From NCBI GenBank assembly GCA_024103275.1, contig JAGFIV010000015.1, positions 1 through 64,000 of the forward strand: a stretch of 64,000 bases of DNA. Direction: 5' to 3'. The translations under genes were made by a program, and so were the position numbers. Positions within the stretch are counted from its first letter, which is position 1, and each line of letters starts with the position of its first letter. The notes beneath the pieces were generated by a model. That model was not told the origin of the DNA. It worked only from the letters and a program-made list of their open reading frames with translations, and searched no databases. This document shows positions 1 through 64,000 of the stretch, piece after piece. The stretch comes from Flavobacteriales bacterium. Its GTDB lineage: Bacteria; Bacteroidota; Bacteroidia; Flavobacteriales_F; PHOS-HE28.

Positions 1-144
1 GTAGGCCACGGTGGTGGCGTCTTCCACGGTGAAGGACCACCGCTCCCCATCCTTCCGGAACCGGCACAAGGCCAGGTCGATGCCGTCCAATGAGCTGCCG
101 CTCATCACACCGAGCACGCGGGTGCCATGGTTGTCGATCGTCAT
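1..144 (-). CDS. anmK: Anhydro-N-acetylmuramic acid kinase, N-terminal part (cut by window edge)
   Basis: Only the first 48 codons are present; the gene runs off the left edge. The translation carries GVMSGSSLDGIDLALCRF near the N-terminus, the signature of AnmK, which phosphorylates 1,6-anhydroMurNAc during cytoplasmic recycling of cell-wall muropeptides. The ATG at 144 lies 8 nt after a TACCTTCG element on the minus strand (160 to 153), so the transcript may have almost no leader. It is divergent from the acyl-CoA dehydrogenase. The family call rests on this motif alone, but it is a distinctive one. Confidence 0.85.
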   Translation of the reverse strand, partial: MTIDNHGTRVLGVMSGSSLDGIDLALCRFRKDGERWSFTVEDATTVAY

Positions 145-165
145 GCGCGGGGCGAAGGTATCGGC

Positions 166-173
166 TACATTTG
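166..173 (+). promoter_or_regulatory. Possible -7 promoter element TACATTTG
   Basis: Exact match to the Bacteroidota -7 consensus TAnnTTTG in the anmK/acyl-CoA dehydrogenase divergent gap, 85 nt before the ATG at 259. No well-spaced TTG at -33 is obvious, so this is a motif-only call. Confidence 0.4.
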
Positions 174-258
174 CCCGACCGCCTGCGGCACAGCAAAGGC
201 CGCCGGAACATCAGGGCTGTTGCCCGCTTAAAAGACCGATCCCCGAACACAGGACTAC

Positions 259-1428
259 ATGGAGACCGCTACCGCCACCGGAATGGATTTTGAACTCAGC
301 GAGGAACAGAAGGCTGTGCGCGACGCCGCGCGTGATTTCGCGCAGAACGTGCTGAAGCCCGGCGTCATCGAACGCGACCGCGAACAGCGTTTCCCCAAGG
401 ACGAGATCCGCCAGTTGGGCGAGCTCGGCTTCCTGGGCATGATGGTGGACCCCAAGTACGGCGGCGGCGGCATGGATGCCATCAGCTACGTGCTGGCCAT
501 GGAGGAGATCAGCAAGGTGGACGCCAGCTGCTCCGTGGTGATGAGCGTGAACAACAGCCTCGTCTGCTGGGGCCTGGAAGCTTTCGGCAACGAGGAGCAG
601 AAGCAGAAGTACCTGGTGCCCCTGGCCAAGGGCGAGAAGATCGGCGCCTTCTGCCTCAGCGAGCCCGAGGCCGGCAGCGACGCCACCAGCCAGCGCACCA
701 CCGCCGTGGACATGGGCGACCACTACTTGCTGAACGGCACCAAGAACTGGATCACCAACGGCGGCACCGCCAGCACTTATTTGGTGATGGCCCAGACCCA
801 CCCGGAAAAGGGCCACAAGGGCATCAACTGCCTCATCGTGGAGAAGGGCATGCCCGGCTTCGTGGTGGGTCCCAAGGAAGACAAGCTCGGTATCCGCGGC
901 AGCGACACCCACACGCTGATGTTCCAGGACGTGAAGGTGCCCAAGGCCAACCGCATCGGCGAGGACGGCTTCGGCTTCAAGTTCGCCATGAAAACCTTGG
1001 CCGGCGGCCGCATCGGCATTGCCTCCCAAGCCCTGGGCATCGCCAGCGGCGCATACGAGCTGGCCCTGGCCTACAGCAAGGAACGCAAGGCTTTCGGCAA
1101 GCCCATCAGCGAGCACCAGGCCATCGCCTTCAAGCTGGCCGACATGGCCACGGAGATCGAGGCCGCCCGCCTGCTCTGCCTGAAGGCCGCCTGGCTGAAG
1201 GACCAGCACTTGGACTACGACAAGGCCAGCAGCATGGCCAAGCTCTTCGCCAGCGAAGTGGCCATGAAGACCACCGTGGAGGCCGTACAGATCCATGGCG
1301 GCTACGGCTACGTGAAGGAATACCACGTGGAGCGCCTGATGCGCGACGCCAAGATCACCCAGATCTACGAGGGCACCAGCGAGGTGCAGCGCATCGTGAT
1401 CGGGCGGAGCGTGCTGAAAGAGGGTTAG
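259..1428 (+). CDS. Acyl-CoA dehydrogenase (short/medium-chain type)
   Basis: FAD-dependent alpha,beta-dehydrogenation of acyl-CoA thioesters, the first step of beta-oxidation, passing electrons to an electron-transfer flavoprotein. The 389-residue product spans the full family length: N-terminal helical domain, the FCLSEPEAGSDA flavin/substrate signature near residue 130, a beta domain, and a C-terminal helical domain. The C-terminal IYEGTSEVQR contains the usual catalytic glutamate (about residue 371). The ATG at 283 (MDFELSEEQ) matches how most family members begin and may be the true start; the eight extra residues from 259 are not typical. Chain-length specificity cannot be read from sequence. 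It stands alone, with no ETF or thiolase beside it. Confidence 0.93.
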   Translation: METATATGMDFELSEEQKAVRDAARDFAQNVLKPGVIERDREQRFPKDEIRQLGELGFLGMMVDPKYGGGGMDAISYVLAMEEISKVDASCSVVMSVNNSLVCWGLEAFGNEEQKQKYLVPLAKGEKIGAFCLSEPEAGSDATSQRTTAVDMGDHYLLNGTKNWITNGGTASTYLVMAQTHPEKGHKGINCLIVEKGMPGFVVGPKEDKLGIRGSDTHTLMFQDVKVPKANRIGEDGFGFKFAMKTLAGGRIGIASQALGIASGAYELALAYSKERKAFGKPISEHQAIAFKLADMATEIEAARLLCLKAAWLKDQHLDYDKASSMAKLFASEVAMKTTVEAVQIHGGYGYVKEYHVERLMRDAKITQIYEGTSEVQRIVIGRSVLKEG

Positions 1429-1693
1429 TTACCGGACGAAAGGACGCAGAAAGTAGGCGAGCCTTGTGGGCCCGGCATGGAAATGTCGTGTCCGGTGGTG
1501 CCATTCCGTTCAAGCCCTTTGAACAGCCGACCATCGCACATTGATCGTGGTTCCTTGGACCGCAATAGCTGCCCTTCCGGCGATCGGCGACTTGCGCTTG
1601 AAGATCTCGGAACAAGCTTAGAGCATTGAACTCCGATGTCCCGCCTTCGAGAATGCACTGATCGATCGGAGGTGTGGTCCTTGTTCTGATCGA

Positions 1694-2614
1694 TCATCTT
1701 CCAAGAGCTTGTGTTCCATTGCTTTTCCAGAACACAATTGTTGAACAGATGGCGATGATCCAAAGAAGTATGACAAAGGTGATCATTGGAAAATTCGGGA
1801 GGGCAGCCGAGACTATGGAAATAGAAATGTTGTAGAAAGCATGCAATATGATGGAAAGTAGAATACTTCCATGGGTCCCATTATACAGCACCGTGTATAA
1901 AATCGACAATGGAGTGACCAGGATCAAATACTGGATCACGTAAACCGCTGCGAATGAAAGGCCATCCGTCAATGTTGACGTGAGCACCGTTTGCCAGAAC
2001 AGTGTCCCTGTATGCCAGGCCGCCCACAACATGGCAACAAGGATGCTTGAGGTCAGAAAATTGAGCCGCCGCTGCAGCTGGCTCAACGCAAATCCGCGCC
2101 AGCCGATCTCTTCGGAGAGCCCTCCGTTCGTGAGCGCCAAGACCAGGAAGATGACCCCGGTCTCGATGGGGCCATTTTGCATGAACGAAACCAACCGGGT
2201 GATCACTCCCATGGATGGGGTGAATCCATTTGTTCGAACAATGAAATTGGTATCCCAGCTGTGCAGTTGGGAAAGATCGTAAGTTGTTTGAAAGAATACC
2301 ATGTCAAATGCAATGGACAGAGCAATCGCTAATGGTGTAATGAATATGGCAAACAAGTACCATGAAAGCCTTGTTCTCCATTTGAGTATTCGTCTCAACA
2401 GATGCTTTGTGCCTGTTGATCCCGATATCGCTGCGGTAATTACAATGGCGGAAATTGAAGGTCCAAATTCAGCGAGCCAAATTATTTCTGAGGGAATGGA
2501 AATGTCCAATAGTCCGATCTTTGAAGCCGTGTATGGGATCCATCCCGCCCACGATATCAAAAGAGAAACAATGAAAAACGAAAGTATTGGATATCTTTTA
2601 GCTATCAATACCAT
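1694..2614 (-). CDS. CPBP (CAAX-protease/bacteriocin-processing) family intramembrane metalloprotease
   Basis: A 306-residue polytopic membrane protein with the CPBP/Abi motifs in order: EEIGWRG (glutamates of motif 1), AWHTGTLF (histidine, motif 2) and HAFYN (histidine, motif 3), all within hydrophobic helices. Relatives are membrane-embedded proteases involved in peptide processing, bacteriocin immunity or stress; the substrate here is unknown. The gene and its flanks (about 1430-2860) are visibly AT-richer than everything around them, use many ATT/AAT/TTT codons, and lack a partner gene, which suggests horizontal acquisition. Confidence 0.85.
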   Translation of the reverse strand: MVLIAKRYPILSFFIVSLLISWAGWIPYTASKIGLLDISIPSEIIWLAEFGPSISAIVITAAISGSTGTKHLLRRILKWRTRLSWYLFAIFITPLAIALSIAFDMVFFQTTYDLSQLHSWDTNFIVRTNGFTPSMGVITRLVSFMQNGPIETGVIFLVLALTNGGLSEEIGWRGFALSQLQRRLNFLTSSILVAMLWAAWHTGTLFWQTVLTSTLTDGLSFAAVYVIQYLILVTPLSILYTVLYNGTHGSILLSIILHAFYNISISIVSAALPNFPMITFVILLWIIAICSTIVFWKSNGTQALGR

Positions 2615-3147
2615 TATCTATGGCGATGAGATGTAATTCATGGTAAGACACATGGATGAATTTGAATTGTGTATCAGATAAGATACTACAAAAGGAAATG
2701 GGTTGGTTTCATTTGGTTGCTTTCCGAGCAAAAACAAAAACGAGGCCGTTGGCCGGCGGATCGAAACCGATGGGGAATGACAATTCAGACCCATTGGCAC
2801 TAGATCCCCGTGAGTGGCAGCTCCATTCAACATTAATGGCCTTGGGGCGTGATCAACCGTGAACTCCCATGGTCAGCGGGCTACATGCCCCGATCGGGTA
2901 CGAAGATAGGGAGGCCCGTGCTCCGCACTTCCCTACTGGCGTCATGAGGAGGTGCATCTGACCCCCGTGCGATCGGACCTGTGCATAGGCGAGAAGGATA
3001 CCGATGTCGGAGGGCCCAGAACATGAGCTGAAACAGCAAGGGGCAGGAGGGGCCGGCCATCCTTCACATGTTTTGGAGGTTATTGACACTCCGGTGATGA
3101 GCTGCCTGGAAAAGAGGTCCGAACCTTTGTGGGCGTTCAACTATTCC
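2615..3147. other. Intergenic stretch without a convincing gene; structured GC-rich part at about 2880-3000
   Basis: The first half (to about 2860) is AT-rich and continues the composition of the CPBP gene. Short frames on both strands have no recognisable features. The second half abruptly becomes GC-rich and contains short inverted repeats: CCCGATCGGG at 2889-2898, and a composite hairpin at 2907-2935 (outer arms TAGGGA/TCCCTA, inner arms GTGC/GCAC). This could be a small structured RNA or a degraded mobile element; I cannot identify it. Confidence 0.4.
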
Positions 3148-4197
3148 ATGAAAGCAAAGCTTCTTTTCCCGGTTCTTGGCCTCCTGGCCGCACCGGGTAC
3201 GTTGTTGGCGGCCGCGGGAGATGGGCATGGCTTCCGTTCGCACACGATCCACGACCCGGAACTGGGCAGGATCGACTACCACATGGTGGATGCCCATCTG
3301 GACCAGGAGCTTCCGCTCCTGGTATTCCTGGACGGGTCCGGTGCGCAGGCGATCCTGTCGGTGAAACGTGATGCAGACGGTGTGTGGCAGACGTATTCGA
3401 GCATCCCCATGGCCCAACGTGACGTGGCGCAACGGTACCATGTGCTGATGGTGAGCAAACCGGGCGTGCCGCTGATCGACACCGTGCATACCGACGGCCC
3501 TGCCAAGCCACCGGCCACCTATACCGAAAGGCTGAGCGCCCAATGGCGCGCCAGGGCAGCCAGCTTGGCCATCGGTGATGCGCTTGGGCGATACCCGGTG
3601 GACCGCCGGCGGATCGGTGTCATGGGGTTCAGTGAGGGAGGGCAGGTGGCACCCCGGGTGGCTGCGATCGACCCGCGTGTGACGCACGTGATGGCCTTCG
3701 TGGGCGGCGCGCTGAACCAATTCTTCGACCCGATCATCGCCCAGCGCATGGAGGCGGCCAAGGGCGCGATCACCGAGCATGAGGCCCAGGCCGGTATCGA
3801 CAGCCTTTTCGCGGAGTACGAACGCATCTACGCTGATCCGGATGCCACCGACAAGGAGTTTTGGGGCCATAGCTACAAACGCTGGAGCAGCTTCACCGAT
3901 CCCCCCACAGTGGACTTCCTCGTGGCGCTGGACATCCCGATCTACATGGCCCAGGGCAGCAGGGACCGCAACACACAAGCCCTCGGCGCGGACTACGTCC
4001 GGCTCGAGTTCATCCGCCGCCGAAAGAAGAACCTCACCTTCCGGTCCTATCCGGGCTGCGACCACTTCTTCCAATGCAACGAAGTGGACGAAGCCGGGGA
4101 AACAACACGGACCTGGCGACTGGGCGAGGCATGGAACGACGCCTTCACGTGGTTCGATGGCACGCCTTCGCCTTGCAGAAGCGAACCGCAGCGCTGA
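3148..4197 (+). CDS. Secreted alpha/beta-hydrolase (prolyl-oligopeptidase/esterase-like)
   Basis: From the ATG at 3148 the product is 349 residues with a clear signal peptide (MKAKLLFPVLGLLAAPGTLLAA). An upstream start at 3004 would bury it, so 3148 is chosen. The nucleophile elbow GFSEGG, the acid-loop GSRDRNT and a late histidine in GCDHFFQC form a likely Ser-Asp-His triad in the order expected for alpha/beta-hydrolases. Substrate is unknown. Export to the periplasm is predicted. It is convergent with murF, 26 nt between stops. Confidence 0.75.
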   Translation: MKAKLLFPVLGLLAAPGTLLAAAGDGHGFRSHTIHDPELGRIDYHMVDAHLDQELPLLVFLDGSGAQAILSVKRDADGVWQTYSSIPMAQRDVAQRYHVLMVSKPGVPLIDTVHTDGPAKPPATYTERLSAQWRARAASLAIGDALGRYPVDRRRIGVMGFSEGGQVAPRVAAIDPRVTHVMAFVGGALNQFFDPIIAQRMEAAKGAITEHEAQAGIDSLFAEYERIYADPDATDKEFWGHSYKRWSSFTDPPTVDFLVALDIPIYMAQGSRDRNTQALGADYVRLEFIRRRKKNLTFRSYPGCDHFFQCNEVDEAGETTRTWRLGEAWNDAFTWFDGTPSPCRSEPQR

Positions 4198-4223
4198 AAG
4201 GCCGCGACATCGCCATGGACAAT

Positions 4224-5552
4224 CTACAGTACCCCCACCACCTCCTCCAGGCGGACCCCGCGTGAACCCTTCACGAGGATCAGCCTGCCCGCCATCGGGT
4301 CCTGTTGGAGCGCATGCATCGCGGCATTGGCGTCGGTGTAGGCCGTGATGCCCGTCTTCGCCAATTCCATGAACTCGGGTCCCACGAACACCGCCTCCAA
4401 GCCGAGCCTTCGCACCAGAGCGATCACGGCTTCGTGCTCCGCACGGCTGCCCTCGCCCAACTCCTTCATCCCCCCGAGGATTGCCAGCTTGGGGCGTTCG
4501 CTCCGCAGGGCCGCGAAGTTCTCCAAGGCCGCAGCCATGCTGGTGGGGTTGGCGTTGTACGCATCGAGCACCAGGTGGTTGCGGCCGGTGTCCTTGAATT
4601 GGGAGCGACTGTTGGCCGGCTCGTAGGAGCAGATGGCATCGGTGATGAGGTCGTCAGGCACGCGGAACAGCTTACCGACGGCTACGGCGGCCAAGGCATT
4701 CGGCAGGTTGTAGGTGCCCACCAGCTGGGTTTCGCAGTACCAACCACTGGGGATGCCTGGCACGGTGGCCACACCGGCGGGCGAAGGCGCGTTGAAGTAG
4801 AAGTTGAGATAGGGGGCCGGTCCATCGATGAAGTCACCGTGGATCCGGTTCTTTACGCCGGTGCCGTACGTGAAGCGCTTGGTGATGCCTTCGCTTTGCT
4901 CCATCAGCAAGGTGTCGTCGCCGTTCACGAAGGCGGTACCTTCATGTTCGCGCAGCCAGGCGTAGAGCTCGGTCTTGGTGCGCACCACGCCATCCAGGCT
5001 GCCGAAGCCTTCCAGATGCGCTTTTCCGATGTTGGTGATCAAGCCGTGCGTGGGCTCGGCGATGGCGCACAGCTCGGCGATGTCGCCCGGCTTGCTGGCG
5101 CCCATCTCGATGATGGCGATGCGGTGCTCCGGCTTCAGCTTCAGCAAGGTGAGGGGCACGCCGATGTGGTTGTTCAGGTTGCCCTCGGTGGCCAGGGTGG
5201 GCCGGTCGGCGCTGAGGACGGCGTGCACCAGTTCCTTGGTGGTGGTCTTGCCGTTGGTGCCTGTGATGCCGATGAACGGGATGTTGAACGAGCGGCGGTG
5301 GTGGCGGGCCAGGTCCTGCAAGGCTTTTAAGGTGTCGGGCACCAGCAGGAAACGGTCGTCCACGGCCACGGCGGGGTCGTCCACCACGGCGCAGGCCGCG
5401 CCGCCTTCAAGGGCATTGGCGGCGAAGGCGTTGGCGTTGAAGTTAGGGCCGCTGAGGGCGAAGAACATGCCGCCGGCCAAGGGTTTCCGCGTATCCGTGA
5501 ACACGCCCGCCGTGGCCAGGAAGCGTGCATGAAGCGATCCGATGCTCACCAT
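4224..5552 (-). CDS. murF: UDP-N-acetylmuramoyl-tripeptide--D-alanyl-D-alanine ligase
   Basis: Adds D-Ala-D-Ala to the UDP-MurNAc-tripeptide using ATP, the last cytoplasmic step of peptidoglycan stem-peptide synthesis. The 442-residue length is normal. The Mur-ligase P-loop GITGTNGKTTTKEL lies at about 95-108, followed by the central domain (EMGASKPGDIAEL, TNIGKAHLEGFGS) and the C-terminal domain (DAYNANPTSM, LGGMKELG), all typical of MurF. Start ATG at 5552 follows a terminator-like hairpin after gldJ. The gldJ-murF neighbourhood is common in Bacteroidota. Confidence 0.96.
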   Translation of the reverse strand: MVSIGSLHARFLATAGVFTDTRKPLAGGMFFALSGPNFNANAFAANALEGGAACAVVDDPAVAVDDRFLLVPDTLKALQDLARHHRRSFNIPFIGITGTNGKTTTKELVHAVLSADRPTLATEGNLNNHIGVPLTLLKLKPEHRIAIIEMGASKPGDIAELCAIAEPTHGLITNIGKAHLEGFGSLDGVVRTKTELYAWLREHEGTAFVNGDDTLLMEQSEGITKRFTYGTGVKNRIHGDFIDGPAPYLNFYFNAPSPAGVATVPGIPSGWYCETQLVGTYNLPNALAAVAVGKLFRVPDDLITDAICSYEPANSRSQFKDTGRNHLVLDAYNANPTSMAAALENFAALRSERPKLAILGGMKELGEGSRAEHEAVIALVRRLGLEAVFVGPEFMELAKTGITAYTDANAAMHALQQDPMAGRLILVKGSRGVRLEEVVGVL

Positions 5553-5563
5553 GGCGCAAAGGA

Positions 5564-5596
5564 AAGGCCCCGGCCGTTTGCACGGTCCGGGGCCTT
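5564..5596 (-). terminator. Likely intrinsic terminator after gldJ
   Basis: Ten-base perfect arms AAGGCCCCGG/CCGGGGCCTT with a 13-nt loop, between the gldJ stop and the murF start. On the minus strand the stem is followed by a pyrimidine-rich TTTCCTTT, as for a Rho-independent terminator. Confidence 0.65.
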
Positions 5597-5615
5597 GAAA
5601 GGGCGTTCAGCCAGG

Positions 5616-7370
5616 TTACTTCTTCAGGCTCTTGCGGCGCTTGGCATCACCCAGGCCCACCGGGCTGCCCACGCGCGTCATGGCGCAGCGGAAGCCGATG
5701 GTGGCGGTGCTTTGGCGCTCGTCCAGGAAGCGGCGGGTGCCGGGGTTGGCCCAGTAAATGCGGTCGGCCCAACTGGCACCCTTGTACACGCGGGCGTGGT
5801 CGTTGATCAACGTGGTCTTGCCCCAGTCGTACATGCGGTTGCCCTCCACTTCGTCCTGGTCGAAGGTGACGCTGCTTTCCTTGTCGCCGTCCAGGTAATT
5901 GATGTTGTCGGACTGGCGGTAATTCCGCCGATCGATGTTCTCCTCCACCGTGACTCGGCGTTCCTTCACCACGCCGGGCTCCAGGCTTTGATAATCGCTG
6001 ATGCCTGACAGCAACATCGGGCAGATCTCCAGGTCCTGGCCCTTGATCAGTTCCACCATGTCCTGGATCTGCTGCTGGGCGGGGTCGCTCTTGCGCTGCT
6101 GCTCCAGTTCCACGGCCTGGTCCACCTTGGTGAGCAGGTTGTCGATCAGCGTGCCTTCCTCCTCGGTGGCGCGCCCCTGCATCTTCTCCTGGAACTGGGT
6201 GAGCCAGTACTTCACCCCGTCGATGTCGTAGATCACCTTGTCGTACTTGTCGGCCACGGCACCGTCGCTGTTGAGCACCTTGGTCTTGAAGACGTTGCCG
6301 CGGAAGGGCTGCAGGTCGTTCATGTCCTCGAAACTCAGCGGGCGGTACACGTCCATCACCCATTCGCTCACGTTGCCGGCCATGTTGTACAGGCCGTAGT
6401 CATTGGGCCAGTATGTGAACACGGGGGCGGTCACGTCGGCGTTGTCGTTCAGGCTGCCGGCCACGCCCATGTAGTCGCCCCTTCCACGCATGAAGTTGCC
6501 GCGGAAATCGCCGAAGAAGGAGCCGCCCTTCTTGCGGCTGTCATAACGCACGAAGTGGCCGTTCCACGGATAGGTGCGGCGTTCCACGATGCGCTCATCC
6601 ACGGTGTTGCCCACCAGGCCGTATGCGGCATACTCCCATTCGGCCTCCGTGGGGAGGCGGTAGCGGGGCAGCAGGATGCCGTCCTCCATGCGCACGTTGC
6701 GCGTGTCGCGGTTCGGGTTGAAGTCGCGGATGCCGTCCACTTTCTTGCCGCTTTCATACTGCCCCACCAGGTAGCTGTCGGTGGTGAAGTGGTCTTCGTT
6801 GATCTGGTTGGGATAGTGCTCGAACAGGCCCTCGCGGATGAGGATGGCCTCGTTCACGCGGTCGCCGCGCCAGGCACAATAGTCATTGGCCTGCAGCCAG
6901 TTCACGCCCACCACGGGGTAGTCGCGATAGGCCGGGTGGCGCAGGTAGTATTCCACCTTGGGCTCCATGAAGGCCAGCTTGCTGCGCCACACCAGGGTGT
7001 CGGGCAAGGCCTTCTTGTAGATCTCGGGGTAGTCCGCGCCGTACACCCGTTCCAGCCAGTAGAGGTATTCACACCAGTGCAGGTTGGTCACCTCGGTCTC
7101 GTCCATGTAAAACGAGGACACGGTGACCTGGCGGGGGATGTTGTTCCACTCGTGGGTGAGGTCGTCCACCACGCGGCCCATGGTGAACTGGCCGCCCTCG
7201 ATCAGCACCAGCCCGGGTCCGGTCTCCTGCTCGTCGAAGGGCGCCTTTTCGAAGCCGCCGTTGCGCGAGTCGTTGTAGTTCCAACCTGTGGCGGTACTCT
7301 GTTCAAACCGGCAGCCGCTGAGCAGCACCGCCGCGCAGGCCATCAAGCCGAGGTTCCGTGTCAGGTTCAT
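5616..7370 (-). CDS. gldJ: Gliding motility/T9SS lipoprotein GldJ (FGE-sulfatase fold)
   Basis: Outer-membrane lipoprotein needed for gliding and stability of other Gld proteins in Flavobacteria. The 584-residue product has a type II signal peptide with lipobox LSGC (Cys20), then a formylglycine-generating-enzyme-like domain (LVLIEGGQFTMG, DETEVTNLHW, VVGVNWLQANDYCAW, RLPTEAEWEYAA, YNMAGNVSEWV, and GFRCA near the C-terminus) interrupted by a charged, Q/E-rich insert around residues 390-450, as in GldJ. It follows the PorP/SprF-like gene by 40 nt without an evident promoter, so the two may be cotranscribed. Confidence 0.93.
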   Translation of the reverse strand: MNLTRNLGLMACAAVLLSGCRFEQSTATGWNYNDSRNGGFEKAPFDEQETGPGLVLIEGGQFTMGRVVDDLTHEWNNIPRQVTVSSFYMDETEVTNLHWCEYLYWLERVYGADYPEIYKKALPDTLVWRSKLAFMEPKVEYYLRHPAYRDYPVVGVNWLQANDYCAWRGDRVNEAILIREGLFEHYPNQINEDHFTTDSYLVGQYESGKKVDGIRDFNPNRDTRNVRMEDGILLPRYRLPTEAEWEYAAYGLVGNTVDERIVERRTYPWNGHFVRYDSRKKGGSFFGDFRGNFMRGRGDYMGVAGSLNDNADVTAPVFTYWPNDYGLYNMAGNVSEWVMDVYRPLSFEDMNDLQPFRGNVFKTKVLNSDGAVADKYDKVIYDIDGVKYWLTQFQEKMQGRATEEEGTLIDNLLTKVDQAVELEQQRKSDPAQQQIQDMVELIKGQDLEICPMLLSGISDYQSLEPGVVKERRVTVEENIDRRNYRQSDNINYLDGDKESSVTFDQDEVEGNRMYDWGKTTLINDHARVYKGASWADRIYWANPGTRRFLDERQSTATIGFRCAMTRVGSPVGLGDAKRRKSLKK

Positions 7371-7410
7371 GAGTTGCAGGTTTTCGTTGCAGGTTCCTTC
7401 CTTGTCATCC

Positions 7411-8388
7411 TTAGAATACGGGGCAGGGCACGGTGCGCACCCGGCGGCGTTTCTTCTTGCAGTCGAATTGCAGGGTGACGCTCACCTCGTGCGATCCCGC
7501 CGTGGCGGTGGTCAGCTTGCTGGTGGTCACATCGTAGCTGTAGCCGAATTTCAGGTGTTCCGTGTGGAACCCGATCAGGGCGATGAAGGCATCCTTGGAG
7601 CGGTACCAAATTCCCGCCATGATGGGCCCATGGTCCACGTACATGCCCAGGTTCAGCTGCCTGAACGCGGCCTGCTGCTGGTATAGTATGTTCGGCGACA
7701 GCTTGGTCTTGGCTTCGCCGTACTTGCCGCGCATGCCCATGGGGATGGCGGCACCGGCATGGGCGGTGAGCTTCATGGGCATTTTGCTCGTTCCTACGAT
7801 CAACGATTCGTTGGGTTCCGTGAGGTGGTGCGCGGCGAAGCCCACGAAAAACACGTCGGTGTAGCCCAGGATGCCCGCCGAGAAGTCCGCATTGCCCACC
7901 TTGCCGCCGCGCGGCACGTCGTTGGTGGCGTAAATGAAGCCGCGCCGGGGATCGATCTGGTCGCCGAAGGTGAGCTTGTTCCAGTCCAACGACTTTTGGA
8001 AATAAGTGGCCTGGAAGCCGGCCTTGATGGAGAACTTGCGGCTGACGGCCTGGGTGTAGGAATAGATGCCGCTCACCGTGGTGGTGTTCAGCGTGCCCTT
8101 GCCCGCCTGGTCGCTGGTGACCAGCAGGCCCAGGCCCCCCATGATGCCCCGCACGTCCTGGTCGTAGCTGGCGCTGGTGGTGACGAAGGTGCCGCTGAGC
8201 GCCGGCCACTGGTTGCGGTAGTTCAGCGCCACGCGCGGGCAACGCGCCGTGCCCGCGAACGCCGGGTTCAGGTACAGCGGGTTGGCATAGAACTGCGTGA
8301 ACTGCGGGTCCTGCGCAAGCGCCGCCAGCCCCCCAAATAGGCTGATGACCAGCCCCAGGGCGACTCTTCTACCGGTCCATATACTCAT
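7411..8388 (-). CDS. PorP/SprF family type IX secretion outer-membrane protein
   Basis: From the ATG at 8388 the product is 325 residues: signal peptide (MSIWTGRRVALGLVISLFGG, cleavage near AALA-Q), then the family hallmark QDPQFTQFYANPLYLNPAFAGT, and a beta-barrel of about a dozen strands. SprF/PorP proteins anchor or help export particular T9SS substrates such as giant SprB-type adhesins. The 12-residue longer frame (from 8424) is rejected because it precedes the signal peptide. Divergent from porU across about 180 nt. Confidence 0.92.
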   Translation of the reverse strand: MSIWTGRRVALGLVISLFGGLAALAQDPQFTQFYANPLYLNPAFAGTARCPRVALNYRNQWPALSGTFVTTSASYDQDVRGIMGGLGLLVTSDQAGKGTLNTTTVSGIYSYTQAVSRKFSIKAGFQATYFQKSLDWNKLTFGDQIDPRRGFIYATNDVPRGGKVGNADFSAGILGYTDVFFVGFAAHHLTEPNESLIVGTSKMPMKLTAHAGAAIPMGMRGKYGEAKTKLSPNILYQQQAAFRQLNLGMYVDHGPIMAGIWYRSKDAFIALIGFHTEHLKFGYSYDVTTSKLTTATAGSHEVSVTLQFDCKKKRRRVRTVPCPVF

Positions 8389-8521
8389 GCTACACGATCG
8401 TTCATTGCCTTTTGGGACCGCCAAGTATACGTAGCGTACCGCAGTTCGTTGTTATTGCTCCCGCAATAAGAGGGCGTGAAGGTCGTTGACAGGAAGTCCT
8501 GAATTGAACGGGTCGAAGGTA

Positions 8522-8529
8522 TACTTTCG
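8522..8529 (+). promoter_or_regulatory. Putative -7 element TACTTTCG upstream of porU
   Basis: Variant of TAnnTTTG, 37 nt before the chosen porU ATG. The same TAnnTTTCG/TTCG form recurs before cdd, recG and pheT in this window, which supports it. Confidence 0.5.
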
Positions 8530-8566
8530 CTCCGATCCCGGTGAAAATTCTGCACGAACCCCCATT

Positions 8567-11500
8567 ATGCGCGCCCTGTTCGGCCTCCTGCTCCTGAGCA
8601 CTTTATCCCTGTCCGCACAAGAGAACCAGCCGGTGCGGAACACCCCGGCGACCGCTGCCAGGCCGGTGGCCGCCCCCGAGGCCAAGACCGGCGGCACGGG
8701 GAAGGAGGCCGCCCTGCCAACGTGGTGGCCCCGGGCCATTTTCGATGCGGACCGCCAAGGACTGCCCCTGGCCCATGAGGTGCGCCAGCTGTCGAGGGGG
8801 GCCACCGGGTTTACCGCCCACCTCGGCGACCAGCGCTGGCAGGCCCTTTCCGCGGCGGAACGGGAAGCCCTGCCGGGCCTGGGCACGCCGGGGCCCGAAG
8901 CCGTGCTGCGCACCGCCTACGGTACCTCGCGCAAGGTGCCCTTCGCCACGGTCGACATCGAACCCTACCGCACCAACCCGGCCACGGGACAGGTGGAACG
9001 CCTGATGGACTACCGCCTCGAGATCGTGGAGGAACACGGGGCCACAAGGGCCGGAAGGGCCGCCGACTACCCGGACAACTCCAAACTGGCCCAGGGAGAC
9101 TGGTACCGCTTCACCGTGCCCAAGGACGGGGTGTACGAACTCACCTATTCCTTCCTGCGGCAGCTGGGCGTGGACGTGGACGGCCTGGCCTCCGATGCCA
9201 TCAACATATACGGCAACCATGCCGGGATGCTGCCGTTCACCAACAGCCCGCACCTGCCCACGGACCTGCTCCAGAACGCCGTGCTGGTGGAGGATGGCGG
9301 GGATGGCCGCTTCGATCCCGGCGACCGCATCCTTTTCTATGCCTCCGGTGCCCAGCGCTGGGTGTTGAACAATGGCGGGACCCGGTTCAACCACGTGAAG
9401 AACATCTACTCCGACTCGGCCAGCTATTTCGTGGGCATCAACACCGACCTCCCCAAACGGATCACGCCGGCACCCCCGGCCCCCGGCCCGGAAACCGACC
9501 AGGTCACCACTTTCAATGACCGCCAGTTCATCGACAACGACCGCATCAACCTGCTGAAGTCCGGCCGGGTGATGTTCAGCGAGCGCTTTGACAATGTCAC
9601 CAGCTACAACTACGGGTTCAGCCTGCCCAACCTGCATCCCGGGGACACCACTTGGCTGGAGGTGAAACTGCTCGGCCGGTCCATCGGTGGCCCCAGTTCA
9701 TTTTCCATACAGGCCGGGGGCGTGCAGAAGAACATCAACATCACGGCGGTGGGCACCGATGAGACCTCACCCTACGGAAGGTATGAAAGCTCCCTGATCG
9801 GGGTGCCCAACGGCGGGTCCAGCCTTTCCATCGCCGTGACCTTCAACAAATATGACCCGGTCACTTCCATCGGCTTCATGGACTTCCTGGAGGTGAATGC
9901 CCGGCGCAACCTGGTCATGTCCGGCGACCAGATGGCCTTCCGGGACCTGGCCACCGTGGGTGTTGGCCGCGTGGGCCGTTTCAGCCTGGAACAGGCCGCC
10001 AACGTGCAGCACATCTGGGATGTGACCACCCCCACGGACGCACGGGAGGTGGAGGTGACCGTGGACGGTGCCCGGAAGAGCTTTTTGGCATCCACCGACA
10101 GCCTGCGCGAATTCATCGCCTTCAAGGGTACGGGACTGTTGTCGCCCACCGCCATCGGCCGGGTGGCACCGCAGGACCTGCACGCCACGGCGCTGCCCAC
10201 CGACCTGGTGATCGTGGTGCCGTCCGAATTCCGCAGCGAGGCTGAGCGGTTGGCGCAGTTCCGCAGGGAGGAGGGCCTGACCGTGGTGGTGGCCACCCTG
10301 CAGCAGGTGTTCAACGAGTTTTCGTCCGGGCAGCGCGATGCCACCGCCATCAAACGCTACATGAAGATGCTGTACGACCGGGCCGGGAGCGACCCGCTGC
10401 TGCTGCCGCGCTACCTGCTTCTGTTCGGCGACGGGTCCTACAACAACCTGGCCTTGGGCGGCAACAACCAGAACTGGATACCCACCTACCAGAGCGAAAA
10501 CTCCTGGGAGCTGATCCGCTCCTATACCTCGGACGACTATTTCGTGATCCTGGCCGACGGCCGGGGCGATGCCCAAAATGACCCGATCGACATGGGGGTG
10601 GGGCGCTTGCCCGTGAGCAGCCTGCAACAGGCCAGGGAAGTGGTGGACAAGTTGTTGAACTACGATAAGTTGGACCTGCATGACATACCGGGCACCAGTT
10701 GTGACGCGGGCGGCGACGGGGGGGCCAAGGACTGGCGGACCACGGTACTTTTCTGTGCGGACGACCAGGACGGGGCGGGCTACGAGGGCAAGGTGCACAT
10801 GAACAACAGCGACATCCTTGCCAGGCGGGTGGAGAATGAGTCGCCGTGGCTGAACATCAACAAGATCTACCTCGATGCCTACGTGCAGCTGACCACCCCG
10901 GGGGGACAGCGCTATCCCGAAGCGGCCAACGAACTGAGGGACCGGGTGCAAAAGGGTACCTTGCTGGTGAACTATGTGGGCCACGGCGGGGAGGTGGGCT
11001 GGGCCCATGAACGCTTCCTGGACAATGCCACCATCCTGGGGTGGACCAATTTCAACCGGCTGCCGTTGTTCATGACCGCCACTTGCGAATTCAGCCGTTG
11101 GGACGATCCCGCCCGCACCTCGGCCGGGGAATATGTCCTGCTCAACCCCGGCGGTGGGGGCATCGGGCTGATGACCACCACCCGGATCGCCTACAGCAGC
11201 CAGAACCAGATGCTGTCCAATTACTTCTACGACGTGGTGTTCAAGACCACCGATGAGCAGGGGCGGCCCCAACGCATGGGCGACGTATACCGCCGCACCA
11301 AGGTGGCGGCCACGCCCAGCGGCACCTCCGGTACGCCCAACCACCGCAATTTCTCCCTCTTGGGCGATCCCTCCATGCGCCTGGCCATGCCTCGCAACCA
11401 GGTGGCCATCACCTCCATCACCGACACCCTGGGCAACCCGATCGACACCATCAAGGCCATGGCCACCGTGCGCGTCACCGGCATCGTGAAGGGACCGGAC

Positions 11501-12478
11501 GGCCAACAGCTTACCGATTTCAACGGGCTGGCCGTGCCCACCATCTTCGACAAGAAGGTGGACGTGGCCACATTGGTGAACGACCCCTCGCCCCAGGCCA
11601 CCCCCTTCCATTTCAAGCTTCGCAAGAACAGCATCTACCGCGGACGTGCCACCGTGTCCAATGGGCAGTTCAGCTTCGCCTTCGTGGTACCCCGCGACAT
11701 CGACTACCGGGTGGATTCCGGCAGGGTGTCCGTCTATGCCGAAAGCATGGCCACCAATGCCTGCGGGTACACCAATGACCCGCTGGTGGGTGCGTCCGAC
11801 GACAACGCCGCAGCCGACGGGGACGGCCCGCGCATCGACCTGTACATGAACGATGAGACCTTCGTGAACGGGGGCACCACCGATGAGAAGCCCATGCTCT
11901 TCGCCAAGCTCTTCGACGAAAGCGGCATCAACACCTTGGGCAGCAGCATCGGCCATGACCTGGCCGCGGTGCTGGACGCCAACACGCAGAACGCCATCGT
12001 GCTCAACGATTGGTACGAGGCCGACAAGGATACCTATAAGAGCGGGCAGGTGAGGTACCGCCTGTCCAACCTGGCCGAAGGGACCCATACCCTGGACCTG
12101 AAGGCGTGGGACGTGTACAACAACAGCAGCGCCAAGAGCATCGAGTTCGTGGTGGCCCCCACCGCCGAGCTGGCCCTGGAGCATGTGCTGAACTACCCCA
12201 ACCCCTTCACCACGCACACCGAGTTCTTCTTTGAGCACAACCGGCCCTGCACCACCCTGGATTGCCAGGTGCAGGTGTTCACCGTGGCCGGCCGCCTGGT
12301 GAAGACCCTGAACAGGCGCCTGCAATGCAACGGGTTCCGCAGCGAACCCATGGCCTGGGACGGCCTGGACGACCAGGGGGACCGCATCGGGCGGGGTGTG
12401 TACATCTACCGGCTGAGCATCACCACGCCCACCGGCGAAAAGGCCGACAAGCTGGAGAAGCTGGTGATCCTGCGATGA
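8567..12478 (+). CDS. porU: Type IX secretion system sortase PorU (C25 gingipain-like peptidase)
   Basis: Cell-surface sortase that removes the C-terminal sorting domain of T9SS cargo and attaches the cargo to A-LPS or another anchor. The 1303-residue product begins with a signal peptide (MRALFGLLLLSTLSLSAQ), so the ATG at 8567 is preferred to 8486. The peptidase C25 domain lies mid-protein; catalytic His806 (VGHGGEVGW) and Cys840 (TATCEFSRW) are 34 residues apart, similar to known PorU. The C-terminus has a FlgD-like Ig region (VLNYPNPFTTHTEFFF). It is followed 50 nt later by porV, the partner with which PorU forms the attachment complex. Confidence 0.95.
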   Translation: MRALFGLLLLSTLSLSAQENQPVRNTPATAARPVAAPEAKTGGTGKEAALPTWWPRAIFDADRQGLPLAHEVRQLSRGATGFTAHLGDQRWQALSAAEREALPGLGTPGPEAVLRTAYGTSRKVPFATVDIEPYRTNPATGQVERLMDYRLEIVEEHGATRAGRAADYPDNSKLAQGDWYRFTVPKDGVYELTYSFLRQLGVDVDGLASDAINIYGNHAGMLPFTNSPHLPTDLLQNAVLVEDGGDGRFDPGDRILFYASGAQRWVLNNGGTRFNHVKNIYSDSASYFVGINTDLPKRITPAPPAPGPETDQVTTFNDRQFIDNDRINLLKSGRVMFSERFDNVTSYNYGFSLPNLHPGDTTWLEVKLLGRSIGGPSSFSIQAGGVQKNINITAVGTDETSPYGRYESSLIGVPNGGSSLSIAVTFNKYDPVTSIGFMDFLEVNARRNLVMSGDQMAFRDLATVGVGRVGRFSLEQAANVQHIWDVTTPTDAREVEVTVDGARKSFLASTDSLREFIAFKGTGLLSPTAIGRVAPQDLHATALPTDLVIVVPSEFRSEAERLAQFRREEGLTVVVATLQQVFNEFSSGQRDATAIKRYMKMLYDRAGSDPLLLPRYLLLFGDGSYNNLALGGNNQNWIPTYQSENSWELIRSYTSDDYFVILADGRGDAQNDPIDMGVGRLPVSSLQQAREVVDKLLNYDKLDLHDIPGTSCDAGGDGGAKDWRTTVLFCADDQDGAGYEGKVHMNNSDILARRVENESPWLNINKIYLDAYVQLTTPGGQRYPEAANELRDRVQKGTLLVNYVGHGGEVGWAHERFLDNATILGWTNFNRLPLFMTATCEFSRWDDPARTSAGEYVLLNPGGGGIGLMTTTRIAYSSQNQMLSNYFYDVVFKTTDEQGRPQRMGDVYRRTKVAATPSGTSGTPNHRNFSLLGDPSMRLAMPRNQVAITSITDTLGNPIDTIKAMATVRVTGIVKGPDGQQLTDFNGLAVPTIFDKKVDVATLVNDPSPQATPFHFKLRKNSIYRGRATVSNGQFSFAFVVPRDIDYRVDSGRVSVYAESMATNACGYTNDPLVGASDDNAAADGDGPRIDLYMNDETFVNGGTTDEKPMLFAKLFDESGINTLGSSIGHDLAAVLDANTQNAIVLNDWYEADKDTYKSGQVRYRLSNLAEGTHTLDLKAWDVYNNSSAKSIEFVVAPTAELALEHVLNYPNPFTTHTEFFFEHNRPCTTLDCQVQVFTVAGRLVKTLNRRLQCNGFRSEPMAWDGLDDQGDRIGRGVYIYRLSITTPTGEKADKLEKLVILR

Positions 12479-12506
12479 GCATGCAATAAGCCCCATCCGT
12501 TCCACG

Positions 12507-12514
12507 TATATTTG
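12507..12514 (+). promoter_or_regulatory. -7 promoter element TATATTTG upstream of porV
   Basis: Exact TAnnTTTG match, 14 nt before the porV ATG, in the only gap between porU and porV. It suggests porV can be transcribed on its own with a very short leader. Confidence 0.55.
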
Positions 12515-12528
12515 CCGCCCTTTACCGC

Positions 12529-13851
12529 ATGGCCCCGCCCTTTCGATCCCCCGCCCGCCTGTTGGGCGCATTGTGCACCCTGGCGGCCACCGCCTCCCTC
12601 ACCGCCCAAGTGAGCCAAGGCTGCATCAGCGAGCTCAGCGGCCAGGAATGCGGGCCCCGCCTGAACACCATCACCACCGCGGTGCCCTTCCTGATGATCG
12701 GCCCCGATTCACGCTCCGGGGGCATGGGCGATGCCGGCGTGGCCCTGCCTGCCGATGCCAACGCCATGCACTGGAACGCCAGCAAGTTGGCATTCGCCGA
12801 GAACGAGGGCGAGTTCCGCATCTCCGTGTCCCCCTGGCTGAGGCAACTGGTGCCCGACATGAGCCTGGCCTACCTGGCCGGCTATAAGAAGCTGAACAAC
12901 AAACGCAGCGCCCTGGGCGGCTCCCTCCGCTATTTCAACATGGGCAGCATCACCTTCACCGACATCAACGGCGGCATCATCCGTGATTTCAAACCCGCGG
13001 AATTTGCCGTGGACGTGGCCTTCGCCCAGCAGTTCAGCGACCGCTTCTCCGGCGGGATCACCCTGCGGTACATCAACAGCAACCTCACCGGCGGCCTCAA
13101 CGTCAACGGCGCCAACACCAAGGCCGGCCAGGCCGTGGCCGCCGACCTGTCCTTCTTCTTCCGCAACGACGAGATGCAGATCGCCAAGAAGGACGCCGTG
13201 TTCGCCTTCGGCATCAACGTGTCCAACATCGGCAACAAGATGTCATACAGCGAAACATCCCGAACGGACTTCCTGCCGATCAACCTGCGCTTCGGGCCCG
13301 CGCTCACCCTGGACATCGACCCGTACAACTCCATCACCTTCAACGCCGACATCAACAAGCTGCTGGTGCCCACCCCGCCGATATACAAGACCGAGACCGA
13401 TGCCGACAACAAGACGCAGTATGTGAAGGATGAGGACGGCAACTACGTGATCTTCAGCGGCAAGGACCCCAACCGCGGCGTGGCCGCCGGCATCTTCGGC
13501 TCCTTCATCGACGCCCCGGGCAATGTGTGGGTGGACAGTGAAGGCGTGCAGCACCTGGAGCAGGGCAGCGTGCTGAAGGAGGAGCTGCGCGAGATCTACT
13601 ACGGAGGGGGCCTGGAATACTGGTACGCCAAGCAGTTCGCCTTCCGCACCGGCTATTTCTGGGAGGCGGCAACCAAGGGTGACCGCAAGTACTTCACCAT
13701 GGGGCTGGGCGTGAAGTACAGCATCTTCTCGCTGGACTTCAGCTACCTGATCGCCAACACCACCCGCAGCCCCTTGGCCAACACCCTGCGCTTCACGCTG
13801 GGCTTCAACTTCGACGGCAAGGCCAAGAAGAAGGGCAGCACAGCGGAATGA
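12529..13851 (+). CDS. porV: Type IX secretion outer-membrane protein PorV (LptO)
   Basis: FadL-like 14-strand beta-barrel that collects T9SS cargo from the SprA translocon and delivers it to PorU. The 440 residues show a signal peptide (to about residue 25, SLTAQ), then the family hallmarks PFLMIGPDSRSGGMGDAG and HWNASKLAF, and a C-terminal strand ending in a long FTLGFNFDG stretch. Its ATGA overlap with ispF (13848-13851) couples the two genes. Confidence 0.95.
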   Translation: MAPPFRSPARLLGALCTLAATASLTAQVSQGCISELSGQECGPRLNTITTAVPFLMIGPDSRSGGMGDAGVALPADANAMHWNASKLAFAENEGEFRISVSPWLRQLVPDMSLAYLAGYKKLNNKRSALGGSLRYFNMGSITFTDINGGIIRDFKPAEFAVDVAFAQQFSDRFSGGITLRYINSNLTGGLNVNGANTKAGQAVAADLSFFFRNDEMQIAKKDAVFAFGINVSNIGNKMSYSETSRTDFLPINLRFGPALTLDIDPYNSITFNADINKLLVPTPPIYKTETDADNKTQYVKDEDGNYVIFSGKDPNRGVAAGIFGSFIDAPGNVWVDSEGVQHLEQGSVLKEELREIYYGGGLEYWYAKQFAFRTGYFWEAATKGDRKYFTMGLGVKYSIFSLDFSYLIANTTRSPLANTLRFTLGFNFDGKAKKKGSTAE

Positions 13852-14327
13852 ACCTCCGCACCGGTTTCGGCTACGACTCGCACCGCCTGGTGGAGGGGCG
13901 GCCCCTGGTCTTGGGCGGCATCGAGCTTCCTTACCACATGGGCTGCACGGGCCATAGCGATGCGGACGTGCTGCTGCATGCCATCACCGATGCCCTGCTG
14001 GGGGCGGTGGCCCTGGGCGACATCGGGATGCACTTCCCCGACACCGATCCCCGATGGAAAGGGGCCGACAGCCGCAAACTGCTCGCCCACGTGACGGGCC
14101 TGTTGAAGGAGCGCGGCTGGCAGGTGGTGAACATGGACTGCACCGTGGTGCTGGAACAGCCCAAGCTGCGCCCCCACATCGACACCATGCGCGGGGCGAT
14201 CGCCGGGTTGTTGGGGGTGGCCGTTGATGCCGTATCGGTGAAGGCCAGCACCAACGAGAAAATGGGATTCACCGGACGTGGCGAAGGCATCATGGCCTTT
14301 GCCACCGTGCTGGTGCAACGCGCCTAA
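13848..14327 (+). CDS. ispF: 2-C-methyl-D-erythritol 2,4-cyclodiphosphate synthase
   Basis: Fifth enzyme of the MEP isoprenoid pathway, cyclising CDP-ME-2-phosphate with loss of CMP. The 159 residues are full length. Metal ligands Asp10 and His12 in GYDSHR, the GHSDADVLLHAITDALLGA signature, and STNEKMGFTGRGEGI near the C-terminus are all present. Start overlaps the porV stop by 4 bp. Its TAA overlaps the TAG of the convergent DUF4956 gene. Confidence 0.97.
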   Translation: MNLRTGFGYDSHRLVEGRPLVLGGIELPYHMGCTGHSDADVLLHAITDALLGAVALGDIGMHFPDTDPRWKGADSRKLLAHVTGLLKERGWQVVNMDCTVVLEQPKLRPHIDTMRGAIAGLLGVAVDAVSVKASTNEKMGFTGRGEGIMAFATVLVQRA

Positions 14328-14980
14328 TCGTCGCCGTCGTCCGGGATGCCCTCCCGGAACCCGGCGTAGTCCTGTTCGTCCTCAAAGAAGAACACCCGGA
14401 GCTGCGCCGTATCCCGCAGCAGGTCGATGCGGCCCACCTCCACGCGGCTCACCTTGATGCCCAGCCGCTTTTCCAGGTCGGCGTACAGCAACGCCTTGTT
14501 TTCCGGCTTGATCAGGTCGATCCGCTCGTAGATCAGATGCCGCATGGCCTCGTGGCGTGTCAGCCACACCCGCTCCAGCAGGTACACCATCAGCAGGATC
14601 ATCCCGTTGGCAAAGGCCAGCTCCGCCCAGCTGATCTTCTTTCCCGCCAGGGAGTTCACCACCGCGACGGTGATCACCGCAAACAGGTACGTCATGTCCT
14701 TGATCTCCACCTGCTCGGTACGGTAGCGGATCACGCTGAAGATGGCGAACAGCCCGAAGCCGAAGCCCACGCTCAGCTTCACGTTGTTCATCAGGATGCA
14801 CAGGAAGAAGATCAACAGGTTGAACACGAAGTAGGTGAACAGGTTCTCCTTCTTGCGGTGTACCGGGAAGTAGATCAGGCGGATCAGGATGAAGACCACC
14901 GCGGCATCCAGGGCGAACTTCGACACGAGCTCCCAGAAGTCCTCGTGGAACAGGTTCATGCCGAACATTCTCATGGTCAT
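14324..14980 (-). CDS. DUF4956 family membrane protein
   Basis: 218 residues with about four hydrophobic segments between residues 25 and 135 (AVVFILIRLIYF; FTYFVFNLLIFFLCILM; the VGFGFGLFAIFSVIRYRTE hallmark; AFANGMILLMVYLL) and a soluble C-terminal domain. This family is regularly found with VTC-domain proteins, as here, where the VTC gene ends 6 nt upstream. The role is unproven but is probably linked to polyphosphate made by the VTC domain. Ends in a 4-bp convergent overlap with ispF. Confidence 0.88.
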   Translation of the reverse strand: MTMRMFGMNLFHEDFWELVSKFALDAAVVFILIRLIYFPVHRKKENLFTYFVFNLLIFFLCILMNNVKLSVGFGFGLFAIFSVIRYRTEQVEIKDMTYLFAVITVAVVNSLAGKKISWAELAFANGMILLMVYLLERVWLTRHEAMRHLIYERIDLIKPENKALLYADLEKRLGIKVSRVEVGRIDLLRDTAQLRVFFFEDEQDYAGFREGIPDDGDD

Positions 14981-14986
14981 GGGGAA

Positions 14987-15739
14987 TTAGGCGGCCTGCC
15001 CCAGCTTGCGGGCCTGCAGCAACACGGGTTTGAAGAGGTTGTATTTGATCTCCGGGTGCAGCAGCACGGTGCCGATGCAATATTTGCTGAAGCGCGTGGG
15101 GGGTGTGGGCAACGCCCGCATCAGCGCCGCAAAGGGCGAACCATGGCCGGTGCGGCCCTCCTTGAGCTCGGCCACGCACACCCCCGGCAAGGCCGCCGCA
15201 CGTTCCCCGTCGCGGAACATCAGCCCGGTGTCCAGCGTGATGCGCTCGATCCGTTCCGTATGCACCAGCGTAAAACGGCGGAACTCGTTCCACATCACGG
15301 GCACCAGGCCGGGGCCCAGGTCGCATGCGCCCGCGATGAACGCCAACTGCGCACCCGTGAGCGCGGTGCCGATGGCGGGGATGGCGATGCGGCGCTTCAC
15401 GGTGCCCCCGCGGCCGGTGCGACGCTTCACCTCCAGGAAGCAGCTGCCGGTGCCCACGTATTCACGCATGCGCACCTTGCACCGGAAACTGCGACCGTTG
15501 TGGTGGTCGTAGTACGCGCGCCGGTCCGGGGTGTCGAAATAAAGCGTGCGGTAGGCCGCGCCCCGCTGCCCTTTCACCTCCAGCAGCCGGTATTCGCCCG
15601 TCAGCGCCGCCAACAGCTTGGGCAGGTCGGCCATGGCCAACAGGTACTTGCTGTCCATGCGCGATTGCAGCGACACGGCATCCATCTCCTTCAAGGTGAT
15701 GCGCGCAAAAAGCGGTATGACCTGTTCCAGGGCCGGCAT
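14987..15739 (-). CDS. VTC-domain protein (putative polyphosphate polymerase)
   Basis: 250 residues matching the VTC/CYTH-like tunnel fold: SRMDSKYLLA near the N-terminus, LYFDTPDRRAYYDHHNG, a basic strand EVKRRTGRGGTVKRR, and late acidic residues in VAELKEG followed by RFSKYC. In yeast Vtc4 this domain makes polyphosphate from ATP. First gene of a two-gene unit with DUF4956. A TAGCTTGG element lies 10 nt before the ATG (minus strand, 15757 to 15750). Activity here is inferred from family only. Confidence 0.85.
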   Translation of the reverse strand: MPALEQVIPLFARITLKEMDAVSLQSRMDSKYLLAMADLPKLLAALTGEYRLLEVKGQRGAAYRTLYFDTPDRRAYYDHHNGRSFRCKVRMREYVGTGSCFLEVKRRTGRGGTVKRRIAIPAIGTALTGAQLAFIAGACDLGPGLVPVMWNEFRRFTLVHTERIERITLDTGLMFRDGERAAALPGVCVAELKEGRTGHGSPFAALMRALPTPPTRFSKYCIGTVLLHPEIKYNLFKPVLLQARKLGQAA

Positions 15740-15798
15740 GAATCCAGGGCCAAGCTATGGAATGGCGGCGCAATGGCGGACGATGGGGAACGTGGGCG

Positions 15799-15806
15799 TA
15801 ATTTCG
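15799..15806 (+). promoter_or_regulatory. Putative -7 element TAATTTCG upstream of the cytidine deaminase
   Basis: TAnnTTTCG-type variant ending 14 nt before the ATG at 15821, in the divergent gap with the VTC gene. Confidence 0.45.
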
Positions 15807-15820
15807 GCACCCTTTATACC

Positions 15821-16315
15821 ATGGCAAGCACAAGGAAAATTGCGCTGCACTACCTGCAGCACGCCTCTTGGAACGCGCTTCCGGCGGAGGACCGCGAACT
15901 GCTGGAGCTGGCGGCCAAGGCGGCCCGCAACGCTTATGCCCCCTACTCGAAGTTCAAGGTGGGGGCCGCCTTGCGCATGGAAAGCGGTGAGCTGGTGCCG
16001 GGCAGCAACCAGGAGAATGCGAGCTTCCCCGCCGGCACCTGCGCCGAGCGCACCGCCCTGCATGCCGCCATGGCCGTGCTGCCCAAAGGCGTGGTGGAAA
16101 GCATGGCCATCGTGGTGCCCCAGGTGCGGGGCACGCGCCCGGTGACCCCCTGCGGGATCTGCCGCCAGGCCTTGCTGGAACAGGAACGGCGCCAAGGAGG
16201 ACCCGTCCGGATCCTTATGGGCATTGTCAAAGGACCCGTGCTGGAGACCTTCAGCGCGGAATCGCTCCTGCCGCTCTCCTTCGACAGCAGCCAGTTGCGC
16301 AGGAAGCCACGCTGA
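15821..16315 (+). CDS. cdd: Cytidine deaminase
   Basis: Zinc enzyme deaminating cytidine and deoxycytidine to uridine forms in pyrimidine salvage. The ATG at 15821 gives 164 residues; a much longer open frame upstream (from 14537) is antisense to the VTC and DUF4956 genes and is ignored. Zinc-site motifs TCAERTAL (CAE) and PCGICRQ (PCxxC) are both present, plus NAYAPYSKFKVGAAL and NQENASFPAGTC. It has a roughly 20-residue N-terminal extension relative to short Cdd forms. Confidence 0.94.
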   Translation: MASTRKIALHYLQHASWNALPAEDRELLELAAKAARNAYAPYSKFKVGAALRMESGELVPGSNQENASFPAGTCAERTALHAAMAVLPKGVVESMAIVVPQVRGTRPVTPCGICRQALLEQERRQGGPVRILMGIVKGPVLETFSAESLLPLSFDSSQLRRKPR

Positions 16316-16322
16316 GCCGGTC

Positions 16323-16330
16323 TATCTTTG
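16323..16330 (+). promoter_or_regulatory. -7 promoter element TATCTTTG upstream of pdhA
   Basis: Exact TAnnTTTG, 20 nt before the pdhA ATG and 8 nt after the cdd stop; probable promoter of the pyruvate dehydrogenase pair. Confidence 0.65.
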
Positions 16331-16350
16331 CGCGAAGTGAACCGATATCC

Positions 16351-17388
16351 ATGAGCGATACTGCAACCAAGGCCGGGAAGGGCAAAAAAGCCGCCGCGGC
16401 GCCTGCCTTTGGCAAGGAAGTCCAATTGGGCTGGTACAAGCACATGCTGCTGATGCGGCGTTTCGAGGAGAAGACGGCCCAACTCTATACCCAGCAGAAG
16501 TTCGGGGGATTCCTGCATCTCTACATCGGGCAGGAGGCTATCCTGGCGGGATTGTCCACCGCCATGCGGAAGGACGACCGGATCATCACCGCCTACCGCG
16601 ACCATGCCCACCCGCTGATGTTGGGCACACCGGCCAAGGAGCTGATGGCCGAGCTGTACGGCAAGGTCACCGGGGTGAGCAAGGGCAAGGGCGGCAGCAT
16701 GCACTTCTTCGACCGCGAACGCAATTTCTTCGGGGGCCACGGCATCGTGGGCGGGCAGATCGCCATCGGGGCCGGCATCGCCTTCGCCGACAAGTACCGC
16801 GGCGGCGACCAGGTGACCTTCTGCTTCATGGGCGACGGCGCCATGCGCCAAGGCATCCTGCACGAGACTTTCAACATGGCCATGAACTGGAAGCTGCCCG
16901 TGGTGTTCTGCATCGAGAACAACGACTATGCCATGGGCACCAGCGTGGAACGCACCAGCAACGTGCGCGAGCTGTACAAGGTGGGCCTTTCCTATGACAT
17001 GCCCGCCGCGCCGGTGAACGCCATGAGCCCCGAGGAGGTCCACCTGGCCTTTGCGGAGGCTGCCGCCCACGCCCGCGCGGGCAACGGTCCCTTCCTGCTG
17101 GAATTGAAGACCTACCGCTACCGGGGGCACAGCATGAGCGACCCGGCCACCTACCGCACCAAGGAGGAGGTGGAGCAATACAAGCAGCGCGACCCCTTGG
17201 AGGCGGTGAGGCGCACCTTGCTGGCCAACAAGTGGGCCACCGAGGAGCAGCTGGAGAAAATGGACCAGGAGACCAAGGCCGAGGTGGAGGAGGCGGTGAA
17301 ATTTGCCGAGGAAAGCCCGCAACCCGCGGCGGAGGAACTGTACCTCGACGTGTACAAGCAGCACGATTATCCCTTTATCAAGGACTGA
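16351..17388 (+). CDS. pdhA: Pyruvate dehydrogenase E1 component, alpha subunit
   Basis: Thiamine-diphosphate subunit that, with an E1-beta not in this window, decarboxylates pyruvate and loads acetyl onto E2. 345 residues. The TPP motif GDGAMRQGILHETFNMA and the YRYRGHSMSDPATYRTKEE loop (regulatory phosphorylation loop in mitochondrial homologues) are visible. The N-terminal 20 residues are rich in Ala/Lys. Followed 2 nt later by the E2 gene, so translationally linked. E1-beta and E3 must lie elsewhere. Confidence 0.95.
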   Translation: MSDTATKAGKGKKAAAAPAFGKEVQLGWYKHMLLMRRFEEKTAQLYTQQKFGGFLHLYIGQEAILAGLSTAMRKDDRIITAYRDHAHPLMLGTPAKELMAELYGKVTGVSKGKGGSMHFFDRERNFFGGHGIVGGQIAIGAGIAFADKYRGGDQVTFCFMGDGAMRQGILHETFNMAMNWKLPVVFCIENNDYAMGTSVERTSNVRELYKVGLSYDMPAAPVNAMSPEEVHLAFAEAAAHARAGNGPFLLELKTYRYRGHSMSDPATYRTKEEVEQYKQRDPLEAVRRTLLANKWATEEQLEKMDQETKAEVEEAVKFAEESPQPAAEELYLDVYKQHDYPFIKD

Positions 17389-17390
17389 AG

Positions 17391-18671
17391 ATGGCAGAGG
17401 TGATCAACATGCCGCACCTGAGCGACACCATGACCGAGGGCGTGGTGTCCGTGTGGCACAAGAAGGTGGGGGACACGGTGAAGAGCGGGGAGATCCTGGC
17501 CGACATCGAAACGGACAAGGCCACGATGGAGTTCGAGAGCTACTACGACGGTGTGCTCCTGCACATCGCCGTACCGGAAGGGAAGGCCGTGCCGGTGGAT
17601 GCCCTGCTGGCCATCATCGGCAAGAAGGGCGAGGACATCAGCGGGCTGTTGCAGGCGGCCGGGACCAAGGAAGGGAAGAAGGAGGAAGGGAAGGAGATAG
17701 AGGAGGTGAAGGAGGTGAAGGAGGTGAAGGAGGTAAGGGCGCAGAAGATGGTGGCGGAGGCGGCCCCGGCGGCCGTGGTTGCCGCCCCCGTGTCCACGGC
17801 AACCGCCCCCGCGCCTGCCAACGGGCGTGTGAAGGCCAGCCCTCTGGCCCGCAGGCTGGCCCAGGAAAAAGGCATCGACCTGCGCTTCGTGCGCGGCACC
17901 GGCGACGATGGCCGCGTGGTGAAGCAGGACATTGAGAACTACCATGGCGGAATGGCCCCCATGGGCCTGCAGGAGGAACGCTATACCGAGGTCGCCGTAA
18001 GCCAGATGCGCAAGACCATCGCACGCCGACTGGCGGAAAGCAAGTTCAGCGCACCGCACTTCTACCTCACCGTCAACGTGGACATGGCCAACGCCATGGC
18101 GGCACGCGAGGCCATCAACAAGAGCATCGCGCCGGACAAGATCAGCTTCAACGACCTGGTGATCAAGGCCGCCGCCGCCGCGCTGAAGCGGCACCCCAAG
18201 GTGAACAGCAGCTGGCTTGGCGACCGCATCCGGTACAATGAGCATATCCACATCGGCGTGGCCGTCGCCGTGGACGAGGGCCTGCTGGTGCCCGTGGTCC
18301 GCTTTGCGGATACCAAACCGCTTCGCGCCATCGGAGCCGAGGTGCGCGAGTATGCCCAGCGCGCCAAGGCCAAGAAGCTGCAGCCCGCCGACTGGGAGGG
18401 AAGCACCTTCACCATCAGCAACCTCGGCATGTTCGGCATCGACGAGTTCACGGCCATCATCAATCCGCCCGATGCCTGCATCCTCGCGGTGGGCGCCATC
18501 AATGCCGTGCCCGTGGTGAAGGATGGCGCCATCGTCCCCGGCCATGTGATGAAGCTCACCCTGAGCTGCGACCACCGCGTGGTGGACGGTGCCACCGGGG
18601 CGGCCTTCCTGCAAACCTTGCAGGGCATGCTGGAAAACCCGGTGCTGGTGCTGGGCGAGGCGGCCATTTGA
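17391..18671 (+). CDS. Pyruvate dehydrogenase E2, dihydrolipoamide acetyltransferase
   Basis: Transfers acetyl from lipoyl-lysine to CoA. From the ATG at 17391 the product has 426 residues: one lipoyl domain (lipoyl-Lys43 in ETDKATMEF), a flexible linker (about 85-145), a peripheral-subunit-binding domain (KASPLARRLAQEKGIDL), and the catalytic domain ending in SCDHRVVDGATGA with its catalytic histidine. The linker contains a 9-bp tandem repeat giving EVKEVKEVKEV. Start is set by the E1 stop immediately upstream; the open frame extending back to 17232 is inside pdhA. Confidence 0.95.
   Translation: MAEVINMPHLSDTMTEGVVSVWHKKVGDTVKSGEILADIETDKATMEFESYYDGVLLHIAVPEGKAVPVDALLAIIGKKGEDISGLLQAAGTKEGKKEEGKEIEEVKEVKEVKEVRAQKMVAEAAPAAVVAAPVSTATAPAPANGRVKASPLARRLAQEKGIDLRFVRGTGDDGRVVKQDIENYHGGMAPMGLQEERYTEVAVSQMRKTIARRLAESKFSAPHFYLTVNVDMANAMAAREAINKSIAPDKISFNDLVIKAAAAALKRHPKVNSSWLGDRIRYNEHIHIGVAVAVDEGLLVPVVRFADTKPLRAIGAEVREYAQRAKAKKLQPADWEGSTFTISNLGMFGIDEFTAIINPPDACILAVGAINAVPVVKDGAIVPGHVMKLTLSCDHRVVDGATGAAFLQTLQGMLENPVLVLGEAAI
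17703..17736 (+). repeat. 9-bp tandem repeat (GAGGTGAAG type) in the E2 linker
   Basis: Three and a half to four consecutive near-identical 9-bp units encode repeats of Glu-Val-Lys in the linker between lipoyl and subunit-binding domains. Units are multiples of three, so copy-number change would lengthen or shorten the arm without frameshift. Confidence 0.8.
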
Positions 18672-18686
18672 AAAACCCCTTGCACC

Positions 18687-19370
18687 ATGGGAAACGTGAC
18701 AAACGTCTTCCGGACCGGGTTTTCCCTCTTTCTCGTGGGACTCCTCGGGGCAGTGCTGATCAGCTGCCAAAAGGATGATGAAGGGACGACCCCGGCCTCC
18801 CAGGGGAATGGGGGAGGGAACGGTTCCGGGGCCTTCCAGCTCAATGTGACCGTGGACGGCGTGGCGCATGGCTATACGGATGGGGTGAGCAACTATCACA
18901 TCGTCCCCGGGGCACAAGGGGATTGCGACATGCCGATCACCACCTGCACCAGCTACCAGGAATGTGTGGCCACCCACGAAGTGATGGTCGAGGACCGGTG
19001 GAAGATCGGCCTGGTGAAGACCTTCACGGGCTTGCAGGGTTCCAGCCCCTCCAGGGATTTGATCAATACGATGGCTGCTGTCGGCACACGGCCGTTCGGG
19101 AAATTCCTGGTGGTGAACTCCCAATTGGAGAAGGCGGACGGAGCGCGCATCGAATGGACGGACCCAACCGGGATGAAATGGTCCACCGACCGGGGAAGTG
19201 AGGACCAGGCAGGCAGTTCGTTCGAGATCACGGAGTCCGTGGCCACCGGTGCGGAAAATGGTGCCCGGTACCGCTTCCGGTGCACCTTCAATTGCAAGCT
19301 GTACAACGATGCCGGGCAAAGCAAGACCGTCACCGGTGGAGGCCTCTTCGGTCCGTTGCTCGTGGATTAG
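18687..19370 (+). CDS. Putative lipoprotein of unknown function
   Basis: 227 residues with a type II signal peptide: hydrophobic LFLVGLLGAVLISC with lipobox LISC, then KDDEG and a Gly/Ser-rich spacer. The remainder looks like a beta-rich periplasmic or surface domain containing several cysteines. The C-terminus reads KTVTGGGLFGPLLVD; the motif VTGGGLFGP also occurs in the lipoprotein at 59336, otherwise unlike it. Lies 15 nt after the E2 gene, possibly cotranscribed. No function recognised. Confidence 0.7.
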   Translation: MGNVTNVFRTGFSLFLVGLLGAVLISCQKDDEGTTPASQGNGGGNGSGAFQLNVTVDGVAHGYTDGVSNYHIVPGAQGDCDMPITTCTSYQECVATHEVMVEDRWKIGLVKTFTGLQGSSPSRDLINTMAAVGTRPFGKFLVVNSQLEKADGARIEWTDPTGMKWSTDRGSEDQAGSSFEITESVATGAENGARYRFRCTFNCKLYNDAGQSKTVTGGGLFGPLLVD

Positions 19371-19436
19371 TGGCAGGCACACCGTGTGTTGGTGGATTGC
19401 ACACGGCAAGGCCGGCAACTTCTGATCGGTTGGGCC

Positions 19437-19883
19437 ATGTCGGCAAAGAGCAGCAACCTCACCGATAACCTGCTGGTCACCGCCCAACTCCTGGGCATCG
19501 GTGTGCTGACCTTCGGAGGTGGATGGGATTTGCCGCGGTGGGCGTGGGGCCTTTTCCTGTCGGGCTTCGCTGTGCTCGTGGCGGCCATCTTCTCCATCGG
19601 CCTGCACAACATCACCGTGATGCCGGAACCGGTACCCGGGAACACGCTGAGCAAGCGCGGCATCTACCGCGTGGTACGCCATCCCATGTACCTCTCCGTC
19701 CTGCTTTGCGGGCTGGCCGTCACGCTGGGGGCGCCCACTTGGATCCGCTGGGCCACCATGGCAGGACTGTTGGTGGTGCTGGTGATGAAGATCCGCCATG
19801 AGGAAGCCCGGCTGACCGAACGCCACCCGGAATATCCGGTGGTGATGAGGGGCGTGGCACGCTTGGTGCCGGGAGTGTGGTGA
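19437..19883 (+). CDS. Isoprenylcysteine/phospholipid methyltransferase-like membrane protein
   Basis: 148 residues from the ATG at 19437 (alternative 19386). Four hydrophobic segments and the ICMT/PEMT-type SAM-binding signature GIYRVVRHPMYLSVLL followed by EEARLTERHPEY. Members methylate lipids or carboxyl groups at the membrane; the substrate here is not predictable. Confidence 0.8.
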   Translation: MSAKSSNLTDNLLVTAQLLGIGVLTFGGGWDLPRWAWGLFLSGFAVLVAAIFSIGLHNITVMPEPVPGNTLSKRGIYRVVRHPMYLSVLLCGLAVTLGAPTWIRWATMAGLLVVLVMKIRHEEARLTERHPEYPVVMRGVARLVPGVW

Positions 19884-20236
19884 GGGGAGCCAAGGGAGAA
19901 TTCGCCAATTCGCCAATGCGCCAATGCGCCAAAGGGCCTTCGTGCGCCCGCGGCGGTCCCGCACAGCGGACCCTGCGGCGGGATGGGCCAGGGCAATTTG
20001 CCAATTTGGCCTTGCGCCGATGGAGTAATTCGCCATTTCACAAGGGGCGAATGAAGGATATGGGTCCACAACGCTTTCGTCGCGGGTTAGAAGGTGCATC
20101 GGGCGATGTATGACCACCGACAATTGCGGCCAATGTCCGTTGAACAACGCCCCAACCCAGCCAACAGGGACCATGGTCACCCACCTCCCATCCTGCGGAA
20201 GGTCCGGCGTTCCCAGGCTCGGGCTATTTTCGGGCC
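19884..20236. repeat. Intergenic stretch with tandem 8-bp repeats (AATTCGCC/AATGCGCC)
   Basis: No gene seen. Positions 19899-19938 hold five consecutive 8-bp units (two AATTCGCC, two AATGCGCC, one decayed AAAGGGCC). A related segment, GGCAATTTGCCAATTTGGCC, lies at 19992-20011, and an isolated AATTCGCC at 20027-20034. The rest up to recG is unremarkable apart from the recG promoter element. No spacer pattern is present, so it is not CRISPR. Confidence 0.6.
20225..20232 (+). promoter_or_regulatory. Putative -7 element TATTTTCG immediately before recG
   Basis: Lies only 4 nt before the recG ATG. If functional, transcription would start at about the A of the ATG, implying a leaderless mRNA. Confidence 0.45.
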
Positions 20237-22339
20237 ATGCCCCACGTGCTGGAAACCCCCATTGAATACCTGAAGGGCGTGGGTCCCCAGCGCGGCGAGC
20301 TGCTGCGCAAGGAATTGAACATCGGCACGTACGGCGACCTGCTGCTCCACTTTCCGTTCCGGTACGTGGACCGCCTGCATTTCAACACGGTCCGGGAGAT
20401 CGCGGAGGAGAACGCACCCGTGCAATTGCGCGGCATCCTCAAGCAAGTCCGTATGGTGGGGGAGCGCCAAGCCCGGCGCCTCACGGCCAAACTGGTGGAT
20501 GCCACCGGCAGCATCGAACTGGTGTGGTTCCGCGGCCTGCGCTGGCTGCAGCCCATCCTCAAGGACGGGGGCGAATACATCGTGTACGGCAAGCCCACCC
20601 GGTTCCGCGACCAGTTCAACATCGCGCACCCTGAAATAGAAAGTGCGGCGACCTGGGACGAGGGATCGGCCACGCCTTTGCAACCGGTGTACAGCACCAC
20701 CGAAAAGGCATCGGCCAAGGGGCTCAACAGCCGCGGCATCGGCAAATTGGTGCGTACCCTGTTGCCGCAGGTGAAGGGCGCCTTGCCGGAGACGCTCAGC
20801 AGTTCCCTGGTGCACCAGCTGGGCGGGATCGGCCGCGAACAGGCCATCATGGAGGCCCACTTCCCCCAAAGCCGCGAAAACCTTGACCTGGCCATCAGGC
20901 GGCTGAAGTTCGAGGAATTGTTCTTCATCCAGCTGCAAATGCTCAAGCAGAAGCAATTGGTGCAGCAGGATGTGGCGGGCCAGGTCTTCGGCCACGTGGG
21001 CGAGTTGTTCAACACGTTCTACGGCCACCACCTGCCGTTCGAGCTCACGGACGCCCAGAAGCGCGTGGTGAAGGAGATCCGCAAGGACATGGGCAGCGGC
21101 AAGCAGATGAACCGGCTGCTGCAGGGCGACGTGGGCAGCGGAAAGACCCTGGTGGCGCTGCTGAGCATGCTGCTCGCGCTGGACAACGGCTTCCAGGCCG
21201 CCATGCTGGCACCCACGGAGATCCTCGCCCAGCAGCATTTCAAGGGCATCACGCGTTTCCTGGAGGGATTGCCTGTGGTGGTGCGCCTGCTGACCGGGAG
21301 CACCAAGGCCGCCGAACGGAAGAGCCTGCTCACGGCACTGAGGCTCGGGGAGGTCCACATCCTGGTGGGCACCCATGCCCTGCTGGAGGACCGCGTGGTG
21401 TTCCGCAAGCTCGGCCTGGTGGTGATCGACGAGCAGCACCGCTTCGGCGTGGAGCAGCGCGCCCGCATGCAGGCCAAGGCCGCGGTGCCGCCCCATGTGC
21501 TGGTGATGACCGCCACGCCCATCCCGCGCACCTTGGCCATGACCGTGTATGGCGACCTCGATGTGAGCGTGATCGATGAACTGCCGCCGGGACGCAAGCC
21601 CATCCGCACCGTGCACCGCACCGACCATGCGCGCAATGCCGTCTTCGACTTCCTGGAGTCGGAGATCCGCAAGGGAAGGCAGGTGTACGTGGTGTATCCC
21701 CTGGTGGAGGAAAGCGAGAAGAGCGACCTGAAGGATGTGATGGACGGCTTCGAAAGCCTGTCGCGCCGCTTTCCGCTGCCCCATTATGCGGTGGGCATCG
21801 TCCATGGCCGGATGACACCCGAGCAGAAGGACTACGAGATGGCGCGGTTCATCAAGGGGGAGACCAACGTGCTGGTGGCCACCACGGTGATCGAGGTGGG
21901 CGTGGACGTGCCCAATGCCAGCGTGATGGTGGTGGAGAACGCCGAGCGTTTCGGCCTCTCGCAGCTGCACCAGCTCCGCGGCCGCGTGGGGCGCGGCGCC
22001 GAGCACAGCTACTGCATCCTGATGACCGGCGACAAGCTGGGCAACGACAGCCGCACCCGCATCAACACCATGGTGCGCACGCAGGACGGGTTCGAGATCA
22101 GCGAGGTGGACCTGCGGCTGCGCGGGCCGGGCGACATCATGGGCACCCAGCAGAGCGGCCTGCCCAAGCTGCATGTGGCCGACCTGGTGCAGGATGCGGC
22201 CGTGCTGCAACAGGCACGCCAGGTGGCCCAGCGGCTGCTGGACGCCGACCCCGGCCTGGTGCAACCCGCCCATGCTCCCATCGCGGCCGCGCTGCGCGAG
22301 CAGATGAAGGAAAAGGCGGTCTGGGGCCGGATCGGCTGA
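20237..22339 (+). CDS. recG: ATP-dependent DNA helicase RecG
   Basis: Remodels stalled replication forks and Holliday junctions. The 700 residues include the N-terminal wedge domain (YLKGVGPQRGELLRKE), helicase motif I GDVGSGKT, motif II DEQHRFG, motif III TATPIPRTLA, and motif VI QLRGRVGRG plus the RecG C-terminal TRIN region. The start is set by the conserved N-terminus (MPHVLETPIEYLKGVG). Ends in TGATCA, where its TGA abuts the TCA (stop) of the convergent YhhN gene. Confidence 0.97.
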   Translation: MPHVLETPIEYLKGVGPQRGELLRKELNIGTYGDLLLHFPFRYVDRLHFNTVREIAEENAPVQLRGILKQVRMVGERQARRLTAKLVDATGSIELVWFRGLRWLQPILKDGGEYIVYGKPTRFRDQFNIAHPEIESAATWDEGSATPLQPVYSTTEKASAKGLNSRGIGKLVRTLLPQVKGALPETLSSSLVHQLGGIGREQAIMEAHFPQSRENLDLAIRRLKFEELFFIQLQMLKQKQLVQQDVAGQVFGHVGELFNTFYGHHLPFELTDAQKRVVKEIRKDMGSGKQMNRLLQGDVGSGKTLVALLSMLLALDNGFQAAMLAPTEILAQQHFKGITRFLEGLPVVVRLLTGSTKAAERKSLLTALRLGEVHILVGTHALLEDRVVFRKLGLVVIDEQHRFGVEQRARMQAKAAVPPHVLVMTATPIPRTLAMTVYGDLDVSVIDELPPGRKPIRTVHRTDHARNAVFDFLESEIRKGRQVYVVYPLVEESEKSDLKDVMDGFESLSRRFPLPHYAVGIVHGRMTPEQKDYEMARFIKGETNVLVATTVIEVGVDVPNASVMVVENAERFGLSQLHQLRGRVGRGAEHSYCILMTGDKLGNDSRTRINTMVRTQDGFEISEVDLRLRGPGDIMGTQQSGLPKLHVADLVQDAAVLQQARQVAQRLLDADPGLVQPAHAPIAAALREQMKEKAVWGRIG

Positions 22340-23071
22340 TCAGGTGGTCAGCGCTTGGCGGCGCCGCAGATTGTCCGGGTCCAGCACGTGCGCCAACGCC
22401 CCGCCGGCGATCAACGCCTGGCCGGCCGCGTAGGGGACCATGATCCACAGCGGCGACCAGCGCAGGGGAATGCGGAAACGGTCCAACGCCAGGGCGCTGT
22501 CGGAGAAGACCAGCAGCAAGGCACCGGCCAGCACCATCCAGAAGCTGCGCGGATAGGTCCGCCGCCAACGGAACGCCGCCGCCATGCACATCACGCTGAT
22601 CGCGACGATGTACGCCGATACCGGCAGGCCCAACCCTTCCTCAACGTGCGGCATCAGGTCCCACCCGAAGAAGAACGCAAACGTGCCGACGCCCGCACTG
22701 ATCAACAACGGCGGCAGTATGCCTTCCCCCCCGCCCACGTCCGCGATGTTCACGATGAAGGCAATGGCGTAACAGAGCTGGGCCAGGAAGAAGGCGCCCA
22801 GGCCCACGATGAAGTTGAAGTCGTCCATGTAGGCCAACATCAACGCCACGTCCCCCAACAGCGAGAAGAACAGCCCCGCTTGGATCAACAGCGTGAAACG
22901 GTCGCCCACCCTGCGGCTGTTGAAGAAGAACCACGATGAAAGCACGAGCAACAGCAGCGGTTTGCAGATGAACTCCAACGTGTGCAGGCCACGGAGCTGG
23001 GCCACGCAGGTGCCGGCCAGCGCCAGCAGGTAGAGCGTCCCGTTGAGCAGGGTGTTTTTCCGCATGTCCAT
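22340..23071 (-). CDS. Lysoplasmalogenase family (YhhN) membrane protein
   Basis: 243 residues from the ATG at 23071, with eight hydrophobic segments. Family hallmarks are visible: CKPLLLLVL in helix 2, LFFSLLGDVALML, and GALLLVFSDSALAL with conserved Asp/Ser. Some members hydrolyse the vinyl-ether bond of lysoplasmalogens; this protein's substrate is untested. A TAAATTCG element on the minus strand (23087 to 23080) ends 8 nt before the ATG, so the longer frame to 23227 is unlikely. Confidence 0.82.
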   Translation of the reverse strand: MDMRKNTLLNGTLYLLALAGTCVAQLRGLHTLEFICKPLLLLVLSSWFFFNSRRVGDRFTLLIQAGLFFSLLGDVALMLAYMDDFNFIVGLGAFFLAQLCYAIAFIVNIADVGGGEGILPPLLISAGVGTFAFFFGWDLMPHVEEGLGLPVSAYIVAISVMCMAAAFRWRRTYPRSFWMVLAGALLLVFSDSALALDRFRIPLRWSPLWIMVPYAAGQALIAGGALAHVLDPDNLRRRQALTT

Positions 23072-23180
23072 CGCCGGGCCGAATTTACACGGCCCAGGGT
23101 CGACGGACCGACAGGCAAACAAGTAGCGCCGCCGGTTGTCTCTTGCATGGGAAAGCAGCCAACCATGACGCCCCCCCCCG

Positions 23181-23606
23181 ATGACGCACCGATCGATCAA
23201 GATCTTCCTCCGCCTGGCGCTTGCCACGGCCTTCCTCTCCGCCGTGGCGGACCGTTTCGGGATGTGGCCGCCGCAGGTGTCAGCCTGGGGCAGTTGGCAG
23301 GCTTTCCTGGCCTACACGCAGACGTTGGCACCATGGCTTCCCGCAGCGGCCATCCCGTGGGCCGGGGCAGCGGCCACATTCGCGGAACTGCTGTTGGGGC
23401 TCTGCCTGCTGATCGGCTTGCGCACGGAGCAGGCTGCTATGTGGAGTGCCTGGCTCCTGCTCGCCTTTGCCCTGTCCATGGCCGTCTTCACCGGCGTGAA
23501 GCGACCGCTGGACGCCTCCGTGTTCACCGCTTCCGCCGCGGCTTTTGCCCTGGCCTCCATGAAGGCGAAATACCTGGAGCTGGACCTGTGGCTGGCCCGT
23601 GTATAA
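23181..23606 (+). CDS. DoxX-like family membrane protein
   Basis: 141 residues with four hydrophobic segments. The first helix, RLALATAFLSAVADRFG, and the second, GAAATFAELLLGLCLLIGLRT, match the DoxX/DoxD pattern. Possibly an accessory to redox or quinone-linked membrane functions; no specific role can be assigned. Precedes pheT by 55 nt but that gap contains its own promoter-like element. Confidence 0.7.
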   Translation: MTHRSIKIFLRLALATAFLSAVADRFGMWPPQVSAWGSWQAFLAYTQTLAPWLPAAAIPWAGAAATFAELLLGLCLLIGLRTEQAAMWSAWLLLAFALSMAVFTGVKRPLDASVFTASAAAFALASMKAKYLELDLWLARV

Positions 23607-23633
23607 GGCACGGCAAAGGCACGGCACCTTGGC

Positions 23634-23641
23634 TACTTTCG
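23634..23641 (+). promoter_or_regulatory. Putative -7 element TACTTTCG upstream of pheT
   Basis: TAnnTTTCG-type variant, 20 nt before the pheT ATG, same sequence as the element before porU. Confidence 0.5.
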
Positions 23642-23661
23642 CGCCCTATCCCGCTTTCGGC

Positions 23662-26097
23662 ATGCGCATCTCGTGGAACTGGCTACGCTCATTGATCGAC
23701 ATCGACAACCTGTCGCCCGAGGAGGCGGCCGACATCCTCACCGGCACCGGGCTGGAAGTGGAGGGCGTGGAGAAGTTTGAGCCCGTGCCCGGCATGCTGG
23801 CCGGCGTGGTGGTGGGCGAGGTGCTCACCTGCGGCAAGCATCCCGGTGCCGACCGCCTCAGTGTGTGCACGGTGGACATCGGCCAGGACGGACCGGCCCA
23901 GATCGTCTGCGGCGCGCCCAACGTGGCGGCCGGCCAGAAAGTGCTGGTTGCCACCATCGGCACCGAGCTGCATGCCCCGGGCGGCGAAGCCTTCACCATC
24001 AAGAAGAGCAAGATCCGCGGCGTGGAAAGCCACGGCATGATCTGCGCCGAGGACGAACTCGGCCTCAGCGGGGACCATGCCGGCATCATGGTGCTCGACC
24101 CCGCCGCACAAGTGGGCACCCCAGCCGCGCGCCAATTGGGGCTGAACGATGACCATGTCCTGGGGATCGGCCTCACACCCAACCGCTCGGATGCCATGGG
24201 GCATTGGGGCGTGGCGCGCGACCTGGTGGCCGCCTACAACCACCGGAAAGGCGCCGCCGCCAAGGTGTTGCTGCCCTCCGTGGAGGCTTATGGGCAGGGA
24301 GAGGAAGGACGTACCGTCGCCGTGGAGGTACAGGACGCGCAGGCGGCGCCGCGCTATGCGGGCATCACGCTCACCCACCTGGCCATCGGCCCGTCGCCCG
24401 CCTGGATGCAGGAACGCCTGATGGCCATCGGCCTGAAGCCGATCAACAACGTGGTGGACGTCACCAACTACGTGCAGCACGAGCTGGGCCAGCCGCTCCA
24501 CGCCTTCGATGCGGACAAGCTGGCCGGTGGAAAGATCATCGTCCGCAAGGCCAGGGCCGGTGAGCACCTGGTCACCCTGGACGGCAAGGACCGCGCCTTG
24601 CATACCGATGACCTGCTGATCGCCGACGCGGAAAAGGGCGCCTGCCTGGCCGGCGTCTACGGCGGGGCGCACAGCGGCGTCACCGAGGCCACCACGGCCA
24701 TCTTCCTGGAGAGTGCCTGCTTCGATGCCACCACCATCCGCCGCACCGCACGCCGCCACGGCCTGAACACCGATGCCTCGTTCCGCTTCGAGCGCGGCGT
24801 GGACCCGGAGATCACCGTGTACGCCCTGAAACGCGCGGCCCTGTTGCTGCAGGAGGTGGCCGGTGCGAAGGTCAGCTCCGCGATCACCGACATCGGCACG
24901 CCGCGCCCCTGGGCGGAAGTGGACCTGCGCCTTGCCCGCATTGAGCAGCTTGGCGGCGTGTCCATCGCCCCGGAGCAAGTGGCAGGCATCCTGGAAGCGT
25001 TGGATTGCAAGATCACCTCGCGCACCGACGGTGCATGGCGCGTGCAGGTGCCGCCCTACCGCACCGATGTCACCCGCGAAGCCGACCTGGTGGAAGAGGT
25101 CATCCGTATCCACGGCTACGACCAAGTCCCCGTCCCGGCCCGCCTGATGATGCCGGCACTGCCACATCCGGAAATGACCCCGGAGGGCTTCCGCCTGCAA
25201 GTGGCGCGCCACCTGGCCGCGAACGGATTCCGTGAAGTAATGACTCCGTCGCTGGTGAATGGCGCAAGGGCCGTGAAGCTGGGTGCCGCCAACGACGATG
25301 CCTTGATCCACCTGAAAAATCCGCTCAGCGCCGAGCTCGACGTGCTGCGCCCTACGCTGCTCTTCGGCCTGCTGCAAGCCGCCGCGCACAACATCGCCCG
25401 CCAGCAGCCCGACCTGCGCCTCTTCGAGCAAGGGCGCACCTACGCCATGGCAGATGGTGCGCACACCGAAGCGGAGCATACCACCCTGCTGGTCACCGGC
25501 CGCCGTTGGCTGGAGACCTGGCGCAGCTCCGACCGGCCGACCGAACAGGCCGATGTCAAGGAGGTGCTGGAAGGACTGCTGCAGCGCATGGGCCTTTCCG
25601 ACGGTGCCAGCTACAAGACGGTGCCCCATCCGCTCCTGGCCAATGCGGTGCAGGTTTCATACGGGAAGCATCTCCTCGGCGTGGTAGGCCAGGTGCTGCC
25701 GACCGTGGCGAAGGCCATGGAGGTGGACCAGTACGTCTTCTATGCCGAGGTGCAGGACGAGGTGCTGTACAAGCTGGTGCATGGCCACCGTACGGTATAC
25801 CGCGAAGTGCCCAGGTTCCCCGTCGTGCGCCGCGACCTCAGCCTGCTGCTGGACCGCGCCGTCACCTACGCCGACCTGGAGCGCATCGCCCGCCAAGCCG
25901 AGCGCAAGCTGTTGCGCGAAGTGGGCCTCTTCGACGTGTACGAGGGCGACAAGCTCCCCGCCGGCAAGAAGAGCTACGCCCTTCGCTTCATCCTGCAAGA
26001 CCCGCAGAAGACCCTCACCGACGAGCAGGTGGACAAGGCCATGGGCCGCATCCGCCAAGCACTGGAGAAGGAGGCGGGGGCGGAGCTGCGGGGGTGA
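23662..26097 (+). CDS. pheT: Phenylalanine--tRNA ligase, beta subunit
   Basis: 811 residues from the ATG at 23662 (MRISWNWLRSLIDID, the standard beginning). Domains in order: EMAP/OB-fold tRNA-binding segment (GKHPGADRLSVCTVDIG), B3/B4 editing region (NNVVDVTNYVQHELGQPLHAFD), B5 domain, catalytic-like core, and C-terminal FDX-ACB anticodon-binding domain ending in KTLTDEQVDKAMGRIRQALE. The alpha subunit gene is not here. The last 70 bp are duplicated at 26544-26614, beside the defence island. Confidence 0.97.
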   Translation: MRISWNWLRSLIDIDNLSPEEAADILTGTGLEVEGVEKFEPVPGMLAGVVVGEVLTCGKHPGADRLSVCTVDIGQDGPAQIVCGAPNVAAGQKVLVATIGTELHAPGGEAFTIKKSKIRGVESHGMICAEDELGLSGDHAGIMVLDPAAQVGTPAARQLGLNDDHVLGIGLTPNRSDAMGHWGVARDLVAAYNHRKGAAAKVLLPSVEAYGQGEEGRTVAVEVQDAQAAPRYAGITLTHLAIGPSPAWMQERLMAIGLKPINNVVDVTNYVQHELGQPLHAFDADKLAGGKIIVRKARAGEHLVTLDGKDRALHTDDLLIADAEKGACLAGVYGGAHSGVTEATTAIFLESACFDATTIRRTARRHGLNTDASFRFERGVDPEITVYALKRAALLLQEVAGAKVSSAITDIGTPRPWAEVDLRLARIEQLGGVSIAPEQVAGILEALDCKITSRTDGAWRVQVPPYRTDVTREADLVEEVIRIHGYDQVPVPARLMMPALPHPEMTPEGFRLQVARHLAANGFREVMTPSLVNGARAVKLGAANDDALIHLKNPLSAELDVLRPTLLFGLLQAAAHNIARQQPDLRLFEQGRTYAMADGAHTEAEHTTLLVTGRRWLETWRSSDRPTEQADVKEVLEGLLQRMGLSDGASYKTVPHPLLANAVQVSYGKHLLGVVGQVLPTVAKAMEVDQYVFYAEVQDEVLYKLVHGHRTVYREVPRFPVVRRDLSLLLDRAVTYADLERIARQAERKLLREVGLFDVYEGDKLPAGKKSYALRFILQDPQKTLTDEQVDKAMGRIRQALEKEAGAELRG

Positions 26098-26101
26098 GCG
26101 G

Positions 26102-26515
26102 TCACTTGTCTTTCCGCTTCACCGGCGGAACACGGTGCGTGGTGGCAGCCCGCAACAGCGCGATCAAGGCCGGGTCGTTGAGCTGATCGGCCGCACGGAC
26201 CTTCACATGGCGGAACAACTTGCCCGTACCTTCCAGGAGCCCGGTGGGGTCGGGCAATTCCGCGCCATAATTGAAGCCCAGGGTGACATGTGCCGTGGCC
26301 GGCATGATCCAGCAGAAGTGCTCGGTGTTCTTCTTCGGCCCGGTGCCGAAACCGGTGTTGCGTTGCCGCGGCCAGCTTACCTCCACCACCTGCGGCAATA
26401 CGCGGTGAATGAGCTGCCGGGTCGCTATCGCCAACGCCCGGACCTTCGCTGGGGATCCCTCCAGGATCTGCACAAAGGGATCCCCGGATGACGGATGCGG
26501 TTCAGCCTGTTTCAT
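26102..26515 (-). CDS. DUF1801 domain protein
   Basis: 137 residues from the ATG at 26515. The pattern of a short helical N-terminus (ALAIATRQLIHRVLPQVVEVSW), then CWIMPATAHVTLGFNYGAELPDP and LRHVKV-like late strand (KLFRHVKVRAADQL), fits the DUF1801/YdhG-type fold. Function unknown. It sits between the intact pheT 3' end and a duplicated pheT tail, convergent with pheT (4 nt between stops), so it may have arrived with the insertion. Confidence 0.75.
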   Translation of the reverse strand: MKQAEPHPSSGDPFVQILEGSPAKVRALAIATRQLIHRVLPQVVEVSWPRQRNTGFGTGPKKNTEHFCWIMPATAHVTLGFNYGAELPDPTGLLEGTGKLFRHVKVRAADQLNDPALIALLRAATTHRVPPVKRKDK

Positions 26516-26540
26516 CTTCCGCAAGCAAAGTAACGGATCG

Positions 26541-26622
26541 GACAAGACCCTTACCGACGAGCAGGTGGACAAGGCCACGGGCCGCTTCCGCCAAGCGCTG
26601 GAGAAGGAGCGGGGGGCGTGGA
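26541..26622 (+). pseudogene. Duplicated 3' fragment of pheT (possible attachment-site scar)
   Basis: Positions 26544-26614 repeat pheT 26008-26078 with only about five differences. In the pheT frame it reads KTLTDEQVDKATGRFRQALE, against KTLTDEQVDKAMGRIRQALE in PheT. It has no upstream part of pheT, so it is a non-functional tail. A displaced gene 3' end bounding a foreign segment is the usual footprint of site-specific integration at a gene terminus; here the enclosed segment carries DUF1801 and the type I island begins 15 bp beyond. Confidence 0.8.
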
Positions 26623-26636
26623 TGCGTGTGGGAGCC

Positions 26637-28112
26637 TCACGCGCGGAGCTCCTCTGCCATCGCCCTGAACTCCTTCAATGCCGCCTCCAGGTCCTGCACG
26701 ATCTCCGCCGCCAGCACACCGGGCTCCGGTAGGTTGGCGCTGTCCTCCATGCTCTCATCCTTCAGCCAGAAGATGTCCAGGCTGGCCTTGTCGCGGGCCA
26801 TGATCTCCTCGTAGCTGTACTTGCGCCAGCGGCCCTCCGGCGTTTTCGTGCTCCAGGTCTCCTTGCGCTTGTGGCGGTCGGCCGGGTTGTAGCATTGGAT
26901 GAAATCCGCCAGGTCCTCGTACCGGAGCGGGTCGGTCTTCAGCGTGTGCTTGATGTTGGTGCGGTAGTCGTAGATCCACACCTCCTTGGTCCACGGGGTT
27001 TTCGCGCCGGGCTTGTTCTCGAAGAAGAGCACGTTCGCCTTCACGCCCTGCGCGTAGAAGAGGCCGGTGGGCAGGCGCAGGATGGTGTGCAGCTCGGTGG
27101 TGCGCAGCAGTTGTTTGCGCACGGTCTCGCCCGCGCCGCCCTCGAAGAGCACATTGTCCGGCAGCACCACGGCCGCGGTGCCACCCGGTTTCAGCATGCT
27201 GCAGATGTGCTGCACGAAGTTGAGCTGCTTGTTGCTGGTGGTGGCCCAGAAGTCCTGTCGGTTGTAGGTGAGGGCCTCGCGTTTCTCCTCCCCATCTTCG
27301 TTGGTCACCGTCACGCTGCTCTTCTTGCCGAAGGGCGGGTTGGTGAGCACATGGTCGAACTTCTTCGTGGGTGTGGAACGAAGGCTGTCGTCACGGATGA
27401 TGTCGGCCTTGTGGTCCATGTCGCCCACGTTGTGCAGGAAGAGGTTCATCAGGCACAGGCGCGCGGTGCTGGTCACGATCTCCCAGCCGTGGAAGGTCTC
27501 GTACTTCAGGAACCTCAGCTGGTCCTTGTTCAGCTTGTGGTGGTGCGTGAGGAAGTCGTAGGCCGCGAGGAAGAAGCCGCCGGTGCCGCAGGCCGGATCG
27601 GCGATGGTCTGTTCGGGCTGCGGGCGCACGCACTCCACCATGGCCTGGATCAACGGGCGCGGCGTGAAGTATTGCCCCGCACCGCTCTTGGTGTCCTCGG
27701 CGTTCTTCTGCAGCAGGCCCTCGTAAATGTCGCCCTTCACATCGGCGCCCAGCAGCACCCAGCTCTCGCCATCGATCAGCTGGATCAGCTTGTGCAGCTT
27801 GGCCGGGTCGCTGATCTTGTTCTGGGCCTTCACGAAGATGTCACCCAGCATGCCGGTCTTCTTGCCCAGCTCGTCCAGCAGCTTCACGTAGTGGCTCTCC
27901 AGCTCGGCGCCTCTCTTGCCGCGCAGGCTCTGCCAGTCGTAACCGGTGGGCACTTTGGTGTCGCGCTTGTAGGGCGGCTTGCTGTACTCGTCGGCCATCT
28001 TCAGGAACAGCAGGAAGGTGAGCTGCTCCAGGTAGTCGCCGTAGCCCACGCCATCATCGCGCAGGGTGTGGCAGAAGTTCCAGACTTTGTTGACGATGGC
28101 GGTGCTGGTCAT
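26637..28112 (-). CDS. hsdM: Type I restriction-modification system, DNA methyltransferase subunit
   Basis: N6-adenine methyltransferase of a type I R-M complex. 491 residues: N-terminal helical HsdM domain (LRDDGVGYGDYLEQLTFLLF), SAM-binding motif I DPACGTGGF (172-180) and catalytic motif IV NPPF (258-261). The start overlaps the toxin-gene stop by 4 bp (ATGA), so it is translationally coupled to the PemK-like toxin rather than to hsdS or hsdR, which lie 5 and 9 kb upstream on the same strand. It is the last gene of the island. Confidence 0.96.
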   Translation of the reverse strand: MTSTAIVNKVWNFCHTLRDDGVGYGDYLEQLTFLLFLKMADEYSKPPYKRDTKVPTGYDWQSLRGKRGAELESHYVKLLDELGKKTGMLGDIFVKAQNKISDPAKLHKLIQLIDGESWVLLGADVKGDIYEGLLQKNAEDTKSGAGQYFTPRPLIQAMVECVRPQPEQTIADPACGTGGFFLAAYDFLTHHHKLNKDQLRFLKYETFHGWEIVTSTARLCLMNLFLHNVGDMDHKADIIRDDSLRSTPTKKFDHVLTNPPFGKKSSVTVTNEDGEEKREALTYNRQDFWATTSNKQLNFVQHICSMLKPGGTAAVVLPDNVLFEGGAGETVRKQLLRTTELHTILRLPTGLFYAQGVKANVLFFENKPGAKTPWTKEVWIYDYRTNIKHTLKTDPLRYEDLADFIQCYNPADRHKRKETWSTKTPEGRWRKYSYEEIMARDKASLDIFWLKDESMEDSANLPEPGVLAAEIVQDLEAALKEFRAMAEELRA

Positions 28113-28447
28113 GGGTGCATGATATGTTCCGTGAAGCGCTGTTTGATGAGATCCAATGTGCCCTGATCCACCTTGCCGATGACGCCTTCAATGTGCTTGC
28201 GCGGAATGATGTGCGCGAAGCTCAAGCGCGCCACGCCAGCGTAGCTCAAGCCCGTGCGCTGGAAGCTGGGATGTTCAGGGCCGAGGATCACATCAAGCCC
28301 TGCCACGGCGAGTTCGACATGACTTGAAATACCGATAACCAACCAGTCATTGAAAGGCGGGCAGGACTTGATCAGGATGGCTGGACGTGGCTTCCGGGCC
28401 ATGTCGGCCTGCGGAAGCGCCGTACGCACTACGTCCCCGGCTTCCAT
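28109..28447 (-). CDS. PemK/MazF-like toxin
   Basis: 112 residues from the ATG at 28447 (MEAGDVVRTALPQADMARKPRPAIL...). The N-terminal GDVVR, the KPRPAILIKS strand and GLSYAGVARLSFAHII are reminiscent of the MazF/PemK/Kid barrel, an mRNA endoribonuclease in toxin-antitoxin pairs. The start overlaps the preceding gene's end by 19 bp and the stop overlaps hsdM by 4 bp. Divergent from textbook MazF, so RNase activity is inferred only. Confidence 0.7.
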   Translation of the reverse strand: MEAGDVVRTALPQADMARKPRPAILIKSCPPFNDWLVIGISSHVELAVAGLDVILGPEHPSFQRTGLSYAGVARLSFAHIIPRKHIEGVIGKVDQGTLDLIKQRFTEHIMHP

Positions 28448-28875
28448 GGGATGTAGTCGGGGTTGGGCTCCAGCAATTTGATCTGGCTGATATCCGGCTC
28501 GTCCTCCGCGTAAGCCCGCGACAAACCCCACAGCCCCACGTTCGCCCAGAACTCCCGCTCGTCATCGGCTTCAGGATCCAAGATCACCTCGACGTTGAAC
28601 TCCTCCTTCAATTCCTTTCTCAGTTCCTGCGCGCCATTGTTGGACCTCAACTCGAGCAGCAGCTCATCGGCCCTGGGTTCACCCGATCCCTTCCGCTTCA
28701 GGAAATGCCGGGCGGCCAGCATCACCAGCATCACCATGGTGAGCCAGGTGTCCTGCGGCAATCGGGGCCTGCGCATGAGCAAGAGCGAATCGCCGGGGGC
28801 CAGGCCCTCCCGTTGGAACAAGCCATAGGCCGTGGTGCCGGCCTGGCTCTCCGTATTGATAACGATCTGCTTCAT
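28429..28875 (-). CDS. Putative antitoxin partner of the PemK/MazF-like toxin
   Basis: 148 residues, not recognised as a known family with certainty. N-terminal half is beta-like (MKQIVINTESQAGTTAYGLF), the middle is basic and helical (KELKEEFNVEV), and the C-terminal segment WGLSRAYAEDEPDIS...PNPDY is acidic, which is common for MazF-neutralising tails. Position first in a toxin pair with overlapping genes supports the antitoxin role. A TAACTTGC promoter-like element (28890 to 28883) ends 7 nt before the ATG. Confidence 0.55.
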   Translation of the reverse strand: MKQIVINTESQAGTTAYGLFQREGLAPGDSLLLMRRPRLPQDTWLTMVMLVMLAARHFLKRKGSGEPRADELLLELRSNNGAQELRKELKEEFNVEVILDPEADDEREFWANVGLWGLSRAYAEDEPDISQIKLLEPNPDYIPWKPGT

Positions 28876-29187
28876 GGTGGCTGCAAGTTACGCCGTGCCC
28901 TTCTTCCGCTCCCGCAACACCGCCCGTATCCGCTTCACCTTCGCCGGGTCCTCGCCGGTCACCGGGTAGCGCCCCGCCGGATCTCGGGGATGGCGATCCC
29001 GCCCTCCTTCACCGTTCCCCACCGAAGGCTCTGCGGAGGCGGGCAAGCGAGCAGGTTTGCGATCAGGGGTTGCTGGAGGGGAATTCCCGGGGCGATGGAC
29101 AAACGCTTAAATAAGCATGGTGCTGTGGCACAGGGAATTGTACATGGTGGTTCAACGGCGCAAGCGCATTGGCTGGAACAAGGACGC
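28876..29187. other. Intergenic stretch; possible gene remnant on the minus strand
   Basis: A minus-strand frame ending at 28888 reads RYPVTGEDPAKVKRIRAV followed by a Lys/Arg-rich end, which is coding-like, but it has no ATG in frame and loses coding character beyond about 29000. It may be the tail of a deleted gene. The promoter-like TAACTTGC for the antitoxin gene lies at 28883-28890. The rest (29060-29187) shows nothing recognisable. Confidence 0.3.
28883..28890 (-). promoter_or_regulatory. Putative -7 element TAACTTGC before the antitoxin gene
   Basis: TAnnTTGC variant, also seen before hsdR (TACTTTGC) and the T9SS esterase (TACATTGC). Ends 7 nt from the ATG at 28875; would give the toxin-antitoxin-hsdM unit its own transcript. 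Confidence 0.4.
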
Positions 29188-29682
29188 TTAGAACGCCCAT
29201 CCTTCCTTCCGCATCAACCCGAGGATGCTGATGCATGGAATGCCCATCTCGCGGCACACGTCGGGGATGTAATGCGACCGCTTGGCCCTGCTCTTCTCCG
29301 AAGCGGGGGTCTCTTGCGTGACCACGATCCCGTTGGGCGTGCGTTGGGCAAGGGCGATCAGGTAGGCGTCGGCCTCCTCGTAAGTAGCCCTTGGGTCCAG
29401 CAGGCCCGGAAAGCGGTGCTGAATGGCAAGCGCACCGGCAAGCACATCAGCGTTGGGCACGAACATGTTCCTGTGGGCCTTGACCCACGCCACAAGCTCC
29501 GGCGCACCCACGGCTTCCACCTCTTCGCGTACCAGTGCTGGCGCCACCAGCCGGTCTTCGCTCACCAACTGGTCCATGCGAGACAGCATGCCCGGGAAGA
29601 TGTCCGTGGGGTAGTAGCGCGCCTGCCAATCCATCAGGGAATTGGTGTCGATGCAGTACAAGGGCTTCGCTCCGTTGCTCAT
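29188..29682 (-). CDS. DUF4411 family (PIN-like) protein
   Basis: 164 residues beginning with YCIDTNSLMDW, the first Asp (Asp12) of a PIN-type active site, followed by EEVEAVG, an acidic YEEADAYLIALA and VVTQET, in the order of PIN-like nucleases. DUF4411 genes usually follow an HTH-ImmA/IrrE gene, as here, with a 4-bp ATGA overlap (29679-29682). Such pairs behave like toxin-antitoxin or defence modules, but the mechanism is not established. Confidence 0.85.
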   Translation of the reverse strand: MSNGAKPLYCIDTNSLMDWQARYYPTDIFPGMLSRMDQLVSEDRLVAPALVREEVEAVGAPELVAWVKAHRNMFVPNADVLAGALAIQHRFPGLLDPRATYEEADAYLIALAQRTPNGIVVTQETPASEKSRAKRSHYIPDVCREMGIPCISILGLMRKEGWAF

Positions 29683-30869
29683 ACGCCGGAAGCGTTGCCG
29701 AGGCCCTGCACCAAGCGACCGCGCAGTTCGTCGAAGTGGTTGAACTTCAGATCCAGGAAGCGGGCGGCATCCACCGAGGTGATGCGGTTGGCGGCCAGCG
29801 CGCTCAGCACCAGGGTGGTGAAGGGGCGGCCGTTGCGGCCCACGGCCTTTTGCGCTTGGGTAACCGGCCCGCCCTTGCGCGGCGGCAGCGTGGACACGTA
29901 TTCATCCCATGCCTTGCGCCACGCGTTGTATTGCGGCCACGTCATCAGCCCGGCGGCGACCAACCGCGTGGCGGTGGCGCTGGGTGTGATCCGGAAACGG
30001 CGGGCGAGCTTGCGGATGTTCTCGAAGTTCCATGGACCTTGCTGCAGCCCCAGCACTTGGAGCACCTCGTGCAGTGCCACCTCGGGTACCAGGGTCATGC
30101 TGGCCACCTGCTCCGCGAAGCGTTCCACCTCCTGCCATTGCTGTTCGCTGCGTCGCTCGTTGATGGCGGCCGCTTCCTCGTTTGCGTTGGCCAGCATCAG
30201 GTGTACCACCTCGTGCAGCAGCGTGTAGGCCTTGGCCTCGGGCAACTCCTTGGTGTTGATGCCCACAACCGGCATGGGCGCACGCAGCAGGGCTACACCG
30301 CGTGCCTCGTCCAAGGGCACCTTGCTGAATTGGAACACCAGCAGCCCCAGGTGTTCTGCGGCATCGCGCCATGCGTTCCACGCCCGCGAGGCATCGGGCT
30401 GGGCCAGTTGCGCGGCCACGGTGAAGCCCAGTGCTGCGCGCAGGCGTGTTGCCACGGTAGCAGCCCCTTCACTTTGGTGTGCGGCGAGGGCGAAGGGCAC
30501 CGGCACTTCGCCCAGCTCATCCATCAGGTCCAGGGCGGTCTCCCGGCGCATCAGCATGCGGCGCAGGGCCAGGCGCAGCTCAGGGCTTTCCTCGCCCGGC
30601 TTCACCTTGGGCAGGCGCCGGTATTCGGCGGCCAGCGGTGCCAGCTTGGGCGGCTCAGGCAGGAAGAACACGCTGAACGGCCGTTGCAGGAAGTGCGCGA
30701 GCTTCTCCACCTGCCGCATGGTGGGCTGCATCTCGGCGTTCAGCCACGCCCGCAGCCGCTCCTCCTTCACCGGCACCGCCTTGGCCACCCGCTCCAGCGG
30801 GTAGCCGCTCTCGGCCACGGCCCACTCAAGCAGCGGTGGATTGATGGGGACGGTCGCGCGGGCACTCAT
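29679..30869 (-). CDS. HTH-type regulator with ImmA/IrrE metallopeptidase domain
   Basis: 396 residues: an N-terminal XRE-like DNA-binding region (about 10-70, LRAWLNAEMQPTMRQVEKLA) and a zinc-peptidase domain with HEVVH (219-223) followed by a downstream glutamate (EVERFAEQVA). ImmA/IrrE proteins cleave repressors in response to stress or mobile elements; here the likely target or partner is the DUF4411 product. An exact TACCTTTG element ends 4 nt before the ATG, so this pair is probably an independent, leaderless transcription unit inside the island. Confidence 0.88.
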   Translation of the reverse strand: MSARATVPINPPLLEWAVAESGYPLERVAKAVPVKEERLRAWLNAEMQPTMRQVEKLAHFLQRPFSVFFLPEPPKLAPLAAEYRRLPKVKPGEESPELRLALRRMLMRRETALDLMDELGEVPVPFALAAHQSEGAATVATRLRAALGFTVAAQLAQPDASRAWNAWRDAAEHLGLLVFQFSKVPLDEARGVALLRAPMPVVGINTKELPEAKAYTLLHEVVHLMLANANEEAAAINERRSEQQWQEVERFAEQVASMTLVPEVALHEVLQVLGLQQGPWNFENIRKLARRFRITPSATATRLVAAGLMTWPQYNAWRKAWDEYVSTLPPRKGGPVTQAQKAVGRNGRPFTTLVLSALAANRITSVDAARFLDLKFNHFDELRGRLVQGLGNASGV

Positions 30870-30873
30870 GGTT

Positions 30874-30881
30874 CAAAGGTA
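30874..30881 (-). promoter_or_regulatory. -7 promoter element TACCTTTG before the ImmA/IrrE gene
   Basis: Exact TAnnTTTG on the minus strand, 4 nt from the ATG at 30869; implies a transcription start at or within the start codon. Confidence 0.6.
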
Positions 30882-30932
30882 CCGGTGGGGGTTATGGACG
30901 CGGGGTTGGTCCTGAGTAGCGAAGTTCATAAT

Positions 30933-31841
30933 CTATAAACTCAAAGCAGCCTTCGCCTCTTTCGCCATCAGCTCAGCCGTATGGTAAGCACGCTCCTCAA
31001 ACTTGTCTCTGAACTTCTCGAACAGCCAGTCGAAGAGCGGCACGCTGCGCTTGCGATGGTCGAAGATCTCATCCTGCAAAGCCCGCGATTTCGAAGCCAT
31101 CGCTTCTGGCGATGCACGAGCAAGGCCATCCCTCCACATTGAATCGAGATGGTCCCTCAGCTTGTCCAAGCGCTTCGCTGATTCGATCTGTTCGTGCCAA
31201 TGGCGAATACTAACGATCAACGCGGGGGCTAGTGGAACAACGACGTATTTGAGAAGATCAATCAATAGCATGCCCTTCACAACCCCAATGACGAGGAACG
31301 AAAGTGTGATGACGAGAATGGCACCGAGTAACCAACGGCACAGGTAGCGACGAAGCTGTCCATCCCAGTGAATATTCTCGCGCTGGCACACAACACGCGC
31401 CATTTGCAACGAAAGGCCATGAATTGCGGGCGTGTACCAATCAACCAGTGGCGAATGCTTGTGCGCGTTGGGGCGGTAGCGGTCACTCCATTCCTTTTCC
31501 ACCTCAATGGCTTCGGGCTTCCCCACCTTGATGTCGGACCATGGTAACGCAAGCACATCGCAGTCGAACGCCTCCTGGATGCGTGCAGCGCTTTCCTTGA
31601 GCCGCCGTATATGGGGGGTGACGAGCAGCGTATCAATGAAGACCATGATCAGGCCAACCACTGGACTCAGTGGGCGATAGACTTGATCCCAGATACCAAT
31701 GGCCGTTAGGGCGACTGGAACCGCGCCGAAGACGATGACATTCAGAATGAACCAGTCCTTCGCCCGTGAGTAAAGCGCCCGCTGCGCGGCAAGACGATCC
31801 AATTGTCTTGGCTCATTCTGTCTGGTCAGAATGGTGCTCAT
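30933..31841 (-). CDS. S-4TM family putative pore-forming effector
   Basis: 302 residues with four predicted membrane helices in two pairs (about 31-51, 58-75, 169-189, 196-212) separated by a soluble region and followed by a long charged C-terminal helix. This is the architecture of the SMODS-associated 4TM effector, thought to open a membrane pore when it senses the nucleotide made by the partner cyclase, killing or arresting the infected cell. The gene starts 2 nt after the CD-NTase stop, so the two are translated together. Confidence 0.82.
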   Translation of the reverse strand: MSTILTRQNEPRQLDRLAAQRALYSRAKDWFILNVIVFGAVPVALTAIGIWDQVYRPLSPVVGLIMVFIDTLLVTPHIRRLKESAARIQEAFDCDVLALPWSDIKVGKPEAIEVEKEWSDRYRPNAHKHSPLVDWYTPAIHGLSLQMARVVCQRENIHWDGQLRRYLCRWLLGAILVITLSFLVIGVVKGMLLIDLLKYVVVPLAPALIVSIRHWHEQIESAKRLDKLRDHLDSMWRDGLARASPEAMASKSRALQDEIFDHRKRSVPLFDWLFEKFRDKFEERAYHTAELMAKEAKAALSL

Positions 31842-31843
31842 CC

Positions 31844-32710
31844 TTAGTACTTCGGGAACTCGTAGTAGTAAAGCTTATTCCACCAGTCGAAGGCGTCGGC
31901 GATGTTGCCCGCATTCTCGGCATCGCACGCCTTCTCTGCACGCGATACTGCGGTTTCCAACTTACCGAACGCATCGTCGTGCTTTGCATTCGTGTTGCAC
32001 GGAGTGATATAGCCTCCAATTCCTGTTGGGTCTTGCATTCGAGCCAATCCGCCATCCAACATTTGCTTCAGAACGCGCTTCACATCTATGCTGTAGACAA
32101 TACTCGATTCGCCGTCGGCATACTTCGCGGTCCTCATCTCCAAGTAGAAAGAGCTGATCGGAACGTCTCGGAAATACTTCCATGCCTTGACATAGCGTAT
32201 CAGCTTCTTGACCTGTCCTGAGTGCTTGGCATTCACTGCGCGCACGTACTCATTGTGCGCATCTGGGCTGGCATTCATCCAGCCGCCGTTACCGTCGGCT
32301 ATGCCATAGACCTTATGGCCATCATGCTCGACTTTATAGTAGGCTGGGACAATTTCTGTCTTTTGTGCCGCCGTGGTCCCGAATTCCAATCTCACGGCAG
32401 GTGTGCGGACTTTCACCTCGGTAAGCGGAAAGCGGTCATCCAGAACGCCCTTAACCTTGACGAGGGCGTTGGCTGAGTTGTCGGGTAGTCTATTCGATGG
32501 ACAAACTGCGATGTAGTCCGTATCGCTGTGGCCAGTGATACTTGTTCCATTGCCGAACGACCCGATTCGCGCGAAACGGTACATGCCGAGATTGTCGCGC
32601 AGGCAACTCTCTACTGTTTCCCGATGACCGCTGGCACCCTTTTCTTCAGTACTCGTCGGGGTCAGTCGTGTGTGAAACTCTTGCCAGCCTTGGGCTATCG
32701 TCTTTGCCAT
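31844..32710 (-). CDS. CD-NTase (CBASS-type nucleotidyltransferase)
   Basis: 288 residues. The pol-beta NTase signature is intact: GSFGNGT (Gly50-Ser51) and SDTDY with Asp63 and Asp65 as the first two metal ligands. The third acidic position, normally an Asp before VP, is Glu119 in KTEIVPAYY. Such enzymes make cyclic di- or oligonucleotides (or, in related systems, DNA oligomers) on phage infection. No Cap2/Cap3 (E1/E2, JAB) or HORMA/TRIP13 genes are next to it, so this would be a minimal two-gene system with the S-4TM effector. Confidence 0.85.
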   Translation of the reverse strand: MAKTIAQGWQEFHTRLTPTSTEEKGASGHRETVESCLRDNLGMYRFARIGSFGNGTSITGHSDTDYIAVCPSNRLPDNSANALVKVKGVLDDRFPLTEVKVRTPAVRLEFGTTAAQKTEIVPAYYKVEHDGHKVYGIADGNGGWMNASPDAHNEYVRAVNAKHSGQVKKLIRYVKAWKYFRDVPISSFYLEMRTAKYADGESSIVYSIDVKRVLKQMLDGGLARMQDPTGIGGYITPCNTNAKHDDAFGKLETAVSRAEKACDAENAGNIADAFDWWNKLYYYEFPKY

Positions 32711-32785
32711 CTATTCATGGTATTTCATTCGCCTAATTCGCTCAATAGCGAGGTCCAGAGTCTCGACCGTCGCAGAGCACGCTGG

Positions 32786-32929
32786 CTATTTCTCCCTCCT
32801 AGGCGGCGGTGGTGGATCTTGGTACTTCGGTATTTGGCCCTCTTGGATTCTGACCGGTTCTCCAGGGTTTGGCGGAGGTGGTTGAGGTTTAGGCGTTGAC
32901 GGCTTAGGGGTGGGGGTCTTATCGCTCAT
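32786..32929 (-). CDS. Proline-rich microprotein A (47 aa) with RIQEGQIP core
   Basis: Starts with an ATG overlapping the stop of the preceding 2TM gene (ATGA, 32926-32929). Sequence begins MSDKTPTPKP, is about one third proline, carries the core VRIQEGQIPKY, then five prolines and a basic end RREK. A second copy with the same plan lies at 34758-34907. No signal peptide or membrane segment. After its TAG the same frame remains open for 24 codons (ETLDLAIERIRRMKYHE) and stops one base before the NTase ATG, so an in-frame extension by read-through or a decayed domain is conceivable. Function unknown. Confidence 0.6.
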   Translation of the reverse strand: MSDKTPTPKPSTPKPQPPPPNPGEPVRIQEGQIPKYQDPPPPPRREK

Positions 32930-33426
32930 CGTGCTTGGGTGTTGAATGCCTGTTTGAAAAAGTCGTCGCAAAGTTTCTTCGCCTTGTTTACGACAGATTT
33001 AGGTTCAGAACGTAGGGCCTCAGAGATTTGGGACCCAATCTCCTTTTCCCCATCCTTGATCTTATAGAATGCCTTCAAGGCTTGTTCTTCGGTCACACGA
33101 CCAGCCTCATAGTCAAACCAGAGCTTTTCCAAATCGTTGTAGTAGGCTGTGTAAAACGACTTCGTTCGATCAAGTTGGTTCAGCATCTTATCGGTCACAA
33201 TTAAATGCGGTTGTATCAACCGCAATAGTGATACCCCGGCTATTATGGCACACGAAATTACTGGAACGGTGTCCCATACCTTCCAGCCCATCACTCCACC
33301 AGTAGAAAACACAAGCATACCAATATTGAAGTAGCGCAACCACTGGCGCTGTATATCCGCGTAAAGACCCACATACTCAACGCTGTACCGGGCTTGCGTC
33401 ATCTCGGACCATAATCTGCTCCTCAT
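32926..33426 (-). CDS. Two-TM membrane protein, SLATT-like, of unknown function
   Basis: 166 residues: amphipathic N-terminus, two close membrane helices (about 33-51 and 54-72), and a long charged helical tail. This hairpin-plus-helix plan resembles SLATT-type membrane proteins found with nucleotide-signal defence genes, but I see no diagnostic motif. It is stop-start overlapped with proline-rich microprotein A and lies directly upstream of the CD-NTase/S-4TM pair, so it may be part of that system or a separate module. Confidence 0.65.
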   Translation of the reverse strand: MRSRLWSEMTQARYSVEYVGLYADIQRQWLRYFNIGMLVFSTGGVMGWKVWDTVPVISCAIIAGVSLLRLIQPHLIVTDKMLNQLDRTKSFYTAYYNDLEKLWFDYEAGRVTEEQALKAFYKIKDGEKEIGSQISEALRSEPKSVVNKAKKLCDDFFKQAFNTQAR

Positions 33427-33454
33427 GTTATTGTGTTGGTTCTCATTGTTATGT

Positions 33455-34684
33455 CTACACCAACCTCCCCTCGAACGCCCGCTTCAACACCGCCTGACGC
33501 AAACGACCTGCCTGCAACAACTGTGCGTCGAGAGTGGAGTCCAACTCATCCGTCTTTTGCAGCCGGTCTTCGACGGCCTTCACGATCTGCAACTGGTCGG
33601 TTTTCGGCGGTAGAATGAAATCGAGCACCTTGAAGCGGTTCTTGTTGAGTAGTGGTAGCGTTGTGGCCGATGCGTTGTCCTTGATCTGCTGCTGGAAGAA
33701 TGGCGAGATGCATTGGAAGTAGCCGTACTCAGGAACAAGGCTGTCGTTCGGCACGATAGCATTGATCTGTTGATTGCATGCGCCCGCAACTCGGATCAGC
33801 CCAGTCTTGCCAATCGTAGCACCAATACACGTTACGAGAATGCTCTTCGCAGGGAGCTCTCGTGCCTCTTTCAACCCTGCCTCGGTCAGGCCGTCGATTG
33901 ACTCACTCGTTTCGTAACCCGCTGCTAGGTCTGTGGGCTTATAGAATGGATGGTCCGTACCATAGTAGTCCGCAATGCCCTTTGAAGGAGTGCTGCCTGT
34001 TACGATCTGCCCAACCTCTTCAACAGGGACGACCTTCCAGCCCTTGGGCAATTCCCCTTCCGACAAGTCGGGGTCCGTCAACCTCCCCTCCACCGCCGCC
34101 TTCAACACCGCCTGCTTGTACCGTTTCAACCGGGCCTTGGCCGCCTGCAAGCGCGCCACCCCCGCTTCCAGCCGCCCCAGCTGCCTTTCGATCGCCTCCA
34201 CGATACGACGCTGCTCGGGGAGGGGGGCGACCGGAACAGGAATATTCGACATCGCCCCCTTAGTCAACTTCAACCGAGTTGTCCCTGTGACATAAGGAGA
34301 GTAATCGAGGATGTTCAGGAAGTGCATCAGGTATGCGTTAGGCATCCCACCCTTTGCTCGAAGAACATGGGCATGGTTGTTCACCCAGGATTTCCCGGAA
34401 ATCATATACGCCTTCGCTCGAACTGGGTCCAAGAACGGCGCGCCGTCCTCACCGACCAACACAACCTCTTCATCAATTAGATGCTTGTCGATCCAACCTA
34501 CTTGACCGGTCGCGCCGTAGTAGGGAACATTACCTTGTCGTTTCTCTCGTTCTGCAGCGTTGATTGGCTTTCGCTTGCTGTCAAGGTTGTCCGCTACGAG
34601 CCCCAGTGGCATCCACGACCAACCATTCGGCAGATCCGATTCTGTCACGGTCAAGTCTCTGTCTGTGTTTGCATTGGGTTCCAT
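33455..34684 (-). CDS. hsdS: Type I restriction-modification specificity subunit
   Basis: 409 residues from the ATG at 34684 (alternative 34735). Two target-recognition domains: TRD1 (PNGWSWMPLG, YYGATGQVGWID) and TRD2 (PKGWKVVPVEEVGQ, GSTPSKGIADYYG), each followed by a conserved helix (EQRRIVEAIERQLGRLEAG; KAVEDRLQKTDELDS). It determines the sequence methylated by HsdM and cut by HsdR. The chosen start sits inside a small hairpin stem. Flanked on both sides by a membrane-protein/microprotein module. Confidence 0.93.
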   Translation of the reverse strand: MEPNANTDRDLTVTESDLPNGWSWMPLGLVADNLDSKRKPINAAEREKRQGNVPYYGATGQVGWIDKHLIDEEVVLVGEDGAPFLDPVRAKAYMISGKSWVNNHAHVLRAKGGMPNAYLMHFLNILDYSPYVTGTTRLKLTKGAMSNIPVPVAPLPEQRRIVEAIERQLGRLEAGVARLQAAKARLKRYKQAVLKAAVEGRLTDPDLSEGELPKGWKVVPVEEVGQIVTGSTPSKGIADYYGTDHPFYKPTDLAAGYETSESIDGLTEAGLKEARELPAKSILVTCIGATIGKTGLIRVAGACNQQINAIVPNDSLVPEYGYFQCISPFFQQQIKDNASATTLPLLNKNRFKVLDFILPPKTDQLQIVKAVEDRLQKTDELDSTLDAQLLQAGRLRQAVLKRAFEGRLV

Positions 34685-34744
34685 TGGTACATGTGGCTGG
34701 GCCAATGGAGCCTGAACTGGTGCGGATGTGCACACCAGTTCAGG
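34681..34744 (-). promoter_or_regulatory. Two hairpins at the hsdS translation start
   Basis: Arms CCTGAACTGGTG (34711-34722) and CACCAGTTCAGG (34733-34744) form a perfect 12-bp stem with a 10-nt loop. A second inverted repeat CCATTGG/CCAATGG (34681-34687, 34702-34708) includes the ATG at 34684. No U-tract follows, so it looks more like an attenuator or translational switch than a plain terminator. Confidence 0.55.
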
Positions 34745-34757
34745 TCTCCACTATATG

Positions 34758-34907
34758 CTATTTCTTAGGGTCTGGCGGTGGTGTCGGCCTGGGTGACGGT
34801 TGAGGGAGAGGCGGTGGTGGGACCTTGCCCTCCTGGATCTGTCTGTCCCGAGGCGGTGGTGGTGGCGGTGGTGGTTCTGGGGCCGGTGGTTGTTTCTCGT
34901 CGCTCAT
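34758..34907 (-). CDS. Proline-rich microprotein B (49 aa) with RQIQEGKVP core
   Basis: Too short for ordinary gene callers. Begins MSDEKQPPAPEP, contains eight consecutive prolines, then the core RDRQIQEGKVPP, a Pro-rich tail and a basic end DPKK. Its plan (MSD start, Pro tract, IQEG core, Pro tract, basic end) matches microprotein A at 32786-32929. Its ATG lies inside codon 206 of the upstream membrane-protein frame, and that frame continues over the whole microprotein. Similarity to microprotein A argues that this frame is the translated one. Function unknown. Confidence 0.6.
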   Translation of the reverse strand: MSDEKQPPAPEPPPPPPPPRDRQIQEGKVPPPPLPQPSPRPTPPPDPKK

Positions 34908-35523
34908 TGTTTTGTTTGGTGTTGGTAATTGAATTTGCGGTGACTACTTGCACTTGGTGTACATCTGGTGCTTTGTGGAAGTAGTTGTAGCCAAAGGGGA
35001 AACACGCGAGCGCCATGCACACCAAGCCGAGCACCATGTATCGTTTTGCTGTGAACACATGCTTTGTCTTGCGGTCATTAACTCGCATGTTGTAGTCAGC
35101 GTGTTCAGCAAATTTCTTAATAAGGTGTTTTCGATACTCTTCATCGGCTTGAGCTACGCCATTGCCATACTTCGTGTAATACTTCACTAGATCCTCACGC
35201 CAGTCGAATAACTCTTGTGGATAAGGTACGCCCTTATACTCATATCCCTTAATGAGATCGCTGAATGCACGGATCAACGAGTACACCGAAACCGCAATCA
35301 GTATTGTTGATACGATGGAGAGGCCAATGAAGGTGCCACGTATCCATCCACCTTGCCCATAATCGAAGGTGGTCAGCAGATAGAATGCGATGCTGACAAG
35401 GGCGGTAACTATCGCTATGGGAATACTTAGTGCGTCATTAACAGCGGCTCTCCTTTCATTCTCCGTATTATACAGCTCCTTGTAGAACTCGAACTGATCC
35501 ATCGCTTGTGCGTTCCTCGTCAT
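34765..35523 (-). CDS. Three-TM membrane protein of unknown function with Thr-rich overprinted tail
   Basis: 252 residues from the ATG at 35523. N-terminal helix (FEFYKELYNTENERRAAV), membrane segments at about 31-54, 62-86 and 162-181, and a charged cytoplasmic loop between the second and third (KKFAEHADYNMRVNDRKTKH). Codons 206 onward, read in this frame, give a low-complexity Thr/Gly tail and coincide with the proline-rich microprotein in another frame; the real protein may end near residue 205 in other strains. The sequence is AT-richer than hsdR and hsdM. No family recognised. Confidence 0.65.
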   Translation of the reverse strand: MTRNAQAMDQFEFYKELYNTENERRAAVNDALSIPIAIVTALVSIAFYLLTTFDYGQGGWIRGTFIGLSIVSTILIAVSVYSLIRAFSDLIKGYEYKGVPYPQELFDWREDLVKYYTKYGNGVAQADEEYRKHLIKKFAEHADYNMRVNDRKTKHVFTAKRYMVLGLVCMALACFPFGYNYFHKAPDVHQVQVVTANSITNTKQNNERRETTTGPRTTTATTTASGQTDPGGQGPTTASPSTVTQADTTARP

Positions 35524-35542
35524 CACACCGTCAGCAATTCAT

Positions 35543-36268
35543 TCAGACCATGTGCGCCAGCTCCGGCATCTCATCGTAGGTGCGCCCCTCCAGTTCGCGC
35601 CCGGCGGCCTTCTTGTTGGTGCCGCCCCATTGCTTGAAGAAGAAGGCCACATCGGCCCGGTCGCACTGGTCCTTGATGTCCAGCACCCAATCGGGATCCA
35701 TGGGCCGGGGCTTGCGCCCGCTCTCGCCACCCACGATCACCCAGTCGATCCGGCTCAGGTCCATGTCGGGCAACGGGCCGATCAGTGGCTCACAACTCAG
35801 GAATTTTACGCGCGCACCGGTCTGCCGTAAGGCATCGATGCGGTGGCGCACCCGACCGTCCTCCACGCTCACGCCCATCCACACGTTGTGCGGCCAGGTC
35901 AACAGGCCTTCGCGGTCGTAGCGCAGCAGGACATCGGCCCGCTTGGTGAGCACCTGGAACACGTGCTGTGGGTTGTCCCGCATCACGGCGAACACCTGTT
36001 GGATGAAATCCACCGGCACATCCTTGTGGAAGAGGTCGCTCATGCTGTTCACGAACACCATCTGCGGCTTTTTCCAGGTGTACGGCCGGTCCAGTTCATG
36101 CGGGTGGATGCGCAACTTGAAGCCGTCCTTGTACTTCTCCAGGCCCATGGCCCGCAGGCGTCGGCTCATCACCTCCGCATAGCAGAATTTGCAGCCCGCG
36201 CTCAGTTTGTTGCAACCGGTCACGGGGTTCCAGGTCATCTCGGTCCATTCAATGCTGCTCTGTGCCAT
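35543..36268 (-). CDS. Phage Gp37/Gp68 (DUF5131) family three-Cys-motif protein
   Basis: 241 residues beginning with SSIEWTEMTWNPVTGCNKLSAGCKFCYAE-type sequence: Cys19, Cys26 and Cys29 form the three-cysteine cluster after WNPVTGC, reminiscent of radical-SAM-like iron-sulfur sites. QVLTKRADVLL, WMGVSVED and VIVGGESGRKPRPM are further family blocks. It is the usual partner of TcmP, whose gene ends 3 nt upstream. Despite the name there are no phage genes around. Biochemical role unknown. Confidence 0.9.
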   Translation of the reverse strand: MAQSSIEWTEMTWNPVTGCNKLSAGCKFCYAEVMSRRLRAMGLEKYKDGFKLRIHPHELDRPYTWKKPQMVFVNSMSDLFHKDVPVDFIQQVFAVMRDNPQHVFQVLTKRADVLLRYDREGLLTWPHNVWMGVSVEDGRVRHRIDALRQTGARVKFLSCEPLIGPLPDMDLSRIDWVIVGGESGRKPRPMDPDWVLDIKDQCDRADVAFFFKQWGGTNKKAAGRELEGRTYDEMPELAHMV

Positions 36269-36271
36269 GGG

Positions 36272-37114
36272 TCAGAACATTTGTAGTTGATCGTTGCTGC
36301 CTCGCTGAACCTTGCCGAAGAACTGGGTGCCTAAGGGATGCTTGGAGTAGAACGCGAGATAGTAGATGATGTGACCGGTGCTGATCGAGATTGGTTCCTT
36401 CATTGCCTCGGTCAAGTATCCCAATTTCTTCATGTTGACGTCGAATTCGTCAGCCAAGAACTTGCAAAATCTATGCATTGGATAGTTACCTGCAAGAAAC
36501 TTCTCGCGCCAGTTTGGGTTGCCTGTAAAACGCGCGAGTCGTTCATGGTTCTCTTGCATGTATATTTCACGGTTCCGCTGTCCATCCATCTTCAATGCGT
36601 GCAGCACAAGGATGTCGACCTTTTCCCTAGCGAGCACTTTCATGGTCTCAAAATCGAGATTCAGCGAGAATGGGTCCAGGAAGCAGAAAGTAAGCGTGCC
36701 GCGGTTGTTCGAGAACCTTGGTCTACTCGTTAAAATTTCTTCAATACATGTATTGGCATCCTTGCAGGAATACTGTACAGACACCGAGGGATGTAGTCGC
36801 TGAACTCTCGCCTCCATCGCTTCCATGTTCCGCGGAGAGTAATCGTTCAGGATGTAGTGATCGAAAGCCTTTGGAACACTCATCGAAATCAGACCGGCAT
36901 TCCGCATAATCTGGCCGGTATCCCGGATCTTCACGAAGCCTGGCCCACAGAACAGGTCCATGTAGATCAAGTTCCACTTTCCTTTCATACTGCTTGTGAA
37001 GATGTCACAGTACTTACCCACGAGCTTGTATTTCTTTTGAGCCCATATGCCAACATCCATCAAAGGCAGCCCGTCATTTTCCTCGAACTGTATCGGATTG
37101 AACTTCTTGCCCAT
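36272..37114 (-). CDS. tcmP: Three-Cys-motif partner protein TcmP
   Basis: 280 residues from the ATG at 37114, overlapping the hsdR TGA by one base (TGATG). Contains DLFCGPGF (53-60), resembling a SAM-methyltransferase motif I, and later LTFCFLDPFSLNLDFETM, in keeping with TcmP-family methylase-like proteins. TcmP and Gp37/Gp68 genes travel together in defence islands and on mobile elements; a nucleic-acid-modifying role is plausible but unproven. Lower GC than hsdR, implying a separate origin. Confidence 0.88.
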   Translation of the reverse strand: MGKKFNPIQFEENDGLPLMDVGIWAQKKYKLVGKYCDIFTSSMKGKWNLIYMDLFCGPGFVKIRDTGQIMRNAGLISMSVPKAFDHYILNDYSPRNMEAMEARVQRLHPSVSVQYSCKDANTCIEEILTSRPRFSNNRGTLTFCFLDPFSLNLDFETMKVLAREKVDILVLHALKMDGQRNREIYMQENHERLARFTGNPNWREKFLAGNYPMHRFCKFLADEFDVNMKKLGYLTEAMKEPISISTGHIIYYLAFYSKHPLGTQFFGKVQRGSNDQLQMF

Positions 37115-39909
37115 CACGCCGCCAACGCTTCGTTCAACTCATCAATGATCCCGTCCATGTCCGCCCCGAAAAGCTGGTGCATGCGGGCAAGGCCGCCCTG
37201 CTGGCCCAGGGTGCCCAGTTCCAGGTCGTCGCGGTCCAGGTGTATGCTCTGGGCGATGAAGTCGCGCAGCTGGCGCAGCCAGGCCATCTGCTCCTCGGTG
37301 AACTTCACGTTGCCCGCCTGCTTCCGGAACACCCACTCCTGGAAGTTCTTCCGCACGGTGTCGGCGTAGGGGCGTAGCTCGTTGTCGATCTTCAGTTCGT
37401 AGCGGATCAGGGAAACGAGATCGGTGAGTTGCACCAGCCCACTGCGTTTCCGGCCGGGGTTGTCGGTTGTCAGTTGTTGGTTGTCAGTCGCGCCGGACAA
37501 CTGAGAACTGACAACTGACAACCGCTCATAGGCGTTCCACACCATCTCCAGGCTCAGGTTGTAGGGCGGCGTGCGCAGGGCTTCCACCACTTCCTGCACC
37601 ATGCGGAAGGTGAGCTCCCGGCGGCGGTAGGGCTGGCTGTAGTAGATGCGCAGGGCGGTGAGGGTGTCGCGCTTTTCCTCCAGGAATCGCCTAAAGGTGC
37701 CCAGCACGGCCTGGGCCTTCTCCCGGGCCTGTTCACTGCCACCGGCGTAGGTCACCTCGTCCAGGTTGTGCGTATCGATCACCTGTTCGTATTGCTTGCG
37801 CACGTTCTCCACGTATTCGCGAAAAGCGGCATTGTCGAACACGGCGGTGGCGGCCTTGGGCAGATCGCTGCCGGGATGCGCGGCCACCACGTCGGGGTCG
37901 TGGGCGTCCAACAGGTCGCGCACGACGCGCTGGATGCTGCGGCCACCGGCCTTCTGCTGGAATTCCGCCTTCTCCTTCGGGGCGATCTGCTTCTCCATCC
38001 GCGTGAGGCGGTTGGCCAGGCTGGTGAGGGTGTCGGCATCGCGCTGGCCCATCACCACCCGCATCATCAGGTCCTTCAGGCTCACGCCGGGCAGGCGCTC
38101 CAGCGGGCGGCTGTCGGTCTTGCAGCTCTTGGTCACGCCCACGGCATCCACCAGCACGAAGTGGGTTTTGTTGGTGGTGGCGCTGGGGCTCACCTTGCGC
38201 AGGCTGTCGGCGTCGAGGATGCGGGTGCCGCGGCCCTTCATCTGCTCGAAGTAGTTGCGGCTCTTCACGTCGCGCATGAAGAGGAGGATCTCCAGGGGCC
38301 GCACGTCGGTGCCGGTGGCGATCATGTCCACGGTGACGGCGATGCGCGGGTTGTAGTCGTTGCGGAAGCGCGCCAGCAGGCCCTTGGGGTCCTCCTTGGT
38401 GTTGTAGGTGATCTTCTTGCAGAAGTCGTTGCCCTCGCCGTATTCCTCGCGCACGATGCGGATGATGTCGTCGGCGTGGCTGTCGTTCTTGGCGAAGATC
38501 AGCGTCTTGGGCACCTCGGTGCGGCCGAGGAAGATCTCGGACTCCACGGCGTGCTTGAAGGCGCGGATCACGGTGCGGATCTGGCTGGGGTTCACCACGT
38601 CGCGGTCCAGCTGGGTGCCGGTGTAGGTGATGTCCTCGTCGGCCTGTTCCCAGCGTTTGGCGCGGGTGAGGCGGTCGCGCTTGTCGATCTGCTGCTGCGC
38701 CTGGATGGTGGCGCCCTGTTGGGTGATGCGCGTTTCGATCAGGTATTCGTCGTAGCCCACGTTCACGCCGTCGGCCACGGCCTGTTCATGGCTGTACTCG
38801 CTCACCACGTTCTGGTGGAAGAAGGCGTAGGTGCGGGCGTCGGGCGTGGCGGTGAGGCCCACCAGGAAGGCATCGAAGTACTCCAGCACCTGCCGCCAGA
38901 GGTTGTAGATGCTGCGGTGGCATTCGTCCACGATGATGAGGTCGAAGAATTCCGGTGGATAGGTGGCATTGTAGGCCACGGGGGCCGGTGCGGAGGGAGC
39001 ATCATGATGCGCCCGTACAGATCCCGCCCCGGCCACCGCGCGGGCCACCTCCGCCGCCGATGCCTCGTCGGCCCCTTCGGCCAGCTCCTCGCCCTGCAGA
39101 ATGGAATACATGCGCTGGATGGTGCTGATGCACACCTGCGCGCCGGCATCGATGAAGCTGCTGGTGAGGCGCTGCACGGTGTACAGCTCGGTGAACTTGC
39201 GGCGGTCGTCGTTGGGGGTGTAGCCCTGGAATTCCTGCTCGGCCTGTTCGCCCAGGTTCCTGGTGTCCACCAGGAAGAGGATGCGCCGCATGCGCACGGG
39301 CGGCTTCAGCAGACGGTACACGCTGGTGATGGCGGTGAAGGTCTTGCCGCTGCCGGTGGCCATCTGCACCAGGGCGCGCGGCTTGTTCCGGCTGAGGCTC
39401 TCCTCCAGGTGGGTGATGGCGTTCACCTGGCAATCGCGCAGGCCGGTGGGGTCCAGCGGCGGGAAGCGGGTGAGGCGCGTGCGCAGGCTGTCCTCCTTCA
39501 GCCATTCCTGCAAGGTCTCGGGCCGGTGGAAGCTGAAGACCTCGCGGGCGCGGGGCTTGGGGTCGCGCAGGTCCCAGTGGGTGGTGATCTCGCCGGTGCT
39601 GAGGTAGCAGAAGGGCAGGGTGCTCTGGCCGATGGTCCAGCGCAGCATGGCGGTGGCGTAGCCCTCGGCCTGGTCCTCGTGCATGGTGAACTTTTCCCCT
39701 TCCTCGGGCTTCTTGGCCTCCACCACGCCCACGGGCACGCGGTCCACGAAGAGGATGTAGTCCGCTGGGCCCACGTCGGTGTCGTATTCGCGCACGGCCA
39801 CGCCCAGGGCGGCCGAGGGGTCGAGCGCCTTCTTGTCCTGCACGGCCCACCCGCTCTGCATGAGCAGCCGGTCGATCTGCTCGCGGGCGCGTTGTTCGGG
39901 GGTGGACAT
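37114..39909 (-). CDS. hsdR: Type I restriction endonuclease, R subunit
   Basis: 931 residues, EcoEI-like. PD-(D/E)xK nuclease at the N-terminus (GPADYILFVD with Asp50; GVVEAKK with Glu64 and Lys66), helicase domain with Walker A MATGSGKT (183-190), DECH box (VDECHRSIYN), and motif VI-like QMKGRGTRI; C-terminal helical region binds the MTase. ATP-driven translocation and cleavage of unmethylated DNA. About residues 797-817 are a low-complexity Ser/Gln/Thr insert coded by a palindromic repeat. First gene of the minus-strand island; TACTTTGC lies 22 nt before the ATG. Confidence 0.96.
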   Translation of the reverse strand: MSTPEQRAREQIDRLLMQSGWAVQDKKALDPSAALGVAVREYDTDVGPADYILFVDRVPVGVVEAKKPEEGEKFTMHEDQAEGYATAMLRWTIGQSTLPFCYLSTGEITTHWDLRDPKPRAREVFSFHRPETLQEWLKEDSLRTRLTRFPPLDPTGLRDCQVNAITHLEESLSRNKPRALVQMATGSGKTFTAITSVYRLLKPPVRMRRILFLVDTRNLGEQAEQEFQGYTPNDDRRKFTELYTVQRLTSSFIDAGAQVCISTIQRMYSILQGEELAEGADEASAAEVARAVAGAGSVRAHHDAPSAPAPVAYNATYPPEFFDLIIVDECHRSIYNLWRQVLEYFDAFLVGLTATPDARTYAFFHQNVVSEYSHEQAVADGVNVGYDEYLIETRITQQGATIQAQQQIDKRDRLTRAKRWEQADEDITYTGTQLDRDVVNPSQIRTVIRAFKHAVESEIFLGRTEVPKTLIFAKNDSHADDIIRIVREEYGEGNDFCKKITYNTKEDPKGLLARFRNDYNPRIAVTVDMIATGTDVRPLEILLFMRDVKSRNYFEQMKGRGTRILDADSLRKVSPSATTNKTHFVLVDAVGVTKSCKTDSRPLERLPGVSLKDLMMRVVMGQRDADTLTSLANRLTRMEKQIAPKEKAEFQQKAGGRSIQRVVRDLLDAHDPDVVAAHPGSDLPKAATAVFDNAAFREYVENVRKQYEQVIDTHNLDEVTYAGGSEQAREKAQAVLGTFRRFLEEKRDTLTALRIYYSQPYRRRELTFRMVQEVVEALRTPPYNLSLEMVWNAYERLSVVSSQLSGATDNQQLTTDNPGRKRSGLVQLTDLVSLIRYELKIDNELRPYADTVRKNFQEWVFRKQAGNVKFTEEQMAWLRQLRDFIAQSIHLDRDDLELGTLGQQGGLARMHQLFGADMDGIIDELNEALAA
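37459..37522. repeat. Palindromic GTTGTCAGTTG-type short repeat inserted in hsdR
   Basis: A 64-bp segment made of GGTTGTCAGTTG-type units on the left and their complement CAACTGACAACC on the right around a GC core, able to fold into a hairpin. It is in frame inside hsdR and encodes a Ser/Gln/Thr/Asp-rich patch (SVVSSQLS ... QQLTTDN) between helicase and C-terminal domains. Composition and symmetry are those of dispersed REP/MITE-like elements. Confidence 0.75.
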
Positions 39910-39931
39910 GCGGGGTCGGTCCGGTGAAGCG

Positions 39932-39939
39932 GCAAAGTA
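39932..39939 (-). promoter_or_regulatory. Putative -7 element TACTTTGC upstream of hsdR
   Basis: Close to TAnnTTTG; 22 nt before the hsdR ATG. Likely drives the long hsdR-tcmP-gp37/68-membrane protein-hsdS transcript. Confidence 0.45.
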
Positions 39940-40150
39940 TCAAAGATCCGCCGGTGCGGGCCATTTCCGTGTGGAGCGCCTGCCGCTTGGGTCGTTGGGG
40001 CTGCTTTTCCCACGCCGGAAAGCCTTCTTTTTCGATTCGCTTTTCTCCCATCCCCGCCAGCCGCCGCCCATCCCTTTCCGGAAAAGATCGGAGGAGGGCT
40101 TAGCGTATTTCGTGCCGCCATTCGTCCTCGCCTTTGTGGAGCCCGAACGG

Positions 40151-40711
40151 ATGGAACAGGTCATGACCCGGAGGGAGGGTGGCATCAGCGGTGCGGTGGC
40201 GAAGTATGGGCGGGCGTTGTTCGGCTTCATCCGGGCGCGGGTGCCCACGGATGCCGATGCGGAGGACCTGCTGCAGGACGTGTGGGCGCAGCTGAGCAGC
40301 CAGCCGGAGGTGGAGGCCATCGGGCAGATGAGCGGCTGGCTGTACCGCGTGGCCCGCAACAAGATCATCGACCGCTACCGCAAGGGCCGCACCGAGGCGC
40401 TGGAGGACCTGGCCATGGAGGATGAGGACGGCGAGTGGAGCATGGCCGAGCTGTTCCTGGCCGTGGAGGACGGGCCGGACCTGCGGATGCTGCGCGAGGC
40501 CTTCTGGCTGGAGCTGGAGGACGCTTTGGCCGAGCTGCCTGAGAACCAGCGCCTGGTCTTCGTGCAGAACGAGCTGGAGGAGAAGACCCTGCGCGAGATC
40601 GCTGAGGAGCAGGGCGAGAACATCAAGACCATCATCTCCCGCAAGCGCTACGCGGTGCAGCACCTGCGCGAACGGATGGAGACCATTTACCATGAACTGA
40701 CCGGCCTTTGA
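40151..40711 (+). CDS. ECF-type RNA polymerase sigma factor
   Basis: 186 residues from the ATG at 40151. Sigma2 region DAEDLLQDVWAQL with WLYRVARNKIIDRYR, a short acidic linker, and sigma4 region LPENQRLVFVQNELEEKTLREIAEE...SRKRYAVQHLRERM. A TATTTCG sequence lies about 40 nt upstream (40106-40112). The next gene (27 nt later) is a small membrane protein that could act as its regulator. Longer frame from 39779 is antisense to hsdR and rejected. Confidence 0.92.
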   Translation: MEQVMTRREGGISGAVAKYGRALFGFIRARVPTDADAEDLLQDVWAQLSSQPEVEAIGQMSGWLYRVARNKIIDRYRKGRTEALEDLAMEDEDGEWSMAELFLAVEDGPDLRMLREAFWLELEDALAELPENQRLVFVQNELEEKTLREIAEEQGENIKTIISRKRYAVQHLRERMETIYHELTGL

Positions 40712-40738
40712 ACAACAGGCCACAAGACCGAAAGAACC

Positions 40739-41146
40739 ATGAAACCGTTCCGCCGTTACTGGCTTTTCCCCTTGATCCCGCTCGTCGCCGTCGCGTTCTT
40801 CAGCCTGGTGGTGATGCTGCTGTGGAACGCGATCATCCCCGGCATCACCGGTTGGGCGGCCCTGACCTACTGGAAGGCCATGGGCCTGCTGGTGCTGTGC
40901 AAGATTCTCTTCAGCGGCTTCCCCGGCAAGCGTTGCGGCCCCGGCGGACCGCCCTGGGCGCGGCATCACGGCCACATGCGCACCGCCTGGTGGCGCAACC
41001 TCTCGGAGGAGGAGCGCGAACAGTGGAAGGAGCGCCGCCGCGAATGGCGCGAGAAATGGAGGACCATGAGCCCGGAGGAGCAGGCGCGGATGAAGGCCGA
41101 ATGGAAGGAGCGCTGCCACCACCGGAGGGAAGGGAGCAGTAACTGA
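40739..41146 (+). CDS. Small membrane protein linked to the ECF sigma factor
   Basis: 135 residues: two hydrophobic segments (about 8-32 and 38-58), a Gly/Pro/Arg-rich stretch, and a highly charged C-terminal helix with repeats of EEREQWKERRREWREKW and SPEEQARMKAEW, reminiscent of Spy/CpxP-like or heavy-metal-resistance periplasmic helices. Adjacent to the sigma gene and directly abutting the next gene, so one operon. Possible membrane anchor or sensor for the sigma factor; not proven. Confidence 0.7.
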   Translation: MKPFRRYWLFPLIPLVAVAFFSLVVMLLWNAIIPGITGWAALTYWKAMGLLVLCKILFSGFPGKRCGPGGPPWARHHGHMRTAWWRNLSEEEREQWKERRREWREKWRTMSPEEQARMKAEWKERCHHRREGSSN

Positions 41147-41455
41147 ATGCGGACTCGACGCGTCACATGCACTTGGGGAACAATGGAGGCAGCAGTGGAC
41201 AATGAGATGAAAGGGATGATGAACGGGGCAGGAGCGGCCGCGCCGGTGCTGGTGTTCCGCACCTCGGTGCAGCATGGGGCGCAGGTGGAGCTGTTGCGGC
41301 CCCAACTGGACCTGCTGATGCACGGTGGCGGCGAATGGAATTTCGACCTGGAGGACCGCGACCGGATCCTGCGCGTGGATTCGCCGGAGCTGGTGCGCGA
41401 GCGTGTGCAGGCCCTGCTGGAAGGCCATGGCTTCACCTGCACGGAGCTGGAGTGA
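41147..41455 (+). CDS. Small ferredoxin-fold (HMA-like) conserved protein
   Basis: Up to 102 residues; starts at 41147, 41183 or 41219 are possible. The core VLVFRTSVQHGAQVELLRPQL ... WNFDLEDRDRILRVDS ... LLEGHGFTCTELE follows a beta-alpha-beta/beta-alpha-beta pattern like heavy-metal-associated domains but without a CxxC. It begins immediately after the preceding stop, third gene of the sigma-factor operon. Function unknown. Confidence 0.65.
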   Translation: MRTRRVTCTWGTMEAAVDNEMKGMMNGAGAAAPVLVFRTSVQHGAQVELLRPQLDLLMHGGGEWNFDLEDRDRILRVDSPELVRERVQALLEGHGFTCTELE

Positions 41456-41471
41456 GCGTGGAGCGTGCTGC

Positions 41472-43151
41472 TTAGCGCATCCGATAACTCAGGCTCATCA
41501 TCACGCCCAGCGCGGAGTTCCGCCGTTCCAGCGCACCATCGCCCAAGCTGTTGGAAAGCAGTCCGCGCACGCCGGGTTCGATGCCCAAGGACCAGGCCGC
41601 GTTGAAGCGATAGCGTACGTAAGCACGCGCAGCGTAGCCCGGCAACAGTTCGCGGAACGGTTGATCAGAGAGGTTCATGTATCCATCCTCGGTGGCGTTG
41701 GGCACCGCGCCGCGCCTGCCGGTGAGCAGGCCCAAGGTTGGGCCGCCGCGCAGGCCGAGGCTCCAGCGGCCTTGCACCAGGTGCGCGTCGATCAGCAGCG
41801 GGATCTCCACGTAGCTCACGCGGTTCACCTGGTCGCGTGCATCACGAACGCGCTGCGTGGTCACCACGGTGTCGGGGCTGTTCATCAGCACCTGGATGGT
41901 GGTGTTCACGTTGGTTCCCGTGTAGGTCGCAGGATTGCCGGGCAACGTGTCCGTGATCACCAGCACCGTGGTGTCGACGGCGGTGAGGAACCAATGGTCC
42001 TGGATGCTCATGGTGCTGCGGTCGATGGCGGGTGCCTGCATCCGCTCGGTGTAGCTGCCGTAGTAGAGGCCGGTTCCCAGGCCAATGTTGCGGCCCATGT
42101 GCATGATCTCCGCGCCGAATGCGGGGCTGCGCTCCCCATGGATGTCGCCGTTCCACGTTTCGCTGTTGCCGCCGGTGTACCGGCTGCGCGTATCGAACAG
42201 GCCGCCCAGGATGCCGATCTCCCAAGGCGCGCGTTCCGGCACCAGCGGCGGCGCGGCCGGCGGAGGCGTGGAAGCTGCGGAATCGGAAGGCGAAGGATGA
42301 ACGACGAATGCGGAAGTGCTGTCCTGCGTGGAAGCCGCGGACGTCGGGGTTTCTGGCGAGGCAGGCGGAGTCGCTTGTTGCCGGGTGCTCGCAGGTGCTT
42401 GGATCACTGTCGTTGAATTTCCGGATGGGTTGTTCAATTGCTGTTGATGCGTTGAGGAGATGATCGTGCTTTGCGTTGGGGCTGCATTCGGTGTTTCCAC
42501 AGCGACGGCTTTTTCGGTGGCTGGTCGGTCTTCTGCATTGCCATTTTTTTTCACGGAGGAAGGTGCTTCGCTCGTACGCTGATCATTGGCACTTGCGGTC
42601 GCAGGCTTTCCGGTCGTGATCGCGGCGTGATCTTCCTTCGGTAGCGCTTGCGATGACGCGACAACCCGGCTTTGGCTGGGAACAGTGGTGGCTGAAGCCT
42701 CCGGCCTGCGTTCTGCCGGTTGCCGTGGAGCTGGGGATTGCGTGCTTGATGCGCTGGTTTCCATCGTGGCTTTTGGCGCAGGGCGCTGTGTTGGTTCAGC
42801 AGCTTCTTCGCGCTGGGAAACAGAAGCCGATGTCACCGATTGTGTTTCTGATCCCTGTACCGATGCATTTTCCGTGGATGCGGTGGTAGCCTGCTGTTGC
42901 GGCGTGATCACGGCTTGGGCCTCCACCTGCGCGGTTTGTGTGGATCCCTTTTCGGTCGACGCGTTCCAATACCACAGGCCGCCGGAGACCAGGAGCAGCG
43001 CCGCGCCAAAGAACCACGGCCACGGGTTCCGCTTACTGCGTTCGGCATCGATCAGCGCCCTTGCGGACTGCCAGTCCGCTTCCTGGTACGGGAAGTCCCG
43101 TTCCGCCAGTTTGCGGCGCGCCAGCTCGTCGAATTCCTCGTTGGTGTTCAT
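41472..43151 (-). CDS. Membrane-anchored outer-membrane beta-barrel-like protein, putative anti-sigma partner
   Basis: 559 residues from the ATG at 43151. A short cytoplasmic N-terminus (EEFDELARRKLAERDFPYQ), one membrane helix (44-62, WPWFFGAALLLVSGGLWYW), a roughly 220-residue Ser/Thr/Gln/Ala/Pro-rich linker, then an aromatic-rich beta-barrel-like domain from about 300 (PWEIGILGGLF ... YRMR). The start overlaps the upstream ECF sigma gene (ATGA), the usual position of an anti-sigma factor. Combining an inner-membrane anchor with a barrel-type domain is unusual. Confidence 0.8.
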   Translation of the reverse strand: MNTNEEFDELARRKLAERDFPYQEADWQSARALIDAERSKRNPWPWFFGAALLLVSGGLWYWNASTEKGSTQTAQVEAQAVITPQQQATTASTENASVQGSETQSVTSASVSQREEAAEPTQRPAPKATMETSASSTQSPAPRQPAERRPEASATTVPSQSRVVASSQALPKEDHAAITTGKPATASANDQRTSEAPSSVKKNGNAEDRPATEKAVAVETPNAAPTQSTIISSTHQQQLNNPSGNSTTVIQAPASTRQQATPPASPETPTSAASTQDSTSAFVVHPSPSDSAASTPPPAAPPLVPERAPWEIGILGGLFDTRSRYTGGNSETWNGDIHGERSPAFGAEIMHMGRNIGLGTGLYYGSYTERMQAPAIDRSTMSIQDHWFLTAVDTTVLVITDTLPGNPATYTGTNVNTTIQVLMNSPDTVVTTQRVRDARDQVNRVSYVEIPLLIDAHLVQGRWSLGLRGGPTLGLLTGRRGAVPNATEDGYMNLSDQPFRELLPGYAARAYVRYRFNAAWSLGIEPGVRGLLSNSLGDGALERRNSALGVMMSLSYRMR

Positions 43152-43711
43152 GGCGATACGGTCTTTGGGGCCGTGGTGCCCGCCAGTTGGGCAATGGCCC
43201 GTTGCAGCACTTGGCGGGCGTGGGATACATGCCACTTGGACGTGCCTTCGCTGATGCCCAGCATCCCGGCGATCTCCGCGTGGCCGTAGCCATCGATGGC
43301 GAAGAGGTTGAAGACCTTTCGCGACATTTCGGGCACGCGCCCCAGCAGCTGGGCGAAGGCCTCGGCCTCCATGTGCCGCAGGTATTCGTTCACCGCGGTG
43401 CCAGTGTGCTCGTCCAGCGTGGCATCCATCCGTTCCATGGATTTTCGTTCTTGTTCCCTGCGGAAGCCGTCGATCACGGTGTTGATCACGATGCGCCGCA
43501 CCCAGGCCTCGAACGGTACATCGGCTTTTCGTTTTTCCAGGTTGAGCAGCACCTTCAGGAAGCCTTCGTTCATGCGGGCGGCGGCGTTCTGCCGATTGCG
43601 CTCGTAGCGGGTGCAAATGCCCATCATCAGCGGGTACAGCGCCCGGTACAGCTCATGCTCCGCCCGCGGGTCCTTGCGGATGCAATCGGCGATGAGGGCG
43701 TCGCTCACCAT
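43148..43711 (-). CDS. ECF-type RNA polymerase sigma factor
   Basis: 187 residues. Sigma2: ELYRALYPLMMGICTRYERN, EGFLKVLLNLEKR and FEAWVRRIVINTVIDGFRR; sigma4: LLGRVPEMSRKVFNLFAIDGYGHAEIAGMLGISEGTSKW. Typical Bacteroidota ECF factor translated in overlap with its membrane partner (43148-43151). A strong hairpin (43723-43754) lies only 12 nt upstream of the ATG, so its promoter must be very close or lie before the hairpin. Confidence 0.92.
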   Translation of the reverse strand: MVSDALIADCIRKDPRAEHELYRALYPLMMGICTRYERNRQNAAARMNEGFLKVLLNLEKRKADVPFEAWVRRIVINTVIDGFRREQERKSMERMDATLDEHTGTAVNEYLRHMEAEAFAQLLGRVPEMSRKVFNLFAIDGYGHAEIAGMLGISEGTSKWHVSHARQVLQRAIAQLAGTTAPKTVSP

Positions 43712-43722
43712 CTGGATGCGTG

Positions 43723-43754
43723 CAAGGGTGCCCGCCGGAATGCGGGCACCCTTG
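43723..43754 (-). terminator. Strong hairpin between the PKD protein and the ECF sigma gene
   Basis: Perfect 13-bp arms CAAGGGTGCCCGC/GCGGGCACCCTTG with a 6-nt loop, 20 nt after the PKD-protein stop. No T-run follows, common for Bacteroidota terminators. Confidence 0.6.
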
Positions 43755-43773
43755 TGAAGTTAGCGTGCGTTGT

Positions 43774-45696
43774 TCAGCGTGTCTTCAGGAAGCGTGCGCT
43801 GATGCTGTTGTTCCCGTTGCTGAGCCGCATCAGGTAGAGGCCCGGTGCGAGTTCGTCCACGGGTATGGTCAAGCGGTTCGTTCCGGAGGAGAATCGTTCC
43901 GCGATGGCCTTCACCGTGCGGCCGTTGCCATCGATGATCGACAACGTGCCGGTGCCACCGGTGGCCTGGAACGCCACGTTCAAGACATTGTCCACGGGGT
44001 TCGGCCAGAGGCGTAGCTCCGCATCGGCGTTCAGCTCGCTGATGCCGCTGGGGATCTCAGAGATCACGTTCAGGGTGAAGCCACCGGAACGCGGGGAGTA
44101 GGTGGTGGAGGGCGGATGGCCATCGACGACTAGGCCGTTGAGGATGCCGTCCTCATCCACGCTGATGCTGTCGCAAAACATGTCGGTGCAGTTGCCGCTG
44201 GTCATGGTGAGGCAGAGCAGCCAGGGGCCGTTGCCGCTGTACACGTGCGTGGGATAGGCCTCGGTGCTGCTGGTGCCGTCGCCGAAGTCCCAAAAGAACT
44301 GGTAGGTGCCGTTGCCGCCGCTGCTCAGGTTCCACACCCACACTTCGTTGGGGATGGGTGCCACGCCGCCGGGCACGCTGTCATAGGCTTGGATGGCCCA
44401 GAATCCAGCCACGCAGGTGGTTCCGGTATCCGGGATGCACAGGCAGTTCGTGTCCCAATAGCCGGTGTTGCCCTGCGGGTCGTTGCACGGGGTTCCCGGC
44501 AGGGCTGTTCCGTAGACCACGCCCAGGCAATCGTACCAGATCGGTGTGTTGCCGTTGATATGGCCGAGGCTGTCCACATAGATCGAATCGCAGGAGGTGG
44601 AGGTGCATCCGTTGCTGGAGGCCACCGTGAGGCAGATGGTGTAGGCACCCGGTGCATTGAAGGTGAAGGAAGGCTCCGTGTCCGTGCTGGTGGTGCCGTC
44701 GGGCATGGTCCAGAGGAAGGTTAGCGTTCCGGCGCCGGTGCTCTGGTTCACGGTGTTCATCACCCACGGAATGATCGCTCCGCCGCCGCTGGCCTGTGTC
44801 ACGGTGAACAAGGCTTGGCAACCGGTCCCTACGCTGTCCGGCACGCACACGCAGTTGGCGCTCCAGGTCCCCGGGTCACCCAGGAATGTGACACAGGGCG
44901 TGCCCGGCAATGCCGATCCGCCGGGAACGCCGAGACAGTCGGTGGTACCGCCACCTTGCCCTTGGCACATGCAGTTCGTGGTCCACGTGTCGCCGGTGCT
45001 CATCGGGTTGCCGTCATCGCAAGGCGCACCGGGCACCGCCGGTCCCCACAGTGTTCCCTCGCAATCGTACCAGATGGGGTTGGTGCTGATCACACCGTTG
45101 GTGTCCACCACCACGCTGTCGCACATCCAATCCGTGCAAGTGCCGTTGTCCGCCGTTACGGTGAGGCAGATGCCGTAGAGCCCCGGTGCACTGAACGTCC
45201 ATGTCGGTTCGGCCTCGGTGCTGGAAGAGCCGTCGGGCATCCACCACTGGTAGGTGAGGGTGCCTGTACCGGTGCTGGTATTGGTGGTGCTGATCTGCCA
45301 AGGCCCCGCCTGTTGCACGGTGAAGGCGGCGTTGCAGGGATCGGCCGGGCCGCAATTCAAGGTGATGAAGAGGCTGTCGGCCGGACTGGAACCCACGTCA
45401 TAGGCCACGGTATCGGTGGCCATGCTCCCATTCCCGCAGCTGGTGGCGAAGTACAGGTTGCCGGCCGTATTCGCCAGGTTCATGGTGAGGTAGAAGTGGC
45501 AATTGGCATCCAGGATCGCGGTCACGGTCTGGGGCGGCTCCAGGAAACCCATGGTTGAGACGATCACCGTGCCTCCGGCATTGGCCGGGGCACACGGCGT
45601 CAATTGGCCGACCACCACAACGGTGTACTGGGCCGAAGCGGCGAGGCCTAGCAGTAAGGCCAGTGCGAAGTTGAGCAAGCGTGGAAGGTGTTTCAT
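43774..45696 (-). CDS. Secreted PKD-repeat protein with T9SS type A sorting domain
   Basis: 640 residues from the ATG at 45696. Signal peptide (LLNFALALLLGLAASAQ), then three PKD-like Ig domains (WWMPDGSSSTEAEPTWTF; LWTMPDGTTSTDTEPSFTF; FWDFGDGTSSTEAYPTHVY), each associated with a D-C/G-x-x-C knot (PGxPC ... NCxC), and a C-terminal type A sorting domain (LRLWPNPVDNVLNVAF ... GLYLMRLSNG). Probably exported by PorU/PorV and attached to the surface; may bind surfaces or polysaccharide. Confidence 0.9.
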   Translation of the reverse strand: MKHLPRLLNFALALLLGLAASAQYTVVVVGQLTPCAPANAGGTVIVSTMGFLEPPQTVTAILDANCHFYLTMNLANTAGNLYFATSCGNGSMATDTVAYDVGSSPADSLFITLNCGPADPCNAAFTVQQAGPWQISTTNTSTGTGTLTYQWWMPDGSSSTEAEPTWTFSAPGLYGICLTVTADNGTCTDWMCDSVVVDTNGVISTNPIWYDCEGTLWGPAVPGAPCDDGNPMSTGDTWTTNCMCQGQGGGTTDCLGVPGGSALPGTPCVTFLGDPGTWSANCVCVPDSVGTGCQALFTVTQASGGGAIIPWVMNTVNQSTGAGTLTFLWTMPDGTTSTDTEPSFTFNAPGAYTICLTVASSNGCTSTSCDSIYVDSLGHINGNTPIWYDCLGVVYGTALPGTPCNDPQGNTGYWDTNCLCIPDTGTTCVAGFWAIQAYDSVPGGVAPIPNEVWVWNLSSGGNGTYQFFWDFGDGTSSTEAYPTHVYSGNGPWLLCLTMTSGNCTDMFCDSISVDEDGILNGLVVDGHPPSTTYSPRSGGFTLNVISEIPSGISELNADAELRLWPNPVDNVLNVAFQATGGTGTLSIIDGNGRTVKAIAERFSSGTNRLTIPVDELAPGLYLMRLSNGNNSISARFLKTR

Positions 45697-45858
45697 GGTG
45701 AAGGAGGTTCGGGTGTTCAGCTCCATACACGCAGAAAGGAGGCACCGCGTTGGGTGGTGACGAAAAAGTTTATGGCAGCCGTTGCTTTTCGAAAGATCGG
45801 ACCCTCGGTTACCATGACCTTCCGGCCAACGTGCGGCACGCACGGGAATAGGCTGACC

Positions 45859-46382
45859 CTACCTCAACTCCCACCGCCGCACCGTGGTGATCGCTTCCTT
45901 GCGCCCCTTCACGCCCACCAGCTTCGCACCGTCCTCCGGGTCGTAGTTCAGCAACCAGGTGACGAGGATGTCGCGCGCGGCCTCGGGCAGTTCGCGGATG
46001 TCGTCGGCATCCACCGTGCGCAGCGCGGGGTCCAGCGGCAGGGCCACCAGCTTGTCGTCGCGCTCGCCGGCGTCCAGCAGTTCGATCACGCCGATCACTT
46101 CCACCTCCATCACCGTGCCGCTGGGCACGGTGCCGCAGATCACGAAGACGTCCACCGCGTCGCCGTCGCCGCCCTGGGCCTTGTCCATGCGCGTGCCGGG
46201 GATGAAGCCGTAGTTGGCCGGGTAGGGCAGGAAGGCGATGCGGCGCGGCTTCCCGCGGCGCAGGTCGATGGGGAAGGTGTTGCTGGCCTTGTCGTACTGG
46301 CGCTTCTCCACCGTGCCGGCGGGGATCTCGATCACGGCGCGCAGCACGCCGGGGCGCGCCCAGGCCTCCAGTTCCTCCAGGT

Positions 46383-46386
<4 letters not shown>
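45859..46386 (-). CDS. ppa: Inorganic diphosphatase
   Basis: Hydrolyses pyrophosphate from biosynthetic reactions. 175 residues from the ATG at 46386; core RIAFLPYPANYGFIPGT and the metal-site signature DGDAVDVFVI are intact. Begins inside the hutU stop (ATGA, 46383-46386), an unusual pairing. A longer frame to 47085 is an artefact of GC-rich hutU DNA. Confidence 0.95.
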
Positions 46387-48407
<2,021 letters not shown>

Positions 48408-48541
48408 GCCGCTAAGTTCGGGAATGGGCCGTGGAAAACGGATATCCGTGGAAACGGGTTTGGGCAATGGTGCCGCCCATTCACCGGAAATGCGGCAAGT
48501 GGCCGCTTGCATGGGAAATGCCCACGCCAGATCCATTCACC

Positions 48542-49207
48542 CTAGGAAGGGCGGATCGTGGTGGGATCCCTGTCGGACCGCAGCAAGTTCCGCTGCCCAA
48601 AGGCGAACGGCGTGTCCTTGTCCGCCAGCCAGGTCACCATCTTGAACACGCCGAAGACATTGATCGCGATCCCCAACGGGATGCCGATCCAATAATCCGT
48701 TGCCGTGGCCAGCTGCTCCCCGTGGACCACCCGGAAGAAGAGGTAGGCCAGCGGGGCGAAGAGCAGCCAACTGGTGGCCAGCCCGGCGTTGTACAGCGTT
48801 CGGCCCTTGATGTTGAAGAGGAGGGTATGTGCGGCGAGGTTCCCCAGCGAAACGAGGATGGTGGCGATGCCCAGCCACACGGCCCTGGTGCCCAGCAAGG
48901 CCGCCAGGAAGTACCCGGTCCAGCCGATGCCGGCGTTGATGATGAGCGCCGTGTTGGTGTTGAGCGGATAGCGGTCCGGTTGCCCGCTGCCGAACATGGC
49001 GCGGTTGATCATCCCAGGGAAGGTGCCCGGCACGCGGTACTCCTCCAGTTGGTGCAGGAACAGGGAGATGAGGCTGAGCCAAACGATGCGGTCGTAGCGG
49101 CCTGGACCGGGGGCCAGGATCACGTATCCGATCACGGGAAGGATCAACAGGCCGCCGAGGTCATACCAGTGTTTCCGCAGGAAATCCACACCCAAAGTTG
49201 GGGACAT
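48542..49207 (-). CDS. HXXEE domain membrane protein
   Basis: 221 residues from the ATG at 49207 (49219 also possible). Six or seven hydrophobic segments; the family signature LFLHQLEEYRVPG gives His-x-x-Glu-Glu near residue 49, and LGNLAAHTLLFNI a second histidine. Function of this family is unknown. Confidence 0.75.
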   Translation of the reverse strand: MSPTLGVDFLRKHWYDLGGLLILPVIGYVILAPGPGRYDRIVWLSLISLFLHQLEEYRVPGTFPGMINRAMFGSGQPDRYPLNTNTALIINAGIGWTGYFLAALLGTRAVWLGIATILVSLGNLAAHTLLFNIKGRTLYNAGLATSWLLFAPLAYLFFRVVHGEQLATATDYWIGIPLGIAINVFGVFKMVTWLADKDTPFAFGQRNLLRSDRDPTTIRPS

Positions 49208-49304
49208 GCATGCGGACATCCAAGGATCGGACCTGCCGTCGGCCTCAGGCCTTGGGTGATGCGGAGGGCGCGCCTCCGGGCAGCCTGCCGGGGCCCGGCG
49301 GGGG

Positions 49305-51371
49305 TTACCACACATACACCACGTGGGCATACACGTTGCGCCCCATGCGGGGGATGCCGAACCAATCCGAGAACGTGGTGTAGTACTGGTCCAGGATGTT
49401 GTCCACGCCCATGTTGACACCCAGGCGGTGGTTCCGGATGGCGAACTCGCGCGATACGGACAAGTGGCCGATCAGGAACCCGGGTTTGCTGGTCTCGCCG
49501 AACGAAAGGCTGGGCCGGTTGCGCGTGCTGCCCTCCACCGTGGCCTCGGCCGCGTACTGTTTCCGGGCGTAGCGCAGCTTGGTGCGGAATTGCAGCGGCT
49601 GGATCAGCGGCAACCGGGTTCCGTCGCTGCCTTCCCCGTAGCGCCAGCTGGCATCACCCCTTAGCTGCCATGTCTCGTTGAAGCGGTATTCCGCGTTCAG
49701 CCCCGTGTTGAACAGCGTGGCGTACGGGATCTGTTCGTACACCTTCACGCCGGAGGCGGTGATGTTCATGGGCATCAGCTCCGGGTGCGGCCTGCCGATG
49801 ATGTAGTCCACCAAGTGGAACCACGCCGCCGTCCATTCCACGAACACCTTGTCCCGTTGATAACGACTGCCCAGTTCGGCGGACAACGAACCTTCGTTGC
49901 GCATGCGCGGGTCGCCCACGTAGTCGTGGTTGTCGTTCGCATTCAGCAGGTAGAAGCCGTAGCCTTCGGAAACCGAGGGTGCCCTTTCGCTGTATCCGGC
50001 GCCGAGCCGATGGGTGAAACGGCCTTGGCGATGCGTGATCGTCGCTCCTCCACTAGGCAGCCAGCGCTGCTTGCGGGGCGGCAGCGACACGTAGAAGAGC
50101 TCCAGGGAACGCCGCCCGAACTCGCTCCCTATCGTGTTCCCATGGATGCCCAGCCCCGCATGCACCGTGAGGTCCACACGGTCGTTGAAGCGGATCCGGT
50201 CCTCTGCGTTCAGGCCGCTGTACAGGGTACGCACGTCCGGCCAGGTGAGCATGAACATCACCGGCTCGGCCGGGTCGTGGGGGTACATGGTCATTTCCGC
50301 CAACGAGTTGTTGCGGTGGCCGGACAGGGTGGCCTTGATGGCGTGGCGGCCGGCCGAGGCGTACAACTTGGTGTAGAAGCCCTCGGTGGTGCTCCAGCCC
50401 GGCATGTCCATGCGGATGGGCACCACGGGGCGCCGGCTGTCATCCATCACGTGGGTGATGGTGTTGTAGTAGAGCTTGGTCTCCCACAGGCTCACCGGGC
50501 CAAGGCGCGGCAGGTGCCGGTATTGCACCGAGCCGATCAACGCCTGCGCCAGCGATACGTCCATCGGCAGGCCGGGATAGCCTACGTCGGTGGCCTTGTC
50601 GAAGATCACGGAGGCCTCCACCTCCTTGCCCTCGCCCGGCCTGTAACCCGCAATGGCCGAGAGGTTGTACTTGGTGAATTGGGAGAAGTCAACGGTGTTG
50701 GAGGCATCGGGCCGGTGGCCTGCGCGGTAGTTGCCGGCCTGGCGGAAGGTGAAGTCCACGTCGGTGTACAGCGCGGGGCTTGCATAGTGGAGGGCCGTGC
50801 CCAGGATGCGCTGGAGGTTGTTGGTCTCGAACCCCGCCGAGGTGGAGCCGCCCAGGCCGCGCGTGGCGCTGAAGCCGGAGCGCCGCCGTTCCAGGTCGAT
50901 GGACCCCGCGATGGTGCCGCCGTGCTCGCCGCCCGAGGTGCCGGACCTTATCCGCGCCCGGGACAGGTTGGCGGTCTCCACGTAGGAGGTCACCGGGTCC
51001 ATCTTGTCCGTGCAGGCACCATAGATGCGCATGCCGTCCACGGTGATCATGCTGCGCTCGGTGGCCATCCCGTTCAGCATGGGCTCCCAGGCGTAGCAGC
51101 CGCGCCGGATCATGTTCACGGAGTTGGATTCGGCCAAATAGCTGTCCAGCGCACCCAGGGGCTTGTCGCCATGCGCATGGCAGCCGGGCGCGGTGGGCAG
51201 CACCACCACCTTTTCCAGCTCCTGCATCCCCGTCAGGCCGGGGGTGGGCGGCAGTGTGTCCGACGGGGTCTGGGCCATCAAGGCCCGGGCAAGGAGCAGC
51301 AGGGCCGGCAAGGCCGCAGGGCGCGCCCCGACCGGGGTTGCCGTGTAGCCGCTTTGCCTCCGGTTGCCCAT
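49305..51371 (-). CDS. TonB-dependent receptor, copper/metal (OprC/NosA-like) type
   Basis: 688-residue outer-membrane receptor: signal peptide, plug domain with HAHGDKPLG and then MIRRGCYAWEPMLNGM ... ITVDGMRIYGACTDKMDPVTSYV, which matches the Cys/Met-containing plug loop of copper receptors, and a 22-strand barrel ending in HVVYVW (terminal aromatic). It follows a Met/His-rich lipoprotein by 17 nt, so the pair may import or sense copper. Substrate is inferred from the plug motif. Confidence 0.85.
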   Translation of the reverse strand: MGNRRQSGYTATPVGARPAALPALLLLARALMAQTPSDTLPPTPGLTGMQELEKVVVLPTAPGCHAHGDKPLGALDSYLAESNSVNMIRRGCYAWEPMLNGMATERSMITVDGMRIYGACTDKMDPVTSYVETANLSRARIRSGTSGGEHGGTIAGSIDLERRRSGFSATRGLGGSTSAGFETNNLQRILGTALHYASPALYTDVDFTFRQAGNYRAGHRPDASNTVDFSQFTKYNLSAIAGYRPGEGKEVEASVIFDKATDVGYPGLPMDVSLAQALIGSVQYRHLPRLGPVSLWETKLYYNTITHVMDDSRRPVVPIRMDMPGWSTTEGFYTKLYASAGRHAIKATLSGHRNNSLAEMTMYPHDPAEPVMFMLTWPDVRTLYSGLNAEDRIRFNDRVDLTVHAGLGIHGNTIGSEFGRRSLELFYVSLPPRKQRWLPSGGATITHRQGRFTHRLGAGYSERAPSVSEGYGFYLLNANDNHDYVGDPRMRNEGSLSAELGSRYQRDKVFVEWTAAWFHLVDYIIGRPHPELMPMNITASGVKVYEQIPYATLFNTGLNAEYRFNETWQLRGDASWRYGEGSDGTRLPLIQPLQFRTKLRYARKQYAAEATVEGSTRNRPSLSFGETSKPGFLIGHLSVSREFAIRNHRLGVNMGVDNILDQYYTTFSDWFGIPRMGRNVYAHVVYVW

Positions 51372-51388
51372 GGTCGGCCCGGGGTCGA

Positions 51389-52255
51389 TCAGAAGTTCAC
51401 CTTGAAGTAGATGCTGCTCTCAGGTTCCGTCCCGGTGACCGGGTTGCCGCAGAGCACGGTCCCGGTGCCGTCCTCCACCATCAGGTTGATCTTCCAGTAG
51501 CCGGTCATGGAAAAGCCCACGCTGCCGTGGTAGAATCCGTCGGCCCCTTGCGTGAGGTCCACATTGCCCGGGGCGCCATGGTTGCCCATGCCGGGCATGC
51601 GCGGGTCCACGCGGATGGTGTAGCCGTCCACCACCGGGAATTCCGTTCCGCTCACCCGCTTGTACAGGCCCACCACCATGGTGTTCACGCCCGAGGTTGG
51701 CTTGGCAGGCTCCACCATGGCGAGCAGGTAGGTCGTCCCGTCGGTGCCCGCGGCAGAGGTGTATCGTTTGCGGAAATCGCTGTCGGAGCTTAGCACGGTC
51801 ACCGGCAGGGCCACGCTGTGCGGGCCGCCCCCCACGTCATAGGTCAGGGTCAATTCCCAGGACCCCGTGGCGCTGCTGGCCATGTTGAACACCACGTACC
51901 CTTCGTAAAGCCCGGAGTGATCGGCGGAAGGTGCCAACCCGGAGTAGGGGCAGCTGTGCTGGTGGGTGCTGCCGTCCATGTCCATGGTCATCATCGGTTC
52001 CCATGCCACCGTGGCATTTTGCACGGCGCTTCCATGGGCATCCTTGATGCGGATGAAGACCGGGTTGTGGCCCACTTCCAGCGTGCCCGAATGGTTGAGC
52101 AGTTCCAGTGTAAGGCCATTGTCCGTGGCTGATTGCAGCACGTGCAACCCGGAGGAAGGCGTTGGTGCCGCGGGAGCGGCCGTTTCATCCTTCCGGCAGG
52201 CGGTAAAGGCGGCAAGGCCCAACAGGAGGGCCAGGAGAGGTGCGGTGGATTTCAT
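51389..52255 (-). CDS. FixH/YtkA-like lipoprotein upstream of the TonB receptor
   Basis: 288 residues from the ATG at 52255. Lipobox FTAC with KDET after the cysteine. Two immunoglobulin-like halves: the first has a metal-prone patch (MMTMDMDGSTHQHSCPY), the second the FixH-like DPRMPGMGNHGAPGNVDLTQ and GYWKINLMV. Such domains occur in copper handling proteins. Likely cotranscribed with the receptor. Confidence 0.75.
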   Translation of the reverse strand: MKSTAPLLALLLGLAAFTACRKDETAAPAAPTPSSGLHVLQSATDNGLTLELLNHSGTLEVGHNPVFIRIKDAHGSAVQNATVAWEPMMTMDMDGSTHQHSCPYSGLAPSADHSGLYEGYVVFNMASSATGSWELTLTYDVGGGPHSVALPVTVLSSDSDFRKRYTSAAGTDGTTYLLAMVEPAKPTSGVNTMVVGLYKRVSGTEFPVVDGYTIRVDPRMPGMGNHGAPGNVDLTQGADGFYHGSVGFSMTGYWKINLMVEDGTGTVLCGNPVTGTEPESSIYFKVNF

Positions 52256-52467
52256 CCGGTGTGATCGGGTTGAAGCCGTGTCCATGGCAGGTTTCGGCAA
52301 AGTTCCCCATGGGCGTTCAACCCGGAACTGAGCAAGGTCAGGCTTGTGCCGCTTGGAATAGGCCGGCCGGTTGGCCGGGATGCCATGGGGCACCCTTGCC
52401 GCGTTATTAACACCGGGCGGTGCATCGCCCGGTGAACGAGCGGTTGAAACGCGGCAAAAGCCCGCGG

Positions 52468-52475
52468 TAGTTTTG
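52468..52475 (+). promoter_or_regulatory. -7 promoter element TAGTTTTG before the glucosaminidase gene
   Basis: Exact TAnnTTTG with a TTG 21 nt upstream (52444-52446), close to the -33/-7 spacing of Bacteroidota promoters; 27 nt before the ATG. The best-supported promoter in the window. Confidence 0.65.
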
Positions 52476-52502
52476 AACCTGAGGCAATCCGTGTTGTTGA
52501 AA

Positions 52503-53480
52503 ATGAAGACCCTGAGCGTGTTGAAAACTTCCTTGGCCTGGACCATGGCGCTGCTGTTGATGCCGGTGCTGGCCCAGGCCGGACCGGGCGATCAGACCCC
52601 TGAGCAATACATCGCCAAATGGAAGGAAGTGGCGGTGCGCAAGATGAAGGAACATGGCATTCCGGCGAGCATCACCCTGGCCCAGGGCCTTCTGGAAAGC
52701 CGCAGCGGCAACAGCATCCTGGCCAGGGAGGGCAACAACCACTTCGGCATCAAGTGCACGCCCGACTGGTCCGGCGGAAAGGTCTTCCACGATGATGACA
52801 AGAAGAATGATTGCTTCCGCAAGTACCGCAGCGCCGACCAAAGCTTCGAGGACCATTCCAAGTTCCTGGAGCGGCCGCGCTACGCCAGCCTCTTCGAGCT
52901 GAAGCCCACCGATTACAAGGGCTGGGCCCATGGACTGAAGAAATGCGGCTACGCCACCGATCCCCGCTACCCGCACAAGCTGATCGACCTGATCGAGCGG
53001 TACAACCTGGACAACCTGGACCGCGGCGTGGACGTGACCTATGCCAGCCGCAACAGCACCGGCAAGCCGGAAGCCAAGCCCGTGCGCAACCATGGCCGCC
53101 CCGACGACAACGTGGTGACCATCGGCAACACGCGCCCCGTGGAGCTGTCCGAGGGGCGCATCAAGTTCGTGCGGGCCAGGCAGGGTGAAACGGTGCGGGA
53201 CATCGCCGCGGAGATCCAACAGATGCCGGGGCTGGTGGCGGGCTGGAACGACATGGCCAAGGACGGCCGCCTGGAGGAGGGGCAGATCGTGTACATCCAG
53301 CCCAAGCGCAACAAGAGCAAGGCCCAGGAAAGCTGTACGGCACAGCAGGGCGAAACGCTTTGGGGCATCAGCCAACGCTACGGGGTGAAGCTGAAGAAGC
53401 TGGCCAAGTACAACGACATGGGCATCGCCGATCCCCTGCAGCCGGGACAGAAGGTGTGGTTGCGCAAGCCGCGGAAGTGA
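52503..53480 (+). CDS. Secreted glucosaminidase with two LysM domains
   Basis: 325 residues from the ATG at 52503 with a signal peptide (to about residue 24, PVLAQA). Mannosyl-glycoprotein endo-beta-N-acetylglucosaminidase-type domain: ITLAQGLLESRSGNS supplies the catalytic Glu, followed by NNHFGIKC and FRKYRSADQSFEDHSKFL. Two C-terminal LysM peptidoglycan-binding modules (GETVRDIAAEIQ; GETLWGISQRYGV). Likely a peptidoglycan hydrolase acting during growth or division. Confidence 0.92.
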   Translation: MKTLSVLKTSLAWTMALLLMPVLAQAGPGDQTPEQYIAKWKEVAVRKMKEHGIPASITLAQGLLESRSGNSILAREGNNHFGIKCTPDWSGGKVFHDDDKKNDCFRKYRSADQSFEDHSKFLERPRYASLFELKPTDYKGWAHGLKKCGYATDPRYPHKLIDLIERYNLDNLDRGVDVTYASRNSTGKPEAKPVRNHGRPDDNVVTIGNTRPVELSEGRIKFVRARQGETVRDIAAEIQQMPGLVAGWNDMAKDGRLEEGQIVYIQPKRNKSKAQESCTAQQGETLWGISQRYGVKLKKLAKYNDMGIADPLQPGQKVWLRKPRK

Positions 53481-53508
53481 AGGCGCGGCCCGCGACCGGC
53501 GGTGCACC

Positions 53509-54723
53509 CTACCGGTATGCCAGCCGGAAGCCGGCACCGGCCAGGTCGCGCCAGAAGCCGGGATAGGATTTGTTCACCACCTCGGGATGGAAGAGGGCCA
53601 CTTCGCCGCAGACCAGCGCGAGCGGGGCCAAGGACATGGCCATGCGGTGGTCGCCGCAGGGGTCGAAGGGGGGAGGGGTGCGGTTGGCCACCGGTCCCGA
53701 GAGGTGGAATGAACCGGCACCGTATTGCGTGCTGCAGCCCAGCGCCGCCAGCGCATCGGCCACGGCCTTCAGGCGGTCGGTCTCCTTCAGCGGCAGGTTG
53801 TCCAGGCCGGTGAATGCGGCCGGGCGCCCCAGTCCGGCCATGGTGAAGGCCAGCGGCTGGAAAAGGTCCGGGGTGCCCGTCAGGTCCGCCGCAAAGGCCC
53901 CTTCCGCCGTTGGTGAATGCCGCAGCAGCAGTCCGTTCCCCGCCCGAGCGCCCTGCACGTTCCCGGCCAGCAGCGAGGCCACGGCCTCGTCCCCTTGCAG
54001 CCCGTCGGCCTCCAGGCCCTCCAAGAGGATCTCGCTTCCGGGGGAAAGTGCGGCGATCTGGTACCAAAAGGCCGCCGCGCTCCAATCGCCGGGCACGGCG
54101 GTGGGCACCGCCTGCAATGGCCCGGGCGCCACGCGGATCACGTCGCCATCCTCCGAGATGGCTGCGCCATACCGCCGGCACAGCCGCATCGTCATGTCCA
54201 CATAAGGACGGCTGAGCCGCGTGCCCGTCCAATGCAGCTCCATCCCTTCCGCGAAGCGGGCCGCGATGAGCAGCAAGGCGCTGATGTACTGGCTGCTCGC
54301 GGGCGAATGGAGACGGACGGTGCCGCCGCGCATCCGCCGCCCGCGCACCAACAGGCCGTCCGCCTGCACCGTGATGTCCGCACCCAGCGTGCGCAACGCC
54401 TCCACCAGGGCTTCGTGCGGACGTTGCAGCAGCCGTGCATGGCCGGTGACCAGATGCCCGGCACCTTCCTGTACGCAGGCCCAGGCCAGCAGGAAACGGA
54501 AGGTGGTGCCGCCCTCGCCGCAGTGCAGGCGGAAGGGTTTGTCGCGCAGCAATTGCCGGAGGATGCGGGTATCATCGGCCCCGCCGTCCCACGCCACGCC
54601 GGACAGGCGGCCCGCCAGGTCGGCCAGCACCAGGGCCCTGTTGGCCACGCTCTTGCTGGGCGGCACGGCGATGTGCGCCTTCACCGGTCCCTCAGGCCTG
54701 CTGATGGTGATGGCGGGCGGCAT
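53509..54723 (-). CDS. aroA: 3-phosphoshikimate 1-carboxyvinyltransferase (EPSP synthase)
   Basis: Sixth shikimate-pathway step, adding enolpyruvyl from PEP to shikimate-3-phosphate. 404 residues from the ATG at 54723, inside the end of aroB. VPPSKSVANRALVLADL, the GGTTFRFLLAW site, and LPLKETDRLKAVADAL are the family signatures. AroA here is smaller and divergent at the N-terminus relative to E. coli, as in other Bacteroidota. Confidence 0.92.
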   Translation of the reverse strand: MPPAITISRPEGPVKAHIAVPPSKSVANRALVLADLAGRLSGVAWDGGADDTRILRQLLRDKPFRLHCGEGGTTFRFLLAWACVQEGAGHLVTGHARLLQRPHEALVEALRTLGADITVQADGLLVRGRRMRGGTVRLHSPASSQYISALLLIAARFAEGMELHWTGTRLSRPYVDMTMRLCRRYGAAISEDGDVIRVAPGPLQAVPTAVPGDWSAAAFWYQIAALSPGSEILLEGLEADGLQGDEAVASLLAGNVQGARAGNGLLLRHSPTAEGAFAADLTGTPDLFQPLAFTMAGLGRPAAFTGLDNLPLKETDRLKAVADALAALGCSTQYGAGSFHLSGPVANRTPPPFDPCGDHRMAMSLAPLALVCGEVALFHPEVVNKSYPGFWRDLAGAGFRLAYR

Positions 54724-55810
54724 CGCGGGCCAGCAGGCGGTAGTGCTCCAGGGCCTCGGCCACTTGCGCCGCATTCATCGGCACGTCCACGCGCGCCGAG
54801 CCGATGCCCGTGAGCAGGGTGAAACGGAATTCGTCGCCCGCGTTCTTCTTGTCGTTGCGCATGAGCTCGATGATGCGGTGCTGGTCCACTTCCTGGAAGA
54901 TGAATGGCGGGTACAGCCCCATCAGGTGCTCCTCCACGGCGTTCATGCGGTCGCGGTCCAGCAGGTCCATGCGCCAGCTCAGCCACGTGGCGCACACCAT
55001 GCCCACGGCCACGGCCTCGCCGTGGAGCAGGCTGCGCTGCTGGCCTTCCATGGCGAAGGCCTCCATGGCATGGCCGATGGTGTGGCCGAAGTTGAGCAGC
55101 TTGCGCGGACCGCGGTCCAGCGGGTCGCCCGCCACCACCGCGGCCTTCAGCTCCGCCGAGCGGAAGATCAGCGGCGCCAGCGCCTCCAGGTCGTGCAGGG
55201 GTGCCCGCCGCACCTGGTTCCAGTGGTCGCCGTCGAGCACCAGCCCGTGTTTGATCATTTCCGCCACCCCGTTGAGCACCTCGCGCTTGCCCAGGGTGCG
55301 CAGGAAGGGCGGGTGCACATAGGTGGCCACCGGGTCGGCAAAGACCCCCACCAGGTTTTTCACGCCGTCGAAGTTGATGCCCGTCTTGCCGCCGATGGCT
55401 GCGTCCACCATGCCCATCACCGTGGTGGGGACATGGATGAAGCGGATGCCGCGCTTGAACGTGGCCGCCACGAAGCCGCCGAGGTCCGTGACCACCCCGC
55501 CCCCCAGGTTCACCAGCACGGCCTGCCGGTCCGCGTGCTGCTCCGCCAAGTGTGCCCACAACGCGCGGCAGACCTCCAGGTCCTTGCTGGCCTCGCCGGC
55601 GCGCACCTGCATGGTGTGGGCGGCGCCCAGCGTGGGCACCTCCCCCATCAGCTCGGGCAGGCAGTGCCGCATGGTGGTCTCGTCGCCCAGCACAAAGACC
55701 GGCTTGCTCCCGGTGTTCCCCGCCAGCCAGCGCCGCAAATGCGCCAAGGCATGGGGGCCCATCAACACCGGATGGGGGCCATGGGTCTCCTGCGGTTGAT
55801 GGAGGGGCAT
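54692..55810 (-). CDS. aroB: 3-dehydroquinate synthase
   Basis: Second shikimate-pathway enzyme, an NAD- and Zn-dependent cyclase. 372 residues from the ATG at 55810 (the frame extends to 55963 but lacks homology-like sequence there). VNLGGGVVTDLGGFVAATFKRGI, PTTVMGMVDAAIGGKTGIN and FGHTIGHAMEA carry the substrate and metal ligands. Shares 32 bp with the start of aroA, forming an aroB-aroA unit divergent from proline dehydrogenase. Confidence 0.95.
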   Translation of the reverse strand: MPLHQPQETHGPHPVLMGPHALAHLRRWLAGNTGSKPVFVLGDETTMRHCLPELMGEVPTLGAAHTMQVRAGEASKDLEVCRALWAHLAEQHADRQAVLVNLGGGVVTDLGGFVAATFKRGIRFIHVPTTVMGMVDAAIGGKTGINFDGVKNLVGVFADPVATYVHPPFLRTLGKREVLNGVAEMIKHGLVLDGDHWNQVRRAPLHDLEALAPLIFRSAELKAAVVAGDPLDRGPRKLLNFGHTIGHAMEAFAMEGQQRSLLHGEAVAVGMVCATWLSWRMDLLDRDRMNAVEEHLMGLYPPFIFQEVDQHRIIELMRNDKKNAGDEFRFTLLTGIGSARVDVPMNAAQVAEALEHYRLLARDAARHHHQQA

Positions 55811-55813
55811 CGC

Positions 55814-55821
55814 TACTTTTG
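55814..55821 (+). promoter_or_regulatory. -7 promoter element TACTTTTG before proline dehydrogenase
   Basis: Exact TAnnTTTG, 69 nt upstream of the ATG, in the divergent gap with aroB. Confidence 0.5.
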
Positions 55822-55890
55822 GCCGCCTTTTCCACGGCCGGGCCGGGAGGAAGGGGCCCAAAGGAACGAACTTCAAGCACGCGGCGCCAC

Positions 55891-57105
55891 ATGCAAGCAC
55901 AGGAGGCATCCCCCAAAGCAGCCACGGGCGGCCTGCCCGATCTGGAAGATACGGGCACGGCATTCGCCCACAAAAGCAACGGGGAGCTCCGCCAGGCCTG
56001 GTGGCTGTTCCGCGTGATCGGCACCCCGTGGCTGACCACCCTGGGGGGCAACCTCACCAAGCTGGCGCTGGCCCTGCACCTGCCGGTGAAGGGGCTGGTG
56101 AAGGCCACCATCTTCAGGCAGTTCTGCGGCGGGGAGACCATCGGCGAATCCCTGGTGACCGCACGCGGGCTGGCCGCACGGGGCGTGGGCACCATCCTGG
56201 ACTACAGCGTGGAGGGCGAGGATAGCCCGGCGGCCATGGACGGCACCGCGGCGGAGATCCTGCGCACCATCGCTGCCGCCAAGGGCAACCCGGACATCCC
56301 GTTCTCCGTGTTCAAGCCCTCCGGCGTGATCCCGCGCGCCATACTGGCCAAGGTGGCCGCCAACGAGGCGCTCACCCATGAGGAATCGACGGAATGGGGA
56401 AGGGCCCGGCAGCGGGTGGAGCACATCTGTACCGCCGCACACGCCGCGGATGTGCCCGTGCTGATCGATGCGGAGGAAAGCTGGACGCAGGACCCCGTGG
56501 ACGAGCTCACCACCGACATGATGCGGCGGTTCAACACCAGGCGCGCCATCGTGTACGGCACCGCCCAGCTGTACCGGCACGACCGGTTGGCCTTCCTGCG
56601 CCGGGAAGTGGAGCAGGCGCGGGCCGAAGGATTCCACGTGGGGATGAAACTGGTGCGCGGCGCCTACATGGAAAAAGAACGGGAGCGCGCAGCCCGCATG
56701 GGCTATACGGACCCCATCGGGGCCAACAAGGCGGCGGTGGACAAGGACTATGATGATGCCTTGCGCTTCTGCATGGCCAACATCGACCGCGTGGCCATCC
56801 TCAATGGCACCCACAACGAGGCCAGCACCCTGCTCCTGGCCCGGCTGATGCGTGAGGCCGGCCTGGCCAATAACGACCCCCGCATCCACTTCGGGCAGCT
56901 GCTGGGCATGAGCGACAACATCAGCTTCAACATGGCTGCGGCGGGCTACAACGTGGTGAAATACGTGCCCTACGGCCCGGTGCGCAAGGTGCTGCCCTAC
57001 CTGATCCGGCGCGCGCAGGAAAACACCAGCACCCGTGGCCAGACCGGCCGCGAACTGTCCATGCTCACCGCCGAACGGGCGCGCCGGGCGAAGGGGGCGG
57101 CCTAG
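55891..57105 (+). CDS. Proline dehydrogenase
   Basis: FAD enzyme oxidising proline to pyrroline-5-carboxylate, passing electrons to quinone. 404 residues from the ATG at 55891. The barrel carries VLIDAEESWTQDPVDEL, the flavin/substrate motif VGMKLVRGAYMEKERERA, and the C-terminal YGPVRKVLPYLIRRAQENTS signature. A P5C dehydrogenase gene is not adjacent. Its TAG overlaps the convergent esterase's stop (CTAG). Confidence 0.94.
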   Translation: MQAQEASPKAATGGLPDLEDTGTAFAHKSNGELRQAWWLFRVIGTPWLTTLGGNLTKLALALHLPVKGLVKATIFRQFCGGETIGESLVTARGLAARGVGTILDYSVEGEDSPAAMDGTAAEILRTIAAAKGNPDIPFSVFKPSGVIPRAILAKVAANEALTHEESTEWGRARQRVEHICTAAHAADVPVLIDAEESWTQDPVDELTTDMMRRFNTRRAIVYGTAQLYRHDRLAFLRREVEQARAEGFHVGMKLVRGAYMEKERERAARMGYTDPIGANKAAVDKDYDDALRFCMANIDRVAILNGTHNEASTLLLARLMREAGLANNDPRIHFGQLLGMSDNISFNMAAAGYNVVKYVPYGPVRKVLPYLIRRAQENTSTRGQTGRELSMLTAERARRAKGAA

Positions 57106-58316
57106 CGCGCCACCATCAGCCGGGCGGTGCGCACCGCCGTTCCCTGTGCACGCAGCAGGTAGATCCCGGCGGGCCACAACGCCGCGTCAACCAGGTTGTG
57201 CCCCTGCGGGAACCGCCCGGAAAGGACGATCCGGCCCTGTGCATCCGTCACCACCACGTCGGCCGCCTCGGGCAGCTCCAGGTGGAGCGCATCGCGCACC
57301 GGTTGCGGATAAACCACCAGGGCCGGTGAAGGTGCGGCCGCCTCCGCCGCACCCGTGGCAATGCCGCAGCCCAGGGCTTGGCCGCACACCACGCCCGAAA
57401 GGAATTCCACGACGAAGCCCAACGCATTCGCCTCGTCATACCCCAGGTAGCCCACGTGCCCCGTTCCCGGGTATTCCAGGTAGCAATGGGGCACCCCGAG
57501 GTGGTCCATGCGCACGCTGATGTCGTGATCGCCGGACACCACGATGCCGGTGGGAAAGCCCAGCGCGTATGCCTGTTCGGTGTAGCAGGGCACGATGTTG
57601 TCGCCGGTTTCATGGATGCCGCAGAAGGCGGGGTCGCCCGGATGGACCCAGGAGGTGTCCATCAGCGCGCCGCTGAGGCTCACGCAGGCCATCACGTTGC
57701 TGGGATAACCCAAGGGGCCGCTGGTCCCCTCCATGCCGCCCAGCGAGGCGCTGTCGGCCACCAACGGGGCGGGCAGCTCGGAGGGTTCGTTCATGTAGGT
57801 GAGGTGCAGCGCCCCGATGGCCCCGGCACTTACGCCGCTGGCGATGATCCGGTCCGGGTCGATCTTGTACGGGTTGCCGTCCTCGGCCACGGTCTTGCGC
57901 AGGAAGCGGATGGCACCTTTCATGTCATGAACGCAGCGCTGCACGGCATGCATGGTGGTGCTGGTGGTGGGGAAGAAGAAGCCCACACGGTAATCGATGG
58001 CCACGGCCACATAGCCCAGGCGCGCCAGCATGCCCCCCAGGCCCGCCATGTCCGCGCGCGATCCCGTGACGAATGAACCCCCGAAGGCCATCACCACCAC
58101 CGGCCGTTCCTGCAACGGGTCGTCCGCCGGGGCGTAGATGTCCATGCGAAGCGTGTGTTGGGTGCCGTCAACACCGGTATTGGTCCCGAACACCACGGCG
58201 GGGATGCTGTCGATGGCGGTGAACACCATGCCCGTAAAACGGCCGCCCGCACATTCCTGTGCGTGTACCAGCACGGGCAGGAAGAGGGCGATGGTCAAGG
58301 ATAAGGATGCCTTCAT
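57102..58316 (-). CDS. Secreted alpha/beta-hydrolase (carboxylesterase-like) with T9SS sorting domain
   Basis: 404 residues from the ATG at 58316. Signal peptide; esterase core with oxyanion GGSF, nucleophile elbow GVSAGAIGA, and late histidine in GTGHVGYLGY; C-terminal type A T9SS domain (VVYPQPVRDALHLELP ... GIYLLRAQG) for surface export. Substrate unknown. TACATTGC (58341 to 58334) lies 17 nt before the ATG. Confidence 0.85.
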   Translation of the reverse strand: MKASLSLTIALFLPVLVHAQECAGGRFTGMVFTAIDSIPAVVFGTNTGVDGTQHTLRMDIYAPADDPLQERPVVVMAFGGSFVTGSRADMAGLGGMLARLGYVAVAIDYRVGFFFPTTSTTMHAVQRCVHDMKGAIRFLRKTVAEDGNPYKIDPDRIIASGVSAGAIGALHLTYMNEPSELPAPLVADSASLGGMEGTSGPLGYPSNVMACVSLSGALMDTSWVHPGDPAFCGIHETGDNIVPCYTEQAYALGFPTGIVVSGDHDISVRMDHLGVPHCYLEYPGTGHVGYLGYDEANALGFVVEFLSGVVCGQALGCGIATGAAEAAAPSPALVVYPQPVRDALHLELPEAADVVVTDAQGRIVLSGRFPQGHNLVDAALWPAGIYLLRAQGTAVRTARLMVAR

Positions 58317-58597
58317 CGGTCGGTAATTGCCGGGCAATGTAATCGTTGAGGGCCTTTATGTCCTTTTTCCGGGTGTGGCCGGGCATTGCGGTTGAGGTGC
58401 GCCGCACTACGGTGATCACCGGAATTCGCACCTGCCGGAAACTTGGGAGCCGGCTGTGCGTAATACGGTGCCCAATGAACCCGGCGTTCAACGACGAAGG
58501 CTACGGGATTAACCGTAAAATGACCGTGTCTGTCGATGAATAGGGTGCCATGGAACACATTTGCAAAACGAACAACCAACAACAAATCGAGAAGCAC

Positions 58598-59311
58598 ATG
58601 AAAAGGATTGCATTGGCCGGAACCATTCTCTTGGCCGCTTTGGCAACCCAGGATGCCCAGGCCCAATACCGCCCCGAGGGAGCGGCAAAGAACCTGGAAC
58701 TGATGGTGGCCCCCCTGGGTGGCACCCCCGTCACCATGGCAGGCATCAAGTACCGCAGCTTCAGCTCCGCCAACAAGGCCATGCGCTTGGGCGTGTTCCT
58801 GGGCTTCGACAACAAGACCACCATCTTGCAGGATGAGGACAGCAAGGCCAAGATGCTTGAGCTGAAGAAGAAGGAAAGCTCCATCACCATCGGCGTGCAG
58901 CCCGGCATCGAGAAGCACCTGGCCGGCACCGAGCGCCTGAGCCCCTACTTCGGCGGTTACCTGGACCTGAGCTACACCACCAAGTCCAAGAAGGAGGAAA
59001 CGCAGCTCAACCTGAATGACGATAAGCAGGAAGTGGGTTACACCAAGACCAACAGCAGCAGCTTGGGTGTTGGCGTGAACGCCGTGGCCGGTTTTGATTA
59101 CTACCTCGCCAAGTCGCTGTACATCGGCACCGAGCTCGGCTTCGGCGTGGCCGTCACCATGCCCGGCAAGAACAAGACTGAAACCGTGAAAGCAAACGAC
59201 ACGAACAACGGCACCACCACCGATAGCTCGGACGGCAAGAAGGACAACGTGAGCAAGTTCCAGGTGGGCCCCAACGTGGTGGGCCAACTGCGCCTGGGCT
59301 GGTTGTTCTAA
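58598..59311 (+). CDS. Outer-membrane beta-barrel protein (OmpA/PorT-like size class)
   Basis: 237 residues from the ATG at 58598 with a signal peptide (MKRIALAGTILLAALATQDAQAQ). Alternating aromatic/polar strands, Lys/Glu-rich external loops, terminal strand LRLGWLF ending in Phe: typical eight-stranded barrel. Function unknown; may be structural or an adhesin-type barrel. Confidence 0.8.
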   Translation: MKRIALAGTILLAALATQDAQAQYRPEGAAKNLELMVAPLGGTPVTMAGIKYRSFSSANKAMRLGVFLGFDNKTTILQDEDSKAKMLELKKKESSITIGVQPGIEKHLAGTERLSPYFGGYLDLSYTTKSKKEETQLNLNDDKQEVGYTKTNSSSLGVGVNAVAGFDYYLAKSLYIGTELGFGVAVTMPGKNKTETVKANDTNNGTTTDSSDGKKDNVSKFQVGPNVVGQLRLGWLF

Positions 59312-59335
59312 GCTGGACCGATCAGGTAACCGACA

Positions 59336-60238
59336 ATGGCAATGAGAAACGCAACAGCAAGTTTCCCTCGGCTGGTGAAGGGTGCCTTGTCCGTGGCATT
59401 GATGTCCGTCCTGTTCAGCGCCTGCACCAAGGAGCCGGTGAACAACCCGGGCCAGTTGGGTTCCCACCAGGCCACCCCGTCGGAAAGCCGGGAGGTCCAT
59501 CGGATGGCCACCAAGCTGCCGGCGGTGGGGATCTATAACCGCACCATGGACAAGATCTTGGTGTTCAAGCCCGTCCGGGACCATTCACGCAGCTTCTCCT
59601 TCACCACGGCCCCGGCCAACGGCATAAACTTCGCCACCAGTAATGGCGGCCAGTGGGTATGGACCGAGGACGGCGGCATGGTGGTGATCACCGAGCCGTC
59701 CGCCGGCATGGGCGGCGGTGGCGGCGTCGTGGTGGCGGGCAACAGCACGCTCAACATCGACATCGCCTTTTGCTTCGCCTTGGGCGAAGAGGTCACCGGT
59801 GGCGGGCTCTTCGGGCCCGAAATGGGTGATGTGGCCGGCGTGATCGGCATCTCCGGTGACTTTGAGGCCCTGGTGAATGGCGATTTTGATGAGAGCGAGG
59901 ACGATATCTTCGATTACTTCCACGGACTCGCCTACTACTTCGTCTACACGGACCAGCTCACCAACGGAAGCTACGACGTGATGAACTGGATCGAGGACTA
60001 CGATGATTCGGGCGACGAGGACTTCCATGATGTGAGCTTCGCCTTCGTGGTCGATTTCCAAACGGAGACCGGGGGCATCTACATCTCCAAGGATGGCAGC
60101 ATCACCATCAACGGCGGCACCATGGAGTTCAACGGGAACTACTACGGGATCACCGGGGTCGGCTTCTTCGACGACGAGGACGGGGAGGTGGATGACGTGA
60201 CCATCGTGTCCGGATACGGCGGCATGGGCTGCGAGTAG
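59336..60238 (+). CDS. Putative lipoprotein with acidic C-terminal region
   Basis: 300 residues; lipobox FSAC followed by TKEPV. Middle domain with GGGGGVVVAGNSTLNIDI; contains VTGGGLFGP, shared with the lipoprotein at 18687. A strongly acidic stretch (DFDESEDDIFDYFHG, EDYDDSGDEDFHDV) may bind divalent cations. No family recognised. It follows the barrel gene by 24 nt, possibly as one unit, and ends at a hairpin (60261-60289). Confidence 0.65.
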   Translation: MAMRNATASFPRLVKGALSVALMSVLFSACTKEPVNNPGQLGSHQATPSESREVHRMATKLPAVGIYNRTMDKILVFKPVRDHSRSFSFTTAPANGINFATSNGGQWVWTEDGGMVVITEPSAGMGGGGGVVVAGNSTLNIDIAFCFALGEEVTGGGLFGPEMGDVAGVIGISGDFEALVNGDFDESEDDIFDYFHGLAYYFVYTDQLTNGSYDVMNWIEDYDDSGDEDFHDVSFAFVVDFQTETGGIYISKDGSITINGGTMEFNGNYYGITGVGFFDDEDGEVDDVTIVSGYGGMGCE

Positions 60239-60260
60239 GCCGGGCATAACGCAATTGGCC

Positions 60261-60289
60261 AGGGGGCTTCCATCCAAATGGGGCCCCCT
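60261..60289 (+). terminator. Hairpin after the 59.3 kb lipoprotein gene
   Basis: Seven-base arms AGGGGGC/GCCCCCT with a 15-nt loop just after the stop; plausible weak terminator. Confidence 0.45.
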
Positions 60290-60440
60290 TACCATTCCGG
60301 TATGGCAACGTGGGGCCGCCGCAGTACGTCATCCATTGGACCCCACGGCCTGCCGACGAACCGTGCATGGTCGGTGATCTCGGGTTGTACGGTAGCGGAG
60401 GCATGGACACGTCACCTATATTGGCTCGCTGCAACGGACA

Positions 60441-63400
60441 ATGCTGAAAAGCCTACAACCGTGGCTTGCCATGGCGGCCGGATCATGCCTGGCCATGGCC
60501 GCGCATGGCCAGCTGGTGGTGGATGCGGGAAGCGACGTCACGATCTGTTCCGGTGAACAGGTCACCTTGGGCGGGGCGGCACCTTCCGGGGGCACCCCGC
60601 CCTATTCCTACAGCTGGACACCGGCCGTGGGCCTGAGCAACACCAACATCCTGCACCCGGTGTGCTCCACCACCACCACGCGCACCTATACGCTCACCGT
60701 GGTGGACTTCAACAACGAAACGGCCACCTCCCAGGTCACCGTGACGGTGAAGCCGACGCCCAACGTGCAGCTGACCTGCACCAACGCCACCACCACCACG
60801 TACGGCGGAGTCCTCACCTTCAGCGTATGCGACCAAGGCGCCCTCTTCTACGACTTCGATTTCGCGGATGCCAGCTCCGCGCAGCCGGGCGCCACCTTCA
60901 GCATCACGTGGGGGAACGGGCAGACCGAAACGTTCACCGGCACGGGATGGACCTCCACGCAGCACTTTCCCATCGGCCTTTCCACCGGCACCTACACCAT
61001 CACGCAGCCCGCGCCCAACGGCTGCAGCAAAACGGTCCCCTTCAACGTGTTCGTGGGGGAGGTGCCCCTCGGCGGCCTGAGCGTGGTGTCGAATTCAACC
61101 ATCTGCACCGGCGGCTCGATCAGCTTCGAGTGGAACAATTTCGGCACCAATCCCCCGGGCACCCTGTACATCGTGGACTACGGCGACGGGCAGGTGGACA
61201 CCCTGATGCAGCCGCCCGCCACCACCTTCTCCCATACCTACTTGATCAGTTCGTGTACCGCCGGCGGCGAGTTTTCCATCTCCTGGCGGATCACCAACCC
61301 GTGCGATACCCGCACCGGGGTGATCGGCCAGATCCGGGTATCGGGCTCGCCCGTGCCCCTGGTGGATCTTTCCAACGACACGGTCTGCGTCAACACCACG
61401 GTGAGCTTCACCGATGCCAGCCAAGGCACGCAGGCGCCCGCTTGCACCAGCCCGCGCCGGGTGTGGGGCATCACACCGGCCACCGGCTGGACCGCCAGCG
61501 GCAACATGGGCAACCCCAACGGGCAGCCGGGCAACCCTTCGGCATGGACCAACGGGTCCTCGCCCCTGGCGGTGACCTTCAACACCCCCGGCAGCTATAT
61601 GGTGATGACCGTGGTGGGCAACGTCTGCGGGGTGGATACCATTTACAGCCCCGTGTGCGTGGAACAGGCGCCGGTGCCGGCCTTCAACCTGTCCGCCACC
61701 ACCGGCTGTTCCCCGTTGATGGTGGACGCCACCAACGGCAGCGTCAGCGTGAACAGTTGCCAGACCCGCTACAACTGGACCGCGGTGGCCAACAGTTCCG
61801 CCTGCGGCAGCAATGCCACCGCCACTTTCACCGGGGGCAGCAACGCGGGAAGCACCGATCCATCGTTTGCGCTGAACGGCGCGGGCACCTATACCATCAC
61901 CTTGGAGGCCATCAATTCATGCGGCACCTTCCCCGTGCAGCAGAATGTATCCGTGGGTGCTCCGCCGCAGGTGGTGCTGGACCCGCCAGGCGGCATTTGC
62001 GCCGGGCAAACGCTGTCACCCACGGCCACCTTCACGCCTTGCGGTACCCCGATCACATCCTACAATTGGGGCCTGGGGAGCGGCATCCCCGCCACTTCCT
62101 CCTCCGCGGCCCCCGGCGTGGTCGCCTTCCCGACGGCCGGAAATACCACGATCACGGCCACGGCGGGGTCCGCCTGCGGAAGCGGGACCGATAACGCATC
62201 CCTGGTCGTTTCGCCGCTGCCGCCCGCACCCGTGGTGGGCGGACCGATCACCTTGTGCGTGGGGGAAGACCTGCAACTGGCCGCAACGCCCGTGCCCGGG
62301 GCCACCTTCCACTGGACCGGGCCTTCAGGCTTCACCTCCGACCAGGCCGCCCCCGTGATCCCGGACGTCACCATGGCCCAGCAGGGCGTGTATTCCGTGA
62401 GCCTGTCCACCGGCGGGTGCTACGGCCCGTCCGGCACGGTGAGCGTGACGGTGAATCCCGCACCGGTGATCGGCATCATCCCCACGGCGCCCACCGTGTG
62501 CCAAGGCGGAAGCGTCACCTTCACCGCCACCGGCGGCGGCAATTACCAATGGGAGATGGACGGTACCCCGCTGGGCAGCGGTTCACCCTTCACCTTCACG
62601 CCTGACCACACGGGGACGGTGGTGTTGCGCGGCGAGGCGAACAATTGCACCGGGGCCGCCAGCACCTTGTTGACCGTGTACCCGCTGCCGGTCGTGGACG
62701 CGGGGCCGGACCGGGTGTATTGCGAGGGCGGCGCACCGCAACAGATCTTCGCCTACACGCCCAACGGTACCTGGAGCGGAAGCCCGTATGTGACGCCCGG
62801 CGGGGAATTCGACCCGGCCGCCGAGGGAAGCTATGTGCTCCATTATTCGGTCACCAGCCCGCAAGGATGCGCCAATGCCGATTCCATCCTGGTGACGGTG
62901 GTGCCCCCGCCCGCGCCGGCCGTGGCCGGGCCCGATACGACCGTCTGCCTGAACGACCCGCCCATCCAGTTCACCGGTTCGCCCAGCGGCGGCACCTGGA
63001 ACGGCGACATTTCCCTGGGAGGGATGTTCTTCCCGGTCGCCCCGGGGAGCTTCGTGGTCACCTATTCGCTGGGGGCCGGCAGCTGCGCCACCAGCGACCA
63101 GGCCACGGTGACCGTGCTGCCCCTGCCGGTGATCGACCCGGGCGCGGATGCTTCCGTGTGCGTGGATGCGCCCCCGGTCACGCTCGCACCCTCGCCCGCC
63201 AACGGCACCTGGGCGGGCACCGGCGTGACCGGCGGCGACTTCGACCCGCAGGCTGCCGGCACTGGCACCCATGTGCTCACCTATTCCTACACGGACCCGG
63301 CGGGATGCACCAACACCGCCGACCTGTCCATGACGGTGAACCCGCTGCCGGCGGTGGATGCCGGTGCCGATACCACGTTCTGCGACCAGCCCTTCGCGCA

Positions 63401-64000
63401 AACGCTGTCGGGCTACACGCCGCCGCAGGGCGGCACATGGAGCGGTGCGGGCGTTTCGCCCGACGGGACCTTCCTGCCGAACGGCCCGGGCCTGTTCACG
63501 CTCACCTACACCTATACCGATGGCAACGGCTGCGGCGCCAGCGACCAGATGGACGTGGCCGTGATCACCATCACCAACCCCGCGACGGCGGGAAACGATA
63601 CGGCGGTGTGCATCAACAGCGGGCCGCTCCAGCTGCAAGGAGGCCCGGCGGGAGGTGCCTGGAGCGGCCAGTACGTGGATGATGCGGGGGTGTTCACCCC
63701 GGGGCAGGAGGGTGGCTTTGTGCTCACCTATGCCGTGGGGACGGGCTCGTGCGTCACGATGGACCAGGTGACGGTGACCGTGAACCCGTTGCCGCAATTG
63801 GACATCACCGCGATGGCCCCGGCCTGCGTGGATGCAGGGGTGCAGACCTTCGGTGCCAGCCCTGGCGGCGGCACCTGGTCCGGCGCGGGCATCAGCGATG
63901 CGGCCTTGGGCACCTTCGACCCCGCCGCCACCGGCAGCGGGCAGTTTCCCATCACCTATACCTACACGGGGCCCGACGGATGCACCAACAGCATCACGGG
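60441..64000 (+). CDS. Giant secreted repeat protein (T9SS adhesin-like), 3' end missing
   Basis: Open from the ATG at 60441 to the window edge without a stop (over 1186 codons). Signal peptide (LAMAAGSCLAMAAHGQ), a first PKD/Ig-like domain (SGEQVTLGG ... YSYSWTP), several PKD-like domains to about 62600, then at least six tandem repeats of about 70 residues from 62691, each with a GTWSG-type turn, FDP or FxP, TYTYTD and GC, plus a conserved C near the start. Typical of SprB-like or gliding-associated surface adhesins exported by T9SS. Preceded by TATATTGG (60417-60424), a possible -7 variant. Confidence 0.88.
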   Translation, partial: MLKSLQPWLAMAAGSCLAMAAHGQLVVDAGSDVTICSGEQVTLGGAAPSGGTPPYSYSWTPAVGLSNTNILHPVCSTTTTRTYTLTVVDFNNETATSQVTVTVKPTPNVQLTCTNATTTTYGGVLTFSVCDQGALFYDFDFADASSAQPGATFSITWGNGQTETFTGTGWTSTQHFPIGLSTGTYTITQPAPNGCSKTVPFNVFVGEVPLGGLSVVSNSTICTGGSISFEWNNFGTNPPGTLYIVDYGDGQVDTLMQPPATTFSHTYLISSCTAGGEFSISWRITNPCDTRTGVIGQIRVSGSPVPLVDLSNDTVCVNTTVSFTDASQGTQAPACTSPRRVWGITPATGWTASGNMGNPNGQPGNPSAWTNGSSPLAVTFNTPGSYMVMTVVGNVCGVDTIYSPVCVEQAPVPAFNLSATTGCSPLMVDATNGSVSVNSCQTRYNWTAVANSSACGSNATATFTGGSNAGSTDPSFALNGAGTYTITLEAINSCGTFPVQQNVSVGAPPQVVLDPPGGICAGQTLSPTATFTPCGTPITSYNWGLGSGIPATSSSAAPGVVAFPTAGNTTITATAGSACGSGTDNASLVVSPLPPAPVVGGPITLCVGEDLQLAATPVPGATFHWTGPSGFTSDQAAPVIPDVTMAQQGVYSVSLSTGGCYGPSGTVSVTVNPAPVIGIIPTAPTVCQGGSVTFTATGGGNYQWEMDGTPLGSGSPFTFTPDHTGTVVLRGEANNCTGAASTLLTVYPLPVVDAGPDRVYCEGGAPQQIFAYTPNGTWSGSPYVTPGGEFDPAAEGSYVLHYSVTSPQGCANADSILVTVVPPPAPAVAGPDTTVCLNDPPIQFTGSPSGGTWNGDISLGGMFFPVAPGSFVVTYSLGAGSCATSDQATVTVLPLPVIDPGADASVCVDAPPVTLAPSPANGTWAGTGVTGGDFDPQAAGTGTHVLTYSYTDPAGCTNTADLSMTVNPLPAVDAGADTTFCDQPFAQTLSGYTPPQGGTWSGAGVSPDGTFLPNGPGLFTLTYTYTDGNGCGASDQMDVAVITITNPATAGNDTAVCINSGPLQLQGGPAGGAWSGQYVDDAGVFTPGQEGGFVLTYAVGTGSCVTMDQVTVTVNPLPQLDITAMAPACVDAGVQTFGASPGGGTWSGAGISDAALGTFDPAATGSGQFPITYTYTGPDGCTNSIT

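Follow-up and report, generated by a model that had tools for sequence, protein, structure and literature searches.

Two reading frames of fewer than 50 residues, here called micro1 and micro2, lie on the minus strand of the window, the whole 64,000-nucleotide stretch of DNA analysed, each in contact with a gene for a small membrane protein (mem1 and mem2, respectively). They raise the question of whether such short, proline-rich reading frames are genes and, if so, what they do for the membrane proteins to which they are joined. An earlier note, made from the sequence alone, had described them as parts of a duplicated module, with a common MSD start, proline tracts, an IQEG core and a basic end. 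Both reading frames are present as described (Table 1), and alignment of the two peptides, which are 47% identical, bears out all of these common features; the duplication of the module does not hold.

Table 1. Positions in the window of the two membrane/peptide pairs and of the genes around them, in minus-strand order
Feature	Position	Strand	Description	Basis
hsdR	37114-39909	minus		
TcmP-like gene	36272-37117	minus		
DUF5131	35543-36268	minus		
mem2	34765-35526	minus	253 aa from GTG 35526, three hydrophobic helices	
micro2	34758-34907	minus	49 aa: MSDEKQPPAPEPPPPPPPPRDRQIQEGKVPPPPLPQPSPRPTPPPDPKK	ORF reading, alignment, core motif test
Shared coding sequence of mem2 and micro2	34765-34907	minus		
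micro2 core	34818-34844	minus	RQIQEGKVP	sequence reading, alignment
hsdS	33455-34735	minus	type I specificity subunit, between both pairs	PF01420 1.1e-32
mem1	32926-33426	minus	166 aa, two hydrophobic helices then helical tail	searches, structure model
micro1	32786-32929	minus	47 aa from ATG 32929: MSDKTPTPKPSTPKPQPPPPNPGEPVRIQEGQIPKYQDPPPPPRREK	ORF reading, alignment, core motif test
micro1 core	32828-32851	minus	RIQEGQIP	sequence reading, alignment
CD-NTase (CBASS)	31844-32710	minus	75 bp downstream of micro1	PADLOC Cyclase 3.2e-118
S-4TM	30933-31841	minus	effector of CBASS pair	PF18159 5.5e-77
ImmA/IrrE-like gene, then PIN-like gene			after S-4TM in minus-strand order	
hsdM	26637-28112	minus	beyond PIN-like gene	

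Results

The peptide, not the module, recurs

The earlier note had each small gene directly following a membrane-protein gene. Each is tied to one, but neither simply follows it: the ATG of micro1 overlaps the stop codon of mem1 (ATGA), and micro2 lies within the 3' end of mem2 in the +1 frame, starting 143 bases ahead of the mem2 stop and running over its last ~48 codons. The proline codons of micro2 (CCA, CCG, CCT and CCC) are read as Thr-rich sequence in the mem2 frame. Family alignment places the start Met of mem2 at 35502, giving a protein of about 245 aa.

The two membrane proteins belong to different families. Profile comparison of mem1 with mem2 gave an hhalign probability of 1.5%, that is, no detectable relation; duplication of the whole module was therefore dropped, and the peptide is the element that recurs. 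The mem1 model (pLDDT 83) has helices at residues 2-50, 55-75, 79-107, 113-131 and 143-161. That of the mem2 family, made from a fused Flavobacterium protein (pLDDT 84), has helices at residues 3-24, 26-45, 53-85, 97-116 and 123-181 and a disordered tail; in this family, conservation falls on NIPIGILT, where the first membrane helix begins, and on an N..NND.K stretch ahead of the third. Neither membrane family was named by Pfam, PADLOC or PDB sequence searches, in which no Pfam cutoff was passed. Foldseek returned no match below 0.001 for either model and the VIA-align rows were generic helical bundles, an absence of match that is not evidence of a new fold.

Setting of the two pairs in the window

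Read along the minus strand, the locus runs hsdR, TcmP-like gene, DUF5131, mem2 with micro2, hsdS, mem1 with micro1, CD-NTase, S-4TM, ImmA/IrrE-like gene, PIN-like gene and, later, hsdM, so that the pairs flank hsdS and sit beside CD-NTase/S-4TM, as the earlier note had it. This order indicates that a type I restriction locus, which also houses CBASS, carries both pairs as cargo; the CD-NTase and S-4TM genes form a complete CBASS pair by themselves. No counterpart of the DNA of either pair turned up in 44 other genomes from the same family, where matches are confined to hsdS, which indicates that the cargo varies between strains. Across 26637-39909 as a whole, hsdR, hsdS and hsdM are split apart by at least three cargo blocks (TcmP-like/DUF5131; the two membrane/peptide pairs; CBASS; ImmA/PIN). 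DUF5131 and the adjoining TcmP-like gene (35543-37117) match the PADLOC candidate pairs PDC-M41/PDC-M30.

The peptide occurs in fused, overlapping and split forms

Relatives were gathered by searching with the membrane protein alone, the peptide not being used. They were found in ~2% (mem2) and ~1% (mem1) of the sampled Bacteroidota genomes, with further relatives on 12 named genome contigs, one viral contig and plasmids of Pseudomonas, Photobacterium, Vibrio and Adhaeribacter; those of mem1 come from two Bacteroidota genomes and the Adhaeribacter plasmid. The peptide is fused in frame to the membrane protein in Flavobacterium limi (L040), Flavobacterium sp. HJJ (L042), Epilithonimonas (L043), Chryseobacterium (L044), the viral contig (L052), Photobacterium (L024, which has an additional small ORF) and Vibrio pectenicida (L103). 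It overlaps the membrane gene in the +1 frame in the mem2/micro2 pair of the window and in Chloroherpetonaceae (L045), Ignavibacteriales (L048), Bacteroidales (L049), Cyclobacteriaceae (L050) and a P. syringae plasmid (L023). Split forms occur in Kaistella (L041), Pedobacter (L046) and Winogradskyella (L051), and, within the mem1 family, the small ORF is split off in L004 (with the end TPPPPEPNTDRTVEEGKKE), L005, L006 and L022; those of L005 and L022 share the core motif poorly. At two loci (L012 and L031) the membrane protein is present and the peptide absent, and the L047 sequence ends too early to judge.

The F. limi and Kaistella genes are ~90% identical, yet the former is fused and the latter split at TAATG, with junction lengths that differ by one base; the two show that a single small step separates fusion from fission. 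Their tails differ by 10 synonymous changes versus 8 conservative or terminal replacements, and the core is unchanged. The same layout and core are kept at 16-18 loci across Bacteroidota, Chlorobi/Ignavibacteria and Gammaproteobacteria. Taken together, the gene arrangements show a conserved peptide that interchanges between cis and trans, with a linkage that looks obligate. Its occurrence as a separate coupled ORF, a +1 overlapping ORF or an in-frame C-terminal tail indicates that it acts as a subunit or tail of the membrane protein.

In Photobacterium (L024 4983-5874), the fused proline tail is followed directly by a second small proline-rich ORF with AGGAG ahead of its ATG. A distant two-helix membrane protein (L033 1486-2107) is followed directly by a 38-aa basic, Lys-rich ORF that has no proline tracts, and small basic partners of membrane proteins may thus be more general.

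Linkage and core motif exceed their controls

The linkage was measured with a fixed criterion: a gene counted if its 3' end had a small ORF, 30-70 aa long, whose proline content was at least 20%, or if prolines made up at least 25% of its last 45 residues. Fourteen of the 16 membrane-protein relatives outside the window have such an end (the peptide-less L012 and L031 lie outside this count), versus 3 of 184 other genes at the same loci, and all three of these control genes lie in the GC-rich window. With the window included, the count is 16 of 18 membrane genes. Between the proline tracts sits the core R-x-[IV]-[KRQ]-[EQ]-[GDN], which is found in 13 of 19 peptides versus a mean of 0.97 and a maximum of 6 when the non-proline residues were shuffled, a figure that is optimistic because the motif was defined after viewing the alignment of the same sequences. 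Among the overlapping ORFs, the core is present in all six peptide frames and none of the six membrane frames, the motif again having been read from these sequences. A search of 345 Bacteroidota genomes with the peptide profile gave seven places below E 0.01, all adjoining these membrane genes; as six of these are in, or equal to, the training set, one place (G103) is independent. Weaker matches were unrelated proline-rich stretches. Among open-licence papers, we found no description of such a peptide.

Thus the small ORFs, which fall under the usual gene-calling size, were rightly proposed to be conserved genes tied to membrane proteins, and core-bearing homologues do exist beside membrane genes. 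The microproteins are very probably real genes and dedicated partners of small membrane proteins, judging from these comparisons.

Translation of the overlapping peptide

We favour independent initiation of the overlapping peptide, which the reading frames suggest in several ways. Each overlapping ORF has its own ATG just past a stop in the peptide frame. The N-termini are alike across forms (MSDEK, MSDKE, MSNQK, MTDEK, MQNEQ and MRNDQ), and fused forms retain the start Met internally (MRNDQ and MRNER). AGGAG stands 10 nt (P. syringae) and 6 nt (Photobacterium) ahead of the small-ORF ATG, versus 2-5% of ATGs there. Bacteroidota do not rely on Shine-Dalgarno sites, so a missing site there is uninformative. 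Among P. syringae plasmid alleles (L023 3548-3658 and L058-L061), the proline tract varies by 6-bp CCGCCA units (8, 10 or 12 Pro) while the core and the rest are unchanged; the tract is a possible length-variable element.

Programmed +1 frameshifting would instead make the overlapping peptide a C-terminal tail of the membrane protein, so that all forms equal the fused one and lie on the same membrane side. In its favour, the six overlapping cases share one and the same +1 frame, fused forms exist and a topology conflict would vanish: charge flanks in the mem2 family mildly favour N-in, which with three helices places the fused tail outside, in conflict with cytoplasmic separate peptides, which carry no signal sequence. 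Frameshifting is nevertheless improbable, given that each overlapping ORF has an ATG of its own just after a stop and an N-terminus like that of the split forms, that AGGAG precedes this ATG in P. syringae, and that split forms use other frames (L041, L005 and micro1). Alternatively, the proline tracts could have their effect as they are translated, with EF-P-dependent stalling late in the membrane-protein message timing membrane insertion or sensing translation stress and the peptide itself of little function. Proline runs, a known stalling context, are in every peptide and their length differs between alleles; however, conservation extends to the basic end and to the core that the tracts enclose, neither of which stalling alone would need, and this account is hardly probable.

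Genomic neighbourhoods

The relatives often lie in defence or mobile neighbourhoods, as had been anticipated, with defence genes beside many of them and others on plasmids or the viral contig. Restriction, TIR/caspase, SIR2 or HEPN genes stand next to many of them. Among the neighbours are a NotI-type REase and its methylase (L045), type IIG enzymes (L048 and L049), a ThsB-like TIR, caspase and KAP NTPase (L050), SIR2 (L051), PD-Lambda-3_B (L024), a Ppl-like ATPase (L043) and Fic (L022). Two loci have housekeeping settings, beside an AI-2E transporter (L042) and ilvD (L046). Since no neighbour is constant across loci, the membrane/peptide pair is autonomous. Single-protein scans of viral contigs with the window proteins found nothing, and the same was true with the L048 and L050 proteins and for phage records.

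Discussion

We infer an effector role for the membrane proteins, regulation by the peptide and an anti-phage function. Our proposal, put forward tentatively and at somewhat less than an even chance, is that the peptide serves membrane effectors of a PycTM/SLATT-like layout as a dedicated tail or regulatory subunit. The membrane protein would be a membrane-perturbing effector of the PycTM/SLATT type, and the two proline arms would act as rigid spacers that offer the R-x-[IV]-[KRQ]-E-G core to the membrane oligomer or another partner. As long as this contact was undisturbed, the tail would keep the complex either inactive or assembled; once a partner derived from phage or stress altered the contact, the membrane would be permeabilised and the infected cell would stop growing. 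Counting against this proposal are the Pfam cutoffs that the membrane proteins do not pass, the hhalign probability with PycTM (24.7%), the two relatives that have no peptide, the topology conflict and the housekeeping neighbours of some copies. The in-frame fusions favour a constitutive subunit or tail. They argue against a decoy that diffuses freely and against an antitoxin that is degraded on its own, but may be compatible with a tethered tail that inhibits the protein to which it is joined. A further candidate, a proline-rich antimicrobial-like ribosome inhibitor, was dropped, as the peptide could not diffuse when fused and its core is acidic. The wider claim is doubtful, albeit conceivable: that an undescribed family of proline-rich microproteins, encoded by overlapping, coupled or fused genes, would supply two or more unrelated membrane effector families with a regulatory tail exchangeable between cis and trans, as a new anti-phage membrane switch.

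Two other functions were weighed against this proposal. The pair could work like a type II module, with a membrane protein that is toxic by itself and a peptide that is its antitoxin; a small partner gene, translational coupling and a mobile or accessory setting (plasmids, the viral contig and absence from the other family genomes) are what such a pair would have, but frequent in-frame fusion and an extreme proline composition are unusual for antitoxins and two relatives have no peptide at all, so that we consider it unlikely. That the tails are ordinary low-complexity sequence, kept by hitch-hiking and of no specific function, is very improbable and already disfavoured: sequence of this kind does expand easily, as the P. 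syringae alleles illustrate, but the same layout and core persist across three groups and the core is intact through the changes between the F. limi and Kaistella tails.

If the tail or regulatory-subunit proposal is true, small membrane effectors have an entire partner component that was overlooked, the peptide being shorter than 50 residues, low in complexity and in many cases out of frame inside a neighbouring gene. Whether a clone of the annotated membrane gene alone brought the peptide along would then depend on the species. Ready-made constructs for comparing cis with trans action and for locating the membrane side of the peptide exist in nature, where fused, split and overlapping versions occur.

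Comparison with known systems

Like type II toxin-antitoxin modules, the pairs consist of two coupled genes, one very small, on mobile elements; unlike in those modules, the peptide is often fused to its partner and has no antitoxin-like DNA-binding domain. The SLATT, S-4TM and 2TM effectors of CBASS-like systems are, like mem1 and mem2, small membrane proteins made of helices and found in islands of this kind, but the relatives of mem1 and mem2 have no CD-NTase at any other locus examined. Nor is the mem1/micro1 pair a constant part of a CBASS operon, L004, L005 and L022 having no CD-NTase in the stretch read. The SLATT layout of two membrane helices and then a helical tail is found in mem1 by its model and by hydropathy judged by eye, although this is a common layout and weak evidence. 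No Pfam SLATT match was above the cutoff; a single one of 18 mem2 relatives matched, at E 0.078, and mem1 gave none. Panoptes OptE and other nucleotide-gated 2TM effectors are restrained by a small cyclic nucleotide (PMC12657218, PMC12657230); the likeness, a membrane effector restrained by a second component, is one of principle only, restraint by a peptide here being our proposal.

PycTM of Pycsar (PF18967) differs in that those of its relatives that were examined end with no evident proline tail or small ORF. A pyrimidine cyclase is absent beside mem2, whose neighbours are hsdS and DUF5131, and among the relatives scanned. With PF18967 itself, mem2 gave no match at E<=1 and the window genome gave 0 matches. 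Mem2 and PycTM are of similar length and alike in the order of their three hydrophobic helices, the last two of which are separated by a helical stretch. The membrane family gave weak profile matches to PycTM (1.1e-4) and, with one profile, to CBASS 2TM effectors (6.6e-5), and comparison of the mem2 family with PycTM gave an hhalign probability of 24.7% (E 7.9e-4 over 139 columns). These weak but recurring links suggest that the two may be kin.
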